From assembly GCA_900016775.1 (NCBI GenBank), contig LN890288.1:124001-188000 (forward strand): a DNA stretch of 64,000 nucleotides, read 5' to 3'. A model generated the notes under the pieces. That model was not told the origin of the DNA, did no database searches, and worked only from the letters and a program-made list of their open reading frames with translations. Shown here one piece after another: positions 1 to 64,000 of this stretch. How positions within the stretch are numbered: position 1 is the stretch's first letter; each line of letters starts with the position of its first letter. Both the position numbers and the translations under genes were made by a program. The stretch comes from Serratia symbiotica (lineage in GTDB: Bacteria; Pseudomonadota; Gammaproteobacteria; Enterobacterales; Enterobacteriaceae).

Positions 1-1579
1 AAAAATTTTAAAATATGAAGAAGAACAATTTATTTCTACATTAGATCGAGGTTTAATATTATTAGAGAGTGAATTAAATAAATTAAAAGATAATATCTTA
101 AATAAAGATATTGTTTTTCGTTTATATGATACTTATGGTTTTCCAGTTGATTTAACTTTGGATATTTGTCGTGAACGTAATATTAGAATTGATGAAGTGG
201 GTTTTTATAAGATAATGGAAATACAACGATTAAAAAATCGTATATCTAATAATTTTAATATTAATTACAATAATATTGTTCAAATAAATAATATTAGTCA
301 ATTTAGTGGTTATATTAATACAAAACAAAAAGCAATAGTTATTGCGATATTATGTTCAGGAAAATTTGTTAAAGAAATTCATTCTGGTGAAGAAGCTATA
401 GTAATTTTAGATACAACACCATTTTATAGTGAATCTGGTGGTCAAGTAGGTGATAAAGGTTTTATTAAAAATATGAATATAAATTTTTTAGTAAATGATA
501 CTAAAAAATATAATCAAGCAATTGGTCATAAAGGTAAACTCTTATTTGGTACATTAAAAGTAAAAGATTCTATTGTTGCACAAATTGATATTGAACGACG
601 TAATCATATTTGTTTAAATCATTCAGCAACTCATTTATTACATTCAGCTTTACGTACAGTACTTGGTACACATGTTGTTCAAAAAGGTTCATTTATTAAT
701 GAAAAATATTTACGTTTTGATTTTTTACATTTTAAATCTATGAAATTAGATCAAATTCATAAAGTTATAAATTTAGTAAATCAGCAAATTCGTAGAAATT
801 TATTAATCAAAACTGAAATTATGTCAATACAAAATGCTAAAGATATAGGTGCAATAGCATTGTTTAATAAAAAATATTATAAAAATGTACGTGTATTAAT
901 TATAGGTGATATATCTATAGAAATTTGTGGAGGGACTCATACTAATCGTACTGGAGATATTGGTTTATTTTATATATTAACTGAAACTGCTATTTCTACA
1001 GGTATTCGTCGTATTGAAGCAGTAACTGGTAATAATGCTATTATAGAATTTCATAAGCAAAATGTTTTATTACAACGTATTACCAATACTATGAAAGCAG
1101 ATAGTAATAATATAATAGATAAACTTAATACAATAATTAATCGTACTAAAATATTAGAAAAAGAATTAAAACAATTACAAAATAAACAAATAATACAAAA
1201 AAGTATTGTATTATCTAAAAAAGTAGAAGTAATTAATGGCATGAAGTTATTAATTAGTGAAATAAATAATACAAATATTAAAATGTTACGTAATATGATT
1301 GATCATTTAAAAAATCAAATAAAATCAGGTATTATTATATTATCCAGTATTAATAATAATAAAATTACTTTAATTGTTGGTGTTACAAAAGATTTAATAG
1401 ATCGAATTTCAGCTCTTGAGTTAATTAATAATTTAGCTTATAAAATTAATGGTAAAGGTGGTGGACGTTCAGATATAGCGCAAGCAGGAGGAATAGATAT
1501 TAATGCTTTGCCTATGGCTTTAAATAGTGTAAAAGATTGGATAATTTCAAAAACTATAAATATTAAAATAAATATATAA
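1..1579 (+). CDS. alaS: Alanyl-tRNA synthetase, 3' part (5' end lies outside the window)
   Basis: AlaRS charges tRNA-Ala with alanine in the cytoplasm. The reading frame is open from base 2, and its first residues (KYEEEQF, RLYDTYGFPVDLT) match the end of the aminoacylation domain, so the gene enters from the left and a TTG at 158 is not the start. The editing domain is intact: HSATH near 619-633 and CGGTH near 928-942 supply the HxxxH and CxxxH zinc/catalytic residues that hydrolyse Ser- and Gly-tRNA-Ala. The glycine-rich C-Ala tail (GKGGGRSD near 1453) is also present. As in enterics, csrA follows on the same strand. Confidence 0.97.
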   Translation, partial: KILKYEEEQFISTLDRGLILLESELNKLKDNILNKDIVFRLYDTYGFPVDLTLDICRERNIRIDEVGFYKIMEIQRLKNRISNNFNINYNNIVQINNISQFSGYINTKQKAIVIAILCSGKFVKEIHSGEEAIVILDTTPFYSESGGQVGDKGFIKNMNINFLVNDTKKYNQAIGHKGKLLFGTLKVKDSIVAQIDIERRNHICLNHSATHLLHSALRTVLGTHVVQKGSFINEKYLRFDFLHFKSMKLDQIHKVINLVNQQIRRNLLIKTEIMSIQNAKDIGAIALFNKKYYKNVRVLIIGDISIEICGGTHTNRTGDIGLFYILTETAISTGIRRIEAVTGNNAIIEFHKQNVLLQRITNTMKADSNNIIDKLNTIINRTKILEKELKQLQNKQIIQKSIVLSKKVEVINGMKLLISEINNTNIKMLRNMIDHLKNQIKSGIIILSSINNNKITLIVGVTKDLIDRISALELINNLAYKINGKGGGRSDIAQAGGIDINALPMALNSVKDWIISKTINIKINI

Positions 1580-1781
1580 TATAATGTACAATATTATATA
1601 TATTTTTAATATTATATGTTATTTATAATTAAAATTTTATAAAAATATTTTTTAGAATTTATTATAATTTAAATTTAAATTAAATTATAATATATTTAAA
1701 AAAATATATTTTTATTATATGTCATAAATAATAATGGAAAATTAAAAGATTAAATTTTTTTAATTATTCAAGGAGTAAAGA

Positions 1782-1967
1782 ATGTTGATTTTAACTCGTC
1801 GAATTGGTGAGACTCTTATGATTGGTGATAAGGTTACTGTAACAGTATTAGGAATAAAAGGTAATCAAGTACGTATTGGAGTAAATGCTCCTAAAGAAAT
1901 ATCAGTACATCGTGAAGAAATATATCAACGTATTCAAACAGAAAAAACTCAACAGACTATTTATTAA
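1782..1967 (+). CDS. csrA: Carbon storage regulator CsrA
   Basis: CsrA is a small homodimeric RNA-binding protein that represses or stabilises mRNAs by binding GGA motifs near ribosome binding sites. At 61 residues it has the family's standard length and is nearly identical to the E. coli protein ([16 protein letters not shown] at the start, the [13 protein letters not shown]-binding strand and helix near residues 42-51). A clear AGGAG at 1771-1775 precedes the ATG. It lies 202 bp after alaS, the usual enteric neighbour. Neither CsrB/CsrC RNAs nor typical Csr targets are visible here. Retention of a post-transcriptional regulator in so reduced a genome is notable. Confidence 0.97.
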
Positions 1968-2007
1968 GTATAAAATAATATTTTTTAATATAAATATTAA
2001 AAAATAT

Positions 2008-2038
2008 TTGACTTAATTTTTTTAAAAAGTAATATATA
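2008..2038 (+). promoter_or_regulatory. Candidate sigma-70 promoter of the tRNA-Ser/tRNA-Arg pair
   Basis: TTGACT at 2008-2013 is a near-consensus -35 box that stands out in this A/T-only spacer. About 16-19 bases further is an A/T box usable as -10 (TAATAT at 2030 or TATATA at 2033). The tRNA-Ser gene begins at 2084. The exact -10 is uncertain because the whole stretch is A+T. Confidence 0.45.
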
Positions 2039-2083
2039 CTTAAATAGTATTTGTAATTTTTATTTTTTTTTAATTAAATTTAT

Positions 2084-2173
2084 GGTGAGATGGCCGAGTG
2101 GTTAAAGGCGCTCCCCTGCTAAGGGAGTATGTAGTAAAAAACTGCATCCGGGGTTCGAATCTCCGTCTCACCT
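2084..2173 (+). tRNA. serV: tRNA-Ser(GCU)
   Basis: Class II tRNA with acceptor GGTGAGA pairing with TCTCACC. The anticodon stem CTCCC/GGGAG closes a loop with GCT at 2118-2120, followed by a long variable arm and a TTCGAAT T-loop. It reads AGC/AGU. The base after the acceptor stem is T (2173) where E. coli has discriminator G, and no CCA is encoded. Ten bases separate it from the next tRNA, so the two are probably co-transcribed. Confidence 0.95.
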
Positions 2174-2182
2174 TCATTATTT

Positions 2183-2256
2183 GCATCCATAGCTCAGTTG
2201 GATAGAGTACTCGGCTACGAACCGAGCGGTCGGAGGTTCGAATCCTCCTGGATGCA
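2183..2256 (+). tRNA. argV: tRNA-Arg(ACG)
   Basis: Acceptor GCATCCA pairs with TGGATGC, with discriminator A at 2256. The anticodon loop CTACGAA carries ACG at 2217-2219, to be edited to inosine by TadA for reading CGU, CGC and CGA. The T-loop GGTTCGAATCC is intact. No CCA follows (CTAT instead). This Ser-Arg order after csrA is the enteric arrangement. Confidence 0.95.
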
Positions 2257-2588
2257 CTATTATATGTAATTTAATTATATATTTATATATATTATAAAAT
2301 TAATTGTAATTTTTATTTTTATAATATAATTTATATATTTATAAAAAAATATATTACATACATTATATTAATATAATTTATAAAAAAATATTTTAATTTA
2401 AATTATATTAAAATAATAATTTATTAAATTATTTATATATTTAAATATATAATTTTGATTATTTTTATTATATTATATTTTATATAAAATAATTAATATC
2501 ATTTAATATTATTTAATCAGTAAATATAGTAGATTAAGATTATAATTTTAATATTACAATAGGTTATGATTTAAAAACTGGGGGTAAT
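2257..2588. other. A/T-only spacer upstream of gshA
   Basis: No open frame, RNA or convincing hairpin is visible. Only the end carries a signal: a run of five G (2580-2584) just before the TTG start of gshA, which serves as its Shine-Dalgarno sequence. Confidence 0.6.
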
Positions 2589-4148
2589 TTGATTTCAAAT
2601 ATATCATATGCACTTTCTTGGTTAAAAATTCATCCTAATATATTAAAAGGTATTCGTCGTGGAATTGAACGTGAAACATTACGAGTTACTAAAAATGGTA
2701 AATTAGCTGTAACTAAACATCCAAAACATTTAGGATCAGCATTAACACATTATTGGATTACAACTGATTTTGCAGAAGCATTATTAGAATTTATTACACC
2801 AGTTTGTGATGATTTTAATTATTTATTTACTGTATTACGTGATATACATCGTTATGTTGTAAGAAATTTAGGTTCAGAAAGAATGTGGCCTCTTAGTATG
2901 CCATGTTTTATAGGTATTGATAAAAATATTACTTTAGCACAATTTGGTTCATCTAATATTGGTAGAATGAAAACATTATATCGTAAAGGATTAAAAAATC
3001 GTTACGGTGTTTTTATGCAAACTATTTCTGGTGTACATTATAATTTTTCACTTCCTTTAATATTTTGGCAGAAATGGTTAGGGATTAAAGATTTAGAAAG
3101 TGGAAAATTACAGATTTCTGAAGGATATTTTAATTTAATTCGTAATTATTATCGTTTTGGTTGGGTAATTCCTTATTTATTTGGTGCTTCACCAGCGATG
3201 TGTTCATCATTTTTAAAAAAAAATAAAACAAGTTTATTATTTCAATATACTAAAAATGGTATGTGTTATTTACCATATGCTACTTCTTTAAGGATGAGTA
3301 ATTTTGGTTATACTAATAAACTTCAAGAAAATTTAGGTATTACTTTTAATGATTTATATAGTTATGTTTCATGTTTAAAACGAGCTACTACGACACCTTC
3401 TAAAATTTTTAGCAAATTAAATAAAAAAAATAATAATAATTATTTACAATTAAATAACAATATATTACAAATTGAAAATGAATTATATGAATTAATTAGA
3501 CCTAAAAGAATTACTAATATAGGTGAAACACCAACAGATGCATTATTACGTGGTGGTATTGAGTATGTTGAATTACGTTCTTTAGATGTTAATCCATTTT
3601 CTCCAATAGGTATAGATGAAATACAAGTACGTTTTTTAGATCTTTTTTTAATATGGTGTACATTAGTAAAAGCACCTAAAATGAGTGTATCTGAATTATT
3701 ATTTGTTCGTAAAAATTGGAATAGAGTAACAATTAAAGGAAGACAACCAAATCAAATTATTGATATTAAATGTAATGGTAATTATGAATTATTAAGTAAG
3801 GTAGGTAAAGAATTATTTTATGATTTAGGTAAATTAGCAGAAGTTTTAGATTATGAAGATAATGATCATAAATATAAAAAAGTTTTTAATAAATTAATTT
3901 TATTATTTGATAATCCAGATCTTACTTTTTCAGCTCGTATTCTTAAAGATATGATACAAAATGATCCTTGTATATTTGGTTTTAAATTAGCAGAAAAATA
4001 TCATAATATATTATTAAAAGAATCATTAGAAGTTTTAAGTGAAATAGATTTTCATAAAGAAAAAAAAGATTCCTGGAAACGTCAACGTTATATAGAAGAT
4101 AACGATACATTAAGTTTTGAAGATTTTATAAAAAATAATATGAAATAA
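2589..4148 (+). CDS. gshA: Glutamate-cysteine ligase
   Basis: Catalyses the ATP-dependent, rate-limiting first step of glutathione synthesis. At 519 residues it is full length (E. coli 518) and collinear with the enteric type-1 enzyme: [10 protein letters not shown] near residue 24, the [15 protein letters not shown] block near 57-71, [14 protein letters not shown] near 143. The start is TTG, the same initiator as E. coli gshA. The only nearby ATG (2566) runs into a stop after one codon, and no in-frame ATG occurs before conserved sequence. The preceding G5 run is an unusually strong ribosome site for this genome. gshB is not in the window. Confidence 0.96.
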
Positions 4149-4226
4149 AATTATTGATATTAAATTATTTATAAATTATATTATATTATTTTAAATATAT
4201 ATTATAAATTCAATTTTATAAAAAAA

Positions 4227-4982
4227 TTAAAATTGATCTTTTTTTATTCTTAATTTAGAAAATACTAAATATAGTTTTTTTTGTGGTGAATTAAATCCTA
4301 ATTGATATTGTAAATTATAATCATGACAACGTAAAAATAAATTAATTTTTAGTTCTAATTTCAAATTTGTTGGTAAAGTAGGTTTATTTTTTTTTCTTAA
4401 AAATTCAACATATTTTTTATATATTTTTATATAATTATTTTTTGGTAAAATAGTATGTGCAAATTTAAGATTTTCAAGTGTATATTCATGTGAACAATAA
4501 ATTAAAGTATTATAAGGAAGTTTTTTAATTTTTTGAAGTGAATTATACATTTGTTTTGCAGTGCCTTCTAATATTTTTCCACAACCAGCAGAAAATAAAG
4601 TATCACCACAAAATAAATAAGGTGCACTATAAAATGCTACATGTCCTAATGTATGTCCTGGTACTGAAATAGTAATATAATTTCTTCCATTAATTTTAAA
4701 TTTTTTATTATTTGTAACTATATGAGTAGTTCCTTTTTTTATAGTTTCTTGTGGTCCGTATACTGGAATATTAGAATATTTTTTTATTATGTTAAATACA
4801 CCACCTACATGATCTTGATGATGATGAGTTAATAAAATAGCATCTGGAGTTAATTGTAAATTATTTAAAACTTTTAATGTTATATTAGCATCACCAGGAT
4901 CAATAATAACACAATGTTTAGATTTATTTAATAATAACCAAATATAATTTTTATATAAAGAAGGAATACTGATAATAGTCAT
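4227..4982 (-). CDS. gloB: Hydroxyacylglutathione hydrolase (glyoxalase II)
   Basis: Hydrolyses S-D-lactoylglutathione to D-lactate and glutathione, the second step of methylglyoxal detoxification, and so depends on glutathione made through gshA next door. A metallo-beta-lactamase fold is evident: THHHQDHVGG near residues 52-61 is the THxHxDH binuclear metal motif, with later ligands in VPGHTLGHV, FCGDTLF and CSHEYT. The length of 251 matches the family. It converges with gshA across a 78-bp spacer and sits beside rnhA as in enterics; the intervening methyltransferase gene of E. coli (yafS) is gone. Confidence 0.95.
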   Translation of the reverse strand: MTIISIPSLYKNYIWLLLNKSKHCVIIDPGDANITLKVLNNLQLTPDAILLTHHHQDHVGGVFNIIKKYSNIPVYGPQETIKKGTTHIVTNNKKFKINGRNYITISVPGHTLGHVAFYSAPYLFCGDTLFSAGCGKILEGTAKQMYNSLQKIKKLPYNTLIYCSHEYTLENLKFAHTILPKNNYIKIYKKYVEFLRKKNKPTLPTNLKLELKINLFLRCHDYNLQYQLGFNSPQKKLYLVFSKLRIKKDQF

Positions 4983-5073
4983 ATTTTTTAAAAGAATTAA
5001 TTATTTAAAATTAAATAATAATAAATTATATTTAATTATTATATATTAACATATTAAAATATTGAATATTTAA

Positions 5074-5526
5074 TTAATAAATATCTTTAAATGTGGGATT
5101 TTTTGCAGCATTTTTTGCTAATATATCGCAACGTTCATTTTCTATATGTCCAGAATGACTTTTAATCCATTTCCATTGAATAAAATGATATTGTGTAAGT
5201 AAATCTAAACGTTTCCATAAATCAATATTTTTTACATTTTTTTTGTTAATAGTTTTCCAATTACATTTTTTCCATTTTAATAACCATTTAGTTATACCAC
5301 AACGTAAATAACGACTATCGGTATTTAAAGTTATATTACAAGGTGAATGTAATGTTTCTAATGAAATAATTGCTGCCATTAATTCCATACGATTATTAGT
5401 AGTTAAATAATATCCCATACTAAGAATTTTTTCAATATTTTTATAACGTAAAATTATACCATAACCTCCAGGTCCAGGATTACCTAAACAAGATCCATCA
5501 GTAAAAATTTCTACCTTTTTTAGCAT
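5074..5526 (-). CDS. rnhA: Ribonuclease HI
   Basis: Degrades the RNA strand of RNA-DNA hybrids, removing R-loops and primer RNA. The four catalytic acids sit at exactly the E. coli positions: D10 ([12 protein letters not shown]), E48 (NNRMELMAA), D70 (LNTDSRYL) and D134 (ENERCDILA). The basic handle helix rich in K and W follows residue 78. It is 150 residues, near normal length. It is transcribed divergently from dnaQ with 64 bp between the starts, a classic enteric arrangement. Confidence 0.97.
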
Positions 5527-5590
5527 TTGTATTTTATTATTAATAGTTTTAAAATTAAATTTTATTTTAAATATAAATGAGTATAAAAAT

Positions 5591-6343
5591 ATGAATTTAA
5601 AAATTAATAGACAAATTGTTCTTGATACTGAAACAACTGGTATAAATAAATTTGGAGTTCATTATAAAAATCATCGCATTATTGAAATTGGTGCAGTTGA
5701 ATTAATTAATCGTCGTTTAACTGGTAATTATTATCATACTTATATTAAACCTAATTGTTTAATAGATATAGAAGCATATAATATACATGGTATTAGTGAT
5801 TCTTTTTTAGTTAATAAACCGACTTTTAATGAAATTTTTAATAATTTTTTAAATTTTATTAATAATAGTGAATTAATTATTCATAATGCACCATTTGATG
5901 TTGGTTTTATTAATCAAGAATTTTATTTTCTTGAACAAGAAATAGAAAATATTAATATTTCGCATTCTATTATAGATACATTATTAATAGCACGGAAGTT
6001 ATTTCCTGGTAAACGTAATAATCTTGATGCTTTATGTAAACGTTATCAAATAGATAATAGTAAAAGAACTGTACATAGTGCATTACTTGATGCTGAAATT
6101 TTAGCAAAAGTATATTTAGCTATGACTGGTGGTCAAACATCAATGGTATTTTATATGAAGAATGAAATCAAAAAAAATTCTTCTTTAAAAATAATTCAAA
6201 AAATTTTACCTATAAATATACAAAAAAAAACAAAAATAATTTATGCTAATGATAAAGAATTATTAATGCATACATTATATTTAGATTCAATTATAAAACA
6301 AAATAAAAAATGTTTATGGTATGAATTAATAAAAAATAATTAA
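5591..6343 (+). CDS. dnaQ: DNA polymerase III epsilon subunit (3'-5' proofreading exonuclease)
   Basis: Proofreads for the replicative polymerase core. Exo I is VLDTETTGI (residues 11-19), Exo II lies around HNAPFDVGF near 98-106, and Exo III is HSALLDAE near 163-170 with the general-base histidine. The C-terminal segment that binds the alpha subunit is present; the length of 250 is close to E. coli (243). Proofreading therefore looks intact, so the A+T bias is not explained by loss of this function. It is divergent from rnhA. Confidence 0.97.
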
Positions 6344-6425
6344 TTTTAAATAAATTTAAATAATGAATATTATTTAAATAATATAATATATATTATATAA
6401 TATTTTATGATTTAAAATATGTATT

Positions 6426-6710
6426 TTATATATATATAAAATCTATATGAGTTATTTTTTCTTTAAATGGATGACGTTGTATAGCTTGAATTTTTACTTT
6501 TATTTTTTTATTTTCAATAATAAGAAAAATAATTTCATTATAAAATTCTGATTTAATTTCTATATTTTTAACAGGATCATGCCATAATTCAATAGATATT
6601 GAAGGTTTTTTATTACCATAAATAATAGCTGGAAATTTGTTTATTATACGTAATCTACGATTTGAACTTTTACCTTTATTGTTACGTATTTGTGCATTAA
6701 AAGTCAACAT
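6426..6710 (-). CDS. rplY: 50S ribosomal protein L25
   Basis: L25 binds 5S rRNA in the central protuberance. At 94 residues it has the short enterobacterial form without the CTC extension. It begins MLTFNAQIRNNKGKSSNRRLR, which matches the RNA-binding beta barrel, and ends with RHPFKEKITHIDFIYI. It is a single-gene unit on the minus strand between dnaQ and ssb. Confidence 0.95.
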   Translation of the reverse strand: MLTFNAQIRNNKGKSSNRRLRIINKFPAIIYGNKKPSISIELWHDPVKNIEIKSEFYNEIIFLIIENKKIKVKIQAIQRHPFKEKITHIDFIYI

Positions 6711-7093
6711 TTTTTTCTCTTTTTAAAATTTATTCTTAAAAAATAATATAAAATATTATAAATATTTTTTAATTTAAATAAGTTTTTAAAAAATCATATT
6801 TTATTATAAATTTATAAAAATTGTTAAATTTTTTTAATATTTACAATAAAATAATGTTATTTTATAAAATTACAAAAAATTAAAATATATATTTATTTAT
6901 AATTTATATATTCTATATTATTTTTATATTTAATTAAATATAATTAATCTTTAAATTTTTAAAACCAGCTAAAATATAAAATAATATGTATTATTAGCTG
7001 GTATATTTTTAAAATAAATATTTTATTATAAAATTAATATTTTTTTTTTAAATTATTTATTTTATGTAAAATAATTTAATATATATATTTTAT
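6711..7093. other. Spacer between ssb and rplY
   Basis: A/T-only apart from one GC-containing hairpin at 6964-7002 (listed separately). No coding sequence was seen. Confidence 0.6.
6964..7002 (-). terminator. Hairpin terminator downstream of ssb
   Basis: ACCAGCTAA (6964-6972) pairs perfectly with TTAGCTGGT (6994-7002). On the minus strand the stem is followed by TTTT and an A/T stretch. It lies 90 bp past the ssb stop and is the only G+C-containing element in the spacer, so it is most simply the ssb terminator, possibly bidirectional. Confidence 0.65.
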
Positions 7094-7669
7094 TTAAAAA
7101 GGAATATCATCATCAAAATTTATTATTGATTCAGTAGTATTATTATTTTTTGATTCAGTTTTTGTATCAGAAGTTTTTTGACTAATATTAAATGAATTGT
7201 TATTTATTTGGGATTGTAATGGATTCCAATTATTTTTATTATTATTAATTTTAGTTTTAGTATTAGTATTAGTATTAGTATTAGTATTAGTATTAGTATT
7301 AGAATTAGTGTTCGTATTGTTACGTCCTCCTAACATTTGCATACTACCACTAATATTAACAATGATTTCAGTTGTATATCTTTCCATACCTGATTGATCA
7401 GTCCATTTTCTTGTTTGTAAAGATCCTTCGATATATACTTGAGATCCTTTATGAAGATATTCACCTGCAACTTCAGCTATTTTTCCAAATAAAACTATAC
7501 GATGCCATTCAGTTTTTTCTTTTTGTTCACCAGTAATTTTATCACGCCAGTTTTCTGAAGTTGCTAAAGTCATATTAGTTACAGCTCCCCCATTTGGCAT
7601 ATATCGAACTTCAGGATCTTGACCTAAATTTCCAATTAAAATTACTTTATTTACACCTCTACTTGCCAT
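7094..7669 (-). CDS. ssb: Single-stranded DNA-binding protein
   Basis: Coats single-stranded DNA in replication, repair and recombination. The OB fold spans residues 1-115 ([23 protein letters not shown], then [14 protein letters not shown]) and is close to E. coli. The acidic tip DDDIPF that docks partner proteins is intact at the C-terminus. The linker (about 118-180) is replaced by an Asn/Thr-rich, low-complexity tract with a run of Asn-Thr dipeptides encoded by a hexanucleotide repeat, instead of the usual Gly/Gln-rich linker. The length of 191 is slightly above normal (178). uvrA, its usual divergent neighbour, is absent. Confidence 0.96.
7249..7320 (+). repeat. Hexanucleotide microsatellite (TATTAG)n inside ssb
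   Basis: Seven perfect consecutive copies of TATTAG (plus strand) occupy 7261-7302, with degenerate copies on both sides. On the coding strand each unit is ACTAAT/AATACT-like and adds Asn-Thr to the SSB linker. The period is a multiple of three, so copy-number changes keep the frame. Confidence 0.93.
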
Positions 7670-8009
7670 TATTATTTCCTTAATAAAAAATTATATAATA
7701 TAAATTATTTTAACATGGTAATTATAAAACTACACTTATATTAATTATTATTATAAATTTAAAATGAAATACATATTTAATATATTATATATTACTTATT
7801 TAATTAATTTTAATGATATAATTAAAATTTATATAATAATATTAATAAATTAAAAATAAAATTATTTTAAATATAAATATTTAATATTTTAAAATTTTAT
7901 TATTAATAAAAATATAAATATTTTTATGAATCATTTTTATTAAATTATTATTTAATTTTAATATAATTTATTTTTATTATTAAATATATTTTATGAATGA
8001 GATAGATTT
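7670..8009. other. Divergent spacer between ssb and kdsB
   Basis: A/T-only; must hold the promoters of both genes, but no box stands out from the background. Confidence 0.5.
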
Positions 8010-8759
8010 ATGAATTTCATTGTTATTATTCCTGCTCGTTATAATTCAACACGTTTATCTACTAAACCATTAGCTGATATTCATGGAAAACCAATGATAG
8101 TACATGTAATGAATCGTGCATATGAATCAGGTGCTAATCGTGTAATAGTGGCAGTTGATCATCCAGAGGTAGAAAAAGTGGTAAAAGATGCCGGTGGAGA
8201 AAGTTGTATGACTCGTTTAGATCATCATTCTGGTACTGAGCGTTTAGCAGAAGTGATTGAATATTTTAATTTTTCTGATGATCAAATAATTGTTAATTTA
8301 CAAGGAGATGAACCAATTATTTCACCAATTATTTTACGTCAAGTGGTAAAAAATCTTGTTACTAATCATACTGATGTAAGTACAGTAGCAGTACCGATAA
8401 ATAATGATATAGAAATATTTAATAAAAATATAGTAAAAGTAGTAATAGATATTCAAGGTTATGCACTTTATTTTTCACGTTCTAATATTCCTTATGAATA
8501 TCAGAAATTTTCTAAATTTAATAATATTATTAATAAAAATATTTTTTTGCGTCATATTGGAATTTATGCTTATTTAGTTAAATTTATTCGTTGTTATGTT
8601 AATTGGAAACCAAGTTTTTTAGAAAAAATTGAATCTTTAGAACAATTAAGAATATTATGGTATGGTAAAAAAATTCATGTAGAATGTATAAAAATTTTTC
8701 CAGGAAGAAGTGTTGATACATTAGAAGATTTACAGTATGTACGTCATTTTTTACGTTAA
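8010..8759 (+). CDS. kdsB: CMP-KDO synthetase
   Basis: Activates KDO with CTP to CMP-KDO, the donor for KDO transferase WaaA encoded at 14.5-15.7 kb. The nucleotide-binding start [11 protein letters not shown] (residues 5-15) with [11 protein letters not shown], and the NLQGDEP Mg/CTP motif near 97-103, are typical. At 249 residues it is normal length (E. coli 248). In E. coli it lies downstream of msbA-lpxK; neither is seen within the window. Confidence 0.96.
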
Positions 8760-9349
8760 ATTTTTATGTAATATATTAATAAATAAATTTATTTTATACA
8801 ATATATATCTTAATTATAAAAAATAAATTTATTCTATATATAAATAAATTTTTATATAGAATAAAATATTATTTTATAAATTTATTTTAATAAAAATTAG
8901 TTGATATTTATTTTTTTAAAAAAAAATAAAAAATAATATTATTTGTTATAATAAATCATATTATTTATATTCAATATTTTATTGTGAATATTTTAAATAT
9001 AAAATATGAATTTTTATTAATTAATATTTTATTTTTTAAATAAATTAATAAATAATATATAATATAATATATTATTTATATAATACATTATTAATATTAT
9101 AATGGATTATATATAAAAATATTGTTTATTGATTTTTTTTATTAATTTGTATTTATTTTTAATAAAATATATTTATTATTTATATAATTTAATATAATAA
9201 AATTATATTTTTTTAATTATAACAGTTTTTAAATTTTACCTTATTATTAGAGTTAAAAAAATAAAAATAATAATTGTTATAATTTGTTTATTTTAAATTT
9301 TCTATTCTAGTAGTTTCTTTTTTAATTCTTTATTATCAGTATTATAAAT
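8760..9349. other. Non-coding spacer before mdfA
   Basis: 590 bp of A/T-rich sequence without a recognisable gene. A TATAAT-like box near 9274 could serve mdfA, but no good -35 accompanies it. Confidence 0.5.
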
Positions 9350-10558
9350 ATGAAAACAAAATTATTACCTGCGCCAAAATTTGGTCAACAGGAATTTATA
9401 TTTCCACTTTGTTTAGTTTTATTTGAATTTGCCACTTATATAGGCAATGATATGATTCAACCTGGTATGTTATCAGTTGTAAAAAATTTTAATGTTGGTG
9501 AAGAATGGGTACCAACATCAATGACAGCTTATTTAGCTGGGGGTATTTTTTTACAATGGTTACTTGGTCCATTATCAGATTATCGTGGACGTCGTCCTAT
9601 TATGTTATTTGGAGTAGCTTTTTTTATTATATCTTGTTTAGCTATTTTATTAGTAAATACTATTCAACAATTTATTTTCATGCGATTTTTACAAGGTATT
9701 AGTCTTTGTTTTATTGGTGCAGTAGGTTATGTTACTATTCAAGAATCTTTTGAAGAAGTAGTTTGTATTAAAATTACTGCACTTATGGCTAATATTGCTC
9801 TTATTGCGCCATTACTCGGACCTTTAGCTGGAGCAACATTACTCCGAGTAGCTCCATGGCAAACTATGTTTATATTATTTGCTATTTTAGCTACTATTTC
9901 TTTTTATGGTCTTTGGAAAGCGATGCCAGAAACTATTAAATTATATGATGAAAAATTTTCTTTAAGTAATTTATGGTGTGATTATCAAAAAGTTTTAAGT
10001 AATTATCGATTTATTTATGGTTCTTTAGCAATAGGTTTTTCTAGTTTACCATTATTATCTTGGATAGCTCAATCTCCAGTAATTTTAATTAGTGATGGAT
10101 CTTTATCAACATTAGATTATGGTTTGTTACAAATTCCTATATTTGGTGCATTAATTCTTGGAAATTTTATATTATCTAAAATGACAGGTAAAAGTAGCAT
10201 AGAATATTTTATAAAATGTGGTGCATATCCAATGATGATAGGATTATTAATTTCTATTATAGCAACTTTTTTTTCAAATTATATTTATTTATGGATGATT
10301 ATTGGATTAAGTTTTTATGCTTTTGGTATTGGATTAGTTAATGCTGGTTTATATCGCTTAACATTATTTGCTAGTAATATTAGTAAAGGTACTGTATCTG
10401 CTACTATGGGTATGTTAAGTATGTTAGTGTTTACTATTGGTATTGAATTATCTAAAATTGCTTATATGTGTGGTGGAAGTATATTATTTAACGTTTTTAA
10501 TTTAATTATTGGTTTATGTTGGTTAATATTAATTATATTATTCTTTCATACTGATTAA
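9350..10558 (+). CDS. mdfA: Multidrug efflux transporter MdfA (major facilitator superfamily)
   Basis: Inner-membrane drug/proton antiporter of 12 transmembrane helices that exports cations, neutral drugs and, in E. coli, Na+/K+ at alkaline pH. The 402 residues align end to end with E. coli MdfA, and the key residues sit at identical positions: E26 and D34 in helix 1 ([10 protein letters not shown]) and R112 in helix 4 (FMRFLQG). Motif A reads [11 protein letters not shown] (73-83). Nothing suggests decay. It stands alone between two long spacers. Confidence 0.93.
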
Positions 10559-11762
10559 AATATAATTTATATAAACTATATAATAAATAAATGATTATTA
10601 TTTTATAATAAATAAAAATAAAATTATAAATTATAAATATATTTTAATATAAATTATTTTTAATATTAAGTAAAATTTTCATATTAAATATAAAATATAA
10701 ATTTTATATTAATTTAATAATTAAAAATATTTTTATATTAATTTATATGATTTTTAATTTAATAATATTATATATTTTATTTTATTAAAATAAATATTGT
10801 TATAAATAAAATATAATTTATTAAATATTTTATGATTATTGTTTTTTAAAATTAATATTTATATAATATATAATATTTTATATAAAATATAATTTTGTGT
10901 ATTATTTTTTTTATTTATATAGTATTTTATATTTTAATAAATTTATATATAATATTATATTTAATAATATATTAAAATTTATATAAGTATTAAATATTTT
11001 TAATAAATTTATTTTTTTTAACATAATTATTTTTATTATTTTTTAAATATTAATTAAAATTTTTAAATATTTTAAAAGTATAATTTAAAATCATATGTTT
11101 TTATATGTTTTTAAAAAATTAAAATTTATTTTATAAAAAATTGATTTATATTTTATTATATTTTAATTATAACGTAATATTTAAAAATATTATTTAATTA
11201 TATTTTTTATTTATATATAAATATATATTAATAATATTTATTTATTAATTTTATATTTATATATAAAATATAAATAATTATTATAAAATATATATTATTT
11301 ATTATATATTATTAATATAATTATTATTATATTAATAATATATAATAAATAAATTTATTTTATTATAATATAATAAAATATTATTTTTATATATTTAAGA
11401 TATTAAAATTTATATTTATAATCTAAATTAATATAAATTTTAATATAGTAATTATTTTATTAATTTTATTTATTTTGTAAAATTAATGAAATGATAAATA
11501 TAAATAATTTTATAACAATGAATTTATTAATTTATATATATAAAAAAACAATATGATATTATATATGTTTAATATAATTAATTAAAATATAAAAATTAAT
11601 TTTTATATTTTAGTTTTTTATATATTTTAAAAATTTTTATATATTTTAATATAATTTATCATAATAATATATATTACTATTAATATTTATTAATAAAATT
11701 TTTTATAGTAAATATATTATAGTTTTTTAATTTTATTTAGAATAATAATGGTAAAATTTAAT
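10559..11762. other. Long gene desert between mdfA and hns
   Basis: About 1.2 kb of nearly pure A/T with frequent stops in all frames and many short A/T palindromes. I see no recognisable protein remnant or RNA. It is large enough to have held one or two genes and may be a fully eroded locus. Confidence 0.55.
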
Positions 11763-11869
11763 AATCTTATTTATTATATTTAATAAGATTTATTATTTTT
11801 TCAAGATAAATCTTAATATTAAAGATTATATAAATATTATTTTTAGTATTAAGGCCATTGTGGCTATTT
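11763..11869 (+). promoter_or_regulatory. hns leader with alternative hairpins
   Basis: Four segments are alternately complementary: AATCTTATT (11763-11771), AATAAGATTTAT (11782-11793), ATAAATCTT (11806-11814) and AAGATT (11822-11827). Segment 2 can pair with 1 or with 3, and 3 with 2 or with 4, so mutually exclusive structures are possible. The 1-2 hairpin is followed by a T-rich run. Further on, GCCA/TGGC (11854-11857, 11861-11864) forms a tiny GC hairpin. Whether this is transcribed or regulatory is inference. Confidence 0.4.
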
Positions 11870-11928
11870 AAGAAAAGACTATTTTATTATTATGAATATT
11901 CATATTAATATAATTTAGGACTAGAACA

Positions 11929-12339
11929 ATGAGTGAAGCATTAAAGATTTTAAATAATATTCGTACTTTACGTGCTCAAGCACGAGAATATAGTTTGGGA
12001 ATGTTAGAGGAAATGCTTGAAAAACTAGAAATAGTTGTAAATGAACGTCGTAAAGAAGACACTCAGGCTAAAGCAGAAATTGAAGAACGTACTCTTAAAT
12101 TGCAACAATATCGTGATATGTTAATTGCTGATGGTATTGATCCTAATGAATTAATACAAACTATGGTAGAAATAAAATCTATTAATAAATCAAAACGTGC
12201 AATACGTCCTGCTAAATATAAATATAAAAATGAACATGGTGAATTAAAAACCTGGACAGGTCAAGGTAGAACTCCAGCTATTATAAAAGAAGCTATTGAA
12301 GAACAAGGAAAATTTTTAGATGATTTTCTATTATCATAA
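11929..12339 (+). CDS. hns: Nucleoid-associated protein H-NS
   Basis: Global silencer that polymerises along A+T-rich DNA. At 136 residues it is practically E. coli H-NS: N-terminal dimerisation helices [19 protein letters not shown], central coiled coil with [10 protein letters not shown] near 52-61, the oligomerisation segment [10 protein letters not shown], and the DNA-binding domain with TWTGQGRTP (about 109-117), whose Q-G-R hook inserts in the minor groove. Its DNA-binding region is strictly kept although the whole chromosome is A+T-rich. It is monocistronic with a strong terminator downstream. StpA is the alternative, but the sequence is closer to H-NS. Confidence 0.95.
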
Positions 12340-12675
12340 TAATTATAATCATAATTATATATATAAGGCTCTATAGAAGAGCCTTTTATAATTTTTTTAT
12401 ATATTTTTAAAAAAATATATTATTAATGTTTTTTATTAGTATAATATATAATAAATAATTTTATATTAATATAATAATATAATTTTAATTTTTATAATAA
12501 TTAATTTAAATTATAAATATAATTAATTTTTTATTTTATAATTTTATTAATAATTTTATAATATTTATAATAAAATATTATAAAATTATTAATATTATTG
12601 ATTGTAAATATTATTTAATTAAATAAATTATTTATAGAATTTTTAAAATTTTAATTATTTTATTAGGAGATAAAT
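12340..12675. other. Spacer between hns and rpmB
   Basis: Contains the hns terminator at 12365-12387, then A/T-only DNA that presumably includes the rpmBG promoter; no other element was recognised. Confidence 0.55.
12365..12387 (+). terminator. Intrinsic terminator of hns
   Basis: AAGGCTCT (12365-12372), loop ATAGA, AGAGCCTT (12378-12385), then T residues. A GC-rich stem in this background is a clear rho-independent terminator 25 bp after the hns stop. Confidence 0.9.
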
Positions 12676-12900
12676 ATGTCTAAATTTTGTCAAATTACTG
12701 GTAAACATCCTATAAGTGGTAATAATCGTTCTCATGCAATGAATGCAACTAAACGTCGTTTTTTACCTAATTTACATTTACATCGTTTTTGGTTAGAATC
12801 TGAAAAACGTTTTATAACTTTGCGAGTATCTACTAAAGGTATGCGTATTATTGATAAAAAAGGTATTGATATAGTGTTAAGTAATATGTTAATTAAATAA
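12676..12900 (+). CDS. rpmB: 50S ribosomal protein L28
   Basis: L28 is a small basic protein of the large subunit. It begins [23 protein letters not shown] and contains [17 protein letters not shown], which is collinear with the enteric protein. The C-terminus is a few residues short (74 versus 78), losing only the variable tail. AGGAG ends 7 bases before the ATG. It is followed 19 bp later by rpmG, as in the enteric rpmBG operon. Confidence 0.96.
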
Positions 12901-12919
12901 TAAATCTTAAGGAGTTTTT

Positions 12920-13087
12920 ATGAGTAAAAGTATTCGAGAAAAAATTAAGTTAATTTCTTCTGCTGGTACAGGTCATTTTTATACTACTACTAAAAATAAA
13001 CGAATAAAAAAAGATAAATTAGAATTTAAAAAATTTGATCCAATTATTCGTAAGTATGTATTATATAAAGAAGCTAAAATTAAATAA
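12920..13087 (+). CDS. rpmG: 50S ribosomal protein L33
   Basis: A 55-residue basic protein beginning [20 protein letters not shown] and continuing YTTTKNKR, then [18 protein letters not shown] at its end, which matches L33 (55 residues in E. coli). AAGGAG (12909-12914) is well placed before the ATG. The zinc-binding cysteines of some L33 paralogues are absent, as in enteric L33. It lies directly behind rpmB; mutM, which follows in E. coli, is lost, so rpmG now converges with coaD. Confidence 0.95.
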
Positions 13088-13111
13088 TTTTTATATGAAT
13101 TATTAAATGAT

Positions 13112-13618
<507 letters not shown>

Positions 13619-13689
13619 TTATAAATGATTTTATTTTAAAAAATATTATTTAATGTTTTATAGTTAATTTATATTATTATATAATAATA

Positions 13690-14460
13690 TTATTTAATAT
13701 TATTATTTTTTAAATTCCATAATTCAGTATATTTATTAAAAGTATATTGTGCATTAATTATTGCTAATAAAAATCCTTTTTTACCATCTAAGAAACTAGT
13801 GCGTAATAATAAAGTTTTAAAGAATGAATTAAATGTATGAATAAAAATTGATATATAAGTACAATTTTTACCTAATTTAAAGTTTTGTTTTGCCCATTCT
13901 TCTGCATAATATAATTGTTTTCGTTGAAATGAAATAAAATTATGACAAGTGATATGTAATAAATCACCTTTAAGTTTAATAATATTGGAATTATTAACAT
14001 TAAGAGATTCATGTACTAAGTTATCATTATAAGAATGATATTTTTTGTTATATAAACGATTAACTGTATCTGGATACCACCCACCATAACGCATAAACTG
14101 TCCAAGGAAAAAATTTCGACGTGAAAAACTATAAATTGTATTATTATTAAATTTAGTTAAAGTTAATTCAATAGATTTACGTAATTTAGGTGTTACACGT
14201 TCATCAGCATCAATCATTAATATAAAATCATTATTTGCATAATTTTGTGCTAATTGACGTTGTTTTCCAAAACCTTTCCAATTTGTGTTAGTAAATACAT
14301 TTGCACCCATATTTTTAGCAATAGAAATAGTATTATCTAAACTTCCTGAATCTAATACTATAATTTCTTCAGCCCACATAACTGAAAGTAAACAATCTAT
14401 TAATAGTTTATTTTCATTTTTAGTAATTATTATTACTGAAATATTTTTACGATTTTTTAT
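13690..14460 (-). CDS. waaE: Lipopolysaccharide core glycosyltransferase WaaE (GT2), atypical start codon
   Basis: Family 2 glycosyltransferase; in Klebsiella and Serratia the homologue adds beta-glucose to heptose I of the LPS inner core. Conserved blocks are ISVIIITKNEN (beta-1), WAEEIIVLDSGS, GFGKQRQLAQNY and the DADERVT metal motif. The first ATG (14379) would delete the beta-1 strand of the nucleotide-binding fold. The conserved frame instead extends 27 codons upstream to the base after the waaA stop and contains no ATG, GTG, TTG or CTG. Starting at ATA (14460-14458) gives 256 residues, about the family length of 257. The frame is the same as waaA. The start is therefore inferred. Confidence 0.85.
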   Translation of the reverse strand: MKNRKNISVIIITKNENKLLIDCLLSVMWAEEIIVLDSGSLDNTISIAKNMGANVFTNTNWKGFGKQRQLAQNYANNDFILMIDADERVTPKLRKSIELTLTKFNNNTIYSFSRRNFFLGQFMRYGGWYPDTVNRLYNKKYHSYNDNLVHESLNVNNSNIIKLKGDLLHITCHNFISFQRKQLYYAEEWAKQNFKLGKNCTYISIFIHTFNSFFKTLLLRTSFLDGKKGFLLAIINAQYTFNKYTELWNLKNNNIK

Positions 14461-15738
14461 TTAATTACCTCGAGTCGGAAGATATGGTTGTAAAATTGTT
14501 AATAATTGTTGTAATACTCTTTTATTTTTTTGTAATACTTTAAATGCATGTCTTCCATAATAATCACGATAATTTTTATTAGTTAATAATATATCTATTT
14601 TATTTATTAATGAATTAACATTTGTAATAGTTATTAATCCTTTATTTTGTAATAATGTTTTACAAATATCTTTAAAATTAAAAGTATATGGACCCATAAG
14701 TATTGGAATAGTATGTATAGCAGCTTCTAATGGATTATGTCCTCCATTTTTTACTAAACTACCACCAATAAAAGCTATATCAGAAATTCCATATAATAAC
14801 ATAAGTTCGCCTATAGTATCACCAATAATTATTTGTGTATTATTATTAGGAGCTTTATTATCACTACGTAATATATAATTAAATCCATATTTATGTACTA
14901 ATTTTTTTACGATTATAAATCGTTCTTGATGACGTGGTACTAATATTAGTAATAAATTAGGATATTTCTTTAAAAGTTGACGTTGTGCTGTTAAAAGAAT
15001 ATTTTCTTCACCATGATGAGTGCTAGCAGCGATCCATATTGGACGATTTTGTTTCCATTTATATCGTAAAGAAATAATATTTAAAGATAATTTCTGTGTA
15101 ATAGTAATATTAAATTTAAGATTACCTATTATGTTTAATTTCGAAGGATGTAAGCCTAATTTAATAAAACGCATTCCATCTTCTTTATTTTGAGCAACAA
15201 TTAATGTAATACGATGAAGTACTTTTTTAATAAAAGTATTAATTATTTTATATTTTTTAGAAGAACGTTCAGAAAGACGTGCATTAATAATTATTAAAGG
15301 AATATTTCGTTTATGTAATTCATAAATTAAATTTGGCCATAATTCAGTTTCCATAATAATTACTAATTTTGGATTAATTTTTTTTAAAAATCGATTTATA
15401 GAACAAGGTAAATCATAAGGTAAATAAACATGATAAACATCATTACCCAAAATATGTTTTACACGTTCTGAACCTGTTGGTGTCATGGTAGTAATAGTAA
15501 TAGATAAATATGGATAATATTTACGTAATGCTTTTACTAATGGTATAGCAGTTAATGTTTCACCAACAGAAACAGCATGTAGTATAATACTACTTGAAAT
15601 ATTTTTTTTATTATAAAAACCATAACGTTCTTTTAAACGTTTTCGATAATCTGGAACTAATCTACTACGTAATAAAAGTTTTAATAAAATTATAGGTTGA
15701 ATAATATATAATAATATTTTATAAAAATATAATGACAT
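14461..15738 (-). CDS. waaA: KDO transferase
   Basis: Inner-membrane-associated GT30 enzyme that adds KDO residues from CMP-KDO (made by KdsB) to lipid IVA. It has an N-terminal membrane anchor (MSLYFYKILLYIIQPIILL), the HAVSVGETLTAIPL motif with the catalytic glutamate near residue 60, and GGSLVKNGGHNPLEAA near 315-330 in the donor-binding domain. The length of 425 equals E. coli. Its TAA stop touches the inferred start of waaE in the same frame. In these bacteria it heads the waaA-waaE-coaD unit. Confidence 0.96.
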   Translation of the reverse strand: MSLYFYKILLYIIQPIILLKLLLRSRLVPDYRKRLKERYGFYNKKNISSSIILHAVSVGETLTAIPLVKALRKYYPYLSITITTMTPTGSERVKHILGNDVYHVYLPYDLPCSINRFLKKINPKLVIIMETELWPNLIYELHKRNIPLIIINARLSERSSKKYKIINTFIKKVLHRITLIVAQNKEDGMRFIKLGLHPSKLNIIGNLKFNITITQKLSLNIISLRYKWKQNRPIWIAASTHHGEENILLTAQRQLLKKYPNLLLILVPRHQERFIIVKKLVHKYGFNYILRSDNKAPNNNTQIIIGDTIGELMLLYGISDIAFIGGSLVKNGGHNPLEAAIHTIPILMGPYTFNFKDICKTLLQNKGLITITNVNSLINKIDILLTNKNYRDYYGRHAFKVLQKNKRVLQQLLTILQPYLPTRGN

Positions 15739-15967
15739 TTTATTAATTTCATTTATATAAATTATAAATTATAATACTATAATTTATAAAAAAAAATTAA
15801 TAATATTAATTTTGACGTAAAATTTTAAAATAAATTAATATATTATATTAATATTTTAAAATATATTTTAATTAATATTAAATATTAATAAATAAAATTT
15901 ATTAATTAATATTATTTTATTTAAAAAATATAATTTTTATATAATATTCATAATTTAAAATTTAATT

Positions 15968-17248
15968 TTAATAATTACAAATTACATCTTTTATTGCTTC
16001 TATTACTAATTGAAGTTGTTTAGATTTAATAATATAAGGAGGTATTAAATAAATTAATGTACCAAATGGACGTAACCATACACCACGTTTAATAAATTTT
16101 TTTTGTAATTTTTCTACATTTACTGGATGTTTCATTTCAATTACACCAATTGCTCCTATTATACGTATATCAAATACTTTTGGGCATTTTATTAAAGGTA
16201 ATAATTGTTTTTTTAATTGTTTTTCAATAGTATTTACTTGTTTTTGCCAATGGTTTTCCATTAATAATGTTAAATTTGTTTCAGCTACTGCGCAAGCTAA
16301 AGGATTACCCATAAAAGTCGGTCCATGCATAAAACAACCTACTTTACCTTTACTAATAGTATTAGCTATTTTTCTATTTGTTAATGTAGCAGACAATGTC
16401 ATATAACCTCCAGTTAATGCTTTACCTAAACATAAAATATCTGGAACTATTCCAGCATGTTCAAAAGCAAATAATTTACCTGTTCTACCAAAACCAGTAG
16501 CTATTTCATCAGCAATTAAAAGTATTTTATAATAATCACATAATTCACGTACTCGTGTCAGATAAGTGGGATGATAAATACGCATACCTCCAGCACATTG
16601 TACTATAGGTTCTAAAATTACTGCTGCTATATTTTTAGCATGTTTTTTTAACAATTTTTCAAAAGGTATAATATATTTTTCATTCCATTCTTTATTAGAA
16701 TAGCATGGAGGTGCAGGTGCAAATAAATGTTTAGTAAAAAATCCTGGATATAATGCATGCATTGAATTTATTGGATCACATACTGACATTGCACCAAATG
16801 TATCTCCATGATAACCATGACGTACAGTAAGCATATATTGTCTTTTTTCTTTTCGTGCTTGCCAATATTGTAATGCCATCTTTAACGCAACTTCTATAGC
16901 TACTGAACCTGAATCTGCTAAAAAGATACATTGTAATTCTGATGGTGTGATTGTTATTAATTTACGACATAAAGAAATAGCAGCTGAATGAGTAATTCCT
17001 CCAAACATTACATGTGACATTTTTTTTAATTGTCGTTTAATAGCTAAATTTAATTTTGGATGATTATAACCATGGATTGCTGCCCACCATGAAGACATTC
17101 CATCTATTAAACATCGACCATCAGATAAATATAATTTAACCCCGGAAGCTTTTGTTACTAGATAACAAGGTGATGGATGATATATTGAGGCATATGGATG
17201 CCAGATATGATGTTGGTCGAATACCAAATCAGACTGTATAACAGACAT
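15968..17248 (-). CDS. bioA: Adenosylmethionine-8-amino-7-oxononanoate aminotransferase
   Basis: PLP enzyme that makes 7,8-diaminopelargonate (DAPA) in biotin synthesis, using SAM as amino donor. Class III aminotransferase motifs: HIWHPYAS at the start, SSWWAAIHGYNHP, GYHGDTFG, the PLP pair LIADEIATGFGRTG and the Schiff-base lysine in LCLGKALTGG. A TTG at 17263 would add five residues; I prefer the ATG at 17248 because homology begins just after it, giving 426 residues. bioB, bioF, bioC and bioD are not adjacent (they are divergent from bioA in E. coli). Whether the pathway is complete must be judged from the rest of the genome. Confidence 0.95.
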   Translation of the reverse strand: MSVIQSDLVFDQHHIWHPYASIYHPSPCYLVTKASGVKLYLSDGRCLIDGMSSWWAAIHGYNHPKLNLAIKRQLKKMSHVMFGGITHSAAISLCRKLITITPSELQCIFLADSGSVAIEVALKMALQYWQARKEKRQYMLTVRHGYHGDTFGAMSVCDPINSMHALYPGFFTKHLFAPAPPCYSNKEWNEKYIIPFEKLLKKHAKNIAAVILEPIVQCAGGMRIYHPTYLTRVRELCDYYKILLIADEIATGFGRTGKLFAFEHAGIVPDILCLGKALTGGYMTLSATLTNRKIANTISKGKVGCFMHGPTFMGNPLACAVAETNLTLLMENHWQKQVNTIEKQLKKQLLPLIKCPKVFDIRIIGAIGVIEMKHPVNVEKLQKKFIKRGVWLRPFGTLIYLIPPYIIKSKQLQLVIEAIKDVICNY

Positions 17249-17404
17249 GATGAAATAAACCAATTTAAATGAATAATATGTTATATTACATTTATAATAT
17301 AAAATATAATATTATATATAAAAATTTATTATTATAAATTTTAATAATTATTATTTATATATAATATTTATTTTTTATTTTATAATATTAATATTCATAT
17401 ATAA

Positions 17405-17443
17405 AAAATACACAAAATTAGTAAATAATTTTTTGTGTATTTT
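17405..17443 (-). terminator. Hairpin terminator of typA
   Basis: AAAATACACAAAA (17405-17417) pairs perfectly with TTTTGTGTATTTT (17431-17443), a 13-bp stem with the A/T flanks of a rho-independent terminator. It lies 18 bp past the typA stop and well before bioA. Confidence 0.8.
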
Positions 17444-17461
17444 AAATTTAACAATATATTA

Positions 17462-19279
17462 TTATTTTATATTACGATAATTTTTTTTTCGTTTTTTTTC
17501 GGTTAATTGATATTTTCTAATACGTATAGAAATTGGTGTTATTTCTACTAATTCATCATCATCAATAAATTCTATAGCTTGTTCTAATGTCATTTTAATA
17601 GGAGGAATTAAAGTTATTGCTTCATCAGTACCTGATGCACGCATATTAGTTAATTTTTTTCCTGTTAGACAATTAACAGTTAAGTCATTAGAGCGTGAAT
17701 GAATACCTATAATTTGTCCTTCATATACTTCTGTACCATGATCTATAAAAAGTTTACCTCTATTTTGTAGATTATATAGTGCAAAAGCTACTGCTTTACC
17801 TTGTCCATTAGAAATTAAAACTCCATTTTTTCTTTTACCAATAATATAAGGTTGAACGTTATCATAATGACTAAATGTTGAATATAATAAACCAGTACCA
17901 GAAGTTATAGTAATAAATATATTGCGAAAATTAATTAATCCACGACTAAGTATGATATAATCAAGACGTATACGTCCTTTATAATTTTGGTTGATATTTT
18001 TTAAATGAGCTTTTCGTTTACCCATTTCTTGCATTATAGCGCCTTGATATTGTTCTTCAATATCTAATGTTACTATTTCAAAAGGTTCTAATTTACAATT
18101 ATTTTCTATACGAATAATAACTTTTGGACGAGAAACAGATAATTCAAAACCCTCACGACGCATATTTTCAATCAGAATAGATAAATGTAATGTACCTCTT
18201 CCTAATACATGAAATACATTTGCATCTTTAGTTTCTTCAACTTGTAATGCTACATTATATATTAATTCTTTATTTAAGCGTTTAAGTATTTGACGTGATG
18301 TTATATATTTACCTTCTTTTCCGGAAAAAGGTGAAGTATTTACGTTAAAAAACATACTAACTGTAGGTTTATCAATAAATAAAACTGGTAATGCTTCTAC
18401 TTTAGAAGTATCACAAATAGTATCAGATATATTTAATTTTCCTACACCTGAAATAGCTATAATATCTCCTGCTTCAGCAAAATTAGATTCAATATATTCT
18501 AATCCTATATAATGTAAAATTTTACTTATTTTATTATTGTGAGTTTTTTTGTTATTACTAATAACAGTAACTGATTGATTTAATTTTATTTTACCTCGTT
18601 TAATACGGCCAATTCCAATTACACCTAAATAATTATTATAATCTAGTTGAGAAATTTGCATTTGAAATGGTGCTTCTAATTCAACTTTCGGTGCAGGTAC
18701 ATAATTAATAATAGCTTGATATAATGGAATCATATTTTTTGCCATATGATGATAATCATTTCCAGCTATACCCATTAATGCAGATGTATAAATAATTGGG
18801 AAATCAAGTTGTTCATCATTTGCATTAAGATTAATAAATAAATCAAAAACTTGATTTATTACCCAATCAGGACGTGCACTATCACGATCAATTTTATTAA
18901 TTACGACAATAGGTTTTAAATTATGAGAAAAAGCTTTTTGAGTAACAAAACGAGTTTGAGGCATAGGTCCATCTATTGCATCAACAACTAATAATACTGA
19001 ATCTACCATTGACATTACTCGTTCTACTTCACCACCGAAATCAGCATGACCTGGAGTATCTATAATATTAATACGATAATTTTTCCAATTAATAGAAGTA
19101 TTTTTTGAAAGTATTGTAATACCACGTTCTTTTTCTAAATCATTGCAATCCATGATACGATCTATATTATTTAAATTTTTTTTAAAAGAATCAGATTGTT
19201 GCATTAATTTATCAAGAAGAGTTGTTTTTCCATGATCAACATGAGCAATAATAGCAATGTTACGTAAATTTTTAATCAT
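17462..19279 (-). CDS. typA: Ribosome-associated GTPase BipA/TypA
   Basis: Translational GTPase of the EF-G class that assists ribosome assembly and stress or low-temperature growth. The G domain is complete: AHVDHGKTTLLDKL (12-25), ERGITI switch region, DTPGHADFGGEV and NKID. Domain II, the EF-G III/V-like domains and the BipA-specific C-terminal domain (GRKK-type basic end) follow. The length of 605 is normal. It stands alone with its own terminator; in enterics it is divergent from glnA, which is not here. Confidence 0.96.
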   Translation of the reverse strand: MIKNLRNIAIIAHVDHGKTTLLDKLMQQSDSFKKNLNNIDRIMDCNDLEKERGITILSKNTSINWKNYRINIIDTPGHADFGGEVERVMSMVDSVLLVVDAIDGPMPQTRFVTQKAFSHNLKPIVVINKIDRDSARPDWVINQVFDLFINLNANDEQLDFPIIYTSALMGIAGNDYHHMAKNMIPLYQAIINYVPAPKVELEAPFQMQISQLDYNNYLGVIGIGRIKRGKIKLNQSVTVISNNKKTHNNKISKILHYIGLEYIESNFAEAGDIIAISGVGKLNISDTICDTSKVEALPVLFIDKPTVSMFFNVNTSPFSGKEGKYITSRQILKRLNKELIYNVALQVEETKDANVFHVLGRGTLHLSILIENMRREGFELSVSRPKVIIRIENNCKLEPFEIVTLDIEEQYQGAIMQEMGKRKAHLKNINQNYKGRIRLDYIILSRGLINFRNIFITITSGTGLLYSTFSHYDNVQPYIIGKRKNGVLISNGQGKAVAFALYNLQNRGKLFIDHGTEVYEGQIIGIHSRSNDLTVNCLTGKKLTNMRASGTDEAITLIPPIKMTLEQAIEFIDDDELVEITPISIRIRKYQLTEKKRKKNYRNIK

Positions 19280-19885
19280 ATATTTGTCTATAAAATTTAA
19301 AATATTATTTATTATATATATTAAATAAAATTTTAAATAAAATTATTAATTTTATTTAAAAGATATAATAATTAATTTATAAATATGTTTTAATAAAAAT
19401 ATTATTAATATATAAATAATAATATTTTATGTTAATAAAAAATAAATTAACAATATATAATAAAGTTAATTTTATTAAAATATTTCATTAATATTAAATA
19501 TATTTAAAAAATATATTATAATTATAAAATTATAATATAGTAATTATAATTTAAATTTATTTAAATATTTATTTATTTTTATAAATAATTATATTATTTA
19601 TATTTAAATTTAAATATAAATTTATTTATATAATATACATAATTATTTATAAAAATTGTATAAATAAAATATTTTATATAAATTATTAAAATATTAAATA
19701 ATATTAATAAATATTTTATTAAAAATATTTATTAATATATTAGATAATAATGAATTATAATTAGTATATTTAATTATTTTTATGGTTATTAAAAATATTA
19801 TAATTATGAATTATAATTTAAATAAATTATTATAAATATATAAAAATATTAATTAATTTTTTTAATTTTGATTGAATTTAAATAA
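19280..19885. other. Non-coding spacer upstream of typA
   Basis: About 600 bp of almost pure A/T with stops in every frame; no recognisable gene remnant, RNA or distinct promoter box. Confidence 0.55.
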
Positions 19886-19959
19886 TACGCCCTATAGGAT
19901 TTGAACCTATGACCTACAACTTAGAAGGTTGTTGCTCTATCCATCTGAGCTAAGGGCGT
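19886..19959 (-). tRNA. argU: tRNA-Arg(UCU)
   Basis: On the minus strand, acceptor ACGCCCT pairs with AGGGCGT and the discriminator is A. The anticodon stem ACAAC/GTTGT holds loop CTTCTAA with TCT (complement at 19923-19925). It reads AGA and AGG. E. coli argU starts with G1-C72; here it is A1-U72. No CCA is encoded. AGA is a favoured Arg codon in A+T-rich genomes. It is an isolated single gene. Confidence 0.95.
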
Positions 19960-20342
19960 TTAAAATATTATATTAAAATTATATTTTTAAGAATAATTTA
20001 AATTAAAATTTATATATTTTTATTTAAATTAATATATTGTAATATTTATATTTTTACAAAGTATATTAATTTTATTAAATAATAATAAATTATTATTATT
20101 TTTAATAAAATGTTTTAAATATATAATATTATTTATAAATAATATTATATATTTATTAAAATAATAATTAAAAGATAATATCTATTATTATAGATTGTTC
20201 TATTTATTTAAATAATATAACATATTAAATTATTATTTAATAGTAAATATATTTGTAATTGATATGTTTAATAAATTATTTCTTTAAAATATAATCTATT
20301 CTTATAGAAATATAATTAAATTTAAATATTTAGATAGGATAA
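19960..20342. other. Divergent spacer between tRNA-Arg and ansP
   Basis: A/T-only. It should contain promoters for both genes, but no convincing -35/-10 pair stands out. A weak GATAGGA-like ribosome site precedes ansP. Confidence 0.5.
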
Positions 20343-21770
20343 ATGATGCAATTATATAGTAAATTTATAAATGATAAAAAAAATAATAGATATTGGTTAA
20401 ATATTCATGAAGATGGTTATCTTAAAAATATGGGTAATAGGCAAATACAAATGATTGCTATTGGTGGTTCAATAGGTACTGGTTTATTTCTTGGTACTGG
20501 TGCTCGTTTAGAAATAGCAGGACCAGCTTTAGCATTAGTTTATATCGTTTGTGGTTTTTTTTCATTTTTTATATTACGTGCATTAGGTGAGTTAATTTTA
20601 TATCGTCCTACTAGTGGAAGTTTTGTTTCTTATACTAGAGAATTTTTTGGTGAGAAAGCTTCTTATGTTGTTGGATGGATGTATTTTTTAAATTGGGCAA
20701 TGACTGGTATTGCTGATATTACAGCTGTTGCATTATATATGCATTATTGGGTATCTTTTACATTAGTTCCACAATGGTTATTTGCATTATGTGCTTTAGG
20801 AGTAGTAGCTTCTATGAATATGATTGGTGTAAAATGGTTTTCAGAACTAGAATTTTGGTTTTCATTAATTAAAGTAATTGCTATATTATTATTTTTAATA
20901 ATTGGTTTATTATTTTTAGGAATTGGAATTCCAATAGAAGGGAATACTATTGGATTACACTTAATTACAAAGAATGGTGGAATGTTTCCACATGGTTTAT
21001 TGTCAGCTTTAGTATTAATTCAAGGTGTAATTTTTGCTTTTGCTGGAATTGAAATGATTGGTATTGCTGCAGGTGAATGCTGTAATCCAGAAAAGATATT
21101 ACCAAAGGCTATTAAAAATATTATTTGGCGTATTAGTTTATTTTATGTATGTTCTGTAGTACTTCTTGTATTACTTTTGCCTTGGAATATTTATCAATCA
21201 GGACAAAGTCCGTTTGTGACTTTTTTTAGTAAACTTGGTATACCTTATATTAGTACAATCATGAATATTGTAGTATTAACAGCTGCATTATCAAGTTTAA
21301 ATTCTGGTTTGTATTCTACAGGTCGTATATTACGTTCATTATCACTAGGTGGATCTGCACCTAAGTTTATGTCTAAAATGAATAATCAACAAGTACCATA
21401 TGTTGGTATTTTAGTAACATGTTGTATTTATATAGTTGGTGTTTTATTAAATTATTTAGTACCTTTATGGATATTTGAAATTGTATTAAATATTGCATCT
21501 TTAGGTATTATTATTTCATGGGTATTTATTATTATTTGTCAAATGCGTTTACGTAAAGCTATTAATATTGGTAAAATAAAAAAAGTTTCATTTAAAATGC
21601 CTGGTGCACCATTTACATCTTGGTTAACATTAAGTTTTTTATTAATGGTTTTAATTATGATGGCTTTTGATTATCCTAATGGTACTTTAACTATTGCTAG
21701 TATTCCTATATTAGGAATAATATTATTATTTGGTTGGTATAGTTTACGTAAATATTCATATAAAGTTTAA
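20343..21770 (+). CDS. ansP: L-asparagine permease (APC superfamily)
   Basis: Inner-membrane amino acid/proton symporter with 12 predicted helices. It is collinear with E. coli AnsP: GNRQIQMIAIGGSIGTGLFLG (unwound helix 1 near 40-52), GELILYRPTSGSFVSY, INWAMTGIADITAVALYMHYW-like helix 3, and QSPFVTFFSKLG. The match is far better than to other members such as ProY, AroP or CycA. The C-terminal cytoplasmic tail is about 25 residues shorter than in E. coli. Two adjacent ATG codons allow a one-residue shift in start. It stands alone and would import host asparagine. Confidence 0.9.
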   Translation: MMQLYSKFINDKKNNRYWLNIHEDGYLKNMGNRQIQMIAIGGSIGTGLFLGTGARLEIAGPALALVYIVCGFFSFFILRALGELILYRPTSGSFVSYTREFFGEKASYVVGWMYFLNWAMTGIADITAVALYMHYWVSFTLVPQWLFALCALGVVASMNMIGVKWFSELEFWFSLIKVIAILLFLIIGLLFLGIGIPIEGNTIGLHLITKNGGMFPHGLLSALVLIQGVIFAFAGIEMIGIAAGECCNPEKILPKAIKNIIWRISLFYVCSVVLLVLLLPWNIYQSGQSPFVTFFSKLGIPYISTIMNIVVLTAALSSLNSGLYSTGRILRSLSLGGSAPKFMSKMNNQQVPYVGILVTCCIYIVGVLLNYLVPLWIFEIVLNIASLGIIISWVFIIICQMRLRKAINIGKIKKVSFKMPGAPFTSWLTLSFLLMVLIMMAFDYPNGTLTIASIPILGIILLFGWYSLRKYSYKV

Positions 21771-23007
21771 TTAATATTTATAATTTAAATAAATGTAAAT
21801 ATTTTAAAAAATAATTGTTTTATAATAAAATATTTATATTTATTTAAAATTTCAAAAATATTTATATTTATTAATTATGTTATAATATATATAATAATAT
21901 TATAAAAAATCATATAATAAATATATTAATAATTATTAATGATAAATAATAATATTGATATTTATATTAATAATTTTATTAAAATATTATATAAATAAAT
22001 TATATATTTTATATTTTAGTATTTTTTAATATTTTTATTTTTATATATTTATTTAATTTATATTTAAATTTAATCGTATAAATTTAAATATGAATTTTAA
22101 TAAATTTATAAATTATTATATTTTTTTATGATTTAATTTGTATATTATAAAACTAAAATTACGATTTATTATTTTTTAAAAAAAATAATATTTTTAAGTA
22201 TATTTTTAAGTAATTGTTTTTTTTAAAAATTATATATTATATAATTATTAATATTAATTTTTATTTTAATAAAATATTTTTTAATTTTATATTTATTTTT
22301 TATTATATTTAATAAATATTTATATTATTTTAATATTTAGTATATATATATGTTTTTAATGTTGTATTATAAATATAATTTAAGTATTATAAAATAAATT
22401 TTTTAATATATTATTGTTGTTATAATATATAAAATTAAATATATTTAATATATTATTTAATTTTTTAAATTTATTAATTATTAATATTATTTAATTTTTG
22501 ATAGATATAACATTAATCATTATAAAATATTTTTAAATTAATTTTTATTATATTAGTTTATATTTATATTTAGTTAATATTTAAAATTATTTTTTAATAA
22601 ATTTTTATTTAATATCATTAAGTTATTTATTTATATATTTAATTTTTATATAAATAAAATAAATATTAATATAATTATAAATTTTAAATTTTATTTTTTA
22701 AAGCATTTTGATCAATAAACATATATTTATATTAATTTGTAATTTAAATTTATATATTTTTATTTTATATCTTAAAAGATTAATAATTTATTAAAATTAA
22801 TAAATTATTTTACATTAATATTTTTTATTTCATTTTTTAAAAAAAATAATAATAATAAAATATTAAAATATTTATTTTATTATTATTATTTATACAATAT
22901 AATAAAATTATATTTTTAATATTTATTTGATTTAAATTTAATATTTAAAAAATGTTATATAAATATAAATTTTTAAAATTATAAAAATAAAAATTAGGAG
23001 ATTTTTA
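21771..23007. other. Gene desert between ansP and adk
   Basis: 1.24 kb of very A/T-rich DNA without a supportable gene. In enterics htpG lies immediately upstream of adk; nothing here reads as HtpG. AGGAG at 22996-23000 is the adk ribosome site. Confidence 0.55.
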
Positions 23008-23652
23008 ATGAATATTATCTTACTAGGTGCACCAGGCTCTGGTAAGGGTACTCAAGCTGATTTTATTACGAAAAAATATGGTATTCCTAAAATTTCTAGT
23101 GGAGAAATATTACGTTCTATTATAAATTCAGGTAGTAATTTAGGAAATAAAATAAAAAAAATAATAAATATTGGAAAATTAGTAAATGATAAATTAATTC
23201 TTAATTTTATAAAAGATAGAATTTTAAAAAAAGATTGTAAAAATGGTTTTTTATTAGATGGTTTTCCACGTACTATTTTTCAAGCAAAAGCAATAAAAGA
23301 AATTGGTATAAATATAGATTATGTTTTAGAATTTAAAATATCTGATGCATTAGTTATGAATCGTATTATTGGACGTCGTATACATATTCCTTCTGGTCGT
23401 ATATATCATATAAAATTTAATCCACCAAAAATAATAAATAAAGATGATATCACTGGTGAAAATTTAAGTATTAGACAAGATGATCAAGAAATAACTATAC
23501 AAAAACGTTTATTTGAATATCATCAAAGAACTATACCACTTATTTTTTATTATCGCCAAGAAGCTAAAATAAATAATATTAAATATCATAAAATAGATGC
23601 TACTTGTAAAATTAATGATATTAATTCAATGTTATCAATGATAATTAATTAA
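23008..23652 (+). CDS. adk: Adenylate kinase
   Basis: Interconverts ATP + AMP and 2 ADP. P-loop GAPGSGKGTQ (residues 7-16), AMP-binding DGFPRT near 84-89, a complete 'long' LID domain with GRRIHIPSGRIYH near 122-134, and RQDDQEITIQKR. It is 214 residues, identical in length to E. coli. A good AGGAG precedes the ATG. Confidence 0.97.
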   Translation: MNIILLGAPGSGKGTQADFITKKYGIPKISSGEILRSIINSGSNLGNKIKKIINIGKLVNDKLILNFIKDRILKKDCKNGFLLDGFPRTIFQAKAIKEIGINIDYVLEFKISDALVMNRIIGRRIHIPSGRIYHIKFNPPKIINKDDITGENLSIRQDDQEITIQKRLFEYHQRTIPLIFYYRQEAKINNIKYHKIDATCKINDINSMLSMIIN

Positions 23653-23801
23653 TTTTTATTTTTTTTATTAATTAAATTTATTTAATTAATAAAAAATAAT
23701 AATAAAATGTAAATTAAATACGATAAAATTTATATTTTATTATTATAAATATTAAATTTAAAATATTAAAATTTATTTATTTAAATTTTACTAAAAATAA
23801 T

Positions 23802-23826
23802 TGTGAGAGGTTAATGACCTCTCACA
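23802..23826 (-). terminator. Bidirectional terminator between adk and hslVU
   Basis: TGTGAGAGGT (23802-23811), loop TAATG, ACCTCTCACA (23817-23826): a perfect 10-bp GC-containing stem. Read on the minus strand it is followed by a T-rich run, so it ends hslVU (stop at 23859). It may also stop adk transcripts arriving from the left. Confidence 0.88.
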
Positions 23827-23858
23827 TAAATAATTAATAATATAATAATATTAAATAT

Positions 23859-25193
23859 TTATAAAATAAAACGACTTAAATCTTCATCTTTAATTAATGT
23901 GTTTAAATGATTAGATACATATTCTTTATCAATGATAATATTTTTATTATTAACTTCACTTGCATCATAAGAAATATCTTCCATTACATGCTCTAATATA
24001 GTATGTAAACGTCGTGCACCGATATTTTCTTTATTTTCATTTACTTGCCATGCTGTTTCAGCAATATAACGAATACCAGTAGAAGTAAATTCTATGTTAA
24101 TACCTTCAGTACCTAAAAGTGCTTTATATTGTTCTGTTAATGAAGCATTAGGTTCTGTTAAAATTCGTTCAAAATCTTCAGTAGTTAATGCTTGTAATTC
24201 AACACAAATAGGTAATCTCCCCTGTAATTCCGGAATTAAATCTGAAGGATTAGCGGTTTGAAATGCTCCAGATGCAATAAATAAAATATAATCAGTTTTT
24301 ACCATACCATGTTTAGTTGAAATTGTACAACCTTCTACTAATGGTAATAAATCACGTTGTACACCTTCACGTGATACATCTGGTCCAGAATTTTGACTAC
24401 CACGTTTACAAATTTTATCAATTTCATCAATAAATACAATACCATGTTGTTCTACTGCTGTAATTGCTTTTTCTTTTAGTTCTTCTTGGTTTATTAATTT
24501 ATTAGCTTCTTCTTCTACTAATAATTTAAAAGCTTCTTTAATTTTTAATTTACGTGATTTTTGTTTTTGTCCACTTAAATTTTGAAACATTGATTGTAAT
24601 TGATTAGTCATTTCCTCCATTCCAGGAGGTGCCATAATTTCAACACTTATTGGAGCAACAGCTAAATCAAGTTCTAATTCTTTTTCATCTAAATGACCTT
24701 CTCGTAATTTTTTACGAAATGCTTGACGAGTAGCTGATGGTTCTTTATTTTCTTCTAATTGACCCCAATTATTTTTAGCTGGAGGAATTAATGCATCAAG
24801 AATTCGTTCTTCAGCTAATTCTTCTGCATGAGTACGATTATTTTTAATTGATTGAATACGTATCATTTTAATTGCAATATCTGTTAAATCTCTAATAATT
24901 GAATCTACTTCTTTACCTACATAACCTACTTCAGTAAATTTTGTTGCTTCAACTTTAATAAATGGTGCATTAGCTAATTTTGCTAGACGACGTGCAATTT
25001 CTGTTTTACCCACACCAGTTGGTCCGATCATTAAAATATTTTTTGGTGTTATTTCATTACGTAATAACTTATTAAGTTGTATTCTACGCCATCGATTACG
25101 TAGAGCAATAGCAACAGCACGTTTAGCTTTATCTTGACCAATAATGTATTTATTAAGTTTATTGACAATTTCGCGCGGAGTCATTTCAGACAT
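23859..25193 (-). CDS. hslU: HslU (ClpY) ATPase subunit of the HslUV protease
   Basis: AAA+ unfoldase that feeds proteins into the HslV chamber. Walker A GPTGVGKT at residues 57-64, GYVGKEVDS pore loop near 91-99, the family-specific I domain in the middle, Walker B VFIDEID near 253-259, sensor 2 in ENIGARRLH, and the C-terminal LSRFIL tail that docks into HslV. Its 444 residues match E. coli (443). It lies 12 bp after hslV in one operon. Confidence 0.97.
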
Positions 25194-25205
25194 GGTATTT
25201 GATCC

Positions 25206-25736
25206 TTACGCTTTAGATGGTAATTCTTCAATAGTATAAAAATGATTAGTATATATACAAATATCTCCGGCAATCTTAAGAGCTTTATTAACAATTTCAC
25301 GAGCATTTAATTTAGTATTTTCTAATAATGCTTTAGCTGCTGCTTGGGCGTATGGACTACCAGAACCAATAGCAATTAAATCATTTTCAGGTTGAATAAC
25401 ATCACCATTTCCAGTAATAATTAATGAAGCTTGTTTATCAACTACAGCTAGTAATGCTTCTAGTTTACGTAATATACGATCAGTACGCCAATCTTTTGCT
25501 AATTCTACAGCAGATTTTATTAAGTGACCTTGATGCGTTTCCAGTTTTTGCTCAAACAATTCAAAAAGTGTAAAAGCGTCAGAGGTTCCGCCAGCAAAAC
25601 CAGCAATGACCTTATTTTTATATAAGCGACGTACTTTTTTGACATTGCTTTTCATTACTGTATTGCCTAATGTAGCTTGACCATCACCTCCGATTACTAC
25701 TTGGTTGTGTCGGCGAACACTAATTATTGTTGTCAC
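25206..25736 (-). CDS. hslV: HslV (ClpQ) peptidase subunit of the HslUV protease
   Basis: Threonine peptidase forming a double hexamer. The start chosen is GTG at 25736, giving MTTIISVRR. Removal of Met exposes the catalytic N-terminal Thr, and AGGA sits 7 bases upstream. The TTG two codons earlier would bury that Thr. The result is 176 residues, as in E. coli. The GDGQATLGN strand, basic NVKKVRR segment and [18 protein letters not shown] are conserved. It is preceded by a heat-shock promoter and leader hairpin and followed by hslU. Confidence 0.95.
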
Positions 25737-25767
25737 AAGCAAATCCTGATTAAAGACAGAAAAAAAT

Positions 25768-25801
25768 CTTCATATCTCTAATTATTATAGAGACTATGAA
25801 G
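25768..25801 (-). promoter_or_regulatory. Leader stem-loop of the hslVU mRNA
   Basis: On the minus strand CTTCATA-G-TCTCTA, a 7-base loop, then TAGAGA-TATGAAG forms a 13-bp stem with a single bulged G. It lies between the sigma-32 promoter and the hslV start. I recall that the E. coli hslVU (clpQY) leader also carries a stem-loop affecting mRNA stability; the correspondence is inference. Confidence 0.75.
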
Positions 25802-25816
25802 CATATTAAAATTATT

Positions 25817-25847
25817 AAATGGGGGAAAATTAAAAATTTTCAACCCT
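25817..25847 (-). promoter_or_regulatory. Sigma-32 heat-shock promoter of hslVU
   Basis: The minus strand reads AGGGTTGAAA (25847-25838), then 13 bases, then CCCCATTT (25824-25817). This matches the RpoH consensus CTTGAAA - 13 to 17 - CCCCATNT very closely. Transcription would begin near 25810, giving a leader of roughly 74 nt. The five-C run is striking in this A/T background. Confidence 0.88.
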
Positions 25848-26220
25848 AAAAATTTTATAAAAAATAAAATTTAAAAATATTAATATTAATAATATTAATT
25901 ATATTTTTTTTTATTATTTTATAATTTATATTATAATTAAAAAAATATAAATATTTTATTGTTTATAATTTATATATAATTTTTATTTTGAAAATTAAAT
26001 TATAACAAATAAATTTAATTTTATGAATAATTTATAAAATTTTTTTTATATTTTATTTTATATTATTTTTTAATTTATTTAATTTTATTATTATTTTTTA
26101 AATAAATATTAAATATAAATTATTTTTTTTATTTAATATATATATAGTATTAAATTTTATTTTTAAAATGTTATTAAATATTAATTTTAATTATTTTAAA
26201 TAATATATAAAAATTTTATT
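25848..26220. other. Spacer between mini-ftsN and the hslVU promoter
   Basis: A/T-only sequence of the size expected if the linker and SPOR domain of ftsN had eroded. I could not read any SPOR-like residues in it. No other element was recognised. Confidence 0.5.
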
Positions 26221-26562
26221 TTATATTAATTTTTTAGTATGTATTGTATAATTTAAAATAATATTATATGAAATATATAAATTAATTTGTTGTTTTTCTA
26301 ATTCTTTAATATATTTCCAACGTTCTTTTGGTTTTTGAGGTAAATTATTACTTAAATTATTATTTTGTATTGATGATAATGGAATTTTTTCTATTTTATA
26401 ATGTATAATATAATAAAAACTACATATAAAAAATATTAATGATATTAAAATTAAAAAAATATTATTTTTAATAAAATTTAAAATATTAATTTTGTTTTTA
26501 TTAGAATATTTTTTATTATTTTTTATATATTTTTTATGGTTTATATAATCTTTTTTTACCAC
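26221..26562 (-). CDS. ftsN: Truncated cell-division protein FtsN (membrane anchor plus essential helix only)
   Basis: FtsN triggers septal peptidoglycan synthesis through FtsA and FtsQLB/FtsWI. This 113-residue version has a basic cytoplasmic N-terminus starting MVKKDYINHKK with D5 (the FtsA-interacting residue in E. coli), one transmembrane helix (about 34-54), and LPQKPKERWKYIKELEKQQ (74-92). The latter matches E. coli's essential periplasmic segment, with W82, Y84 and L88 for E. coli W83, Y85 and L89. The long linker and C-terminal SPOR domain (E. coli is 319 residues) are missing. Its position upstream of hslVU is the enteric one, which supports the identification. Confidence 0.88.
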   Translation of the reverse strand: MVKKDYINHKKYIKNNKKYSNKNKINILNFIKNNIFLILISLIFFICSFYYIIHYKIEKIPLSSIQNNNLSNNLPQKPKERWKYIKELEKQQINLYISYNIILNYTIHTKKLI

Positions 26563-27155
26563 TATAATTCCATTATCTCATAATTAAAATATAAGTCTAC
26601 TATATTATTATATAATTACATTAATATATATTTTAATTTAAATATTTTATATTATAAGATAAATTAATAGTTAATTGTAATGTATTAAATTTTAATATTT
26701 ATTGATATTTTATAAAAATTAAATTAAATAATATATTATTAAATATTTTATATATTATATAGTAATAATAATTTTATTAAATGTTTTTTATAAATAAAAA
26801 TATTATAATTATTTTATAGAATATATAATTATATTAAATATTAATTTTATATTAAATAAATTTAATATTTAATTTTTTAATTTATATAATTTTATTAAAT
26901 TTTTAAAGAAATCATTATAAATTATTAAATATTTAATAATTTATAATGATTTGATTAAATATTAATAATATTATTTTAAATATTTTATATATTAATTAAT
27001 ACAATCAATTTTAAAAATTTATGTATTATAAATAAATTTAATTTTATTATTGATAATATATAATCAATAAATTTAAATATTTATATATTTAATATTTTAT
27101 AAAAAAAACATAATTTTAAAATTTATTATTAATAACATAAAATAGAGTAATAAAT
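26563..27155. other. Divergent spacer between ftsN and ispA
   Basis: 593 bp, nearly pure A/T. No gene, RNA or clear promoter box identified. xseB, the usual upstream neighbour of ispA, is not present. Confidence 0.55.
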
Positions 27156-28076
27156 ATGTTAAAAATTATTCAATCTATTAATTTTTTTGATACATTTACA
27201 GAATTTCAAAAACGTATAAATAATGTATTATTAAAGTTTATGATGTCATTACCATGTAATGAAAATAATTTAATTTCTGCTATGAGATATAGCACACTTT
27301 TTAGTGGTAAACGTTTTCGTCCATTATTAGTATATATTATCGGGCAAATGTTTGATATTAGTAAAAATAATTTAGATGCACCAGCAGCTGCTATTGAATG
27401 TATTCATGCTTATTCTTTAATTCATGATGATTTACCATCTATGGATAATAATAATTTACGTAGAGGAAAAGAAACTTGTCATATTAAATTTGGTGAAGCA
27501 AATGCAATTCTTGCAGGAGATGCATTACAAACGTTAGCTTTTTCTATTTTATCTAATGCTATAATGCCAAATGTAGTTTTAGATGATAGATTATTAATGA
27601 TTTCTATATTAGCAAAAGCTTCTGGAATATCTGGTATGTGTTTAGGTCAATTTATGGATTTAAATTGTTTAAATAAAAAAATTGATATAAAAAAATTAGA
27701 ACAAATTTATAATTATAAAACTGGTTCTTTAATTTCTGCAGCTGTTCATCTTGGTACTTTATCTGCTGGTGAATCTGGTCGTATAATATTACCAATTCTT
27801 AATCGTTATGCTTCTGCAATTGGTTTAGCATTTCAAATACAAGATGATATTTTAGATATTATCGGAAAAAGTAAAAAAACTGGTAAATATCAAGGTTTAG
27901 ATAAGCAATCTAAAAAAAATACTTATCCTATATTATTAGGTATAGAGAATTCTAAAAAAAGAATAATGGAATTATATTATGAAGCATTAGATGCATTGGA
28001 TATTTTAACAAATCAGTCTTATAATACAATATTATTAAAGGAATTAGCTAATTTTATTATTAAACGTGATAATTAA
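27156..28076 (+). CDS. ispA: Farnesyl diphosphate synthase
   Basis: Condenses IPP with DMAPP/GPP to FPP, for undecaprenyl phosphate and quinones. The first aspartate-rich motif is HDDLPSMDNNNLRRG (D91, D92, D97), the second QDDILD near 230-235, with the GKRFRP substrate loop at 51-56. The length of 306 is near E. coli (299). In enterics ispA sits between xseB and dxs; here dxs is about 24 kb away, so this gene has been separated from its operon. A weak hairpin follows the stop. Confidence 0.95.
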   Translation: MLKIIQSINFFDTFTEFQKRINNVLLKFMMSLPCNENNLISAMRYSTLFSGKRFRPLLVYIIGQMFDISKNNLDAPAAAIECIHAYSLIHDDLPSMDNNNLRRGKETCHIKFGEANAILAGDALQTLAFSILSNAIMPNVVLDDRLLMISILAKASGISGMCLGQFMDLNCLNKKIDIKKLEQIYNYKTGSLISAAVHLGTLSAGESGRIILPILNRYASAIGLAFQIQDDILDIIGKSKKTGKYQGLDKQSKKNTYPILLGIENSKKRIMELYYEALDALDILTNQSYNTILLKELANFIIKRDN

Positions 28077-28110
28077 TATATAAAATTATTTAAATTATTA
28101 AATATTGTTT

Positions 28111-28131
28111 AATAACAATCATTTTGTTATT
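28111..28131 (+). terminator. Weak hairpin after ispA
   Basis: AATAACAA (28111-28118), loop TCATT, TTGTTATT (28124-28131), then T-rich sequence. An 8-bp stem 35 bp past the ispA stop, plausible as a terminator but short and A/T-rich. Confidence 0.5.
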
Positions 28132-28191
28132 TTATTTTAAAATTAGAAATATTGAATTTTATTTTAATTTTATATAATATAATAATTAGAA

Positions 28192-28237
28192 TTAATACAA
28201 TTATAATTGTATTAAATTATTAAGTATAAATATACTT
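28192..28237 (+). promoter_or_regulatory. Tandem palindromes upstream of macB
   Basis: Two inverted repeats lie in a row: TTAATACAAT-TATA-ATTGTATTAA (28192-28215) and AAGTATA-AA-TATACTT (28222-28237). They end 60 bp before the macB ATG. They could be operator sites, mRNA hairpins or chance in A/T-rich DNA; the first, with 10-bp perfect arms, is the better. Confidence 0.35.
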
Positions 28238-28297
28238 TTAATAATCCTTAACTAAAAATAAAGTTATTTATATTTATAGTAGTTTTAAGGATAATGA

Positions 28298-30241
28298 ATG
28301 ACAGTATTATTAGAATTAAATAATATTTGTAAAAATTATAAATTAGGTAATCAGAAAATACATATTTTAAAAAACATTAATTTAGAGATTCAATCTGGAG
28401 AAATGATAGCTATTATGGGTGCTTCTGGATCTGGTAAATCTACTTTAATGAATATTTTAGGATGTTTAGATACTGCTAGTTCTGGTATTTATCAAGTAAA
28501 TAAACAAGATATATCTATATTCAATAATGATAATTTAGCTAAATTACGTCGTGAATATTTTGGTTTTATTTTTCAACGTTATCATTTATTGCCATATGTA
28601 AATGTAATTAATAATGTTGAAATACCAGCTATTTATTCTGGGATTAGTAAAATAGAAAGACGTAAACGTGCTATATTTTTATTAAAAAAATTAGGATTAA
28701 GTGAACGTATTAATTATTGGCCTAATCAATTGTCTGGTGGTCAACAACAACGTGTCAGTATTGCTCGTGCATTAATGAATGGTGGTCAAGTAATTTTAGC
28801 AGATGAACCAGCTGGTGCGCTTGATAGTTATTCAAGTAATGAAGTGATTAATATTTTAAAAAAATTATGTGAGAAAGGGCATACAGTTATTATTGTTACT
28901 CATGATTCAATGGTAGCTAATCAAGTTAAACGAGTTATTAAAATTTGTGATGGTAAAATAATCTCTGATATATTTAAACATAAAATAGTAAAAAATAAAA
29001 TTAATTTTTTAAATTCAGATATTAGAACTACTTTATGGAAACAAATAATAACACAATTTTATGAAGCATTTATTATGGCATTGCGTGCAATAAAATCACA
29101 TAAAATTCGTAGTGCATTAACAATGTTAGGTATTATTATTGGTATTTTATCAGTTGTATTAATTTTAGTAATTGGTGATGCTGCAAAAAATAAAGTATTA
29201 GAAGATATTAAATCTATTGGTACTAATACAATTGATATTTATCCGGGTCAGGATTTTATTAATGATAATCCTATTTTTTATCAATCTTTAAAGTATGAAG
29301 ATCTTATTGCATTAAAGGAACAATCATATGTTAATGTATTAACACCTATTATAAGTAGAAATATGCGATTACGAATAGGTAATATTGATGTTTTAGCTAA
29401 TGTTAATGGTATTGGAGAACATTTTTTTAATGTATATGATATGATTTTTCTTCAAGGTTCTGCTATAAATATTATGCAATCTCAATCACAAATAGTAGTA
29501 ATTGATATTAATACACAACATAAATTTTTTCCAAATAAAAAACATGTGATAGGAGAAGTTATTATGGTAGGAAATATGCCATTAACAATAATAGGTGTTG
29601 TTAAACAAAAAAAATCTATGCTTGGAAATCATAAAACATTAAATGTTTGGATTCCTTATAATATAATGATTAATCGTATAGTTGGTAATACTTATTTTGA
29701 TTCAATTACTTTACGCATTAAAGATGGATATAATAGTCAAGAAGTAGAAAAAAAATTAATTAACTTTTTAATATTACGTCACGGTAAAAAAGATTTTTTT
29801 ATTTATAATATGGATAGTTTAGTACATGTAGCAGAAAAAACTACACGTACATTACAAATTTTTCTTATGTTAATAGCTATAATTTCTTTAGTTGTAGGTG
29901 GTATTGGAGTAATGAATATAATGTTAGTATCAGTTACTGAGCGTACACGAGAAATTGGTATTCTTATGGCAGTAGGTGCACGTTCTAGTAATGTATTACA
30001 GCAATTTTTAATTGAAGCAATATTAATTTGTTTATTTGGTGGTATATTAGGAGTATTTATAGCATTATTGATTAGTTTTTCTTTACAATGGTTTTTAATA
30101 GGTGATTGGAAAATTACTTGTCAACCGATAGCTATAATAAGTGGAATTATTTGTTCAACAATAATTGGTATGATATTTGGTTATCTCCCAGCTAGACATG
30201 CAGCTAATTTAAGTCCAGTAGATGCTTTATCTCGAGAATAA
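28298..30241 (+). CDS. macB: MacB, ABC transporter ATPase-permease of the MacAB-TolC efflux system
   Basis: Inner-membrane half-transporter that, with periplasmic adaptor MacA and TolC, exports macrolides, enterotoxin or haem-related substrates in other bacteria. ATPase domain: GASGSGKST (41-49), signature LSGGQQQR, Walker B ILADEPAGALD. A transmembrane helix follows (about 270-290), then a periplasmic domain, then the FtsX-like three-helix permease end with GGIGVMNIMLVSVTERTREIG. The length of 647 equals E. coli (648). The mechanotransmission and catalytic segments look undamaged. macA is not next to it; ispA is upstream. Confidence 0.95.
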   Translation: MTVLLELNNICKNYKLGNQKIHILKNINLEIQSGEMIAIMGASGSGKSTLMNILGCLDTASSGIYQVNKQDISIFNNDNLAKLRREYFGFIFQRYHLLPYVNVINNVEIPAIYSGISKIERRKRAIFLLKKLGLSERINYWPNQLSGGQQQRVSIARALMNGGQVILADEPAGALDSYSSNEVINILKKLCEKGHTVIIVTHDSMVANQVKRVIKICDGKIISDIFKHKIVKNKINFLNSDIRTTLWKQIITQFYEAFIMALRAIKSHKIRSALTMLGIIIGILSVVLILVIGDAAKNKVLEDIKSIGTNTIDIYPGQDFINDNPIFYQSLKYEDLIALKEQSYVNVLTPIISRNMRLRIGNIDVLANVNGIGEHFFNVYDMIFLQGSAINIMQSQSQIVVIDINTQHKFFPNKKHVIGEVIMVGNMPLTIIGVVKQKKSMLGNHKTLNVWIPYNIMINRIVGNTYFDSITLRIKDGYNSQEVEKKLINFLILRHGKKDFFIYNMDSLVHVAEKTTRTLQIFLMLIAIISLVVGGIGVMNIMLVSVTERTREIGILMAVGARSSNVLQQFLIEAILICLFGGILGVFIALLISFSLQWFLIGDWKITCQPIAIISGIICSTIIGMIFGYLPARHAANLSPVDALSRE

Positions 30242-30406
30242 ATAATTATAAAGATAAATAAAAATAAATTAAAAATAATTTTATAAAATTTTATATTAAT
30301 TTAATAATTTATAGATATTAAAAATATTAAATAATTATATGTAATAATTAATACATCATATATAATATTTTTATTAAATCATTTTATTTATTAAAATATT
30401 AATTTT

Positions 30407-31924
30407 TTATTTTTCTGGTTTCATAGTCGGAAAAAGAATAACATCTTTAATTGTAGATGTGTTAGTAAGAATCATAACTATACGATCAATACCCATACCT
30501 AAACCTGCTGTAGGTGGTAAACCATATTCTAAAGCAGTAATATAATCTTCATCAAAAAACATCCATTCATTATTATTGGAATTTTTTAAACTCAATTGGT
30601 TATAAAAACGTTTTGCTTGATCTTCAGAATCATTTAATTCTGAAAAACCATTACCAATTTCTTGACCTCCAATAAATAATTCAAATCGATCAGTTATTTC
30701 TGGATTTGTATCATTTTTTCGAGCAAGTGGAGAAACTTCTGTAGGATATTCAGTAATAAAAGTTGGTTGAATTAATTTATTTTCTACTACTTTTTCAAAA
30801 ATTTCTGTTATTATACGACCTAAACCCCAATTTTTTTGAATTGTTATTCCTACAGATTGAGCGATATTTATTGTTTTTTTTATTTCTAATAAATCAGATA
30901 GATTAGTTTCTAATCGATATTTTTTTATTGCTTCTTTCATAGATAAAATTTCAAATGGTTTTTTAAAATTTAATATAGTATTATTATATTGTACTAGATT
31001 AGTACCTAAAATTTTAGTAGTAAGTATACGAAATAATGATTCAGTAAATTTCATTAAATCATAATAATCTGCATAAGCCATATAAAGTTCTATCATACTA
31101 AATTCTGGATTATGACGTGTTGAAGTACCTTCATTGCGAAAAATACGATTAATTTCAAATACCCGTTCAAAACCACCAATTACTAAACGTTTTAAGTATA
31201 ATTCAGGTGAAACACGTAAATACATATCAATATTTAATGTATTGTGATGAGTAATAAATGGACGAGCAGAAGCACCACCTGGAATAATTTGCATTATTGG
31301 AGTTTCTACTTCCATAAAATTATTTTCTATCATAAAATTACGAATTAATGTTATAATTTGTGAACGAATTTTAAAAATTTTACGAGATTTTTCATTAACA
31401 ATTAAATCTAAATAACGTTTTCTGTATTGTATTTCTTTATTAACAAGACCATTAAATTTATTAGGTAATGGTCGTAAAGCTTTTGTAATTAAACATAATT
31501 TAATACAATTAATTGATAATTCTCCTGTTTTAGTTTTAAATAATATACCATGTGCACCAATAATATCACCTAAATCCCATTCTTTAAATTGTTTAATATA
31601 AACATCTTTTGTTAATTTATTTTGTGTAATATATAATTGGATACGTCCACCTATATCTTGTAATGTTACAAAAGATACTTTACCCATTATTCTACAACTA
31701 ATGATGCGTCCAGAAACTATAACTTTAATATTTAAATGTTTTAATTCTTGATTATTTTTTTTATTATAATTTAGATATATGATATCAGAAGTAATATTTG
31801 GTCGAAAAGTATTTGGAAATGCTATTCCCTTTTTACGTAAATTAGTTAATTTTTTACGACGAAATTTTAATTCATTATTAATATTTAATAATTGATTGAC
31901 ATTATGTATTGATTGTTCAGACAT
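30407..31924 (-). CDS. lysS: Lysyl-tRNA synthetase (class II)
   Basis: Charges tRNA-Lys. It has an N-terminal OB-fold anticodon-binding domain ([16 protein letters not shown]), then class II motif 1 around [21 protein letters not shown], motif 2 [20 protein letters not shown] and motif 3 [17 protein letters not shown]. Its 505 residues equal E. coli LysS. It is downstream of prfB on the same strand, as in enterics, though the gap has widened to 227 bp. Confidence 0.97.
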
Positions 31925-32151
31925 CTTAATTTCCTATATATTTTAATAATTTAATTTAGTTTTATTTTTTTTATTAAAGGTATATTTTATTTTTTTAAAT
32001 AGTTTTTTATTTTTATAATATTTTATTAATGTGAAATTATAATATTATTACTATTACAGTAAGTAAATAGTCTTATTTTAATATAAATATTATTTAAATA
32101 TTAAAAGATATTTTATTTTTATAAAAATAAAAAATTAATATATTAAAATAT

Positions 32152-33249
32152 TTATAAATTATATTTTAAATTAGCTATAAGAAATTCATCTATATTTCCA
32201 TTTAGTACTTCTTGTATATTATTGGTTTCAAGATTTGTACGTAAATCTTTAATACGAGAGTCATCAAGTATATAAGAGCGAATTTGATTTCCCCAACAAA
32301 TATCAGATTTATTATCTTCTATAATTTTTTTATTAAGATTTTTTTTTTGTATGTTTAGTTCATAAAGTTTAGCATATAATTGTTTTAATGCGTGTTCTTT
32401 ATTTTTATGTTGAGAACGATTATTTTGACATTGTACTACAGTATTTGTTGGTAAATGAGTAATTCTTACTGCTGATTCAGTTTTATTTACGTGCTGACCA
32501 CCTGCTCCAGATGAACGATAAACATCTATACGTAAATCTATTGGATTAATTTTAATATTAATATTATCATTTATTTCTGGATAAATAAAAACTGAACTAA
32601 ATGAAGTATGACGACGTTTATTAGAATCAAATGGACTTTTTCGAACTAAACGATGTATACCAGTTTCATTTTTTAACCAACCAAATACATAATTACCTGT
32701 AATTTTAATAGTTATAGATTTTAATCCTATAATATCACCATTGGATTCTTCTATTATAGTGATTTTAAAATTTTTAGTTTCAGCCCATTTTAAATACATT
32801 CTTAGTAACATATTAGTCCAATCTTGTGATTCTATTCCACCTGAACCAGATTTAATATCTAAATAACAGTTAGAATTATCATATTTACCAGAAAACATAT
32901 TTTGAAATTCTAATTGTTTTAATTGTATTGTAAGTTGATGTATTTTTATGTTTATTTCATTAAAAAATTCTATATTTTTTTCTTCTAATACTAATTCAAA
33001 TAAATCATTAATATCTTTCTTATCCTGTAATAATTTATTAATAGTTGAAATAATAGTTTCTAGTATTGCACGTTTTTTTCCAAGTTTTTGAGCATAGTTA
33101 GGTGTATTCCAAATATTTGGTTCTTTTAATTTGGTATTTATTTTTTTTAAATCTTCTATTTTAGTATTATAATTTAAAATTTTTATTAAAATAGAAATTT
33201 TTTTAGATAGTTTTTTAATTTGATTTTTTATTTTATTAATGTCAAACAT
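32152..33249 (-). CDS. prfB: Peptide chain release factor 2 (no programmed frameshift)
   Basis: Terminates translation at UGA and UAA. The SPF codon-recognition tripeptide (KSPFDSN), the catalytic GGQ ([11 protein letters not shown]) and the [10 protein letters not shown] superdomain turn are present. Its 365 residues are collinear with E. coli RF2 in one uninterrupted frame. At the E. coli frameshift site, between L25 and residue 26, it reads TTA AAT (33177-33172) with no UGA and no internal Shine-Dalgarno sequence upstream, so the autoregulatory +1 frameshift has been lost. recJ, normally upstream, is absent. Confidence 0.97.
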
Positions 33250-33885
33250 ATTTTATCTTTAATATTAATATTGTTTAATAATATAATTTTATTAAATATT
33301 TTTATTATAATAAATTATTTAAAATTTATTTAAATAAATTTTAAATTATTATTTATTATAAATATAATATAAATTATTATTAATAATAATACTGAATGTA
33401 AATTAAATTAAATTATTTTTTTTAGATATATAAATTAAATGTAAAATTATTACACATAAAAAGTAAAATTTGATATTTAAAAATATTTTTATATATTTTA
33501 ATATTTATGAATATTGATATTAATTTAATTTAATGTATTAAAGTTATTATGTTAATAATAGTATTTAATATTTAAATATATATTATCATTATTTTTTAAA
33601 AAAATTTAATTATAAATATTTATTTTATAATATTTAAAATTGTTATTTTTATGTATTTTTATTTAAATAATATTTTAAAAATATTAAAATTATTATATAT
33701 AAATTTAAATTTATGAAAATATAAAATTAAAAATATAATTTATAATTTTATAAAAATATTTAATTATTTTATAATAATTATTAAATAATATAAATTTATT
33801 TAATATTAAATATTTATTAGTTATTTATAATATTTAAATTTTAATTATAAATAGTTTTTTTATAATTTATTTTTAAGGTTATTAT
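33250..33885. other. Divergent spacer between prfB and dapE
   Basis: 636 bp of A/T-rich DNA, no gene or RNA recognised. TTTTTAAGG just before the dapE ATG provides its weak ribosome site. Confidence 0.55.
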
Positions 33886-35013
33886 ATGATTTGTCCTATT
33901 ATTAAATTAGCTAAACAATTAATAAGATGTCCTTCTATTAGTCCAAATGATAAAGGATGTCAAGAAATAATAATAGAGCATTTATATTCTATTGGTTTTA
34001 CTATTGAAAAATTAAATTTTGGTGATACACAAAATTTATGGGCTTGGCGTGGTACAGGTAAAACATTAGTTTTTGCTGGTCATACTGATGTAGTTCCTAG
34101 TGGTAATCAGAAATTTTGGAATACTCCTCCATTTAAACCTACTATACATAATGGTATGTTATATGGTCGAGGAGCTGCTGATATGAAAGGATCGTTAGCA
34201 GCAATGATAGTAGCTGCAGAAAGATTTGTTTTTTATAATAAAGATTATAAAAATAGATTAGCTTTTATTATTACTTCTGATGAAGAATCTCATGCTATAA
34301 ATGGTACAGTAAAAGTAATAGAAACATTAAAAATGAGAAATGAACAATTAGATTATTGCATAATAGGTGAACCTTCTAGTACTAAATACATTGGTGATGT
34401 TATAAAAAATGGTCGTCGTGGATCAATTACAGCCAATGTATGTATTTATGGGATTCAAGGTCATGTAGCTTATCCGGATTTAATAGATAATCCAATACAT
34501 CGTATAATACCAATTTTAAATGAATTAATTTTAATTAAATGGGATTATGGTAATAAATATTTTCCTCCAACTAGTATGCAGATTGTTAATATTCAATCTG
34601 GTATTGGAGTAAATAATATTACTCCTAATGAATTATTAGTTCAATTTAATTTTAGATTTAGTTCTGAAATAACTGATGTATTTATAAAAGATCGTATAGA
34701 ATCATTACTTCAATATAAAAAAATAAATTATACCATTAAATGGTATCTGTCTGGTCAACCTTTTATTACTAAATGTGGAATATTAATTAATACTGTAATT
34801 GATACAGTAGAACATTATTCTAAATTAACTCCTCAGTTATCAACTTCTGGTGGTACTTCTGATGGTCGTTTTATTTCTACTATTTGTTCACAAGTTTTAG
34901 AATTAGGACCAGTAAATTCTACTATTCATAAAATTAATGAATGTGTAAGTATTTCTGATTTACAAATACTTAGTCTTATGTATGAACGTATTATGAAAAA
35001 ATTAATTTTATAA
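33886..35013 (+). CDS. dapE: N-succinyl-L,L-diaminopimelate desuccinylase
   Basis: Zinc amidohydrolase of the succinylase branch of lysine and meso-diaminopimelate synthesis, needed for peptidoglycan. Metal and catalytic residues are all visible: H66 ([11 protein letters not shown]), D99 ([10 protein letters not shown]), general base E133 with E134 (TSDEES), E162 (IIGEPSS) and H348 (NSTIHKINE). The length of 375 equals E. coli. It is a single gene between two spacers. Confidence 0.96.
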
Positions 35014-35626
35014 TAATTTAAATTTTTAATTAATTTATGAAGAATTTTAAATATATTATAATAATTATAATTTATTTTTTATTTAAAATTTTTTATTTTA
35101 TAATAAATATTATAATAAATTTTATTTAATATATTAATATGATAAAGTTTTAAAATATATATTTTATATTTTATATAAATTATAAAATATTTTAATGTAA
35201 AATTTATATTATCTTACAAATAATAATTTAAATAATTTAAATTATTTAAATAAAATAAATAATTTAAAATTAATAGTTTTTATATTTTGTTTTATAGTGA
35301 AATCATATTTTATATATATAAATATTTTATATTTTTAATTAAAATAAATGTTATAATTCAAATTAATATTAATTATTATAAATAATTAATATTTAAATTT
35401 GTTTTTAAATACATATATAAAATATATATATAATATATTATGTAATTTTTTTTATTATAAAATATATATTTTTTAATGTAATATTTATATAAATTTTTTA
35501 ACATTAAGATAATAATTATAAATATTATTTATTTTATAAAATTTTAAAATACTTTACAAATTTGTTAAATATATAATTAAATTATGTTAAATTTAATTAT
35601 ATAAAATTTATTGAATAAAATATAAA
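35014..35626. other. Spacer between dapE and valS
   Basis: 613 bp, A/T-only, with stops in all frames. The usual enteric upstream neighbours of valS (pepA, holC) are absent and no remnant is readable. Confidence 0.55.
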
Positions 35627-38521
35627 ATGGAAAATATACAAAATCAATTTGATCTTACATATATACCAAATAAAATTGAAAAAAAACTATATAGTTATTG
35701 GGAAAAAATGGGTTATTTTAAACCTAATGGTGATTTTAATAAAGAAAGTTTTTGCATTATGATTCCACCACCTAATGTGACTGGAAGTTTGCATATGGGT
35801 CATGCATTTCAGCATACTATTATAGATATTTTAATTCGTTATCAACGAATGCAGGGTAAAAATACTTTATGGCAAACTGGTACTGATCATGCAGGTATTG
35901 CAACACAAATAGCAGTAGAACGTAAGATTTTTAAAGAAAAAGGTAAAACTCGTTATAATTATAGTCGTGATGATTTTATTAAAAAAATTTTAAATTGGAA
36001 AGATAAATCTAAAAATATTATTAATTATCAAATGCGTCGTTTAGGAAATTCTATTGATTGGGATCGTGAACGTTTTACAATGGATGAAGGTTTATCTAAT
36101 GCAGTACGTGAAGTATTTGTTCGTTTATATCAAGATGATTTAATTTATCGAGGTAAATATTTAGTAAATTGGGATCCAAAATTAAATACTGTAATTTCTG
36201 ATTTAGAAGTAGAATATCGTGAATCTCAAGGCTTTATGTGGTATTTACGTTATCCATTATCTAATGGTATTAAAACTATTGAAGGTAAAAATTATATAGT
36301 AGTAGCTACTACTCGTCCTGAAACTATTTTTGGTGATATTGGAGTAGCTGTAAATCCGAAAGATTTACGTTATAATAATTTAATTGGTAAAGAAATTATT
36401 TTACCTTTAGTTGGTCGTTATATAAAAATTATAGGAGATACACATGCTAATATGGAAAAAGGTACTGGTTGTGTAAAAATTACACCAGCACATGATTTTA
36501 ATGATTATGAAGTTGCTAAACGTCATCATTTACCAATGATTAACATTTTAACTTTTAATGGTGTAATTCGTAAAGTAGCAGAAGTATTTAATACATTAGG
36601 TACAAAAATTTATACTAATTATTGTAATAAAATTCCAGTTGAATATCATGGTATGAGTTGTTTATTAGCACGTAATAAAGTTATTCAAGATTTTAAAAAT
36701 TTAGGTTTATTAGATTCAATTAAACAACATAAAATAACAGTACCTTATGGTGATCGTAGTAATGTAATAATTGAACCTATGCTAACGAATCAATGGTATA
36801 TACGTACTTTACCTTTATCAAAAGTAGCAATTGAAGCAGTTAAAAAAGATAAGATTAAGTTTATTCCAAAACAATATAAAAAAATGTATTTTACATGGAT
36901 GAATAATATTAAAGATTGGTGTATTTCACGTCAGTTATGGTGGGGTCATCGTATACCAGCATGGTATGATACAAATGGTAAAGTTTATGTAGGTCATAAT
37001 GAAAAAGAAATTAGATGTTTATATAATTTATCTAATGATTTAGTATTAACTCAAGATGAAGATGTATTAGATACTTGGTTTTCTTCTAGTATTTGGACAT
37101 TTTCTACTTTAGGTTGGCCCAAAAAAAATAATGAATTAAAAATTTTTCATCCAACTAATGTAATTATTAGTGGTTTTGATATTATTTTTTTTTGGATTGC
37201 ACGTATGATTATGTTAACTATGTATTTTATTAAAGATGAATTTGGAAAACCTCAAATACCATTTCATACAGTTTATATGACTGGTTTAGTTCGTGATGAT
37301 GAAGGCAAAAAAATGTCTAAATCTAAAGGTAATGTAATTGATCCTATTGATATAATTGATGGTATTTCATTAGAAAATCTTTTAGAAAAAAGAATTAAAA
37401 ATATAATACAACCACATTTATCAAAAAAAATTTATGAACGTACAAAAAAACAATTTCCTAAGGGTATTAAAGCGTATGGTGTTGATGCTTTACGTTTTAC
37501 TTTTTCCGCAATAGCTTCAAGTGGTCGTGATATTTATTGGGATATGAAACGTTTAGAAGGTTATCGTAATTTTTGTAATAAATTATGGAATGCAAGTAGA
37601 TTTATATTAATACATACTAAAAATAAAGAACATGATTTTAATCATTCTACAAAAATTTTATCTTTATCAGATCGTTGGATTTTAATAAAATTAAATAATA
37701 CTATTAAAGATTATTGTCAAGCATTAGATACTTATCGTTTTGATTTAGCAGCAAATATTTTATATGAATTTACTTGGAATCAATTTTGTGATTGGTATAT
37801 AGAATTAACTAAATTTATAATTATTCATGGTAATACATTAGAAAAATATGGTACCTTTCATACATTGGTGAATGTGTTAGAAGTATTATTGAGATTAGCG
37901 CATCCTATAATTCCATTTATTACAGAAAATATTTGGTTACATATTAAACCTTTAATTAATTTTGATAAAAATTTTAATAAAATTAATACTATTATGTTAC
38001 AACCTTTTCCAAAATATAATTCAAAACTTCAAGATATTAACGCTATTAATGATTTAGAATTAGTTAAAAAAATAATTATTGCTATACGTAATATTAAAAC
38101 TGAAATTAATATTTTACCAAATATATTATTAAAAGTATTTTTACGTACTAATAATGTTGAAATTCAGAAATGTATACAAAAAAATAAAAAACTCATTATA
38201 TATATAGCAAATATTCAATCTATTGTATTATTATCAATAAATGATATAGTTCCATTTTCTATTGTTAAATTTATTGATGATATAGAATTATTATTTCCTA
38301 TGATTGGTGTAATAAATAAAGAAAAGGAAATTTTACGATTATCAAAAGAAATACATAAATTAAATCTTAAAATTGAATTAATTAATAAAAAATTATCTAT
38401 TTCTAATTTTTTAGAATATGCACCCAAACATGTAATTTCTAAAGAACGTTCTCGTCTTTTATTTTATAAAGAACATCAATTAAAATTACAAAAATTATAC
38501 TTAAATATTATTAATTTATAA
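35627..38521 (+). CDS. valS: Valyl-tRNA synthetase
   Basis: Class Ia synthetase that charges tRNA-Val and edits Thr-tRNA-Val. Catalytic signatures are [10 protein letters not shown] (HIGH) and [10 protein letters not shown] (KMSKS). The CP1 editing domain is intact: [12 protein letters not shown] and [19 protein letters not shown] keep the residues conserved in the family. The anticodon domain and the C-terminal coiled coil (about 900-960) are present. Its 964 residues are slightly longer than E. coli (951). Its 3' end overlaps the convergent GT8 gene by 6 bp. Confidence 0.97.
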
Positions 38522-39586
38522 TTTTTTATGATTTTTATGATTAAATATATTTAATATTTTATTAAATATGTCATTATAAAAAAATTTTAAATAAAATAAA
38601 TACCAAAAAATAAAAGATAAATACTTTTTTTTATAAAACATTATTTTATACATTTTTTTTGTTTGTATATTATTTTTTGGAAGATCTAAATTATAAGATA
38701 ACCATGGAGAATTATAATAAATATTTGTATAAAATTTAGTAATTTTTTGTATATTCCATTTTTGCCATGGTTTATCTATACCTGCATAATGTAAAAATAT
38801 AGCATTAATTAATGATATATTTGTAAAATTATTTTTTTTATTATTTAACATAATTATAAAATTATATTTTTTATTAACAAATTTAATTTTATTTTCAAGG
38901 ATTATATTTAATGCATCTTGATCCATATATTTTAATTTATCACCCTTAGATTTTAATATTAAAATTGTTTTATTACTAATATCTTCTTTTAACCATTTTT
39001 TTATGTTTATTAAAATCATACCTGAATTAAAATATTTTAATCCTTTTAAATTTATATTTTTAGCTAAAATAGGTTCTAAATTTTTTTCTTCACTAACAAC
39101 AAAAGCAATTTTTTTAGAATTTAATATACTATTATAAAAATTACTAAAAGAATTTAAACAAATAATATCAGAATCTAAATACAATATTATAGATTCATTT
39201 GAAATTAAATAAGGAGCTAATAATCTATAATAAATTGCTTTAGTAAAAAAATGAGTTGTAGGTAATTTATTAAAAAATATATCAGGAATCTGATATATAT
39301 ATATATTATGTATAGTTCCAGAAATAAGAAAAAATAATTTATTTATTATATTAATTTTTTTTTTGTTAGTAATAATATGAAAATTGAGTGAATCTGTATG
39401 TGTATGATTAATTATTGAACGAATAGTAATACAAAGATGATTAATAAAATTTTTATCTACACCAAATGCAATATGATATTTTTTATATGTATATTGAATA
39501 TTATGTATTTGATACAAATGATCTTTAATTGTTAATTTTAATTTTATTATTTTTTTAATTAAAGTATAATTTAAATTATTTTCCAT
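38516..39586 (-). CDS. Family 8 glycosyltransferase of the LPS core (WaaJ/WaaO/WaaR-like)
   Basis: GT8 retaining transferase, a family that adds glucose or galactose from UDP-sugars to the LPS outer core. It shows [14 protein letters not shown] at the start of the fold (about 35-48), the metal-binding DxD in [35 protein letters not shown] and the late [12 protein letters not shown] motif. A C-terminal extension is K/Y/F-rich and probably membrane-associated. The exact acceptor cannot be assigned, so I give no symbol. It is the last gene of the hldD-waaF-waaC operon and overlaps the GT2 gene by 16 bp. Confidence 0.85.
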
Positions 39587-40503
39587 TTTTTTATTTTAAG
39601 ATATTTTTTTTTAAAACTTAAACGAATACTAGGATCTAATAAAAAAGAAATATAATTAATTTTATTTATTTTTTTTATTATCATTGGATAATAAATTGTA
39701 TTATATATTTTTTTATTATAACGTTCAAATATATTTATCCAATGACAAGAAATTAAATTATGATATTTTTTATTAAATATATTTTCCATTTTTTGAGTGG
39801 CTATAATAAGTAATTTTATTTTTTTATAATTAATTTTATTTGATAAACTATTTTTATGTTTAAAATAAAGATAATAACTATTATAAGAATAATAAATAGA
39901 ATAACAATGAATTAAAATAATTGGAAAAAGATAAGAATCTTCATAGCAACAAAATGTAGGAAAAGGATGTTTAATTAATATTTTTCTTTTAATAAATTGA
40001 CCGATAAAATGAGCTTGTATATCTTTATGTATTAAAAATTTTTTAATTGTTTGTGATTGTGATAAATATTTTAAATTTAAATTATTCCATGAAATATTTA
40101 TTTTATTACGTTTATAAATTTCATAAAGTTTAGTAAGTAATAAATCTGGTTTAAAAATTATTAAAAATTTTATTATATCGTATAATGCATCTTTTACAAG
40201 TAAATCATCACCATCGATCATAGTAATATAATTACCTGAACATTTTTTAATAGCAAAATTTCTAACTTTACCAATATTTTTAAAATTAACTTGAAATAAA
40301 TATGTGAAATTTATATGATTTTTAGTAAATTTTTTTAATATTTTTGTTGTTTTATCAATAGAAGTATCATTAATTAATATAATTTCATAACCATTTTTTA
40401 AACTAGAAAGTGAATTTAATAAAGTAGATAATGTTTTTTCTATATAAGTTTCACAATTTTGTGTTGTTATAATAATACTCAGTATTATATTATTTAATAT
40501 CAT
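39571..40503 (-). CDS. Family 2 glycosyltransferase in the LPS core operon
   Basis: Inverting GT-A transferase. Beta-1 LSIIITTQNCETYIEKTLSTLL (about 8-29), then ILINDTSIDKT (nucleotide-binding Asp), NIGKVRNFAIKKCSG and the metal motif MIDGDDL near 96-102. The second half is K/I/Y-rich and poorly conserved, so the acceptor is unknown. The position after waaC points to core oligosaccharide or O-chain addition. Base use is as skewed as its neighbours, giving no sign of recent transfer. It starts 20 bp after waaC. Confidence 0.82.
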   Translation of the reverse strand: MILNNIILSIIITTQNCETYIEKTLSTLLNSLSSLKNGYEIILINDTSIDKTTKILKKFTKNHINFTYLFQVNFKNIGKVRNFAIKKCSGNYITMIDGDDLLVKDALYDIIKFLIIFKPDLLLTKLYEIYKRNKINISWNNLNLKYLSQSQTIKKFLIHKDIQAHFIGQFIKRKILIKHPFPTFCCYEDSYLFPIILIHCYSIYYSYNSYYLYFKHKNSLSNKINYKKIKLLIIATQKMENIFNKKYHNLISCHWINIFERYNKKIYNTIYYPMIIKKINKINYISFLLDPSIRLSFKKKYLKIKKWKII

Positions 40504-40523
40504 AAAATTTTAATAAAATAAAG

Positions 40524-41498
40524 TTAAAATATATTTATTTTTTGTAAAAGTTGATATACTTGTTGAGCACTAATATTTTTCATATTATTTCCTATTAATG
40601 GAAGACAAGGATATTGATTTTGACCATATCCACCTATAAATTTAGGATTTGTTGGTCCAAATAATGTAATATTAGGTTTATTTAATGCAGCACTTAGATG
40701 ACTTAATCCAGTATCTACTGATACTATGCTTTTAGCATTTAATAATATATTAGCAATATATTTTAATGTAAGTTTTGGTAAAATTTCAACATGAGGAAAT
40801 CCATATGCTAATCTTTGAGATCTTTTATATTCATTTATAGAATTCCAAATTAATTTAATTTTTATTTTATGATTCATAGTTAATTTTATAAGATCTCTCC
40901 AATTTTTTTCAGGCCAATGTTTATTAGAACGAGTGGTACTATGTAAAAATACTAAATATTGTTTAGTATCTTTTTTTTGTAAATTAAAAAATAATTGTTT
41001 ATTAATAGAATAATTTCCATAATTATTTGGTTTAGAATAATATAAACTTTTAGAAAATAATTCACGTATACGTTCTACAGCATGTTGTTGTTTATTAACA
41101 TTATGTTTATAATTATAAAAAAAACTAGCAAATGGTTCACGAATGGTATTATAATTATAACCATGTTTATAACCTTTAGTAAGTCGAGTAATTAAAATAG
41201 AGCTTTTAATTAATCCTTGTGCATCAATTATTACATCATAATGATTTGATTGTATTTTATTTTTAAAATTATTTCTTTGTTTTCTTACTAAACTATTAAA
41301 CCAATTTTTTTTCCAGCGACGAAAAGCTACTATAATTACATTATTTACAGCTGGATGCCAAGTAGGTATTTGATTAAAACATTCTTCTACTATCCAATCA
41401 AAAGAAATATTAGGAATAGCTTTCATTGCATCTGTTAAAGCCGGGAATGTATGAAGTATATCTCCCATAGAAGAAATTTTAATAATTAATACTTTCAT
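40524..41498 (-). CDS. waaC: LPS heptosyltransferase I
   Basis: GT9 enzyme that adds the first L,D-heptose to KDO2-lipid A on the inner face of the inner membrane. It begins MKVLIIKISSMGDILHTFPAL, has FDWIVEECF and IDAQGLIKSS, and in the C-terminal domain SVDTGLSHLSAAL, the ADP-heptose-binding motif. The length of 324 is near E. coli (319). It lies 7 bp after waaF. Confidence 0.95.
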   Translation of the reverse strand: MKVLIIKISSMGDILHTFPALTDAMKAIPNISFDWIVEECFNQIPTWHPAVNNVIIVAFRRWKKNWFNSLVRKQRNNFKNKIQSNHYDVIIDAQGLIKSSILITRLTKGYKHGYNYNTIREPFASFFYNYKHNVNKQQHAVERIRELFSKSLYYSKPNNYGNYSINKQLFFNLQKKDTKQYLVFLHSTTRSNKHWPEKNWRDLIKLTMNHKIKIKLIWNSINEYKRSQRLAYGFPHVEILPKLTLKYIANILLNAKSIVSVDTGLSHLSAALNKPNITLFGPTNPKFIGGYGQNQYPCLPLIGNNMKNISAQQVYQLLQKINIF

Positions 41499-41505
41499 AT
41501 TTATA

Positions 41506-42546
41506 TTAAATTATAGTTAATAATGGTATTAATATTTCTAATACTTGTTGAGGATGAATATTAATCATACTTTGATGATAACCATAATTTTGATTTCCTT
41601 TACGTATCTTTTGATAACCTTTAATTAAACGAATAATTTTTGCATTATGGGATAAAGGTGGTGTAAATTGTGGGCTACTAGGTCCATATAAAGCTATTAA
41701 TGGTTTTTGTAAAGCAGCAGCAATATGCATTAAACCAGAATCATTACTAATTATTATTTTACAGTAAGCAATAATAATTATTGCTTCTTCTAATCTAGTT
41801 TTACCAATTAAATTTAAACAAAAATATTGCATATTTTTTTTAATATTTATATAAATTTTATTACCAGTTAAATTATCTTTTATAGAACCTAGAAGTATAA
41901 TTTGATAACCTTTTTTTATTAATATTTCTGCTAATGTAACATAATGATAATATGGCCAACATTTTGCCGGTCCAAATTCGGAACCTGGACAAAAACCAAT
42001 AATTGGTTTATTAGTATTAATATTAAATATATTAATTATTTTAGCAATTTCTTCTTTTGTAACTTTTATTTTTGGTAATAATAATGGTTTAGGTATATCT
42101 TCAGAACATTTAACATCTATTTTATTATAACTTAAAGCACAATAACGATGTATCATTAATGGAAATGCAATTTTATTTAATATACGAATATCGTTTATAA
42201 GACCATAACGCATTTCACCACGCCAACCTATACGTTTTGGAATATTAGCAAAAAATGGTATTAATGCAGATTTAAAAGAATTGGGTAATATATAAGAACG
42301 ATCATATTTATTAGAACGAAGTGAATAACCAATATTCCATCTTTTTTTAATATTTAAAATATTATGACCTAAAGGCATTAATAAAATTTTATTTATTTCT
42401 GACATACGTATTAATAGTTCTTTACACCAAGTTACTGTCATTACATCAATTAATGCATCTGGATATTTATTTTTTAAAGTTCGATACAGACTTTGTGATA
42501 TCATCATATCACCAATCCATGATGGACCAATAATTAATATTTTCAT
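41506..42546 (-). CDS. waaF: LPS heptosyltransferase II
   Basis: GT9 enzyme that adds heptose II to heptose I. MKILIIGPSWIGDMMISQSLYR at the start and CPGSEFGPAKCWP, then SNDSGLMHIAAAL, LYGPSSPQFTPPL are the family hallmarks. The length of 346 matches E. coli (348). It starts 3 bp after hldD and precedes waaC. Confidence 0.96.
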   Translation of the reverse strand: MKILIIGPSWIGDMMISQSLYRTLKNKYPDALIDVMTVTWCKELLIRMSEINKILLMPLGHNILNIKKRWNIGYSLRSNKYDRSYILPNSFKSALIPFFANIPKRIGWRGEMRYGLINDIRILNKIAFPLMIHRYCALSYNKIDVKCSEDIPKPLLLPKIKVTKEEIAKIINIFNINTNKPIIGFCPGSEFGPAKCWPYYHYVTLAEILIKKGYQIILLGSIKDNLTGNKIYINIKKNMQYFCLNLIGKTRLEEAIIIIAYCKIIISNDSGLMHIAAALQKPLIALYGPSSPQFTPPLSHNAKIIRLIKGYQKIRKGNQNYGYHQSMINIHPQQVLEILIPLLTII

Positions 42547-42549
42547 ATT

Positions 42550-43485
42550 TTAGTTTGTGTAATGATATTTTAACCAAGTCATATATTCTTTTATTCCTTG
42601 AGATAGTGTTTTAAAAGATATATTACAACCAATATTTCGTAATTTAGTAATATTAGCTTGAGTATATGTTTGATAATATTTTTTAATATTTTTGGGAAAC
42701 TTAATAAATTCAATTTCACCTTTTTTATAAAAATCTATTATTGTATTAGCAATTATTTGAAAACTTTCTGCTTTACTTGTACCACAATTAAAAATACCTG
42801 ATTTATTATTTTCCCAAAACCATAAATTAATTTTTGCGATATCATTAACATAAATAAAATCACGTTTAAAATTTTTTGTACCAAAAAATAATTTTGGATT
42901 TTTTCCATTATAAATTTGTTTATGTATATGAAAGGCTATACTAGCCATATTATTTTTATGGTTTTCTCGTGGACCATAAACGTTAAAATAACGAAAACCA
43001 CAAATTTGTGAAGTAGATTGAGGAAGTATTTTTCGTACATATTGATCAAAAAGAAGTTTTGAATATCCATAAATATTTAATGGTTTTTCATATTTTGGTT
43101 CTTCGATAAATTTTTCATTAATACCATAAACAGCAGCAGAAGATGCATATAATAAGGGAATTTTATGATTTAAACAATAATGAAGAATATGTTTAGAATA
43201 TTTATAATTATTATTCATTATATATTTTCCATCCCATTCCATAGTTGAAGAACATGCACCTTGATGAAATATTACTTCAATATTATTTATTTTAGAATTA
43301 GATAAAATTTCAAATATAAAATCATCTTTATCAATATAATCAGATATATTAAGATCAACAAGATTGTTGAATTTAATTCCATTTTTTAAATTATCTACTA
43401 CAATAATATTATTATATCCTTTATTATTTAATTCATAAATAATATTACTACCAATCATACCAGCACCACCAGTAACAATAATCAT
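42550..43485 (-). CDS. hldD: ADP-L-glycero-D-manno-heptose 6-epimerase
   Basis: Converts ADP-D,D-heptose to the L,D form used by WaaC and WaaF. An extended short-chain dehydrogenase: Rossmann start [15 protein letters not shown], catalytic Y-x3-K in [10 protein letters not shown] near 140, [11 protein letters not shown] near 169-179, and [13 protein letters not shown]. The length of 311 is near E. coli (310). It is the first gene of the five-gene LPS operon. Confidence 0.96.
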
Positions 43486-44002
43486 TGTATATTTCCAGAA
43501 ATGAATTTAATAAAATAAAATATTAAGTTTTAATAATATTTATAAAATATTATATATAATATATAATTATATTTATAATAAATATTATATTTTTTATAAT
43601 AATTAATTATATTTTAAATATATAATAAAATATTAAATAATATATTAAAATATTATTTTTAATAAATTAATAATATTTATTTCAAATTCAATGAATTTAA
43701 TAAAATTAAAATTAAATTAAAATAAAATTTTAATAAGTAAAATATTAATAAAATTATAATATATGTTATAAATATAATTTTTATTTTTTTAAATAAATAA
43801 TTAAGGTATATATATAATTTATTTTAATTATATATAATATTTTATATAATGTTAATTGTATATAAAATTTTCTTATATAAAATGAATTTTTAATTTTTAA
43901 AATATTTTTTAATAACATGATATTTTTATATATTTTAAATTATATTTTAAAATTAAATAAATTAATTATTATTTATATTTAATTTTAATTTTTAGGAAAA
44001 AA
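43486..44002. other. Divergent spacer between hldD and pgl
   Basis: 517 bp, A/T-only, no gene or RNA visible. AGGAAAAAA precedes the pgl ATG. Confidence 0.55.
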
Positions 44003-44998
44003 ATGAATCAAATTATTTATATAGCTAGTCCAGAAAATAAAAAAATTTATGTATGGAAATTAAATGATACTGGTTTATTATTGTTATTACAAATAATAAA
44101 TACACCAGGATCAATTCAACCTATGGTTTTACATCCTAATAAAAAATATCTTTATGTTGGTGTACGACCTATATTTGGTATTATTATTTATCGTATTAAA
44201 AGAAATGGAACATTATTTTATATTTCTACAATATCATTAATTAATAGTTCAAGTTATTTATCTATTGATTTATTAGGAAAGTATCTTTTTTCTGCGTCAT
44301 ATAGTGGTAATTGTGTTAATATTTATCAAATTAAATTTAATGGTATGATAATAAAATTAACTCAACAAATTAATAATTTAATTACACCACATTCTGTTAA
44401 TATAAATCCATTAAATATGGATTTATTAATACCTTGTTTAACAGAAGATTGTATTTATATATTTAAATTTAATATGTATGATAAATGGGTATGTGATATT
44501 AAAAATTCTATAAATACTATTTCTGGTTCAGGACCACGACATATGGTATTTTACCCTGATGGTAAATATGCATATTGTATTAATGAATTAAATTGTACAA
44601 TAAATATTTTAATGATATCTAATAATGGTAAAAAATATAATTTAATAAACACATTAAAGATTATGCCAAATAATTTTTTAGATATATGTTGGGCATCAGA
44701 TATTCATATTACACCAAATTCTTGTTTTTTATATACTAGTGAACGTACTAGTAGTATATTAACTTGTTTTAGTATTTCTTTAAATGGAAAAATGTTATCT
44801 ATAATTGATTATGTTGTAACTGAAACACAGCCTCGTAGTTTTAGCATTGACAATAGTGGTAAATTTTTAATTTCTTTAGGTCAGAAATCTAATTATATTT
44901 CAATATATAAAATTAATCAAAAGAATGGTACATTAAATATATTTTCACGTTATTTAATAGAAAAAGGTTTAATTTGGATTAGTATATTACAACAATAA
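44003..44998 (+). CDS. pgl: 6-Phosphogluconolactonase
   Basis: Hydrolyses 6-phosphogluconolactone in the oxidative pentose phosphate pathway, a source of NADPH. It is the seven-bladed beta-propeller (YbhE) type: IYIASPENKKIYVW at the start, IQPMVLHPNKKYLYVGVRP, then GSGPRHMVFYPDGKYAYCINELN and TETQPRSFSIDNSGK. The length of 331 equals E. coli. It is a single gene. Confidence 0.95.
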   Translation: MNQIIYIASPENKKIYVWKLNDTGLLLLLQIINTPGSIQPMVLHPNKKYLYVGVRPIFGIIIYRIKRNGTLFYISTISLINSSSYLSIDLLGKYLFSASYSGNCVNIYQIKFNGMIIKLTQQINNLITPHSVNINPLNMDLLIPCLTEDCIYIFKFNMYDKWVCDIKNSINTISGSGPRHMVFYPDGKYAYCINELNCTINILMISNNGKKYNLINTLKIMPNNFLDICWASDIHITPNSCFLYTSERTSSILTCFSISLNGKMLSIIDYVVTETQPRSFSIDNSGKFLISLGQKSNYISIYKINQKNGTLNIFSRYLIEKGLIWISILQQ

Positions 44999-45129
44999 TT
45001 TATTAATAATATTTTTTTTAAATTAATAATAATTTCATATAATTTTTATAAAATTTTATTTTAATAATATATATTATATAATTTTTAATTAAATTTATTT
45101 TTACATTATGTGAAAATAAAATTATAAAT

Positions 45130-46683
45130 TTATAAACAATTATTTTTTAGCAAATATATTTTATATTTCAAAAAACTTAATGTAAAAATATTTAATAAAA
45201 AAATAATTATCCATAATGGTATAGTACCAAAACGTGCATAAGGTGTGATTCCTGATGTAGGAATAATTTTTATTTCTAATACATCATTAGTAAATTGTGG
45301 AATTTTAGAAATAATTTCACCATTAGCATTAATTACAGCAGTTATTCCATTATTTGTACTATGTATTAAAGGACGACCTAATTCTAATGCTCTCATACTA
45401 GCCATTTGTAAATGTTGCCATGGACCAATAGAATTTCCAAACCAAGCATCATTAGATAAAGTTAATAAAAAATGAGTATCTGGTTTAAAATTATTTTGAA
45501 CGTAGTTACCTAATATAATTTCATAACAAATAGTAGTAGTTATGTTATAATTTTTAACATGTAAGGATTCTTGAATTTTATTTCCTGGATTAAATGAAGA
45601 CATCGGAAGATGAAAAATAGGTATAAATGAATGTAATAAATTTTTTAATGGTATAAATTCACCAAACATCACTAAGTGATGTTTATGATATCTATTTTTA
45701 GTTGGATAACTATAAGGTTTTTTTTCTCCTAAAATAATAGCACTATTAAAAATTTTTTCTCCTTGAGAAGTATTATTTATATCAATTATACCAGTTATAA
45801 GACTGCTATTTTTTTCACGCATTTTTTTATCAAGAACATTTAAAAAATTTTTATGAAATTTTTCATAATCTGGTATTGCTGATTCTGGCCAAATAATTAT
45901 TGATGCTTTTCCTATATAAGGAATAGTTTTATTAAAATATATTTGTAATATATCTATTAAAGATTTTTTTGACCATTTTATTAAAGGTGATATATTGCCT
46001 TGTACTATAGCAATATTTACTATTTTTTTTGGTAATAAAATAAACCAATTCCATTTACAAAAAGGCCATGGACATAATAATAATATAATAGAAAATATTA
46101 AAGATTTTATACAATATTTATTAATAGAATAAACTAATAATCCTGAAATACTCATTAATATAAAAGTAATAGCATCTACTCCTAATAATGGAGCTATACA
46201 TTTTAATGGGCCATTAATTTGAGTATACCCAAATTGTAACCAAGGAAAACCAGTAAATATCCATCCACGTAAAAATTCGGTAATGTGCCATAATGTAGGT
46301 GATAAAATTGTTAATTTAAACCAATTAACTGTAGGAGAAAAGTAAGTTAATAATCCTAAAAATAATCCACTATATAATGATAAATAAATAATAAATAATG
46401 TAATAATTAAAATATTAATTATTAAAGGTATATTACTAAAATTAGTAATACTAATATATATCCAATTTATCCCTGTTCCAAATAATCCTAATCCCCAAAA
46501 AAAACCTAAAAAAATAGATTGTATGATAGTACGATTTATACTTATTATTAATAAACCAAATAATGAAATAATAGATACCGGCCAAATATTATAAGGAGAA
46601 AATGATAATGTACCAATACTTCCGAATAAAATTGCTATAACAATATGAATTTTTTTATATTGATAGTATAAAAATTTATTCAT
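45130..46683 (-). CDS. lnt: Apolipoprotein N-acyltransferase
   Basis: Inner-membrane enzyme that adds the third acyl chain to lipoproteins such as LptE, permitting their export by Lol. About six transmembrane helices occupy the first 210 residues, then a nitrilase-fold periplasmic domain with the catalytic Glu in [12 protein letters not shown], Lys in [11 protein letters not shown] and Cys in [10 protein letters not shown], then a C-terminal helix. The length of 517 is normal (512). Its start overlaps the end of corC by 8 bp, as expected for a translationally coupled pair. Confidence 0.96.
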
Positions 46684-47563
46684 GTGAAATTATTTTTTCT
46701 AATTTAGGAATTGGAAAATTATCTGGAATATTTATATGAACTTGAATAATACGTCGACTATCAGCTATTGTAATTTTAAATATAAATTCTTCTATTTCAA
46801 TAATTTCTCCACGTGTAGGTAAACGACCAAATGCTTGCATAACTAACCCACCAATAGTATCTACTTCATCATTATTAAAATTAGTATGAAAAAATTTATT
46901 AAAATCTTCGATTAATAATAATGCATGTACAGTATAAATATTTTTATTTATTTGTCTAATATAAAAATCTTTTTTATTATCATATTCATCTTCTATTTTT
47001 CCTACAATTAATTCTAAAATATCTTCAATAGTTACTAATCCAGATATACCACCAAATTCATCAATAATTAATGCCATATGATATCGTTGTAAACGAAATT
47101 CTTTTAACATTTGATCAACACGTTTACTTTCTGGAACTATTGTTACTGGTCTTAGAATTTTATTAATATTAAATGATTCATAATTTTTTCTCATAAATGA
47201 TAAAAGATCTTTAGCCATTAATATTCCTTTAATATGATCTTTATCTTCACTAATAACTGGAAATCTTGAATGAGCTGATTTTATTATTATATCTAAACAA
47301 GTTTCAAGTTTTTGATTATATTTTAAGGTTATCATTTGAGAACGTGGAATCATAATATCACGTACACGTTGTTCAGTGATATCCATTACACCTTCTAGCA
47401 TATCTCTAGTATCTAAATCAATTAAATCATTTTGTTCAGAATCACGTATTAATTCTACAAGATCATTACGGTTTTTTGGTTCACCATGAAACAATTGATT
47501 AAGAATTAAAGTAAAAAATCCTTTTTTAGGATAATTATTACTAGATGAATAGTTATCATTCAT
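46676..47563 (-). CDS. corC: CorC/YbeX, CBS-domain protein
   Basis: Cytoplasmic partner of magnesium/cobalt transport; recent work links YbeX to ribosome maturation. It has paired CBS domains ([11 protein letters not shown] near 70, [24 protein letters not shown]) and a C-terminal CorC/HlyC domain with [20 protein letters not shown]. The length of 295 is near E. coli (292). It overlaps lnt and is preceded, 82 bp away, by ybeY, as in the enteric ybeZ-ybeY-ybeX-lnt operon. Confidence 0.95.
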
Positions 47564-47645
47564 TATGTTTTAATTAATATCATTTATATTAAAATTAATA
47601 AATATCAATATAATTTGCTTTTATATTTGATATTATTTTTTATTT

Positions 47646-48097
47646 TTATATTAAATATGGATTAGAATATCCTAATTTATGCATTATTTTTATTTCATAA
47701 TTTTCCATTATTTTTGCTTTACTTTTTTTAATGTGATCATATCCTAAAAGATGAAGACTACCATGTACTACCATATGTGCCCAATGTGCTTCAATTTTTT
47801 TTTTTGTTTATAAGCTTCTTTTATTACTATTTGTTTACAAATGATTAAATCACCTAATAATGGAATGGTAATATTATATAATGGTTTAAATGGAAAAGAT
47901 AATATATTAGTTGGTTTATTTTTTTTACAATAAATTAAATTTAATTTTTTACTTTCAATTTTATCTACTAAGCGTATTGTTAATATTTTATTTTTTTTAA
48001 ATTTTTTAAAAAATATAATTTTTAACCATTGATTAAACATAATTATATTTGGAATATTTTTTTTGTTTTTACAAGCAATTTGTAAATCTAATATCAT
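47646..48097 (-). CDS. ybeY: Endoribonuclease YbeY, interrupted by a frameshift at a run of 11 A
   Basis: YbeY is a metallo-endoribonuclease for 16S rRNA 3'-end maturation and ribosome quality control. From ATG at 48097 the frame follows YbeY ([38 protein letters not shown]) to A11 on the coding strand (47795-47805). There it shifts and stops at 47768. One frame over, the sequence continues exactly as expected: [20 protein letters not shown] with the H3 zinc motif [11 protein letters not shown], ending at 47646. Twelve A would give one intact 150-residue protein (E. coli 155). It may be rescued by polymerase or ribosomal slippage, or be a fresh pseudogene. ybeZ and miaB, normally upstream, are missing. 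Confidence 0.88.
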
Positions 48098-48158
48098 TTA
48101 TTTTTATACTCTATTTATAAAATTAAAATAATATTTTATTTTTTGATTAAATATATAA

Positions 48159-48230
48159 CTGGGGTACCTGGATTCGAACCAGGACATGCCGGTATCAAAA
48201 ACCGGTGCCTTACCATTTGGCTATACCCCA
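48159..48230 (-). tRNA. glnU: tRNA-Gln(UUG)
   Basis: Minus strand: acceptor TGGGGTA pairs with TACCCCA, discriminator G, a U1-A72 start as in E. coli tRNA-Gln. The anticodon stem CCGGT/ACCGG holds TTTTGAT with TTG (complement at 48196-48198). It reads CAA and CAG. No CCA is encoded. It is the last of three tRNAs co-transcribed as in the enteric metT-leuW-glnU operon. Confidence 0.95.
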
Positions 48231-48269
48231 TTAACAATTTATTTATATTAATATTGTAATAATAAATAG

Positions 48270-48351
48270 TACGGGAGACGAGAGTTGAACTCGTATACCT
48301 AAAGGTTCCAGACCCTAAATCTGGTGCGTCTACCTATTTCGCCACTCCCGT
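48270..48351 (-). tRNA. leuW: tRNA-Leu(UAG)
   Basis: Minus strand class II tRNA. Acceptor ACGGGAG pairs with CTCCCGT, discriminator A. The anticodon stem CCAGA/TCTGG has TAG (complement at 48315-48317). A short variable arm follows, and the T-loop is GAGTTCAACTC. It reads CUN codons. E. coli has G1-C72; here A1-U72. No CCA is encoded. It is the middle gene of the Met-Leu-Gln operon. Confidence 0.94.
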
Positions 48352-48362
48352 GTGAAATATAA

Positions 48363-48436
48363 AGGCTACGACAGGATTTGAACCTGTGACCTCATCATTA
48401 TGAGTAATGTGCTCTAACCAACTGAGCTACGTAGCC
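48363..48436 (-). tRNA. metT: tRNA-Met(CAU), elongator
   Basis: Minus strand: acceptor GGCTACG pairs with CGTAGCC. The first pair is G-C, unlike the mismatch of initiator tRNA. The loop CTCATAA carries CAT (complement at 48400-48402). The body closely matches E. coli elongator metT. The base after the acceptor is T, where E. coli has A73, an identity element for MetRS. No CCA is encoded. It is the first gene of the operon. Confidence 0.94.
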
Positions 48437-48471
48437 ATTAATTTTAATTTTAAAAATAAAATATTAAATAT

Positions 48472-48500
48472 AATATACGTAAATAAATAATTTACGTCAA
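48472..48500 (-). promoter_or_regulatory. Sigma-70 promoter of the Met-Leu-Gln tRNA operon
   Basis: Minus strand TTGACG (48500-48495), exactly 17 bases, then TATATT (48477-48472); transcription would begin near 48465, about 30 bp before tRNA-Met. An inverted repeat, ACGTAAAT/ATTTACGT (48477-48484 and 48490-48497), lies across the spacer and the ends of both boxes. Confidence 0.72.
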
Positions 48501-48869
48501 TAAGTTTTTTATAAAATAATATATACATTTTTTAAAATAAATATTTGAATGATATTTTATAAAATAATTTAAAATTATTTTATAAAAAATATAATATTAA
48601 TTAATTATTTTTTAAAAAAATATATTTTTATATTATATTATATATTTTTTATTTAAAATTAAATATAATATATTTATTATGATTAACATAAATAATTTAT
48701 ATTAAAATTATAAGAAAAATAATTTTAATAAATTTTTGTTTATAATATGTATTATAAAATTTGTTAAAATATTTTTATTAATATATATAATATATTATTT
48801 TCATATTAAGTTAATTATTAATAATATATAATTTAAATATAATTTATTTAAAATAAAGGTTATATTAAA
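48501..48869. other. Divergent spacer between the tRNA operon and fldA
   Basis: A/T-only; AAAGGTT about 10 bases before the fldA ATG is its ribosome site. No gene remnant (for example ybfE, which precedes fldA in enterics) could be read. Confidence 0.5.
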
Positions 48870-49394
48870 ATGTCTATAATTGGTATATTTTTTGGAAGTG
48901 ATACTGGTAATACTGAAAAGAATGCTAAAATTATTCATAAAATTTTTAATACACAATGTAAAGAAGGAATATCTAAAATTTATGATATTTCTCAAAGTAC
49001 TAAAGAAGATATAGAAAATTTTAATATTTTAATTTTAGGTATTCCAACTTGGTATTATGGTGAAGCGCAATGTGATTGGGATGATTTTTTTCCTGTTTTA
49101 AAAAAGATTAATTTTAATAATAAATTAGTTGCATTATTTGGTTGTGGTGATCAAGAAGATTATTCAGAATATTTTTGTGATGCAATGGGTATACTTTGGA
49201 ACATTATTAAACCATTAGGAGCTACCTTGATTGGAACCTGGCCTAAAAAAGGATATTCTTTTGAAGAATCAAAAGGTTTAATAGATCATGAAAATTTTTT
49301 GGGATTAGTGTTAGATGATGATCGTCAACCAGAATTAACTTATAAACGTATTTTAATTTGGACCACACAGTTAATTCATGATTTAAATTTATAA
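48870..49394 (+). CDS. fldA: Flavodoxin I
   Basis: FMN electron carrier that supplies MetH, IspG/IspH, BioB and radical-SAM enzymes. The FMN-phosphate loop is GSDTGNTE (residues 10-17), with the aromatic loops [15 protein letters not shown] near 56-70 and [17 protein letters not shown] near 92-108. At 174 residues it is a long-chain flavodoxin of normal length (176). fur, which follows it in enterics, is absent; thiI converges instead. Confidence 0.96.
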
Positions 49395-49445
49395 TAATAA
49401 TTATTAATTTTTATATATTTATTTTATAATTATATTTATATATAA

Positions 49446-50885
49446 TTATGGATTATAAATTTTAATATTATTATAACCATGTTCTATTAAATATAATGCT
49501 TGAATACGGCTCATAAAACCTTTTTCGCAATATAAAAGATAAGTTTTATTTTGATCTAAATTTTTAAATTGATTCTGTAATTTATAAAATGGTAAGGATT
49601 TAATTTCAACATTTTTTAATTTTAAAGGTTTTTTTAATGAATCTTCATTTAATCTAAGATCAAGAATTATATCATTTTTATTAATTTTTTTTACAGTTTC
49701 TATATTTATAATTTTTGTTTTTTTATGATTGTGAATAAAACTTTTTTTTGTTTCATTTATTACTTTATTGAATGTAATAAAATTTATTTTTTTTTCTTCA
49801 TATTCAATTTTGCTTTTTATAGCTTTTACTGTAGGTTTTTTGGAAATTATTTGACAATATTCTGGTATATTTTTTGTAAGATTTTCAGTACCAATAATAC
49901 GTGAAATTTTAATAATTTGTTCTTTATCATAAGAAATTAATGGACGTAATATAAGTATATTAGAAATATTATTAATTGAATTTAAATTACTTAATGTTTG
50001 ACTAGAAACTTGTCCTAATGATTCTCCCGTTATTAAAGCATTTATTTTATAAAGTTTTGCAATTTTTGAAGCAGCTTTTATCATCATACGTTTTAATATT
50101 ACTCCCATATAACTTTTATCTGTTTTTTCTAATATTTCATTTAATATTGGTATAAAATTAATATTAAAAAAATTTAATTTATGTGAACTAGAAAAACGAT
50201 TCCATAAATAATATGCTATATTTTTAACACCAATTTCATGTTCTGTTCCACCTAAATTAAAAAAACAAAAATGTACACGACATCCTCTTCTCATCATCAT
50301 ATAACTAGATACTCCTGAATCAAAACCACCAGAAATTAATGATAATACATCTTCTTGAGTACCAATAGGATAACCACAAATACCTTCAAAACGTTTTTTT
50401 ATTAATATTAATTTTTTATCTTTAATTTCTAAATTTATTATGATATCTGGATTAGTAAGATTTACATTTGAATTCTTAACATTTTGTATTAATTTTTTAC
50501 CTAAATAACATTCTAGATCTTGTGAAGTAAAATTTTGTTTTCCTTGTCTTTTTACTCGTACACAAAATTTTTTTTCTAATAATTTTTTATGATAAAAAAT
50601 TAAAGTTTTTTGAAAAATACTATTCATATCAGTAAAGATAAAATCTTTTATTAATAAAATATGATGAATACCAGGAATATATATTAATAATTTAATAATT
50701 ATTTCGTAATTTTCTTTGTTTTTTGTATAAATCTCAATGTAATCCCAATAATAAATTATAGTTAATATATTAATATATTTTTTTAAAACATTACGAATAT
50801 TATTTGAAAGAATTTTAATAAAACGTATACGTACAGATTTACTTTTTATAGTAATTTCTGGAAATAATTTAATAATTAGTTTCAT
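49446..50885 (-). CDS. thiI: tRNA 4-thiouridine synthase / thiazole sulfur carrier ThiI
   Basis: Makes s4U8 in tRNA and passes sulfur to ThiS for thiamin thiazole synthesis. It has an N-terminal ferredoxin-like plus THUMP domain, the PP-loop SGGFDSGVSS near 184-193 for adenylation, and a C-terminal rhodanese domain. Persulfide cysteine C453 (LLYCEKGFMSR) corresponds to E. coli C456. The length of 479 is near E. coli (482). It is divergent from dxs; in enterics xseB and ispA lie between. Confidence 0.95.
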   Translation of the reverse strand: MKLIIKLFPEITIKSKSVRIRFIKILSNNIRNVLKKYINILTIIYYWDYIEIYTKNKENYEIIIKLLIYIPGIHHILLIKDFIFTDMNSIFQKTLIFYHKKLLEKKFCVRVKRQGKQNFTSQDLECYLGKKLIQNVKNSNVNLTNPDIIINLEIKDKKLILIKKRFEGICGYPIGTQEDVLSLISGGFDSGVSSYMMMRRGCRVHFCFFNLGGTEHEIGVKNIAYYLWNRFSSSHKLNFFNINFIPILNEILEKTDKSYMGVILKRMMIKAASKIAKLYKINALITGESLGQVSSQTLSNLNSINNISNILILRPLISYDKEQIIKISRIIGTENLTKNIPEYCQIISKKPTVKAIKSKIEYEEKKINFITFNKVINETKKSFIHNHKKTKIINIETVKKINKNDIILDLRLNEDSLKKPLKLKNVEIKSLPFYKLQNQFKNLDQNKTYLLYCEKGFMSRIQALYLIEHGYNNIKIYNP

Positions 50886-51467
50886 AATATTTTTTATTGT
50901 ATGAATACATTATTAATAATTATATCATTTAAAAAATATTTTTTATATTAAATATTATATATAAATATTATAATCTTTTAATATACAAAATAATTTTTAT
51001 TAATTATAGTTAATTTATTTTAAATTTTTATTTTTTACATATAAATTTTTATATATTATTGAATAAAATTATTTAATATAAATAATTAATTTTAACATTT
51101 AAGATATATAATTTCATCATTACTTTAATAATTTATAAATTTATTTTTTATAATTTATAATAAATAAATAAAAAATTAATGAATTTTAATATATAATATT
51201 TATTATTTTTATATTTTATATAAAATAAATTATTAAATAATATTAAAAATATTATTTAATAATTATTAACATAATATTAATAATTATATTTTTTTAAAAA
51301 ATTTTATTATTAATTTTAATAAAGTTATTTATTAAAAAATAACTTTATTAAAATATTTTTAGATACATGTTATATAGTATATAAATATTAAATTTAATTT
51401 TTATAAAAATTAAATTTAATTATTATTTAATATTATAAAAAAATAATTTTTTAATTATGAGTATTAA
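50886..51467. other. Divergent spacer between thiI and dxs
   Basis: 582 bp, A/T-only apart from a perfect 17-bp-stem hairpin at 51314-51353 (listed separately). xseB and ispA have been lost from this place; no remnant of either can be read. Confidence 0.6.
51314..51353 (+). repeat. Perfect 17-bp inverted repeat upstream of dxs
   Basis: TTTTAATAAAGTTATTT (51314-51330) and its exact complement (51337-51353) flank a 6-base loop ATTAAA. T-rich sequence follows (TATTTTT). It looks like a terminator, yet neither flanking gene is transcribed into it from outside, since thiI and dxs diverge. It may be a relic terminator, a dxs leader hairpin or an unannotated small transcript's end. Confidence 0.7.
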
Positions 51468-53360
51468 ATGAATTTTGATATAAAAAAATATCCAATTCTA
51501 ACCTCAGTAAATAATCCTATTGAACTTCGTTTATTATCAATAGATAATTTACCTCAGTTATGTAATGAATTACGTCAGTATTTACTTGAAAGTGTAAGTT
51601 GTTCTAGTGGTCATTTTGCATCTGGTTTAGGTATTATTGAATTAACAGTAGCTTTACATTATAGTTATAATACTCCATTTGATCGTTTAGTATGGGATAC
51701 TGGGCACCAAGCTTATCCTCATAAAATTTTAACTGGTCGTCGTAATTATATTTCTACTATTCGAAAAAAAAACGGATTACATCCATTTCCTTGGAGATTT
51801 GAAAGTGAATATGATGTATTATCTGTTGGTCATTCATCAACTTCGATTAGTGCAACTCTTGGTATTGCAGCAGCAGCTAAATATGAAGGGTTAGGTCGTC
51901 GTGCTTTATGCGTTATAGGTGATGGTGCTATTACTGCAGGAATGGCATTTGAAGCTATAAATCATGCTGGAGATATTAATTTAGATATATTAGTGATATT
52001 AAATGATAATAAAATGTCAATTTCAAAAAATGTGGGAGCATTAAATCATCATTTAGCTCAGTTATTATCTAGTAAGTTTTATTTGAAATTACGTAAAAAA
52101 AGTAAAAAAATATTTTTTAATATATCATATATTCAAAAATTATTAAAATATATTAAAAAATATTTAAAAGGAATAGTGCTATCTTGTAGTATATTTGAAG
52201 AATTAGGTTTTAATTATATTGGTCCAGTTGATGGACATGATGTACGAAATTTAAGTATTATACTTAATAATATGCGTTATTTAAAAGGTCCACAATTATT
52301 ACATATTATAACTAAAAAAGGATATGGGTATAAACCAGCAGAAAAAGATCCAATTAGTTTTCATTCAGTTCCAAAATTTAATTTAATTAGTGGTAAATTA
52401 CCTAAAATTATAAATAAATTACCTAGTTATTCAGAAATTTTTGGTGAATGGTTATGTGAAACAGCTGCTACAGATAGAATGTTAATGGCTATTACGCCAG
52501 CAATGCGTGAAGGTTCTGGTATGGTAAAATTTTCACGTGATTATCCTAATCAATATTTTGATGTAGCTATTGCTGAACAGCATGCAGTAACTTTTGCTGC
52601 TGGATTAGCTATAGGTGGTTATAAACCAGTAGTAGCTATTTATTCTACTTTTTTGCAGCGTTCTTATGATCAATTAATTCATGATGTAGCAATTCAACAA
52701 CTTCCTATTATGTTTGCTATTGATCGTGGTGGGATTGTTGGATCTGATGGTCAAACTCATCAAGGTGCTTTTGATTTGTCTTTTTTACGTTGTATACCTA
52801 CTATGGTTATTATGACTCCTAGTGATGAAAATGAATGTCGTCAAATGTTATATACTGGTTATCATTATAATGACGGTCCAAGTGTAGTACGTTATCCAAG
52901 AGGTACAGGTATTGGTATACCATTAAAACCACTTAATAAATTACAGATTGGAAAAGGTAGAATACAAAGAATTGGTAAAAATATTGCTATTCTTAATTTT
53001 GGTACTTTATTAGCAGAAGCTATTAAAGTAGCTGAAGCACTTAATGCTACTTTAGTAGATATGCGGTTTGTTAAACCACTTGATAAAAGTTTAATTTTTA
53101 AAATGGTAAAAAGTCATAAAGTATTAGTAACATTAGAAGAAAATGCTGTTTTTGGAGGTGCTGGTAGTGGTGTGAATGAATTATTAATGGCTAATCGTTA
53201 TATGTCTTTAGTATTAAATATTGGTCTTCCAGATAATTTTATAAAATCAGGAACTCAAGAAGAAATACGTTCTGAATTAAAATTAAATGCTTCTGGTATT
53301 CAACGTCAAGTTGAAACTTGGTTAGAAAAACAATATTTTATTTTTAATATATATAAATAA
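51468..53360 (+). CDS. dxs: 1-Deoxy-D-xylulose-5-phosphate synthase
   Basis: Thiamin-diphosphate enzyme joining pyruvate and glyceraldehyde 3-phosphate; entry to the MEP isoprenoid pathway and precursor for thiamin and pyridoxal. Features include [10 protein letters not shown] (proton-transfer His), the ThDP motif [13 protein letters not shown]...NDN, the catalytic Glu in [16 protein letters not shown], and [12 protein letters not shown]. The length of 630 is near E. coli (620). Its product feeds IspA, encoded 24 kb away. No ispA-dxs linkage remains. Confidence 0.97.
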
Positions 53361-53483
53361 TTTATTATTAATTAAAAAAGATAAAAACAATTTATTTATT
53401 TATATAATTAATTTATAATATAAATTAATATTATTTAATGAATTTTTAATTTAAAATTTATTAAAAAATTATTTAAAAAATAA

Positions 53484-54215
53484 TTAAATTATTTTATCTA
53501 ATAAAATTGATTCTAATGCAATTAGAATCATTTTATCAAAATTAGTTTGACGTTCAATTGCAGTAATTGATTCATGACGAAAAATATGATCAGAAACTGT
53601 ACATATAGTTAATGCTTTACATGAAAATTTTTTATTAAGTTCTGCTATGATTCCATAAATTCCAGCTGCTTCCATTTCTACTCCTAAAATACCATATTTT
53701 CTCATTATTTTAAGTAATTCTTTATCTGAATTATAAAATAAATCTGTTGAAAATATATTACCTACTTGTACTGAAATATTTTGTTTTTTAGCTACATATA
53801 CTGCATTGCATATCATATCAAAATCAGCTATAGCGGCATAATCATTATCTTTAAATCGGATACGATTTATTTTAGAATCAGTACACGCACCCATACCAAT
53901 TATTATATCAAATAATTTTATATGATCACATACTGCACCACAAGATCCTACACGAATAATTTTTTTTACTCCAAATTTTGTAATTAATTCTCGTACGTAA
54001 ATAGAACAAGATGGTATTCCAATTCCATGACTCATTATAGAAATACGACGATTTTTATAAGTACCGATAAAACCTAACATACCACGAATATTATTTATTT
54101 TTCTTATATTATTTAAAAATTTTTCAGCAATATATTTTGCACGTAATGGATCTCCTGGCATTAATGCAATGTCAGAAAAATCTTTTTTTTGAGCATTAAT
54201 ATGTGGTGTTGTCAT
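53484..54215 (-). CDS. deoD: Purine nucleoside phosphorylase DeoD
   Basis: Phosphorolyses purine (deoxy)nucleosides for salvage; hexameric trimer-type enzyme. It begins [31 protein letters not shown] (phosphate loop GDPLRA), with [18 protein letters not shown] and the catalytic Asp in CTVSDHI near 200-206. The length of 243 is near E. coli (239). It stands alone; the rest of the deo operon is absent. It would allow use of host nucleosides. Confidence 0.96.
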
Positions 54216-54558
54216 TTTTTTTAAATTCCTTAAAATATTTAATAAAGATAAAATTAAAATTTATAATAGTTTATTAATAATAAGTTTTTTATGAAATAAT
54301 TATTTTAAATTAATATTAGATTTATAAATTATATATATTTAATATATATTAAAATAATTTAAGTAGTAATTATATTTAAAATAATATTTAAAAAATTAAA
54401 ATAAAATATATATAAAATATTATCAAAAGTTTATATATATTATTAATATTTTAAATTATTTAAAATAATTTTTTTATAAATTATTTTTTTAAGTTTTTAT
54501 ATATAAAAAATAATTTTTCTTATATACTTATTTTTTTATAATTTTTTTTTAAAATATT
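54216..54558. other. Divergent spacer between deoD and lonH
   Basis: A/T-only, no gene or RNA seen; no clear ribosome site precedes the TTG of lonH. Confidence 0.5.
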
Positions 54559-56295
54559 TTGATTAATAATGAATTAAACTGGCAATCTTTGATTCCAAAT
54601 ATAAAACCTTATATAAAAATATTTGATATAGCGGATCAATTACAATCTATATCTTTTTCTACTATTCAACCTAAATTACAAAATGCATTAATAACATTTT
54701 GTCATTCTAAATCGACATTACGATTTATGTTATTAAAATCACAAGATACAGAAGAATATTTATCTTTAATTTCTCGTGTAGTTAAAAAATTATTTGTAAA
54801 AAATACTGCTTTTAAAGGTAGTAATTATATAATTAAAGATAATAATATTTATATTGAAACAACTAATTGTAATAATTTACCTTTTTCTGCTAATGGATAT
54901 TGTATTTTTCAGAATTGGATAGAATTAGAAGATCTTTTTGGTTGTGTTCGATTTTATAATAATAAGATAAATTTACAACCAGGTTTATTACATAAAGCTA
55001 ATGGTGGTATATTAATTCTTTCTGTTAATTCTTTATTAGCTCAGCCATTATTATGGTTTAGAGTTAAAAAAATGATTATACAAGGTCAATTTTATTGGAT
55101 TTCTCAAGATAAATCATGTCCATTACCAATTAATATTCCTCCAATGCCTTTAGAATTACGTTTAATTATAGTAGGTAATCGTGATAAATTAGCTGATTTT
55201 TATAATCTTGAACCTAAATTAAATAATCAATCAATTTACGGAGAATATGAAGATTTTTTAGAATTAAATGAAATTAATGATATGTCTCATTGGTGTAGTT
55301 ATATTAATACCTTTATTAAAGAAAAGAAATTACCTTTTTTAGAATCTAAAGCTTGGTCAATTTTATTAATTAATGCCATACGATATACTGGTGATAAAAA
55401 AATTTTACCATTATCTTTACAATGGATTAATAAACAACTCATAGAAGCTTCATTATATACTAAAAAAGACATTATTACAGCTGAATCTTTAAAACATTCA
55501 ACAAATTTACGTATATGGCGTGAAAGTTATTTTAAAGAATGTATACAAAATGAAATTAATTGGAATTATATTTTTATTAAAACAGAAGGTAAGATAATTG
55601 GTCAAATTAATGGACTTTCTATATTAGATTACCCAGGTTATCCATATAGTATCGGTGTACCATTACGTATAAGTTGTGTAATATATTTTGGTAATAGTGA
55701 ATTTATTGATGTAGAACGTCAAGTAGAATTAGGTGGTAATTTACATGCAAAAAGTATAATGATTATACAATCTTTTTTACTTTCTGAATTAAATTTAAAT
55801 TATGCTTTACCTTTTTCTTTTTCAATTGTGTTTGAACAATCTTATGGTGAAGTAGATGGAGATAGTGCTTCATTAGCTATATTATGTGTTTTAATTAGTG
55901 CTTTATCACAGAAACCTATTTCACAACAAATAGCAGTTACTGGTTCTATTGATCAATTTGGGAATGTACAATTAATTGATGGTATTAATGAAAAAATTGA
56001 AAGTTTTTTTGAAATTTGTTTACGTAGAGGATTAACTGGTAATCAGGGTGTTATTTTACCAACAGCTAATGTACGTCATTTATGTTTAAATAAAGATATA
56101 GTTTATGCAGTACGTAACAAAAAATTTCATTTATGGACTGTTAATACTGTTTCAGAGGCATTAAAAATATTAACTGGATATTCTTATTCTAATAAAGAAC
56201 AACCAAATTTATTAATGATGATAAAAAAACGTATTTCTAAAATAAATTATCCGGAAAAATATTATTGGTCATGGTTATTTCGTTGGTTTAATTAA
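54559..56295 (+). CDS. lonH: Lon-like protease YcbZ/LonH
   Basis: Homologue of the E. coli YcbZ putative Lon-type serine protease. The AAA-like part is degenerate (no classical Walker motifs), with NLQPGLLHKANGGILILSVNSLLAQP conserved as LQPGLLHKANGGIL. The C-terminal Lon protease domain keeps the Ser-Lys dyad: Ser in VDGDSASLA near 430 and Lys in GINEKIESFF near 475. The 578 residues match E. coli (586). The start is TTG: an in-frame TAA lies just upstream (54550) and homology begins at once (NELNWQSLIP). It precedes fabA, as in enterics. Confidence 0.9.
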   Translation: MINNELNWQSLIPNIKPYIKIFDIADQLQSISFSTIQPKLQNALITFCHSKSTLRFMLLKSQDTEEYLSLISRVVKKLFVKNTAFKGSNYIIKDNNIYIETTNCNNLPFSANGYCIFQNWIELEDLFGCVRFYNNKINLQPGLLHKANGGILILSVNSLLAQPLLWFRVKKMIIQGQFYWISQDKSCPLPINIPPMPLELRLIIVGNRDKLADFYNLEPKLNNQSIYGEYEDFLELNEINDMSHWCSYINTFIKEKKLPFLESKAWSILLINAIRYTGDKKILPLSLQWINKQLIEASLYTKKDIITAESLKHSTNLRIWRESYFKECIQNEINWNYIFIKTEGKIIGQINGLSILDYPGYPYSIGVPLRISCVIYFGNSEFIDVERQVELGGNLHAKSIMIIQSFLLSELNLNYALPFSFSIVFEQSYGEVDGDSASLAILCVLISALSQKPISQQIAVTGSIDQFGNVQLIDGINEKIESFFEICLRRGLTGNQGVILPTANVRHLCLNKDIVYAVRNKKFHLWTVNTVSEALKILTGYSYSNKEQPNLLMMIKKRISKINYPEKYYWSWLFRWFN

Positions 56296-56378
56296 TATAA
56301 AAATAATTAATTTAAGTAATTTAATATATTTTTATTATTTAAATTATAATTTTTATTAATAATAAGGTTTATTAAAAT

Positions 56379-56897
56379 ATGATAGATAAATGTTGTTTTT
56401 ATACAAAAAAAGATCTTGAAGCATCTAGTCAAAAAAAACTTTTTGGTATTAGTGGTCCACCTTTACCATCAGGTAAAATGTTAATGCTTGATCGTATAAT
56501 AAAAATAACTGAAAATGGAGGTAAATATAATAAAGGATATATAGAAGCAGAATTAGATATTAATCCAAAATTATGGTTTTTTAAATATCATTTTATTGAT
56601 GATCCTGTTATGCCAGGATGTTTAGGTCTTGATGCAATGTGGCAATTAGTAGGTTTTTATTTAGGATGGTTAGGTGGGAAAGGAAAAGGTAGAGCACTTG
56701 GTGTAGGTGAAGTTAAATTTATTGGTCAAATTTTACCTACAGTTAAAAAAATAACTTATCACATTCATTTTAAACGTATTATAATTCGTAAATTAATAAT
56801 AGGTTTAGCTGATGGTATAGTTTTTATAGATAGTAAAATTATTTATATTGCAAATAATTTAAGAGTTGGTTTATTTAAAGATATTACTTTTTTTTAA
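56379..56897 (+). CDS. fabA: 3-Hydroxydecanoyl-ACP dehydratase/isomerase
   Basis: Dehydrates and isomerises the C10 intermediate, the branch point to unsaturated fatty acids (with FabB). The catalytic pair is H71 ([15 protein letters not shown]) and D85 ([15 protein letters not shown]). Its 172 residues equal the E. coli length. AAGGTT precedes the ATG. It follows lonH by 83 bp on the same strand, the enteric order. Confidence 0.97.
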
Positions 56898-57227
56898 ATA
56901 TAAAATATTTTAAAAAATTTTTATAAAATTTTATATATACAATATTTATTAAATTATATTTTTATTTAATTTATTTTTAATATAAAAATATTATATAATA
57001 TTATTATAATTTTATACCTTTAATTATATATCTAAATCAAATCCTTTTTATATATAATAATATATAATATAAATAATTATTTATTTATATTCTTATTTTA
57101 TAGATTTAAAATATTATTTTGAATATATTTAATTAAAGATATAATATTTTATTTAATTAAATAAATAATTTATATATTATTTTTTATAAAAAATAATAAT
57201 ATTTTATTGAAAGGATTATTATATATT
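56898..57227. other. Spacer between fabA and leuS
   Basis: A/T-rich, no gene seen. AAAGGA (57210-57215) precedes the chosen leuS ATG. Confidence 0.5.
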
Positions 57228-59810
57228 ATGCGAGAACAATATTGTCCAAAAGATATTGAATCGAATGTACAGATTCATTGGAAAAAGAATAAAACTTTTA
57301 AAGTTATTGAAGATCTTTCAAAAGAAAAATATTATTGTTTATCTATGTTACCATATCCATCTGGTAAATTACATATGGGTCATGTTCGTAATTATACTAT
57401 TGGTGATGTAATTTCACGTTATCAACGTATGTTAGGTAAAAATGTTTTAAATCCAATAGGTTGGGATGCTTTTGGTCTTCCTGCAGAAAATGCTGCAATA
57501 AAAAACAAAATATCTCCATCTTTATGGACATATAATAATATTAAATATATGAAAAAACAATTAAAATTACTTGGTTTTAGTTACGATTGGGATCGTGAAA
57601 TTATTACTTGTAAACCAAATTATTATAAATGGGAACAATGGTTTTTTATAAATCTTTATAAAAAAGGTTTAGTATATAAAAAAAAATCAGAAGTAAATTG
57701 GTGTCCGTATGATCTTACTGTATTAGCTAATGAACAAGTTATTAATGGTAATTGTTGGCGTTGTGATACTAAGGTTATATATAAAAAAATTCCACAATGG
57801 TTTATTAAAATTACTAATTATGCTGATCAATTACTTAATGATTTAAATAATTTAAAAAAATGGCCAGAACAAGTTAAAACTATGCAACGTAATTGGATTG
57901 GTAGATCTTCAGGAGTAGATATTACTTTTAATCTTACTAATAGTAATCAAACTTTAACAGTATATACTACTCGTCCAGATATTTTTATGGGTGCAACTTA
58001 TATAATAATATCTGTTTATCATCCATTAATCAAAAAAAATATATATAAAAATTTAAAATTAATGAAATTTATTCAGTATTGTTACAAAATAAAAATTTTA
58101 GATATAGAAATGGAAAAAATTATAAAAAAAGGTATGCCTACAGGTCTTTTTGTTATTCATCCTTTAAATGGAGAACAGTTACCTATTTGGGTTGTAAATT
58201 TTATTTCAATAAAATGTAAAATTAATGCAATGATAATAGTACCGGCACATAATCAGAATGATTGGGAATTTGCTAAAAAATATTATTTACCAATTAAACC
58301 AGTTATTTTAAATTATGATGGTAGTGAACCTAATATTAAAAAATCAGCAATGATAAAATCAGGTAAATTATTTAATTCTGGTGAATTTAATGGTTTACAT
58401 AATCAGAATAATATGAATGATATTATTGATAAATTAATTTTAAAAGGTATAGCTAAATATAAAGTTCATTATCGTTTACGTGATTGGGTAATTTCTCGTC
58501 AACGATATTGGGGTACACCAATTCCAATGATAACATTAAAAAATAATATTATTATACCAGTATCAAAAGATAAATTACCAGTAATCTTACCAGAAGATAT
58601 AGTTATAAATGGTATTACTAGTCCTATAACAACTAATGATAAATGGTCAAAAGTTTATATTAATAATCAATTAGCATTTCGTGAAACTGATACTTTTGAT
58701 ACATTTATAGAATCTTCTTGGTATTATGCACGTTATACTTGTCCAGATTATCATGATGGAATGTTAGATTCAAGAGCTGTAAATTATTGGCTTCCTATTG
58801 ATCAATATATTGGTGGTATTGAACATGCTATAATGCATTTAATGTATTTTCGTTTTTTTCATAAATTAATGCGAGATATGGGATTAGTAAAATTTAATGA
58901 ACCAGCTAAAAAATTATTATGTCAAGGTATGGTGTTAGCTGATGCTTTTTATTACATTAATACTAATGGTTCGCGTATATGGATTTCTTCTGAAAATGTT
59001 ATTGTTACACGTAATAATAAAGGTTCTATTATTAAAGCAATGGATTTACAAGGACGTATATTAGTTTATGCTGGAATGAATAAGATGTCAAAATCTAAAA
59101 ATAATGGTATTGATCCACAAGATGTTATTGAAAAATATGGTGCAGATACTGTACGTTTATTTATAATGTTTGCTGCTCCTGTTGAAATGACATTAGAATG
59201 GAAAGAATCTGGTATAAAAGGAGTGCATCGTTTTTTAAAACGTTTATGGAAAATAACTTATCATCATATTAAAAATAGTAAATTTAAACCATTAAGTATA
59301 ATTAAATTAAATAAATATCAAAAAGATATTCGTTATCATTTACATAAAACTATCTCTAAGGTAAGTGATGATATTGGTCGTAGACAAACTTTTAATACTG
59401 CAATATCTTCTATTATGGAATTAGTAAATAAATTAGAAAATAAATTGTTAACTGATATATTAAATTATTATTTATTACAAGAAATTCTTTTAGCTGTAGT
59501 ACGTATGCTTTATCCATTTACACCGCATATAAGTTTTGTGTTATGGAAAGAATTAGGTGGTAAAGGTGATATTGATACTGCATCTTGGCCGGTTATTGAT
59601 AAAGAAGCTATAATTAAAGATTATATGTTAATTGTTATACAAGTTAATGGTAAAGTTCGTGCAAAAATCAATGTATCAATAAATGCTACTCAAGAAGAAA
59701 TTCGTATGTGTGCTATTAAAGAAGATAAAGTATCTAAATATTTAGAGGGTGTGATAATTCGTAATGTAATTTATATTCCAGGTAAATTATTAAATTTAGT
59801 AGTAAATTAA
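57228..59810 (+). CDS. leuS: Leucyl-tRNA synthetase with a degraded editing pocket
   Basis: Charges tRNA-Leu. The ATG at 57228 is used rather than the in-frame TTG at 57207, giving [12 protein letters not shown] and 860 residues, the E. coli length and numbering. HMGH is at 49-52 and KMSKSK near the family position, and the synthetic site looks intact. In the CP1 editing domain, however, TTRPDTF reads TTRPDIF (T252 to I), and the block GTGAVMAVPGHDQRD is changed: Y330C, GTG to KIN (331-333), D342N, R344N, with only D345 kept. It heads leuS-lptE-holA, the enteric operon. Confidence 0.97.
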
Positions 59811-59824
59811 TAAAAGAAGAAATA

Positions 59825-60328
59825 GTGAAAAAATATGTTTTAATGTTATTATTTTTATTAGTAGTTTTTTTTTCTACTTCTTGTGGTTTTCATTTACGTG
59901 GATATATGCAAGATTCCAAAAAAATAAAAATGTTAATTTTAAATTATTCAGATTATTATGAATCATTAATTCATTCATTAAATGAGCAATTATATTTAAA
60001 TAATATTTATATTGTTGAAAATATGAAAGTTAATAATATTCTATCTTTACGTATTATAAGTAGTAATGAGAATCAGGAAACGATATCAATTTTAAAAAAT
60101 GGAAAAACTGCAGAATATCAAATGATTTTAAATATTAAAGCAGAAATAATATTTCCTAATAATCATGTATATCCATTATCAATTATAATATTTCATTCAT
60201 TTTTTAATAATTCATTAAATATATTGTCACATGATTCTGAAAAAGAAATGATTAGACAAGAAATGTATTCTCAAGCTGCAAAAAAAATAGTAAATATATT
60301 ATTAATTATTTATTCAAAAATAACATAG
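59825..60328 (+). CDS. lptE: LPS-assembly lipoprotein LptE
   Basis: Outer-membrane lipoprotein that plugs and assembles the LptD LPS translocon. A lipoprotein signal peptide (MKKYVLMLLFLLVVFF) ends in lipobox STSC with lipidated C20, followed by GFHLRGY, the family's strongest motif. The start is GTG, 14 bp after leuS, with an AGAAG-like site. The length of 167 is shorter than E. coli (193), and the tail is trimmed. It needs Lnt (encoded at 45-46.7 kb) for maturation. Confidence 0.92.
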   Translation: MKKYVLMLLFLLVVFFSTSCGFHLRGYMQDSKKIKMLILNYSDYYESLIHSLNEQLYLNNIYIVENMKVNNILSLRIISSNENQETISILKNGKTAEYQMILNIKAEIIFPNNHVYPLSIIIFHSFFNNSLNILSHDSEKEMIRQEMYSQAAKKIVNILLIIYSKIT

Positions 60329-60344
60329 AAAATTATATTATAAA

Positions 60345-61361
60345 ATGATTCGTATTAATTATAATGAACTTGTTTTACATCTTAATAATAAATTAAATAT
60401 GTGTTATTTATTAAATGGAAATGAATTGCTAATATTAAAAGAAAGTCAAGATTTAATTAGAAAGGTAGCTAGTAAAAATAAATTTAATGAACATTATACT
60501 ATAGATTTAGAAAATAATAGAAATTGGGATAATATTTTTGATATATGTCAAGATATAAGTTTATTTAGTCAACGTAAAACATTATTATTAATTTTTCCAG
60601 AAAGTGGTTTAAATTCTATTATTATAAAAAATTTAATTAAATTATATACATTATTACATAAAGATATATTATTAATATTACGTAGTTTTAATTTAAATAA
60701 AAAACAAGAAAATAGTATATGGTTTAAAACATTTAGTTCAAAAACTATTTATGTTATTTGTAATACACCTAAAAAAATACAATTACCATTTTGGGTATCT
60801 AATCGCGCAAAATTAATGAAATTACAGTTAGATAATGGAGTTAATCAATTATTATGTTATTATTATGAAGGTAATTTATTAGAATTAGCACAAATATTAA
60901 AAATATTATTATTAATTTATCCTGATGGTATAATAACTTTATTACGTATTAAGAAAATAATTAATGATTCTTCTTATTTTATGCCATATCATTGGTTAGA
61001 ATCTATATTAGTAGGAAATGGTAAACGTAGTATATTTATTTTAAAAAAATTACAAAAGGAAAATATTGAAATAATAATTTTATTACGTATTTTACAATAT
61101 GATTTATTATTGTTATTAACATTTAAGCGTTGTATGACTTCAGTATCGCTATATATTTTGTTTAATAAATATAAAATATGGAAAAGTCGTCAAAATTTAA
61201 TTATTATAGCATTACAGAGATTATCATATAAAAGATTATATAAAGCTATTCAAAAATTGACAAAAATTGAAATAAATTTCAAAAAAAATTATAATCAATT
61301 AGTATGGTTAGAGTTAGAAAAATTATCTATTTTTTTATGTGATATTATTTTACCTATATAA
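60345..61361 (+). CDS. holA: DNA polymerase III delta subunit
   Basis: Clamp-loader wrench that opens the beta sliding clamp. It begins MIRINYNELVLHLNNKLN and has YLLNGNELLILKESQDLI (E. coli YLLLGNDPLLLQESQD), with the AAA+-like domains I-II and a helical collar domain at the C-terminus. The length of 338 is near E. coli (343). It starts 16 bp after lptE; nadD, the next gene in enterics, is missing. Confidence 0.93.
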   Translation: MIRINYNELVLHLNNKLNMCYLLNGNELLILKESQDLIRKVASKNKFNEHYTIDLENNRNWDNIFDICQDISLFSQRKTLLLIFPESGLNSIIIKNLIKLYTLLHKDILLILRSFNLNKKQENSIWFKTFSSKTIYVICNTPKKIQLPFWVSNRAKLMKLQLDNGVNQLLCYYYEGNLLELAQILKILLLIYPDGIITLLRIKKIINDSSYFMPYHWLESILVGNGKRSIFILKKLQKENIEIIILLRILQYDLLLLLTFKRCMTSVSLYILFNKYKIWKSRQNLIIIALQRLSYKRLYKAIQKLTKIEINFKKNYNQLVWLELEKLSIFLCDIILPI

Positions 61362-61773
61362 TTTATTAATATTAAAATATTTTATTATAAATGTTTTTGT
61401 ATAGAATTAACATTATAAAGATAATAATAATATTATATTTTTATAAATTTAATTGAATATTTATTAATAATAATATTTATTTAAAATAATAAATTAAATA
61501 TTTTATTAATATAATTGATGTATTTTATTTTATTAATAAAATTTTTTATAAAAATAAGATAAAAATTTTAAATAATTTTTATTTTAATGGTTAATTTTAT
61601 TTAAAATATTTATCTAATTTATTTTAAATATATTTAATATATATTTATAAATATTTTTTATTTATTTAGTTAGTAGATTATTTTTATTTATTTTATTATT
61701 TTATATATTTGTTCTTTAAAATATTTAAATTATAAAAAAATAAAAATAATTTTATTATATATTTATTATAATA
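61362..61773. other. Convergent spacer between holA and rluD
   Basis: 412 bp, A/T-only, with no GC-containing terminator and no remnant of nadD or cobC that I can read. Confidence 0.5.
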
Positions 61774-62736
61774 TTAAATTTTATTTTTTTTATTAGATTT
61801 TAATAAATTAATTAAATTTATCATATCATGTGGTTTTGGTATAGTCCATGTCATTTTAATATTATTAATTGGATGAATTAAAGTTAATTTAGTAGCATGT
61901 AGTGCTTGACGATTAAAATTATGTAAAGTTTTTATAAGTGTTTTTGATGTATTTTTTAATATATATTTTTGATTATTATATATCGGATCACCTACTAGTG
62001 GGTGTTTTATATATGACATATGTACACGTATTTGATGAGTACGTCCAGTATCTAATTGTATATATAAATGAGTGTGATTTGGAAAATTTTCTATAATATT
62101 ATAATGAGTAATAGCTAATTTTCCTTTTGGGTGTACCATCATAGATGTACGTTTTATTGGATGACGAGAAATAGGTTGATTTATAGTACCTTTAGAAGAT
62201 ATTTTTCCTATAACTATTGCTTCGTAATTTCGAATAATATTACGAGATTTCATTGCTGTTATTAATTTATTATATGTTAATACAGTTTTTGCGATTATCA
62301 TTAAGCCTGTAGTATTTTTATCTAAACGATGTATAATACCTGCTCTAGGAAGTTTACTATTTTTTGGATAATGATATAATAATGCATTTAATATTGTACC
62401 ATTTAAATTACCAGCACCAGGATGAACTACTTGATTACATGGTTTATTAATTACTATAATGTAATTGTCTTCATAAATAATATTTAAAAAAATATTTTGA
62501 GGTTCTAAAGGAGAAATTATTTCTATATTTTTTAAAATAGAAATAATTTCTCCTCCTGAAACTTTTTTTTTAGGTTCATTAATTATTTTTTCATTAATTT
62601 TTACGTTATTATCTAAAATCCATTGTTTAATTTTAGATCTAGAATATTGATTAAATAATATAGATATAATTTTATCTAATCTTTCTTTAATTTTTAATTT
62701 AGGTACAGTTGTTATAAATTTTATTTTTTTTATCAT
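61774..62736 (-). CDS. rluD: 23S rRNA pseudouridine synthase D (1911/1915/1917)
   Basis: Modifies helix 69 of 23S rRNA, important for ribosome assembly and termination. It has an N-terminal S4 domain (KERLDKIISILFNQYSRSKIKQW), catalytic aspartate D139 in HRLDKNTTGL, the ISRHPIKRTSM loop and RTHQIRVHM. The length of 320 is near E. coli (326). Identity as RluD rather than RluC or RluB rests on the S4 spacing and close match over the whole length. It is a single gene. Confidence 0.94.
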   Translation of the reverse strand: MIKKIKFITTVPKLKIKERLDKIISILFNQYSRSKIKQWILDNNVKINEKIINEPKKKVSGGEIISILKNIEIISPLEPQNIFLNIIYEDNYIIVINKPCNQVVHPGAGNLNGTILNALLYHYPKNSKLPRAGIIHRLDKNTTGLMIIAKTVLTYNKLITAMKSRNIIRNYEAIVIGKISSKGTINQPISRHPIKRTSMMVHPKGKLAITHYNIIENFPNHTHLYIQLDTGRTHQIRVHMSYIKHPLVGDPIYNNQKYILKNTSKTLIKTLHNFNRQALHATKLTLIHPINNIKMTWTIPKPHDMINLINLLKSNKKNKI

Positions 62737-62876
62737 ATTTTAAATTATTATTGAAATTATTTTAAAAAATAATATTTAATATATTATATTAAAAATATAT
62801 TTATATTAAAATATTTAATATTTATATTTTATTATAAATAATATTAAATTTTTAATTATTTTTAATAAAAAAATTA

Positions 62877-63224
62877 TTATTTAAGTCGTTCTTTTATACG
62901 AGCTGATTTACCAATACGTTTACGTAAATAGTAAAGTTTAGCTTTTCTAACAGCACCATAACGTTTAACAATAATATTATTGATTACTGTAGAATAAGTT
63001 TGAAACACACGTTCAACACCCTCTCCATTTGATATTTTACGAATAGTAAATGCAGAATTTAAGTTACGATTACGTATAGAAATAACTGTACCTTCGAATG
63101 ATTGAAGACGTTTTTTATTACTTTCAACAACCCATACTTTAACTTCAACAGTATCACCTGTATTAAATATAGGTATATTTTTTTTTATTTGTTCTTGCTC
63201 AAATTGTTTAATAATGTTATTCAT
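62877..63224 (-). CDS. rplS: 50S ribosomal protein L19
   Basis: L19 lies at the 30S-50S interface. Its 115 residues, the same length as E. coli, begin [18 protein letters not shown] and include [21 protein letters not shown] and the basic tail [18 protein letters not shown]. It lies 48 bp after trmD in the enteric rpsP-rimM-trmD-rplS operon. Confidence 0.97.
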
Positions 63225-63272
63225 AACATATCTCTTATTTTAAATTAAATAAATTTTATTTTATTTTATTTT

Positions 63273-64000
63273 TTATGTTTTATTTTTTATTTTATATTCT
63301 GTTTGAAATTCAGTTAATAAAAGTAATTGTTCATTTGTTAAAATTATTTTTTTAAAAAATTCAGGTTTTTTGATCCAAGTATTTCCTAATGATTGTTTTA
63401 AACGCCATTGACGTATTTTTTTATGATTCCCAGACATAAGAACTGAAGGAACTTTCATTCCATCTACTATTTTTGGACGTGTATAATGTGGATAATCTAA
63501 TAATCCATTACTAAAAGAATCTTCTTTTGAAGAATTTTTATTTTTTAATACACCTGGTATTAAACGAGCAATAGTATCAAGAAAAATCATAGCTGGAAGT
63601 TCACCACAACTAAGTATATAATTACCAATTGACCATTCTTCATTAATTTCACTTTGTATTACTCGTTCATCTATTCCTTCATATTGACCACATACTAAAA
63701 TCATTTTATTAATATTTATTAATTTATAAATATTATTTTGATTTAATATATTTCCTTGGGGGGATAAATAAATTACTTTTACATTTATACCTAATTTATT
63801 TTTAGCTGCATAAATAGCTTCTTTTAATGGTTTAGCCATTATTAACATCCCCGGACCACCTCCATAAGGACGATCATCTACAGTATGATGTTTATCGTAA
63901 GTAAAATCACGAGGATTCCAATATTGTATATGTAAAAGGGAATTTTTTATTGCACGACTAATTATTCCATATTTAGTAATAGTACGAAACATTTTAGGAA
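63273..64000 (-). CDS. trmD: tRNA (guanine-37-N1)-methyltransferase, 5' end outside the window
   Basis: Methylates G37 next to the anticodon, preventing +1 frameshifts. SPOUT-class trefoil-knot motifs are present: [40 protein letters not shown], and DFPHYTRP-like [10 protein letters not shown]. In the knot motif SGGELP, the first glycine is Cys, an unusual change in the SAM pocket. The ATG at 63992 corresponds to an internal Met of E. coli TrmD, and the bases beyond it read Pro-Lys in frame (E. coli FPEMF), so about 10 N-terminal residues lie outside the window. Confidence 0.96.

Follow-up and report, generated by a model that had tools for sequence, protein, structure and literature searches.

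A ybeY gene split at a run of 11 A, probably rescued by slippage, and recurrent poly(A) frame breaks of ybeY in insect symbionts

The ybeY locus and its A run

In the window (the whole stretch of DNA analysed, 64,000 nucleotides), ybeY, which encodes an enzyme of ribosome maturation, lies on the minus strand in two reading frames that meet at a run of A. The features of the locus are as follows, the names of corC/ybeX and lnt having been assigned by reading their translations.

45130..46683, minus strand: lnt, in a single frame, the gene after corC/ybeX
46676..47563, minus strand: corC/ybeX, in a single frame, the next gene downstream of ybeY
47646..48097, minus strand: ybeY, whole locus, in two frames, with PF02130 and TIGR00043 matches on both pieces
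47646..47804, minus strand: downstream frame of ybeY, ending in NPYLI with its stop at 47646 (PF02130, 46.4 bits, profile positions 87-129)
47733..47765, minus strand: YbeY metal-site motif (family match), entirely 3′ of the break
47768..47770, minus strand: TAG closing the upstream frame, 5′ of the whole metal-site motif
47772..47774, minus strand: ATG in the downstream frame, just 5′ of the TAG of the upstream frame, a candidate restart site
47768..48097, minus strand: upstream open reading frame of 109 residues, YbeY as far as KEAYKQKKK and then eight out-of-frame residues (PF02130, 51.0 bits, profile positions 10-91 of 129)
47795..47805, minus strand: run of exactly 11 A, the site of the frame break, repaired by one added or re-read base or by loss of two bases
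48159..48436, minus strand: genes for tRNA-Gln, tRNA-Leu and tRNA-Met, upstream of ybeY

The neighbours (corC and lnt after the gene, and the three tRNA genes before it) are consistent with its identity as ybeY.

The initial annotation had described YbeY in one frame upstream of an 11-A run and the remainder of the protein, including a zinc motif, in the next frame downstream, and both parts of this description were borne out by profile searches. The 109-residue upstream frame and the downstream frame each gave a separate match above the cut-offs used (PF02130, 25 bits; TIGR00043, 45 bits), the TIGR00043 scores of the two pieces taken singly being 61.6 and 54.8 bits, respectively. The run was counted as exactly 11 A on the minus strand, and substitution of A12 or A9 for A11 placed both halves in a single ybeY frame, as had been proposed. 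With respect to membership of the YbeY family, a continuous single frame is absent owing to the break at A11, and the H-x3-H-x5-H motif is present in the downstream frame (47733-47765); we take it to be the metal motif of the YbeY endoribonuclease and its position to be the metal site. Apart from the break at A11, no stop or frame change was found in the rest of the gene. Two features of the slippage-rescued class, a break within a long uninterrupted A run and an otherwise intact gene, are found at this locus (A11).

Long A runs in this genome and the same site in other genomes

The genome is a single contig of 650,317 bases, and long A runs were surveyed in a 264-kb sample (the window and ten 20-kb stretches; G+C, 21.3%). 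Within open frames of 100 codons or more, this sample has 72 runs of at least A9; one is that of ybeY, and the other 71, including 20 of A10 or longer, are in frame. Selection by geometry gave 17 frame-break candidates, seven of them on A runs, and on reading these candidates only ybeY and dciA looked cut. By eye, two of the A-run candidates were rejected as gene junctions and two looked non-coding. The dciA gene is cut at an A10 (L242:11394-11499, minus strand; genome positions 356394-356499), and beyond an A12 run its tail shifts to a further frame. The first part of dciA matched PF05258 (47.3 bits), and the second part, which alone gave no Pfam match, resembles the dciA of G001, which is in one frame through the A10 region. 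Altogether, of the 23 runs of at least A10 that the sample has at genes, three are off frame (that of ybeY, and the A10 and A12 of dciA).

Ten runs of at least A11 were counted genome-wide, six of them inside genes: those of rbfA (A12), surA (A11), nadK (A12), coaA (A11) and polA (A11) are in frame and that of ybeY alone is out of frame (all six names from reading the translations). A seventh genic run of this length is the A12 at the out-of-frame tail of dciA. That the long A runs of this genome are mostly correct speaks against gross base-calling trouble, and leaves room for an error at the single run in ybeY. By far the longest A run of the genome, of 26 A, lies between two genes (L048:1501-1526; genome positions 620184-620209).

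At the site homologous to the A11 run, all 41 rows compared (40 genomes, G009 being counted twice) continue in one frame. G008 carries an in-frame A12 at this site, read as KKKI, and one extra A in the window would give KKKI too. In G001, the one genome of the same genus compared, the run at the site is shorter and ybeY stays in frame; a frame break is accordingly not common to this related genome, and is common among Buchnera (below). Sharing of the break by related genomes occurs for some slippage-rescued genes and is no requirement of the class. A scan of genome contigs for near strains returned only two Gilliamella loci and no near strain. Mean identity to the YbeY of 29 free-living bacteria was 0.474 upstream and 0.631 downstream of the break in this genome, and 0.445 and 0.601 for the corresponding upstream and downstream parts in G001. 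Since the downstream values are 0.631 here and 0.601 in G001, the part of ybeY 3′ of the break is, by this measure, decaying no faster than in the intact relative.

Frame breaks of ybeY in reduced genomes and in Buchnera

A YbeY match was kept in all 246 genomes of the family, this one included, and two separate PF02130 matches occurred in this genome only, a criterion which misses N-terminal breaks such as those seen in other genomes. Breaks were detected with a model derived from 38 intact YbeY sequences, run on all frames, and by a second placing. Sixty-eight other genomes of the family are of 1.0 Mb or less (hand count, rounded sizes); the 68 loci examined are from 67 of these and from one genome of 1.1 Mb, and G193 (ybeY masked by N) and G260 were set apart. 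The gene was split at a poly(A) run in 14 of the 68 loci (13 by the model together with the placing, and one, L098, by eye). The runs in these 14 range from A8 to A12 (A11 in L105, only A8 in L083; L120 is ambiguous, with two A9 and two T8). The breaks fall at five places on the YbeY model (about 20, 24-29, 35-45, 62-76 and 105-114, the last being that of the window), so several of them are independent. Among 38 breaks with automatic placement, 35 call for one base to be added or re-read, and three (L087, L215 and L224) for the opposite. The ybeY gene is a recurrent seat of poly(A) frame breaks in insect symbionts.

A break in G132 (L086) was rejected as a run-type split, being an in-frame TGA at the conserved W of EHWAH with no run; it adjoins a corC scattered over many frames, and ybeY is in one frame in the sister species G235. 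A second genus of six genomes (L090, L123 and L189-L192) was seen to have an out-of-frame A12 at model positions of about 26-28 in two species, the other four being in one frame there, one of them with A13.

As controls, ruvX (of similar size) and corC were scored. Frame-split ruvX was found in 2 of the 56 reduced genomes having the gene and in 1 of 36 genomes of the Buchnera genus. In the same 60 genomes, ybeY was split in 12 of 59 scorable cases as against 2 of 56 for ruvX (p = 0.0085), and in the Buchnera genus in 26 of 36 as against 1 of 36 (p = 4e-10), the species being not independent in either comparison. Counted per run of at least A9, an excess was not clear (14 of 87 for ybeY and 2 of 36 for ruvX, p = 0.15). 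The density of such runs per kb is 2.88 in ybeY, 1.52 in ruvX and 1.27 in corC, and it is because of this roughly twofold run density relative to ruvX that the excess is clear per gene but not per run. Among 32 scorable corC loci, none had a single poly(A) split; three were partial in one frame, and that of G132, in many frames, is a pseudogene. The ruvX genes of L160 and L188 (main contigs of about 0.26 Mb) were set apart from the count; each has three in-frame TGA codons, a pattern that would fit TGA coding for an amino acid.

One genus (g89, 36 genomes) is, we infer, aphid Buchnera. Its ybeY is split at one common tract in 26 of the 36 species and in frame in 10, the tract of the split genes being A10 in 23, A9 in two and A13 in one; in most species the split gene reads LYKKK and then NINIITIRIVDE. 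Split species include those taken to be the symbionts of A. pisum Tokyo (G293), S. graminum (G266) and A. kondoi (G267), and in-frame species that of U. ambrosiae (G281). A11, one base more than A10 and in frame, was found in none of the 36. All 26 split species carry a run of at least A9, as against 4 of the 10 in-frame species, the run being shorter or interrupted in the other six. Over the aligned Buchnera loci (3,814 columns), the ybeY tract is the best-kept long run, with at least 9 A in 30 of 36 species, and the next best of 26 sites has 16 of 36.

Evolutionary rates in Buchnera, relatives being where the initial annotation had proposed such a check, point to purifying selection on both halves. 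Pooled dN/dS was 0.46 upstream and 0.25 downstream of the break in split species, 0.48 and 0.30 in in-frame species, and 0.93 and 0.93 (upstream) and 0.62 and 1.66 (downstream) in wrong-frame controls. For the pair L084/L110 the upstream part alone gave dN 0.30 and dS 0.25 over 33 codons, with no constraint visible; constraint on this part is visible in the other two pairs and in the pooled data. Since constraint on either half matches that in the in-frame species, the frame-broken ybeY of Buchnera is evidently expressed through the break as one protein. On the tree of the loci, with tract columns in or out, a split ancestor requires 6 changes and an in-frame ancestor 8 (midpoint root), and with restoration of frame at double cost the numbers are 11 and 10, respectively; a split ancestral ybeY in the genus is favoured, not certain.

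Slippage, its alternatives and known systems

The ybeY of the window is likely to be a working gene read through A11 by transcriptional slippage. In such a gene the DNA would stand one base out of frame at A11, RNA polymerase would slip on the run and leave a fraction of transcripts with one additional A (or two fewer), and full-length YbeY would be translated from the slipped transcripts, the unslipped ones yielding a 109-residue protein that lacks the metal site. Three points we infer: the occurrence of slippage in this organism, its transcriptional rather than ribosomal nature, and a sufficient yield. Transcriptional slippage is favoured because out-of-frame Buchnera genes retain long, uninterrupted runs (at least A9 in 26 of 26), because three breaks are beyond minus-one ribosomal repair, and because no conserved RNA structure follows the run. 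In other genes, slippage at such runs affects 12-50% of transcripts (accessible text of PMC5009743), and insertions in runs of Buchnera transcripts rise exponentially with run length (accessible text of PMC5574713). Two observations count against the slippage explanation: PMC5574713 reports that no Buchnera reading frame was seen to be restored by transcription error, and the broken ybeY of L083 has only A8. Expression by slippage, as the initial annotation had proposed, stands as the best available mechanism, with the comparative evidence from Buchnera (26 of 36 split, both halves constrained) behind it; the reason then offered, the undamaged downstream half, does not carry it, as it fits assembly error or recent inactivation equally well. 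In one genome viewed singly, slippage would be indistinguishable from a recent mutation or an error in base calling.

If the genome truly carried 12 A (or 9), ybeY would be intact and the break an error of assembly or base calling. The evidence here comes from a single genome, such errors arise on long A runs, the homologous site of G008 reads an in-frame A12, and dciA is off frame as well (A10 and, at its tail, A12), which brings the off-frame share to the 3 of 23 given above. We nevertheless regard an error as unlikely, since the 71 other runs of at least A9, with 20 of at least A10 among them, and the other five genic A11/A12 runs are in frame, and since the same type of break is common to many Buchnera species, so that true breaks are common. 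A recent loss of function, with ybeY on its way out, would also leave a lone break with nothing else damaged, the look of a very young pseudogene, and the sole comparison within the genus (G001) reads through a shorter run in one frame; with YbeY kept in every family genome searched and broken ybeY maintained in relatives, such a loss seems very improbable.

An identical protein, including Lys-Lys-Lys-Ile, would result from minus-one ribosomal frameshifting on the run, so that proteomics alone cannot show slippage. The heptamer A-AAA-AAA lies inside the run in the right phase, and the 35 of 38 breaks that need an added or re-read base are of the minus-one class. We consider this mechanism highly improbable, as no conserved RNA structure was detected downstream (mean z of -0.34 for the 26 split Buchnera genes; +1.43 for the window), inspection by eye of the 30 upstream bases showed no Shine-Dalgarno-like stimulator, three breaks belong to the plus-one class, and each of the 26 split species of the Buchnera genus retains at least 9 uninterrupted A where A7 would suffice. 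Translation could also restart at the ATG at 47772-47774, at which both reading frames overlap, to give a split YbeY of two chains, but the second chain would be without IEAHWAH, and in most split Buchnera genes the downstream frame opens three codons ahead with no ATG there, which leaves those cases unexplained; restart is hardly credible. Weighed together, the A11-split ybeY of the window is probably real, functional and dependent on transcriptional slippage.

A wider reading would be that ybeY expression in insect endosymbionts has repeatedly been handed to slippage, that the A10 of Buchnera was selected as a limiter of YbeY dose, and that the window is an independent case. The absence of A11 from all 36 species and the retention of A10 in 23 of the 26 split species suggest the dose-limiter part. 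We think this combined reading unlikely to hold: a simpler account of the A10 is drift and rescue with a mutational preference for shorter runs, and with restoration of the frame at double cost the preference of the tree for an ancestral break is lost (11 against 10). If YbeY supply depends on slippage in lineage after lineage, annotation pipelines would miscall a needed gene as broken and gene-loss counts of reduced genomes would be biased. With an out-of-frame tract across most of its genus, Buchnera ybeY would offer a handle on slippage as crutch versus dose control, and should be checkable in RNA data of named species.

YbeY was universally kept in the 34 endosymbiont genomes of one study (accessible text of PMC11481867). 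A frameshifted ybeY has been described in Blochmannia turneri (accessible text of PMC4389277), the only mention found in the endosymbiont literature searched, outside which most subscription papers lie; recurrence of ybeY breaks and their persistence in Buchnera were not found in print within that search, which is not proof of novelty. In G147, taken to be B. turneri, ybeY is split at an A11, and the match with the published frameshift provides an outside check of the break-finding method, given that identity.

Rescue of poly(A) frameshifts by transcriptional slippage in Buchnera and Blochmannia, cited by the initial annotation as precedent, is of a known kind (accessible text of PMC5009743 and PMC3017870, citing Tamas et al. 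2008 and Wernegreen et al. 2010). As in the window, the genes concerned are conserved, lie in AT-rich reduced genomes and have a single indel in a long A run with the rest intact; they differ in lineage and in gene, and the case of the window is known from its sequence alone. B. turneri shares the gene with the window and differs in the place of the break (about 62-76 on the model, as against 105-114). Aphid Buchnera (g89) shares the gene, the class of break and the uninterrupted A run, and its break differs in lying at about model position 40, mostly at A10, in 26 of 36 species, whereas that of the window lies just 5′ of the metal-site motif. The dnaX gene of Thermus thermophilus, with A9, is alike in that its products are tied to poly(A) slippage; unlike ybeY here, for which no such role is evident, it yields two functional proteins by programme (accessible text of PMC1088944).
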